Source: Spirochaetota bacterium (GTDB taxonomy: Bacteria; Spirochaetota; Leptospiria; Turneriellales; Turneriellaceae). From it: a stretch of 13,247 nucleotides of DNA. Within the stretch, counting starts at the first letter, position 1. Every line of letters starts with the position of its first letter. The notes under the pieces were generated by a model. The model did not search any database and was not told the DNA's origin. It saw only the letters and a program-made list of their open reading frames with translations. The DNA lies in the NCBI GenBank assembly GCA_029561505.1, contig JAKQXK010000438.1, positions 1 through 13,247 on the forward strand, written 5' to 3'. Below, piece by piece: positions 1 to 13,247 of this stretch. Position numbers and translations under genes: made by a program.

Positions 1-315
1 GTTGTCGCGCAGGGGCCACCAGAGATTCCGAATATCGGTGTTGAATCGATTGCCAGGGGTTTGAAATCTGACAAGTTTGTGCGTATTCGTATGGGCGTCG
101 GGCCGGTGAAGATTCGCGGTAAAGAGTTTCCCAATCCGAAAGAGAATGAAATCAAAGCGTTCATGCTTTCAGATTTTACTCTCGAAGAAAACATGAAGAT
201 TATCGAAGTCATCAACGATGCCGAAGCCGCGTTGCGCTCGATTCTCACTCAAGATATAAAAGACGTGCTCGCGCGTTTCAAACTCGGCGCAAAATTCTCC
301 AAAAACAACGCCTGA
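1..315 (+). CDS. pth: Peptidyl-tRNA hydrolase, C-terminal part (5' end outside window)
   Basis: The frame is open from base 1 to the TGA at 313-315 and gives 104 codons. The family is usually about 190 residues, so roughly the N-terminal 85-90 residues, with the catalytic His, lie outside the window. Pth releases peptides from prematurely dissociated peptidyl-tRNA in the cytoplasm. The family pattern 'G..GHNGLKSI...L....F.RLRIGIG' is matched by PNIGVESI at residues 10-17 from the window edge and FVRIRMGVG after it. The usual 'DVVDYVLG.F..EE' stretch corresponds to NEIKAFMLSDFTLEE. A TTG at 61 is only an internal codon, because homology continues upstream of it. Oddity: the normally invariant Asn of GHNG aligns with Ile here. 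TilS starts one base after the stop, so the genes are probably co-transcribed. Assignment rests on the C-terminal half only. Confidence 0.82.
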   Translation, partial: VVAQGPPEIPNIGVESIARGLKSDKFVRIRMGVGPVKIRGKEFPNPKENEIKAFMLSDFTLEENMKIIEVINDAEAALRSILTQDIKDVLARFKLGAKFSKNNA

Positions 316-316
316 G

Positions 317-1474
317 GTGCCGGTGCCACTCGAGCAAGGTCTCGCAGTGCTCTACCGCGCCGCTCAGAACAGCGATTTTGTCATCGTTGCCATCTCAGGG
401 GGGGCAGACAGCCTGCTTGCCCTGAACCTCACGTGCGAAGCGGCGGCTGCTGCGCCGCAGACTCAGGTGATCGGCTGGTATCTTCACCACTACAGTTCAG
501 GCATCGAACCCGCCCGAAAGGCCGTAATCGATCAGGCCGCCTTGAATGCGCAGGCACAAATACCCGGTCGCTTCACCCTCATCAGCGAAACTGCGGATAT
601 CGAACGTATTCACCGCCGGCTACGCACGAGTTGGGAACACGCAGCTGCGGTAACCCGGCGCCGGCGCCTGCGCCTCTTGGCAAATCGGCTGGCAAAAAAA
701 CCAGACTCTACCGTAAAAGTTGTGACGGGGCACAACCACAGCGATCTCGAAGAAACGGTGAGCCTCAGGCGTGCAAGGCTCATACCAGATTTTGCCCTGC
801 CCCGTTTAGCATGTGTCGATGAGATTACGGGGTTTCTGCGACCGCTCGCCTTCTGTTCGCGTACAGACGTACGCAAGCTTGCTGCCGCGCGGAATATAGA
901 ATGGTTTGACGATCCGGCGAACAATGACATGCGCTTCGCGCGCAATCGTCTGCGCCAAAATGGTACAGTGGTACCAGCACCGCACAGAGAATATCAGGCC
1001 GAACCTGCAAGATTTTTGCGCGTCAATGCGCGTGAATTTCGCATCGCTGCGTCTGAATTTGAACAGCTCAACGCACCTTCGCGCGCAAGGCTGATATTCG
1101 ACGCGTATCGGCGCCTCGGCATCACAAGGCGGTTCACGCGCAATCATTTTCAGCGCGCACAGATGTTGCCGTTCAGCCTGCCACCCTTCTTCGCACACTT
1201 TGAAACGCTGAATAATCTCGCATATGTAGTTTTTCGCCGCGGCCTCGCTGAAAGTCTGTCTCTTCCCGAGAGCAGCCAAACCCACTACGTGCGCGGCGAC
1301 AAAATTACCCGCAGCACGGTGATCGCGACACCTTATGGCCACAAGTCTCTCACGAAAATATTCAGCGAGCGCAGGTATTCGCCACGCCAGCGCCGACAGA
1401 CGATTGTCTATTTTAAATCTGGCTCAGATAAATATGCCGACAGAGTCGCCTTCAGCACAGGTTACGAAAAATGA
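317..1474 (+). CDS. tilS: tRNA(Ile)-lysidine synthase TilS
   Basis: TilS uses ATP and lysine to convert C34 of the CAU-anticodon tRNA(Ile) to lysidine, so the tRNA reads AUA and is charged with isoleucine. The N-type ATP pyrophosphatase P-loop is SGGADS at residues 27-32. The second family motif appears as GHNHSDLEET at 138-147, a variant of 'HHxDDQxET' that keeps His139, Asp143 and Glu146. FLRPL (173-177) and the 'DP.N.D..F.RNRLR' signature (199-213) follow. The last 60 residues resemble the TilS C-terminal domain (K..FSERRYSPRQRR). At 385 residues the length fits a one- or two-domain TilS. The start is GTG at 317, one base after the pth stop; a second in-frame GTG at 323 is an alternative. 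The stop overlaps the next gene's ATG (ATGA), suggesting translational coupling. Confidence 0.9.
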   Translation: MPVPLEQGLAVLYRAAQNSDFVIVAISGGADSLLALNLTCEAAAAAPQTQVIGWYLHHYSSGIEPARKAVIDQAALNAQAQIPGRFTLISETADIERIHRRLRTSWEHAAAVTRRRRLRLLANRLAKKPDSTVKVVTGHNHSDLEETVSLRRARLIPDFALPRLACVDEITGFLRPLAFCSRTDVRKLAAARNIEWFDDPANNDMRFARNRLRQNGTVVPAPHREYQAEPARFLRVNAREFRIAASEFEQLNAPSRARLIFDAYRRLGITRRFTRNHFQRAQMLPFSLPPFFAHFETLNNLAYVVFRRGLAESLSLPESSQTHYVRGDKITRSTVIATPYGHKSLTKIFSERRYSPRQRRQTIVYFKSGSDKYADRVAFSTGYEK

Positions 1475-2514
1475 AGCTGCGGCGCATTCAGTTTCCGGGT
1501 AAAACCCTGATTGTTTCGAGTGGTGATGCGCGTTACCAGATATTTGCGCTCTATTTTATCTCGCTCTGGCAAAACAGATTCAATGCCAAACCCGATCTTC
1601 ACCTCGTCGGCGCAGCGGAGAGGTTACCGGCAGCAACAGATTTAGCCTATTCGATAAAGCTACCTGGCAGTTTCTTGAAAACGTTGTACTTCTTTCTGGG
1701 CCGGCGATACAAAACCATTGTATTTCTGAACCCCGACCTTAAGGCTGACCGCAACCTGCGCTGGGCGGCGAGACTCGCCGGCGTGAGCAACCGCGCGGGC
1801 TTTGCGCCGTTACGGTCATGGACATTGCTAAACCACACTCTGCCTTATAACGCAGAGAACCACCATTTTGTTCACCAGTTAAAGATATTCTTCGAACACC
1901 TGTGCGGTGAAAAGGTTTCCGACTGGCAGATGCCGCGGTTTGATCAAACGAATTTGGCTGAGAACCCGCGGCGAACCGACGGCCTCATCGCAATCGACAT
2001 CGCCGACGCGGCCACCGCCCACCTCGCGCCCCAACTGCAGAAGCTCATGAATATCGTCACCCGCACGCAGACGTGCACCCTCGTAATTCGCAGCAGCGAC
2101 GAGAATGCCGCAGAAGCCGAACAGCATGTTCAGCAGTTTGCGAAAAATCTCAGCACTTTTATGACCGAGCGCGCAATCGAAAACACGCAGCTCGTGCTGA
2201 ATCCCCCCTCTCGTGATCTGGCGCAGCTCGCCGCTGCAGCTGACTGGGTGACGGGCACCGATGCAGAATTGCTGAATCTCGCGGCGTTTCTGAGCGTGCC
2301 GAGCCTCAGTGTTTTCGGGCCACTTAACGAGCGTGTCTGGCAGCCTTTTTCGACGCGCGCACGGGCGCTCACCGGCGATTTTGCCTGCCGGCCCTGCACT
2401 GCTTTTCCGGGTCAGGTTCATTGTACCAACCCGATTGAGTGGCAGTGCATGCGTGACCTGACGGGCGAGCTTTGGGCGGCAACTCTCACTGCGCAGCTTC
2501 GACGCGGCAAGTGA
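1471..2514 (+). CDS. Glycosyltransferase family 9 (heptosyltransferase-like) protein
   Basis: This 347-residue protein has GT-B, family 9 features: an N-terminal acceptor domain with SSGDARY at 16-22 where the family has 'GD', and WAARLAGVSNRAGF at 98-111, typical of the heptosyltransferase 'LAG...RIGF' segment. The C-terminal donor half has VTGTDAELLNLAA (260-272), SVFGPLNERVW (280-290) and a four-Cys cluster (C306, C309, C318, C326) seen in many GT9 enzymes. Known members transfer heptose or related sugars from a nucleotide donor to the LPS core at the inner face of the cytoplasmic membrane. The canonical 'D-T-G-x-x-H' motif reads D-A-E-L-L-N here, so the acceptor or donor may differ, or activity may be reduced. 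The ATG overlaps the tilS stop by four bases. The sugar and acceptor cannot be named from sequence. Confidence 0.82.
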   Translation: MKLRRIQFPGKTLIVSSGDARYQIFALYFISLWQNRFNAKPDLHLVGAAERLPAATDLAYSIKLPGSFLKTLYFFLGRRYKTIVFLNPDLKADRNLRWAARLAGVSNRAGFAPLRSWTLLNHTLPYNAENHHFVHQLKIFFEHLCGEKVSDWQMPRFDQTNLAENPRRTDGLIAIDIADAATAHLAPQLQKLMNIVTRTQTCTLVIRSSDENAAEAEQHVQQFAKNLSTFMTERAIENTQLVLNPPSRDLAQLAAAADWVTGTDAELLNLAAFLSVPSLSVFGPLNERVWQPFSTRARALTGDFACRPCTAFPGQVHCTNPIEWQCMRDLTGELWAATLTAQLRRGK

Positions 2515-2516
2515 TT

Positions 2517-2532
2517 AGCCGCGCGGGCGGCT
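2517..2532 (+). repeat. Short GC-rich hairpin after the GT9 gene
   Basis: AGCCGC (2517-2522) and GCGGCT (2527-2532) form a 6-bp stem with a 4-base loop, beginning three bases after the stop codon. No T-run follows, so it is not a convincing intrinsic terminator. It may be a weak pause, a 3'-end stabiliser or chance. Confidence 0.3.
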
Positions 2533-2543
2533 GTAGCATGATG

Positions 2544-2552
2544 TGACATAAT
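2544..2552 (+). promoter_or_regulatory. Candidate extended -10 promoter for the OmpA-family gene
   Basis: TGACATAAT fits an extended -10 element (TG, one base, then a CATAAT hexamer), about 95 bases before the chosen ATG at 2647. No good -35 hexamer lies 17 bases upstream. A TTGACA at 2562-2567 is a perfect -35 hexamer but has no acceptable -10 at 16-18 bases. The 2515-2646 gap is the only place for a promoter before the OmpA gene, but this exact call is tentative. Confidence 0.25.
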
Positions 2553-2646
2553 GTGCTTGCCTTGACACCTAGATATTGGCCGCTTGGGCCTCGCACGCTT
2601 AAATTGCCGACCATATGAAGGCGGTGCAGCGTCTAATGAGTACAAA

Positions 2647-3954
2647 ATGAAGGCCGGCACGCCGTATCGGTTTTTCCCGCAAATATTTGTGATTGCGATC
2701 GCTGTCTTTTTTTCTGCGCCTACGGGCGCGGCGAAAGGTGCGGCCCGCGGTGTCGTGAAGCCCGAAAAAAAGCCGCCGACAGACGTCGTGGCAGAAGCCG
2801 AAGGCAAGGTGCTGCGGTGGCAGTTCAACGCTGGTGAAATTCTCGAACTCAAGAAGTTCTCAGAGCAAGTGATCAAAACCGGTGGCGCGTCTGAAAAGCG
2901 CTCGGTTTTTCACCGCGTATTGCTTGAAAACCGCGCCGTCGAGCCTGCACAGGGTTATCAGCTTGAAGGCACCTTCACGACGCTGGTTCGTGGCGCGGCT
3001 TCAGAAAGCGCATTTACAGAAACTGAACGCCATAGCGCGAGCTTTCATCTCACACCTGCGGGCAGATTCTCGGTACCTGTTGACCAGTACATGCCGAACA
3101 TACGTTCGGTGCCGACGTTTTCTGAATTGAGAGACCCGGCGTTGAAAGAAGACGCCGCGATGGAGCCTGGCACAACATGGGAGAAGCCCGGTGAAGAGGT
3201 GATGCGATTCACCAACCTGGTCACTGTACCTTTCAACGTGCGCTACGAATACCGCGGACTCGAAAACGTAAAGTCACAGGACGGCGAAAAGAACTGCCAT
3301 AAGTTCATTGCCAACTATGAACTGAACTATGGCGATGCCGAACAGGGCGGCCCGCGCGTTTTTGGTTATGTCACCTCAATCTGGTTCTGGGACGCCGCGC
3401 AGGGTATACCCTACTACGCGCAAGAAGACTACAACGTCATTATAGTCAACGAAGCGGGTATCGCAAATGAATTCAAAATCAAAAGCCGCAGCTATTACCG
3501 TAAGTTTCAGGCGCGCTCTGATGCTGAAAAGATCACCCTGGCGGAAAAACTGCGCGAAGAACTCGTCACAGAGAACCCGCAAATTTCAGTGCGCGTAACC
3601 GACAACGGCGTTGCGATTTCGCTGCCTGAAGTTTTTTTCGATACCGATAGCGCAAAATTAAGTGGCGATGCGAAAACGGCGCTGCGCCAGATCGGCAAAC
3701 CCCTGGCAGCCGCGAAAAGCAGGCATATTCGGGTGCGCGGCCACACCGACAGCACGGGCGATGAGAAACACAACCAACAGCTCTCAGAAAAACGTGCCGA
3801 GGCAGTCGCCGATTACCTGATCGACAAGGCCGAACTCAACCCTGACACGCTGAGCTTTGAAGGCCGCGGAGCGCGCGACCCGGTTGCCGATAACTCCATT
3901 GCTGAAGGGCGGGCGAAGAACCGTCGCGTCGAAATTATTCTGCTCGATAAATAG
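2647..3954 (+). CDS. Exported OmpA-family (peptidoglycan-binding) protein
   Basis: The 435-residue product starts with a signal peptide: basic start, hydrophobic core FVIAIAVFF at about 14-22, and a likely SPase I site near SAPTGAA (23-29). A unique region of about 280 residues, rich in aromatic and beta-type alternation, follows. The C-terminal OmpA domain spans about 313-435: FFDTDSAKL (330-338), then GHTDSTGD (365-372) with the diaminopimelate-binding Asp368, SEKRA with Arg383, and NRRVEI (425-430). The protein probably bridges the outer membrane or periplasm to peptidoglycan. I chose ATG 2647 because it opens directly into the signal peptide. The frame extends upstream to a TTG at 2584, but those 21 residues are hydrophilic and would bury the signal. 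The function of the middle region is not recognised. Confidence 0.88.
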   Translation: MKAGTPYRFFPQIFVIAIAVFFSAPTGAAKGAARGVVKPEKKPPTDVVAEAEGKVLRWQFNAGEILELKKFSEQVIKTGGASEKRSVFHRVLLENRAVEPAQGYQLEGTFTTLVRGAASESAFTETERHSASFHLTPAGRFSVPVDQYMPNIRSVPTFSELRDPALKEDAAMEPGTTWEKPGEEVMRFTNLVTVPFNVRYEYRGLENVKSQDGEKNCHKFIANYELNYGDAEQGGPRVFGYVTSIWFWDAAQGIPYYAQEDYNVIIVNEAGIANEFKIKSRSYYRKFQARSDAEKITLAEKLREELVTENPQISVRVTDNGVAISLPEVFFDTDSAKLSGDAKTALRQIGKPLAAAKSRHIRVRGHTDSTGDEKHNQQLSEKRAEAVADYLIDKAELNPDTLSFEGRGARDPVADNSIAEGRAKNRRVEIILLDK

Positions 3955-3955
3955 C

Positions 3956-6916
3956 TTACTGCAGAACGTTGCCACTCTTGTCGATACGGCGCAACACAAC
4001 ATCAGGGTTCTTCTTATCGTTAGTCTGAAATGCGAGCGCACACACGCCTCGGTTATTCACGCGCATTTCGACGAGCTGCATGCCCCCGGCAGGAAAAAGT
4101 CGCGTGAACAGTCGATGCCCGCCCGCGTCGACGCACATTACGTAGACATCGGTATTCTTGCCAGGCGTTAAATGCGGCTGAGCGTGCAGCGCACCCGTGG
4201 TGCGGCCGGCAGCGCAGACATAGGCATCGCTTGCTGCAAGGCGCTCGATTGTCAGATTCTCATCACCCGCGAAATTGCGCGTCCAGCGGGTGCTGCCCTC
4301 GGTGTCTTCGGCGGCAATCGAAATACCGCGGCGGTATTGAAGACGGGTGAAATCCCCCGCGTAATACCTTGTGCCCGAAGGTGCCAGTGCCAGCTGCCTG
4401 AACGAACGCGCTTTCGTGAGGCGCCCAGTTGACTTACCGGTTTCAAAACTGAACATCTGGTTCTGGGCTGTAAGTGCAATGCTGCCATCGCCCATCACCT
4501 GCATTTCGCTGATACGTTCACCGCGGTTCAATTCACTCTGCTCAAGCGCACCGGTTGCGCTGAGTTTTCTCAGGCTGCGCCGGCCCGAAAACTCAACGTA
4601 AGCATAGACATTGCCGCCTGCATCGACCGCAAGCGCATGCGCCTGAGTTCGCTGGCAGCTGCCGGCTTTGCCCCAGGTATTCTCCCATCTGGGTGTAAGC
4701 GCGCTGTCGAGTTGCATGACGTAAACAACGAGATTCTGCCCGGTTTTGCATTTTTTGTCGGCAGCACCGTCGATTTCGCCGGGCCTGACACCCGCAATGA
4801 TAACGCCTTCGCCCGCTGCGGCCATCGCCTGCACCGAGGGAAATTCTTGCTGCGCTCGTACCCGCAGGTCTTCGTCGAGCCTGTAAATACGTGTTGCACT
4901 ACCCTGCGCTGCCGCCGCAAAAAAGTCGCGGTCAGCGACGCCGAGCCGCAACAGCCGATCGGGCTCGAGACTGGTGAGCATCGGCTCAATGCCGATCGCG
5001 TAGGCATTCGCGGGCAGATTCGCGGCCGCGATTTTCTGCCAGCCGACGCTGCCTGCAAGATCGTATGCAGTGCGCCCGGCGCCGTTTCGCACCGTCACCG
5101 AAGCGCCAAAATTTACGAGCGATTCAAATAGCTGCAGCGCTGCTTCGAGATCGGGATTATTGTCATTCGAAGCGGCGATGTGCAGCGCGGTATCACCCGC
5201 GTTATTCTGAAAATCACTGTGCTGGTAACCCAGCACAAGGTAGAGCCACTCTTGAAGCTCTTGATTCTTCAGCTTGTTGTAGCGACTGCTCAGTGCGAGT
5301 TTATGCAATAGGGTATTACCCTGAAGATCTTTGGCCTCACTCTGCGCCCCGGCTTTCAGAAAAGCATCGGCCATCTTGAAGTTCTTGCGGTTCAACGCGT
5401 ATGAAAGCGCGTTGTTGCCGAATCGGTTCGCCGTGTTCAGATTGGCACCGGCCTTTTTCAGCACTGTCAGAAGCTCGACCGTCTTGCCATTGACTGCACC
5501 CGATTTGGCGATTTCCATCATCAGCGGTGTACTGCGGCCTTCGTCGCTCAGCGACACACCAAGGGCGATGAGCGCGCGGGTGGTCGCCGGGTCTTGCCTG
5601 CCGATCGCGACCGAGAGCGGGGTTTCACCGAGATTGTTCTTGAGTTCAAAGTTAGCACCGCGGTCTTTCAGCAGCTTTAGAATTCCTGTGCCGCCGGCGC
5701 GCGCGGCAAAATGCGCAGCGGTATTGCCGCTGTCACCCGTTACGTTGATGTCGGCAAATTTCGCTGCGACCAGCTTCATGGTGCCGAGCTGGTTTCTTTG
5801 CGCAGTAGTGTGGATAACGAGGTTTCCGGTTTTGTCGCGCGTATTAAAGTCGGCCCCTTTCTCGAGCAGGTCATTTACCTGTGTATAGCGGCCCGATTCA
5901 GATTGTTCAAAGAGCATTGGCCTGCCGCTTGCCGAAAGAGTATTCGGGTTCGCGCCGGCGTCGAGCAGAGCGCGAAACAGCTTTGCGCGCGCCGGGGTCA
6001 GTCGCGCCATGATATTCTGGTGCGAAATCTGCATCAAAGTCTTGCCAGACGCATCGCGCGTTTCGACTGAAAGTCCGCGCGCCAGCAGAGCTGGCAACAG
6101 ATCGGGAACCGTCTGTTTAACCACCATGACCAATGGTGAATTACCCTCACTGTCGGCGACATTCAGGTTTACCGAATTTTCGATGAGAAATCTGGCAAAG
6201 GTTACCCGCTCTTTTTTGATGGCTTCAACGACGAGCGCAAGCCCAGACTTTTCGTGCGCCATATTCAGGTTGGCGCCAGCCTTTGCCAGGGCCTCGAAAA
6301 GCTTCAACTGATTCGTGTCGTAGGCGATGCCCAACGCGTGGTTCGGCGCCGCATTGACATTTGCCCCCGCCGAAATCAGCGCGTTTGCGTAATCGCTTCG
6401 GCGCAGCTGCACCGCGCGCGCCAATGGTGCGAAGTTTTCAGCGTCAGGCCGGTTCACATCGGCGCCGGCCTTTAGCAGGGCTTCGAACACTGGTTTCTTA
6501 CCGAGTTGCACTGCGAGCATGAACGCACTCTGCCCTTTCGTGTTCACCCTATTCTTGTCGATGCCCTTTTCGAGCGCCGCAGTGAGCACCGGCAAGGGAC
6601 TTCGCGCCTTCAGAAGCGCGTGCAGGCACGAGTTGCCGTCGGCATCGGTGCTCGCTAAATCGGCCTGTTGCTCCATTAGCCACTGAAATGCAGGCAGATT
6701 GCCCGCCTCACAGACAAAGTGCAATGCGCGTTTACCCTTTTCGTCGGCCGCATTCACATCGACCTGCCCGAGTGCGTGTGCCTTTTGCGCCGCCTTCAGG
6801 TTGACCCGCCGCATTGCGGCGAGAAAGTCTTCTTGCGGCCCCGCCACAAGGGGCGAACACAGCATGGCTATCGCCGCCACGCTGCGATAGCTTTGCTGCA
6901 ATACGCGCCTGATCAT
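3956..6916 (-). CDS. Large exported ankyrin-repeat protein with C-terminal propeller-like domain
   Basis: This 986-residue protein begins with a probable signal peptide (residues 1-26, core VAAIAMLCSPLVAG). From about 30 to 635 runs a nearly continuous array of some 16 to 18 diverged ankyrin repeats, visible through recurring GADVN, GANLN, GANPN and GADFN turns and 'G.T.LH.A' starts (for example GDTALHIAA at 574-582). From about 640 to 986 the sequence changes to short beta-type units such as GNVYAYVEFSG (768-778) and TDVYVMCVDAGGHRL (922-936), resembling SBBP/PQQ-like propeller blades. Ankyrin arrays bind proteins, and the signal peptide suggests a periplasmic or surface partner. Its ATG shares ATGA with the stop of the upstream M23 peptidase gene, so the two are probably co-translated. 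The gene ends one base from the OmpA stop. Binding partner unknown. Confidence 0.85.
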   Translation of the reverse strand: MIRRVLQQSYRSVAAIAMLCSPLVAGPQEDFLAAMRRVNLKAAQKAHALGQVDVNAADEKGKRALHFVCEAGNLPAFQWLMEQQADLASTDADGNSCLHALLKARSPLPVLTAALEKGIDKNRVNTKGQSAFMLAVQLGKKPVFEALLKAGADVNRPDAENFAPLARAVQLRRSDYANALISAGANVNAAPNHALGIAYDTNQLKLFEALAKAGANLNMAHEKSGLALVVEAIKKERVTFARFLIENSVNLNVADSEGNSPLVMVVKQTVPDLLPALLARGLSVETRDASGKTLMQISHQNIMARLTPARAKLFRALLDAGANPNTLSASGRPMLFEQSESGRYTQVNDLLEKGADFNTRDKTGNLVIHTTAQRNQLGTMKLVAAKFADINVTGDSGNTAAHFAARAGGTGILKLLKDRGANFELKNNLGETPLSVAIGRQDPATTRALIALGVSLSDEGRSTPLMMEIAKSGAVNGKTVELLTVLKKAGANLNTANRFGNNALSYALNRKNFKMADAFLKAGAQSEAKDLQGNTLLHKLALSSRYNKLKNQELQEWLYLVLGYQHSDFQNNAGDTALHIAASNDNNPDLEAALQLFESLVNFGASVTVRNGAGRTAYDLAGSVGWQKIAAANLPANAYAIGIEPMLTSLEPDRLLRLGVADRDFFAAAAQGSATRIYRLDEDLRVRAQQEFPSVQAMAAAGEGVIIAGVRPGEIDGAADKKCKTGQNLVVYVMQLDSALTPRWENTWGKAGSCQRTQAHALAVDAGGNVYAYVEFSGRRSLRKLSATGALEQSELNRGERISEMQVMGDGSIALTAQNQMFSFETGKSTGRLTKARSFRQLALAPSGTRYYAGDFTRLQYRRGISIAAEDTEGSTRWTRNFAGDENLTIERLAASDAYVCAAGRTTGALHAQPHLTPGKNTDVYVMCVDAGGHRLFTRLFPAGGMQLVEMRVNNRGVCALAFQTNDKKNPDVVLRRIDKSGNVLQ

Positions 6917-8205
6917 TGGTCTTGAACCTCGGGAAAGGGAACATATAAATCAGGGTTAAAGTGTGTGTCGTTGTAATTCGTTCGCACTTCGAAATGCAGG
7001 TGGTTGCCCGTCGAATTGCCCGTCGTGCCGACTTCACCGATCACTTCGCCCGCCGCGACGCGGTCACCTGCCTGCTTGTAGCGCTTACGCTGGTGCGCGT
7101 AATAAGAAACGAGACCATTTTCATGGCGCACAACGGTCAAGATGCCATAACCCGTGTGGTCATTCTGTACTTCGACGACGCCGTCTGCCGCCGCATAGAT
7201 TGGTGTACCGCCTGAGGCTGCAAGATCGACACCCGTATGAAATGACGGCACCTTGCTAATCGGGTGCGTGCGGCCCCCATATTTGCTGGTGCGCCGGTAG
7301 CTTGAAGGGTCAAGTGGCAATATGAAAGGTTTGTCGAGGCTGTCTGAGCTCATTGTATAGCCCGAGCTCGAGAGAAATCCCCCGAAGACCCAGCCGTCAA
7401 TGCCGTCTGCCTGTACGCGCACCCAAACGGATCTCAGGCCCGCCAGACTTTCCCAGCTCGCCTGCCGCTCGACAATTCTTACGCTCTTTCCCTGGCGAAT
7501 GCGGCCTATCACCGTACCGTACGCGCTGGGCTCGTCGCGTACACTGAGATACGGGGGCTTCACGGTTTTTGAATTGCCACTCGAAATGTGGTTCGGGTCT
7601 TCTTTAGGTTCGTTTGCCGGGCCGACGCTGTCTGCGCGAGGTTCATCGCCGAGGTAACCCGAAAACACCCATCCTTCGACTTCACCCAGCGCACGCACCC
7701 GCGCCCATTTGGCTGCCCGCCCATCAATATAATCGTCGTTGTCTGACATCTCAAGCACAATAACTTCGGTATTTCGAACCAGCATGCCGGCCTCGGGTGC
7801 ACCACGGTCAGGCCTCGTTCGCACGTAGAGTGCGTCAGCCGTTACGTACGATTTTTTGTCGATACTGCGAAATGCCACCGCGACTTCGCCTTCAGGCTGA
7901 ACCTCTTTCGCAAGCATGCCGAGCCGCACGAAACCTTCGCGGCCGTCGCTGGCCCTGATACGCACCCAGGCCTGCGACAAATCGGTTTGCTCGAGCGCTT
8001 CTTCGGTATAAACGACCGTTACCACCTCGTTGATCGCGAGATTTTTGAGGGGTTTGCCAGATTTTTCAGAAGGGGCTGAGAGCATTGGCGTGTATTGCTT
8101 CACGTATGCAGGGCCGGCAGCGGCAAGAGGCAGAGTCGCCAGCAACAAAACCGCCACCATTTGCAACGCGCCGCGCGGCGGTTTTTTTAGAATACGGTTG
8201 GGCAT
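6913..8205 (-). CDS. Exported SH3b-domain M23 metallopeptidase (LytM-like)
   Basis: The 430-residue product has a basic start and a hydrophobic signal (MVAVLLLATLPLAAAG at 16-31). Three SH3b-like modules follow, at roughly 32-105, 120-190 and 215-280; each ends in a 'WV(R)..DG..GWV..G(F/Y)L'-type strand. The peptidase domain occupies about 295-425. Zinc and catalytic residues are all present: GGRTHP (310-315), H323-T-G-V-D327, H371 in YYAH, and HLH with H404 (402-404). M23 enzymes cut peptide cross-bridges of peptidoglycan, and SH3b modules usually bind the wall. The intact ligands favour an active endopeptidase over an EnvC/NlpD-type activator. No clear Shine-Dalgarno precedes the ATG; an internal ATG at codon 16 would still leave a signal peptide. 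It is the first gene of a two-gene unit with the ankyrin protein. Confidence 0.9.
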   Translation of the reverse strand: MPNRILKKPPRGALQMVAVLLLATLPLAAAGPAYVKQYTPMLSAPSEKSGKPLKNLAINEVVTVVYTEEALEQTDLSQAWVRIRASDGREGFVRLGMLAKEVQPEGEVAVAFRSIDKKSYVTADALYVRTRPDRGAPEAGMLVRNTEVIVLEMSDNDDYIDGRAAKWARVRALGEVEGWVFSGYLGDEPRADSVGPANEPKEDPNHISSGNSKTVKPPYLSVRDEPSAYGTVIGRIRQGKSVRIVERQASWESLAGLRSVWVRVQADGIDGWVFGGFLSSSGYTMSSDSLDKPFILPLDPSSYRRTSKYGGRTHPISKVPSFHTGVDLAASGGTPIYAAADGVVEVQNDHTGYGILTVVRHENGLVSYYAHQRKRYKQAGDRVAAGEVIGEVGTTGNSTGNHLHFEVRTNYNDTHFNPDLYVPFPEVQDQ

Positions 8206-8248
8206 ACCAGCGGTCGTTGAATCAGGAGAAAAAACGTAAAGCGCTTTT

Positions 8249-8276
8249 GGAACTTTTTATTATATTATGGGTCAGC
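8249..8276 (+). promoter_or_regulatory. ECF sigma (sigma-E-like) promoter
   Basis: GGAACTT (8249-8255), a 16-base AT-rich spacer and TCAGC (8272-8276) match the sigma-E/ECF consensus GGAACTT-N16-TCTGA closely. Transcription would begin near 8281-8283 and run through the cluster that encodes the ECF sigma factor itself. This is the usual positive autoregulation of such operons. The assignment is from consensus only; the cognate sigma factor is inferred from position. Confidence 0.6.
8259..8264 (-). promoter_or_regulatory. Candidate -10 for the M23/ankyrin unit
   Basis: Read on the minus strand this is a perfect TATAAT, 54 bases upstream of the M23 ATG. The -35 region 17-18 bases further upstream is poor. 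It overlaps the spacer of the ECF-type promoter on the other strand, so the two divergent promoters would compete for polymerase. Confidence 0.35.
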
Positions 8277-8283
8277 AGGGTTA

Positions 8284-8307
8284 TCAGGGGCAGCGAATCA
8301 CCCCTGA
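8284..8307 (+). promoter_or_regulatory. 5'-leader hairpin abutting the ribosome binding site
   Basis: TCAGGGG (8284-8290) and CCCCTGA (8301-8307) form a perfect 7-bp stem with a 10-base loop. The right arm ends on the first A of the AAGGAG Shine-Dalgarno (8307-8312). If transcription starts near 8281-8283, the hairpin is at the extreme 5' end of the mRNA. It could stabilise the message or affect ribosome access. It could also be a DNA operator, since it is palindromic. No T-run follows, so it is not a terminator. Confidence 0.45.
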
Positions 8308-8325
8308 AGGAGACTCAGAGATACC

Positions 8326-8778
8326 ATGAAATATACGACAAATATAATGCGCCGTGTGCTGATTGTGCTCGGCGTGATGACGGTGCTGACCGCGGGTGCC
8401 TGCCGTAACTGGAAGCACAAGTCACCCGAAGAGCGCGCCGAATGGGTAACCAAACGCATCACCAAAGAGCTCGACCTCAACGATGGCCAGAAACAGACCC
8501 TGACGGCGATCAAGAATGATCTGCTGGCCAAACACGCGGCCGAAAAATCAGAACGCGATGCCCAGCTGAAGCAGTTTACCGAACTGATGCGCAAAGACAC
8601 AGTCGATGCCGCAAAACTGGCCGATCTCAAGAAAAAGCACCAGCAGATGCGTGACCGCGCCGAAGAGTATTTTCTCACCAAATTGGTCGAGTTTCATAAG
8701 GTTCTTACACCAGAGCAGCGCAACAAATCAGCCGACCTGCTGCAAAAGCACATGAGCCGCTTCATGGGAGAGAAATAG
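8326..8778 (+). CDS. Spy/CpxP/CnrX-like exported protein (LTxxQ type), probable envelope sensor
   Basis: The 150-residue product has a signal segment (residues 9-25) ending LTAGAC, a relaxed lipobox-like sequence with Cys26, so it may be a lipoprotein. The mature part is highly charged and helical. It has the two hallmarks of the Spy/CpxP/heavy-metal-resistance superfamily: LDLNDGQKQTL (49-59, an LTxxQ variant) and a perfect LTPEQ (127-131). Spy and CpxP are periplasmic chaperones or stress regulators, and CnrX is a metal sensor controlling an ECF sigma factor. Five His lie in the mature part (31, 70, 105, 124, 142) and could bind metal, but this is not shown. AAGGAG at 8307-8312 is 13 bases from the ATG, a long spacing. 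The ECF sigma gene follows 13 bases after the stop, which favours a sensor role in signalling. Confidence 0.8.
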   Translation: MKYTTNIMRRVLIVLGVMTVLTAGACRNWKHKSPEERAEWVTKRITKELDLNDGQKQTLTAIKNDLLAKHAAEKSERDAQLKQFTELMRKDTVDAAKLADLKKKHQQMRDRAEEYFLTKLVEFHKVLTPEQRNKSADLLQKHMSRFMGEK

Positions 8779-8791
8779 ATCACTCGAACCA

Positions 8792-9286
8792 ATGGAATTT
8801 TCGCAGATCATCGAAGAGACGAGGCGACCGGTACTTGCGGCAATACGCAGGTACCTCGACTCGCGCTTTGCATACGCAATCGATGACGTTGCGCAAGAGG
8901 TCTATCTCAGGGCGTACAAGGCCCTCACCAAAAACAGGCTAGAAGACGATACGAAACTCAGGTCATACCTGTATACGATCGCCAAGAACGAGTCACTGCG
9001 CATGAATGCGCGTTGCAGGCGCGAAGAGATGAAGGCAGAAAAGTTTCTTGTGGCGAAGCGCGAAAAGCTGCGCCACAGCGAGGCACTGCCACCCGAAACT
9101 TTCGACGAACGGGACGCACTCGTCGAGGCGCTGGCCACGTTACCAGAACACTACGCGAAGGTGGTCGAGCTGACCCTGCTCGGGTTCACCGCGCGTGAAA
9201 TTGTCGACAAACTTGAGATCAGACCTGGCACGGTAAAGTCGCGACTTTCGCGGGGGCTGACGATTCTGAGACAGAAACTTGCATGA
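8792..9286 (+). CDS. ECF-family RNA polymerase sigma factor
   Basis: At 164 residues this has the two-domain size of ECF sigma factors. Region 2 covers about 10-75, with the core-binding DDVAQEVYLRAYKAL (31-45) and the -10-recognition helix KLRSYLYTIAKNESL (55-69). A charged linker follows (75-108). Region 4 covers about 109-162, with ALATLPEHYAKVVELTLLG (113-131) and the -35-binding helix-turn-helix IRPGTVKSRLSRGLTILRQKL (143-163). It redirects RNA polymerase to stress promoters. The gene lies between a periplasmic LTxxQ protein and a tiny membrane protein, and an ECF-type promoter heads the cluster. This suggests an autoregulated, membrane-signalled switch. No strong Shine-Dalgarno precedes the ATG, so translation may be coupled to the upstream gene. 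Confidence 0.93.
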   Translation: MEFSQIIEETRRPVLAAIRRYLDSRFAYAIDDVAQEVYLRAYKALTKNRLEDDTKLRSYLYTIAKNESLRMNARCRREEMKAEKFLVAKREKLRHSEALPPETFDERDALVEALATLPEHYAKVVELTLLGFTAREIVDKLEIRPGTVKSRLSRGLTILRQKLA

Positions 9287-9570
9287 GGCAAAGAACCATG
9301 AAGAAAAAAACAAATAATGCGATAGCGCAGGCAATAGCAGAAAGACTACACAGCGACAGTTGGGCGGGCGACCTCAGCGCCCGTGTCGAAGATTCACGCC
9401 GCAACCGCAGCCGCAACAGAAACCGGTTTTTGGTGGCGATGGCGTTTTTTGCGATCGCAGGTTTTCTGACGACTGACGAACTTCTCGACGACGATAACGA
9501 CGCCGAAAATATGTACGCAATGGTTGAACAGGTAACTTTGGTACCCTTTGCGGGAAGAATTGTTGAATAA
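9283..9570 (+). CDS. Small single-span membrane protein, candidate anti-sigma factor
   Basis: This 95-residue protein (90 if the second ATG at 9298 is used) has a basic, helical N-terminus of about 48 residues ending in an Arg/Asn-rich stretch (39-48). One hydrophobic segment follows (FLVAMAFFAIAGFLTT, 49-64), then a short acidic tail (DELLDDDNDAEN, 65-76) and about 20 more residues. The positive-inside rule places the N-terminus in the cytoplasm. No zinc-binding HxxxCxxC motif of classical ZAS anti-sigma factors is present. The size, topology and position, overlapping the sigma stop by ATGA, resemble CnrY, the small membrane anti-sigma factor of CnrH. I saw no clear sequence match, so the role is inferred from context. 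The dioxygenase gene overlaps its 3' end. Confidence 0.7.
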   Translation: MRQRTMKKKTNNAIAQAIAERLHSDSWAGDLSARVEDSRRNRSRNRNRFLVAMAFFAIAGFLTTDELLDDDNDAENMYAMVEQVTLVPFAGRIVE

Positions 9571-10360
9571 ACCCAACCAGCGATTGCCCGCGTTTTTCAT
9601 AGGCCACGGCTCGCCGATGAACGCGCTGGAGCAAAACGAATTTACTGACGCTTGGCGTGATGCCGCTCACGGGCTGCCTCCCGTCAGAGCAATACTCATG
9701 GTGTCGGCGCACTGGCTGACTCCGGGTACGCAGGTCACGGCCATGGAAAAGCCGCAGACTATACATGACTTTGGTGGCTTTCCGAAAGAGCTGTTCGCAG
9801 TCGATTACCCGGCTGCAGGTGCGCCGGGTATCGCCGAAGAAATTATCGCGCAGTTAAACGGCGTGGCTTCGGTGCGTAAGAATTTCAACTGGGGTCTCGA
9901 CCATGGGGCATGGAGCATTCTCGTGCACATGTTTCCCGAAGCGAACGTGCCGGTGGTGCAGCTGAGCATAGACGCCGACGCGACACCTGAACACTATTTT
10001 GCTCTCGGCCGCGCGCTGCAACCGTTGCGCGAAAATGGCATATTAATCATCGGCAGCGGCAATATTGTGCACAATCTCGCGCGCGTTGAGTGGCCGCGCC
10101 TCAACGAACGCAACTACGCGGCCGACTGGGCGCGTGAAGCGATGGCATTTTCGGGGCAACTTCTGGCTAAGAAAGACTGGCAGAGACTCATCGATTTTCA
10201 GAAACTGCCGCAGACTATGCATATCGCAATCAACAGCGGCGAACATTATTTTCCCTTATTGTATGTGCTGGGCTGTGCCTTTGAAGACGAAAACGTTACG
10301 CTCTTTAATGATGTCGCAGTCGGCGGAGCGCTCTCGATGACAAGCGTGCGGCTCGGTTAA
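9563..10360 (+). CDS. Class III extradiol dioxygenase, DODA/YgiD type
   Basis: The sequence closely follows the 4,5-DOPA extradiol dioxygenase family (E. coli YgiD): GHGSPMNAL, VSAHW, TIHDFGGFP, WGLDHGAWSILVHMFP, GSGNIVHNL and EHYFPLLYVLG, ending in SM.SVRLG. Metal ligands from this start are His15, His50, His170 and His228. The family cleaves catechol rings such as L-DOPA using Fe(II) or Zn(II); the natural substrate here is unknown. Length, about 265 residues, is normal. Several TTG codons could be the start. I chose 9563 because GGGAAG (9552-9557) lies five bases upstream; TTG at 9548 would add five residues. It overlaps the small membrane-protein gene by 8 bases and is followed nine bases later by the DUF482 gene, so it looks co-transcribed with the ECF module. 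Confidence 0.9.
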   Translation: MNKPNQRLPAFFIGHGSPMNALEQNEFTDAWRDAAHGLPPVRAILMVSAHWLTPGTQVTAMEKPQTIHDFGGFPKELFAVDYPAAGAPGIAEEIIAQLNGVASVRKNFNWGLDHGAWSILVHMFPEANVPVVQLSIDADATPEHYFALGRALQPLRENGILIIGSGNIVHNLARVEWPRLNERNYAADWAREAMAFSGQLLAKKDWQRLIDFQKLPQTMHIAINSGEHYFPLLYVLGCAFEDENVTLFNDVAVGGALSMTSVRLG

Positions 10361-10369
10361 GAGCCTTCT

Positions 10370-11533
10370 GTGAACCTGCAGGTTATCGATTCAGTTGCGG
10401 CCATTGACGCCGTTCGCTGGAACGCCCTCGTAGAACCGGGCAATCCCTTCATGCGCCATGAGTTCTTGCATGCGCTTGAAGAGACGGCTTGCATCGGTAA
10501 GGGGCTTGCGTGGCAACCGAAGTTTATTGTGGCAACCGAGGGCCAGCATTACCGCGGTGCCGTTGCCGCTTTTGAACGCAGCGATTCTTACGGCGAATAT
10601 ATCTTCGATTGGGCTTGGGCCAACGCGTACGCTGAAGCGCGCCTGCCGTATTACCCGAAAATCACAGTTGCAGCCCCCTTTACCCCCGCGTCTGGGCGCA
10701 GAATGCTTCTCGCCGACCAGAACGATGATATCACTTTCGAAGCACTCGTCACGGGGCTCGAAGGCAGCGCACTTGAACTGCACACATCGGGAATTCACCT
10801 GTTATGCACGACCCGTAGTGAACAGAAACAGCTTTCGCAATCGGGGTTCTTGCCACGGCTGACGCACCAGTACCACTGGCTGAACCGCGACTACCGTTCA
10901 TTCGACGAGTACCTCGCCGTGCTGCGCGCACACCGGCGCAAAGAAATCAAGCGCGAGCGGCGAAAATGCGCCGAACTGGGCCTTGAAATTAAAATTTTGA
11001 CAAAATCTCAGATCGAACCACGCCACATCGACGCCATGTATGTTTTCTACGCGGCCACGTATGCGCGTAAGTGGGGTTCGCCGTACCTCAACCGCGAGAC
11101 GTATCATGCACTTCTGCGGCGCATGCGCGACAGCATCGTGCTGGTAATGGCTTTCGATCAGGGGCGCGAAGTGGCCGGTTCGATCGCGTTTCACAGCGCA
11201 GACCGGCTCTTTGGCCGCTATTGGGGAGCAAGCGGCAACTTTCCTTATCTGCACTTCGAATTGTGCTTCTACAGCCTCATAGAATATGCAATCGGGAACA
11301 AGATACATATATTCGAGGCCGGCGCTCAGGGTGAACACAAATTTCAGCGCGGCTTCACCGCAATGCCCGTTTATAGTTCTCACAAACTCTTCGACGAAGG
11401 CGGTGCCGACGCGATCGCGCGTTACCTGCGGCAAGAACGCCGGGCAACGGCGCGCGCCCTGATGGCTTACCGGTCACATTCGCCGATCAAGGGCGATCAG
11501 CCATATATTCCAGAGCTCGAAGACGACGGCTGA
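10370..11533 (+). CDS. FemAB/GNAT-like protein of the DUF482 (COG3146) family
   Basis: The 387-residue protein carries the family's conserved blocks in order: NPFMRHEFLHALEE (25-38), SYGEYIFDWAWANAY (73-87), YYPKITVAAPFTPASGRRML (94-113), QYHWLNRDYRSFDEYL (167-182), YARKWGSPYL (231-240), FGRYWG (281-286), LHFELCFYS (294-302) and FEAGAQGEHKFQRGF (315-329). Databases label this family 'peptidoglycan biosynthesis protein' through distant similarity to FemAB aminoacyl transferases with a double GNAT fold. The real substrate has not, to my knowledge, been established. No signal peptide is seen, so it is cytoplasmic. The start is GTG at 10370, nine bases after the dioxygenase stop. It is the last gene of the five-gene cluster. 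Confidence 0.87.
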   Translation: MNLQVIDSVAAIDAVRWNALVEPGNPFMRHEFLHALEETACIGKGLAWQPKFIVATEGQHYRGAVAAFERSDSYGEYIFDWAWANAYAEARLPYYPKITVAAPFTPASGRRMLLADQNDDITFEALVTGLEGSALELHTSGIHLLCTTRSEQKQLSQSGFLPRLTHQYHWLNRDYRSFDEYLAVLRAHRRKEIKRERRKCAELGLEIKILTKSQIEPRHIDAMYVFYAATYARKWGSPYLNRETYHALLRRMRDSIVLVMAFDQGREVAGSIAFHSADRLFGRYWGASGNFPYLHFELCFYSLIEYAIGNKIHIFEAGAQGEHKFQRGFTAMPVYSSHKLFDEGGADAIARYLRQERRATARALMAYRSHSPIKGDQPYIPELEDDG

Positions 11534-11548
11534 ACCAGCATCGCCGTC
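11525..11548. repeat. Inverted repeat at the convergent gene ends
   Basis: GACGGC (11525-11530) and GCCGTC (11543-11548) form a 6-bp stem around a 12-base loop holding the DUF482 stop codon. It is the only hairpin seen near the 29-base gap between the two converging genes. The long loop and lack of a T-run make it a weak terminator candidate. Confidence 0.25.
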
Positions 11549-11562
11549 AGGCAATCGGGCCG

Positions 11563-13188
11563 TTATTCGAAACTACCTTTGCCGATAAATTCACGCAGAA
11601 TCGAAGTCGACGGTACATCATCGGGTGCAATAGCCACAAACTGGTCGAGCAATTGCCGCAGCCGAAATGCAGTTGCGTAAGCCTCATGATTGCCTGGCAC
11701 CTCGAGCAGGTAGCGGTCTGCAAAGACCTTGAGCACGGCCAGCTCGTAGACGAGCGAAGTGTCGAAAACAGCGTCAGCCTGCCCGACAAAAGGAAAAATG
11801 TATTGCTGCTCCCCGGCGCGCACGTCTCCCCAACGGCGAATATTGTCGTGAGTCGCAAAACCTCTTTGGCGGCGGTCGCGAACGATGCGGCGTATTAGCC
11901 TCAGATCAGACGGATTTATATGGCTCACGAGGTCGATCGGCAGGGTGAGCAATGGCTGAATGAAAATGCGAAAAACATTCTCTGATGGCAGCACCCGTTC
12001 AAGCAGCGCCGGATTAAGGCCGTGTATGCCTTCAAGCACCAGCAGCTTGCCCCGGGTCATGTGAATGCGGCGCCCGCCCGCCGGGTCGCAGATTCCGGTG
12101 CGAAAGTCATATTTGGCCGTAACCTGCTCTTTGCCTGCCAAGAGTGCTCCGAGATGCTGCGCTAGGAGTTCAAGGTTCAGCGAACCGAGAGTTTCAAAAT
12201 CTTTTTCGCCTTTGTGATTCAATGGCGCGTCGTCGCGATTGCGGTAATAGTCGTCGAGCGAGAGACCTTCGGGCACAAAACCGTTGATGCGCAGCTGAAT
12301 CGAAAGCCTGCGGATAAATGTTGTCTTGCCCGATGACGAAGGGCCGGCCACGCAGATGATCTGCGTATTGTGCCGCGCGGCAATTGTGTCGGCGAGCTGC
12401 GCCAGCCGCTTTTCGTGATAGCCCTCGGCGACACGAATCACCTCGCTTACACGACCATCGACGCAGGCCCGGTTGAGTTCACCGACGCTCGAAAGCCCGA
12501 ATGAGTGCAGCCATTGCCCGCTCTCTTCAGAAAGCTGAGCGAAGGGCTCAAAGCCGGGTGGCACTTCGGTATCCTCACCCGATAGCAGAACCAGCGAGTT
12601 TAAGCCGGCCTTGATGCGAAATTCACTAATGAGCCCTGCGTGCGGCAGCAGTGGCCCATTATAAAGGGCATAGATTCTTCCGCACGTTACTAATGGTGTC
12701 GTCAGTGAACGCGCTCCTTTCAAAAGCTGTACCGCATCACTCTGGTGGTGTTTTCGAAAATAGCTGAGTGCCTCATCGATGCTCCACCACTCTTGGCGAA
12801 AATCGGCCCGCTGTGCGATGAGCTCGCGAATGCGGCGCGTCAGTTTATCGGCAATCTCTTGCAGCGTATAGGGTACTTTGCCTTCGATGTGCATCCACTG
12901 TGCGCTGCCGACTGCAAAGCCGAGCTTCAGTTGCAGCGGCGGTGAAAAATCCTGCGCGGCCTCGACGATGAGCAATGCGAGCGAATGGCGCAAGACGCGT
13001 TCGCCCTCCCAATTTTCTGCAGTCAGCGGCTCAACGTGCACGTCAGAAAAAAGCTGCGCGTCGAGCGAAGTCACCCGGTGATCAACGAGTGCGGCGACGA
13101 CTGGCGAGTCTCCCATTTTATCGGGTAAAACTTCTGCCAGCACCGAACCCGTTTTAACTTCGGTTTCTGATTTGTCTTCCCGCGTCAT
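11563..13188 (-). CDS. Uridine-kinase-family nucleoside kinase with ThrRS-like N-terminal domains
   Basis: This 541-residue protein has three parts. Residues about 10-60 look like a TGS domain (VKTGSVLAEVL, PVVAALVDHRV). Residues about 61-230 resemble the second additional domain of threonyl-tRNA synthetase (RHSLALLIVEAAQDF at 67-81). Residues about 275-515 form a P-loop kinase of the uridine kinase/phosphoribulokinase type: Walker A GPSSSGKTTF (282-291), LDDYYRNRDD (311-320), DFETLGSLN (330-338), VLEGIHGLN (384-392) and RRIVRDRRQRGF (433-444). The enzyme probably phosphorylates a nucleoside with ATP or GTP. The domain set is known in spirochaetes and other bacteria, and the role of the ThrRS-like part is unclear. 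The frame stays open upstream to the window edge with only a weak Shine-Dalgarno before ATG 13188, so a longer N-terminus is possible. Confidence 0.87.
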   Translation of the reverse strand: MTREDKSETEVKTGSVLAEVLPDKMGDSPVVAALVDHRVTSLDAQLFSDVHVEPLTAENWEGERVLRHSLALLIVEAAQDFSPPLQLKLGFAVGSAQWMHIEGKVPYTLQEIADKLTRRIRELIAQRADFRQEWWSIDEALSYFRKHHQSDAVQLLKGARSLTTPLVTCGRIYALYNGPLLPHAGLISEFRIKAGLNSLVLLSGEDTEVPPGFEPFAQLSEESGQWLHSFGLSSVGELNRACVDGRVSEVIRVAEGYHEKRLAQLADTIAARHNTQIICVAGPSSSGKTTFIRRLSIQLRINGFVPEGLSLDDYYRNRDDAPLNHKGEKDFETLGSLNLELLAQHLGALLAGKEQVTAKYDFRTGICDPAGGRRIHMTRGKLLVLEGIHGLNPALLERVLPSENVFRIFIQPLLTLPIDLVSHINPSDLRLIRRIVRDRRQRGFATHDNIRRWGDVRAGEQQYIFPFVGQADAVFDTSLVYELAVLKVFADRYLLEVPGNHEAYATAFRLRQLLDQFVAIAPDDVPSTSILREFIGKGSFE

Positions 13189-13247
13189 CGTAATCGTCGC
13201 CTGCCTCGGCAGCGACCGCTGGTTTAGCAGCAGGTGCAGACTCTCGG

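What the first reader, a model, noticed from the sequence alone, without database searches (positions are those of the whole stretch)
8249..9570. CnrYXH-like three-part ECF switch in a new order
Seen: a periplasmic LTxxQ-type protein, an ECF sigma factor and a 95-residue one-helix membrane protein are adjacent, with 13-base spacing then an ATGA overlap, behind an ECF-type promoter. Known: in Cupriavidus, CnrX (metal sensor), CnrH (ECF sigma) and CnrY (small membrane anti-sigma) form a signalling trio in the order Y-X-H. Inference: this is an analogous sensor/sigma/anti-sigma system in the order X-H-Y. No metal efflux genes (RND, CDF) are in view, so the signal may be envelope stress, or another metal or redox cue.
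Basis: partly seen in the sequence, partly recalled or inferred. Interest (0 to 1): 0.72.

Follow-up and report, generated by a model that had tools for sequence, protein, structure and literature searches.

The report
Three-gene envelope-stress switch in spirochaetes
Three neighbouring genes - a chaperone-like surface sensor, a gene switch (ECF sigma factor) and a tiny membrane protein that probably holds the switch off - form a conserved unit in Leptospira-related spirochaetes and a few other bacteria, and the switch is a close relative of one found in disease-causing Leptospira whose controller is not named in the papers found.

Summary
X (Spy/CpxP-fold LTXXQ protein), H (ECF sigma) and Y (one-helix membrane protein) form a conserved unit in the order X-H-Y: 38 of the 43 strongest H hits in 61 genomes have both partners, and 40 of 44 Y hits lie directly behind one. 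The first 29 relatives of a second scan all have Y; 0 of 51 other ECF loci do at E <= 0.01. GGAAC-N16..18-GGTC precedes 32 of 50 units (0.075 by shuffling).

"CnrYXH-like" holds as an analogy only: Y is unrelated in sequence to CnrY, X is nearest to Spy, and the window X has none of five CnrX metal-site residues.

The sigma clade contains L. interrogans LIC_10559 (ECF208), for which the papers found name no anti-sigma.

Most likely Y is an N-in/C-out anti-sigma; X pairs with Y's acidic tail; envelope damage or a toxicant frees H, which induces its own operon and probably other Spy-like genes. Binding, signal and direction of X's effect are inferred. New variant of a known kind; it may be partly described in ECF classification tables that I could not read.

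The parts
8249..8273 (+). ECF-type promoter of the unit: GGAAC (-35) N16 GGTC (-10)
   Evidence: Pattern match at G000:C451:8249-8273; GGAAC-N16..18-GGTC before 32 of 50 units, 0.075 expected in shuffles
8326..8778 (+). X: Spy/CpxP-fold (LTXXQ) extracytoplasmic protein, probable lipoprotein (Cys26, codon 8401-8403); LTPEQ at 8704-8718
   Evidence: Pfam LTXXQ 3.8e-10; profile match to Spy 1.5e-11; model pLDDT 88.2 with Spy/CpxP/CnrX as nearest folds; Cys after a hydrophobic stretch
8792..9286 (+). H: ECF sigma factor, same clade as L. interrogans LIC_10559 (ECF208s1)
   Evidence: Sigma70_r2 and r4_2; tree; LIC_10559 identified through published primers
9285..9288 (+). GAGG, probable ribosome-binding site, overlapping the H stop codon, 9 bases before ATG 9298
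   Evidence: Sequence; same layout in L002, L004, L005, L006
9298..9570 (+). Y: predicted one-helix N-in/C-out anti-sigma, 90 aa (95 aa if started at 9283)
   Evidence: Directly behind H in 40 of the 43 strongest H hits; N-terminal I..RL.S..W...IA..V motif, W in 48 of 50; acidic tail in 49 of 50
9430..9486 (+). membrane helix of Y
   Evidence: Kyte-Doolittle window of 19, mean 1.72
9487..9567 (+). extracytoplasmic acidic tail of Y (27 aa, net charge -6), proposed docking site for X
   Evidence: Charges; tail length follows X anchoring type; docking itself is inferred
9563..10360 (+). 4,5-DOPA extradiol dioxygenase-like (LigB) gene, overlapping the end of Y; probable operon partner in this genus only (start codon TTG 9563 chosen by me)
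   Evidence: NCBIfam PRK10628 280.4 bits, cut-off 233; follows the unit in 5 of 6 same-genus relatives and in none of the other 14 stretches examined
10370..11533 (+). FemAB-like/GNAT protein, next gene; operon membership uncertain
   Evidence: Pfam FemAB_like 2.3e-130; found behind DODA in L111, L114, L115

Best explanation
An autoregulated transmembrane ECF switch. Shown here: the conserved X-H-Y gene unit; the conserved promoter in front of it; one clade of sigma factors; the Spy-like sequence and predicted fold of X; the topology pattern of Y. Inferred: (1) Y's cytosolic 40-50 residues (motif I..RL.S..W...IA..V) hold H inactive at the membrane. (2) X, anchored or free outside the cytoplasmic membrane, pairs with Y's acidic tail and tells Y the state of the envelope. 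(3) When X is drawn away by misfolded proteins, or bound by a toxicant, Y lets H go or is degraded. (4) H-RNA polymerase transcribes GGAAC-N16..18-GGTC promoters: its own operon (so more X resets the switch), separate Spy-like genes and, in some lineages, pump genes. Step likelihoods: sigma/anti-sigma pair about 0.85; X-Y partnership about 0.65; protein-damage signal rather than a specific metal about 0.5.
Confidence: 0.72

Rival explanations
1. Metal sensor in the strict CnrX sense: X binds a transition metal and changes shape, Y releases H, and the output is metal efflux.
Against: The five CnrX metal-site residues read T, T, K, K, F in the window, and 0 of 47 X have His near all three His positions. 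Sequence is nearer to Spy/CpxP. 2 of 51 control ECF loci also have pump genes nearby. Another metal site, for example in the Met/His-rich N-termini of some soluble X, is not excluded.
Confidence: 0.2
2. X is only an output of the switch (a chaperone gene in the operon), and Y alone senses, for example through regulated proteolysis started at its C-terminal tail.
For: Two lineages have H-Y without X at the locus; some stand-alone X genes carry the same promoter; part of the Y tails end in an amphipathic D..I...L..R-like stretch, which could be a protease handle.
Against: X is first gene of the unit in 47 of 50 non-redundant loci; its anchoring type follows Y tail length after correction for ancestry; an X-Y pair occurs without H.
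Confidence: 0.25
3. Y is not an anti-sigma but a small structural or co-activating membrane protein, and H is controlled by expression only.
For: No match to known anti-sigma families above cut-off; structure job uninformative.
Against: Nearly exclusive coupling to this sigma clade (40 of 44 Y hits; 0 of 51 other ECFs); a conserved cytosolic motif followed by one membrane helix; the anti-sigma position usual in ECF operons (recalled).
Confidence: 0.08

Closest known systems
CnrYXH / NccYXH of Cupriavidus (Co/Ni response)
   Same: Three genes: an extracytoplasmic helical sensor of the same superfold, an ECF sigma, a 95-aa one-helix membrane anti-sigma; efflux pump genes downstream in Cnr and in 5 of 49 loci here.
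   Different: Order X-H-Y instead of Y-X-H; Y unrelated in sequence; H in another clade; X closer to Spy/CpxP, without CnrX metal-site residues and often a probable lipoprotein; no pump in the window.
Spy / CpxP (LTXXQ periplasmic chaperones and Cpx modulator)
   Same: X belongs to this superfamily by Pfam, sequence profile and predicted fold; CpxP is likewise made by the pathway it dampens (recalled).
   Different: CpxP works with the kinase CpxA (recalled); here the gene sits with an ECF sigma and a one-helix protein. X misses the curated Spy and CpxP cut-offs.
LIC_10559 (ECF208s1) of Leptospira interrogans
   Same: Its sigma lies inside the clade of trio sigmas, 43% identical to the window's and 57-58% to those of L009 and L012.
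   Different: Its neighbours could not be read here. LIC10558, numbered next to it, is listed as a 17.3-kDa conserved hypothetical (table passage of PMC5979558), which fits X in size only.
RpoE8 - hypothetical - periplasmic heavy metal sensor operon of Azospirillum (PMC12826043, passages)
   Different: Named in the order sigma - hypothetical - sensor; relation not tested.
RpoE-RseA-RseB of E. coli
   Same: One-helix anti-sigma tuned by an extracytoplasmic protein, envelope-stress output (recalled).
   Different: RseA has an ASDI domain (PMC7406223, passages); Y is far shorter and matches no anti-sigma profile above cut-off; RseB is not a Spy-like fold (recalled).

Membership tests
CnrYXH system | Adjacent sensor, ECF sigma and small one-TM protein | tested here: met
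   conserved in relatives
CnrYXH system | Gene order Y-X-H | tested here: not met
   Order X-H-Y here; Y-X-H seen on pMOL28
CnrYXH system | Y homologous to CnrY | tested here: not met
   hhalign probability 1.9% over 16 columns; CnrY not among 13 PDB sequences at E <= 10
CnrYXH system | CnrX metal site (H42, H46, E63, H119, M123) | tested here: not met
   T, T, K, K, F in the window; 0 of 47 X have His near all three His positions; 10 of 47 have H at 119, 4 have M at 123. Met123 is named in PMC7689651 (passages); the other positions are recalled, and CnrX does carry H, H, E, H there
CnrYXH system | X of the CnrX superfold | tested here: met
CnrYXH system | Y binds and inhibits H | not testable with these tools
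   Structure job pTM 0.41, no interface read-out
Spy/CpxP (LTXXQ) superfamily | LTXXQ profile above gathering score | tested here: met
   40.8 bits against 24.3; 27 of 28 X at E <= 0.001
Spy/CpxP (LTXXQ) superfamily | Curated Spy or CpxP equivalog cut-off | tested here: not met
   36.8 of 148 bits (CpxP family protein PRK12750) and 28.7 of 174 bits (Spy)
Spy/CpxP (LTXXQ) superfamily | Chaperone activity | not testable with these tools
   needs protein
ECF208 sigma group | Groups with a classified ECF208 member to the exclusion of other ECFs | tested here: met
   50 trio sigmas + 7 Leptospira sigmas including LIC_10559 form one group, support 1.0, apart from 51 other ECFs and CnrH
ECF208 sigma group | Score against the ECF208 model of the ECF Hub | not testable with these tools
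   model not held
Class I anti-sigma (ASDI, RseA/zinc type) | Anti-sigma domain profile or Hx3Cx2C motif | tested here: inconclusive
   3 of 28 Y reach E <= 0.01 with NF052375, best 0.00028, the window's not among them; in 61 genomes none over its cut-off; no Cys in the window Y
Class II anti-sigma (CnrY/NepR type) | Two short helices wrapping sigma2 and sigma4 | tested here: inconclusive
   Y of L049 modelled as a helix 193-207 and a long helix from 210 on, without a defined placement

The most novel reading that the evidence does not exclude
Y's acidic, C-terminal extracytoplasmic tail is a built-in client of the Spy-like protein X. X's occupancy by misfolded envelope proteins is the signal, so a chaperone of the Spy/CpxP fold directly gates an ECF sigma factor through a new anti-sigma family. 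The same module controls LIC_10559 in pathogenic Leptospira and occurs in MAGs titled Spirochaetes, Firestonebacteria, Myxococcota and Deltaproteobacteria.
Probability: 0.33. Interest if true: 0.78.

Novelty: new variant of a known kind. Interest (0 to 1): 0.57.

Why it matters
[quoted passage not shown] It adds a small anti-sigma-like family without a Pfam model. It shows a Spy/CpxP-fold protein wired to an ECF sigma in an order (X-H-Y) different from Cnr, with testable promoters and candidate targets.

Tried and rejected
Rejected: membership in CnrYXH (order, Y and metal-site tests not met).

Rejected: DODA (LigB) as a defining part. It follows the unit in 5 of 6 same-genus relatives (L111-L115, not L116) and in none of the other 14 stretches examined.

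No help: looser promoter scans. GGAACN16-17GGTCT gave 56 sites in 8 genomes against 102 in the reversed control; GGAACYTT-N13/14-GGTC gave 24 in 13 genomes against 16.

No help: NF052375 anti-sigma family in 61 genomes, none over cut-off. Rfam: no match at gathering score in the window.

Not found: any paper on this trio. Searches were. The main ECF re-classification paper was not among the 20 of 24 papers listed, and no supplements could be read, so the ECF208 gene context may already be described there or on the ECF Hub.

Not possible: reading the neighbours of LIC_10559. No locus bears a Leptospira species name in its title, and the genomes behind genome search are unnamed.

Papers: passages only of PMC7406223, PMC7689651, PMC4598750, PMC8103513, PMC10144590, PMC4758666, PMC5979558 and PMC12826043; passages and the whole of section 3.3 of PMC12655853; all others as search listings.

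Full report
WHAT IS THERE. The window lies in a Turneriella-like genome: the closest relatives of X and Y on a 4,384,015-base contig, the length of G004's main contig, are named Turneriella parva in the databases. X (8326-8778), H (8792-9286) and Y are adjacent on one strand. X carries LTXXQ and Metal_resist, H the two ECF sigma regions, Y no family above cut-off. The 95-aa, ATGA-overlapping reading of Y is probably a start mis-call: a GAGG overlapping the sigma stop precedes ATG 9298 by 9 bases, the layout repeats in L002, L004, L005 and L006, and database forms are 90 aa.

CONSERVATION. The sigma was searched in 61 genomes, and Y and X profiles in the same 61. Of 43 H, 40 have Y behind, 40 have X before and 38 have both, in 34 genomes. 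Of 44 Y, 40 lie behind one of these H. The other four are one X-Y pair without sigma (G001:C142) and three weak hits (E 0.002-0.006, two with stops inside). The five H lacking a partner are G014 and G016 (no X), G031:C11 and G034:C1 (no Y) and G039:C113 (neither).

SECOND SET. The first 29 listed all have Y directly behind at E < 0.001, and 26 have X before (L042 and L049 lack it, L045 is cut by the contig end). None of the remaining 51 ECF loci has X or Y at E <= 0.01 within 1.5 kb on the same strand; the best was a Y-profile hit at 0.049. Titles of the 29 include Spirochaetes, Spirochaetia, Leptospiraceae, Candidatus Firestonebacteria, Myxococcota and Deltaproteobacteria MAGs. The non-redundant set used below is 50 loci: 50 H, 50 Y, 47 X.

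ONE SIGMA CLADE, WITH LEPTOSPIRA INSIDE. A FastTree of 109 sequences puts all 50 trio sigmas and seven Leptospira sigmas in one group (support 1.0), apart from 51 other ECFs and CnrH. L. interrogans P0254 is LIC_10559: the primers printed in PMC10144590 (passages) encode its first and last residues, and both are 181 aa. It is filed as ECF208s1 in PMC12655853 (section 3.3). The smallest clade with all seven Leptospira sigmas also holds trio-bearing L009, L010, L012 and L013 (support 0.928); LIC_10559 is 57-58% identical to L009 and L012 and 43% to the window. ECF208 occurs in two papers of the library; in the parts I read neither names an anti-sigma for LIC_10559. LIC10558, numbered next to it, is a 17.3-kDa hypothetical in a table of PMC5979558; the window X is 17.55 kDa. 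That is a lead only.

PROMOTER AND TARGETS. GGAAC-N16..18-GGTC occurs within 160 bp upstream of X (or of H where X is missing) in 32 of 50 loci, against 0.075 expected in 200 mononucleotide shuffles. Of the 18 misses, four (L021, L039, L041, L056) have a form one base off, and L037 and L045 are cut by contig ends. The strict form GGAACCTT-N13/14-GGTCTWA has 12 sites in 48 class genomes and 3 with the pattern reversed. Seven sites stand before the unit or H, two before stand-alone X genes (G031:C70, G034:C49), one before a secreted EF-hand protein (G012:C164), one 97 bp before a TetR-type gene and one before no clear gene. I examined 20 of the 40 X hits that are not next to a listed H: three have the exact promoter by script, one of them (L200) inside an over-long start, and a fourth (L201, G007:C63) is seen. 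In the window's own genome a second GGAACYTT-type site (C305) precedes a 264-aa secreted protein, and the same boxes with a different spacer precede its relative in G004; Pfam gives both only a sub-threshold hit. Three genomes of one genus carry such a site before an ABC ATPase, whose true start was not settled. The looser scans over all genomes show little or no excess over controls (24 against 16; 56 against 102), so only the unit's own promoter is firmly established and the rest are candidates.

PUMPS. Pump genes lie on the same strand downstream in L047 (TolC-type, HlyD-type, ABC ATPase), L051 (TolC-type, HlyD-type, cut by the contig end), L038 (TolC-type, HlyD-type, after a gap), L052 (HlyD-type, MacB permease, ATPase) and L056 (TolC-type, AcrB-type): 5 of 49 loci examined, against 2 of 51 control ECF loci. 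The 49 include duplicates of the same unit and unequal flanks. No pump lies in the window.

Y. N-terminal part of 33-55 residues, one membrane helix, outer tail net negative in 49 of 50. The hydropathy rule (mean > 1.6) finds the helix in 46 of 50; the other four peak at 1.53-1.60. The N-terminal motif I..RL.S..W...IA..V has W in 48 of 50. Y is unrelated in sequence to CnrY, and of 28 members only one reaches E <= 0.001 with any Pfam model, PrgH.

LINK BETWEEN X AND Y. Tails of Y are shorter where X is lipoprotein-like by that rule (median 33.5 against 56.5; 24 and 22 loci, truncated L037 dropped; Mann-Whitney p = 1e-5). Independent contrasts on the sigma tree keep the trend (r = -0.44, n = 45, p = 0.002), with six changes of X type. 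X is net positive in 44 of 47, and X charge and tail charge run weakly against each other (Spearman -0.31, p = 0.035). Together with the X-Y pair without sigma this argues for contact between X and Y outside the membrane, but it is indirect.

MECHANISM AND RIVALS. The best reading is an autoregulated Y-held sigma, tuned by X, answering envelope damage or a toxicant. The metal rival in the strict CnrX sense is weakened, but metals in general are not excluded. 'X is output only' remains possible because two lineages lack X at the locus. Known analogues place the same three roles in other orders: Y-X-H in Cnr (seen on pMOL28) and, by the order in which its genes are named, H-Y-X in Azospirillum RpoE8 (PMC12826043, passages).

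LIMITS. No experiment; most genomes unnamed; Leptospira neighbourhoods unread; ECF Hub tables unread; the sigma-Y structure job did not resolve an interface.

Noticed in passing
L213 (G001:C142), minus strand: An X-Y pair without a sigma gene between them, with a near-match of the unit's promoter upstream; Y ends TDQIINASFVIR, like part of its relatives.
   Followed up: partly
L039:4966-6516 and L041:4660-6348: A large protein with LTXXQ-like stretches (three X-profile domains each) lies behind the unit in Firestonebacteria MAGs, followed in L039 by a metallophosphatase-like gene.
   Followed up: partly
window 3956-6916, minus strand: 986-aa ankyrin-repeat protein next to an M23 peptidase with SH3 domains (6913-8205, minus). 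Both lie between the OmpA-like gene and the unit in L111 and L114, and next to the unit in L112; in L113 and L116 the unit follows the OmpA-like gene without them.
   Followed up: partly
L140:1592-2386 (G000:C305) and L137:642-1442 (G004): Related ~265-aa secreted proteins of unknown family behind the same promoter boxes in two species.
   Followed up: partly
L015/L042 and L020/L049: Two related genomes have H-Y without X; the strict promoter stands before H in G014, and X-like genes lie elsewhere in both genomes without the promoter in the 200 bp checked.
   Followed up: partly
window 11563-13188, minus strand: 541-aa protein with a C-terminal uridine-kinase-like domain (PRK 4.8e-18) and an N-terminal part of about 270 residues without a family.
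   Followed up: no
G039:C113: An ECF gene without X or Y beside it is followed by a weak match to a general anti-sigma profile (NF052375, E 5.6e-4, below cut-off).
   Followed up: no
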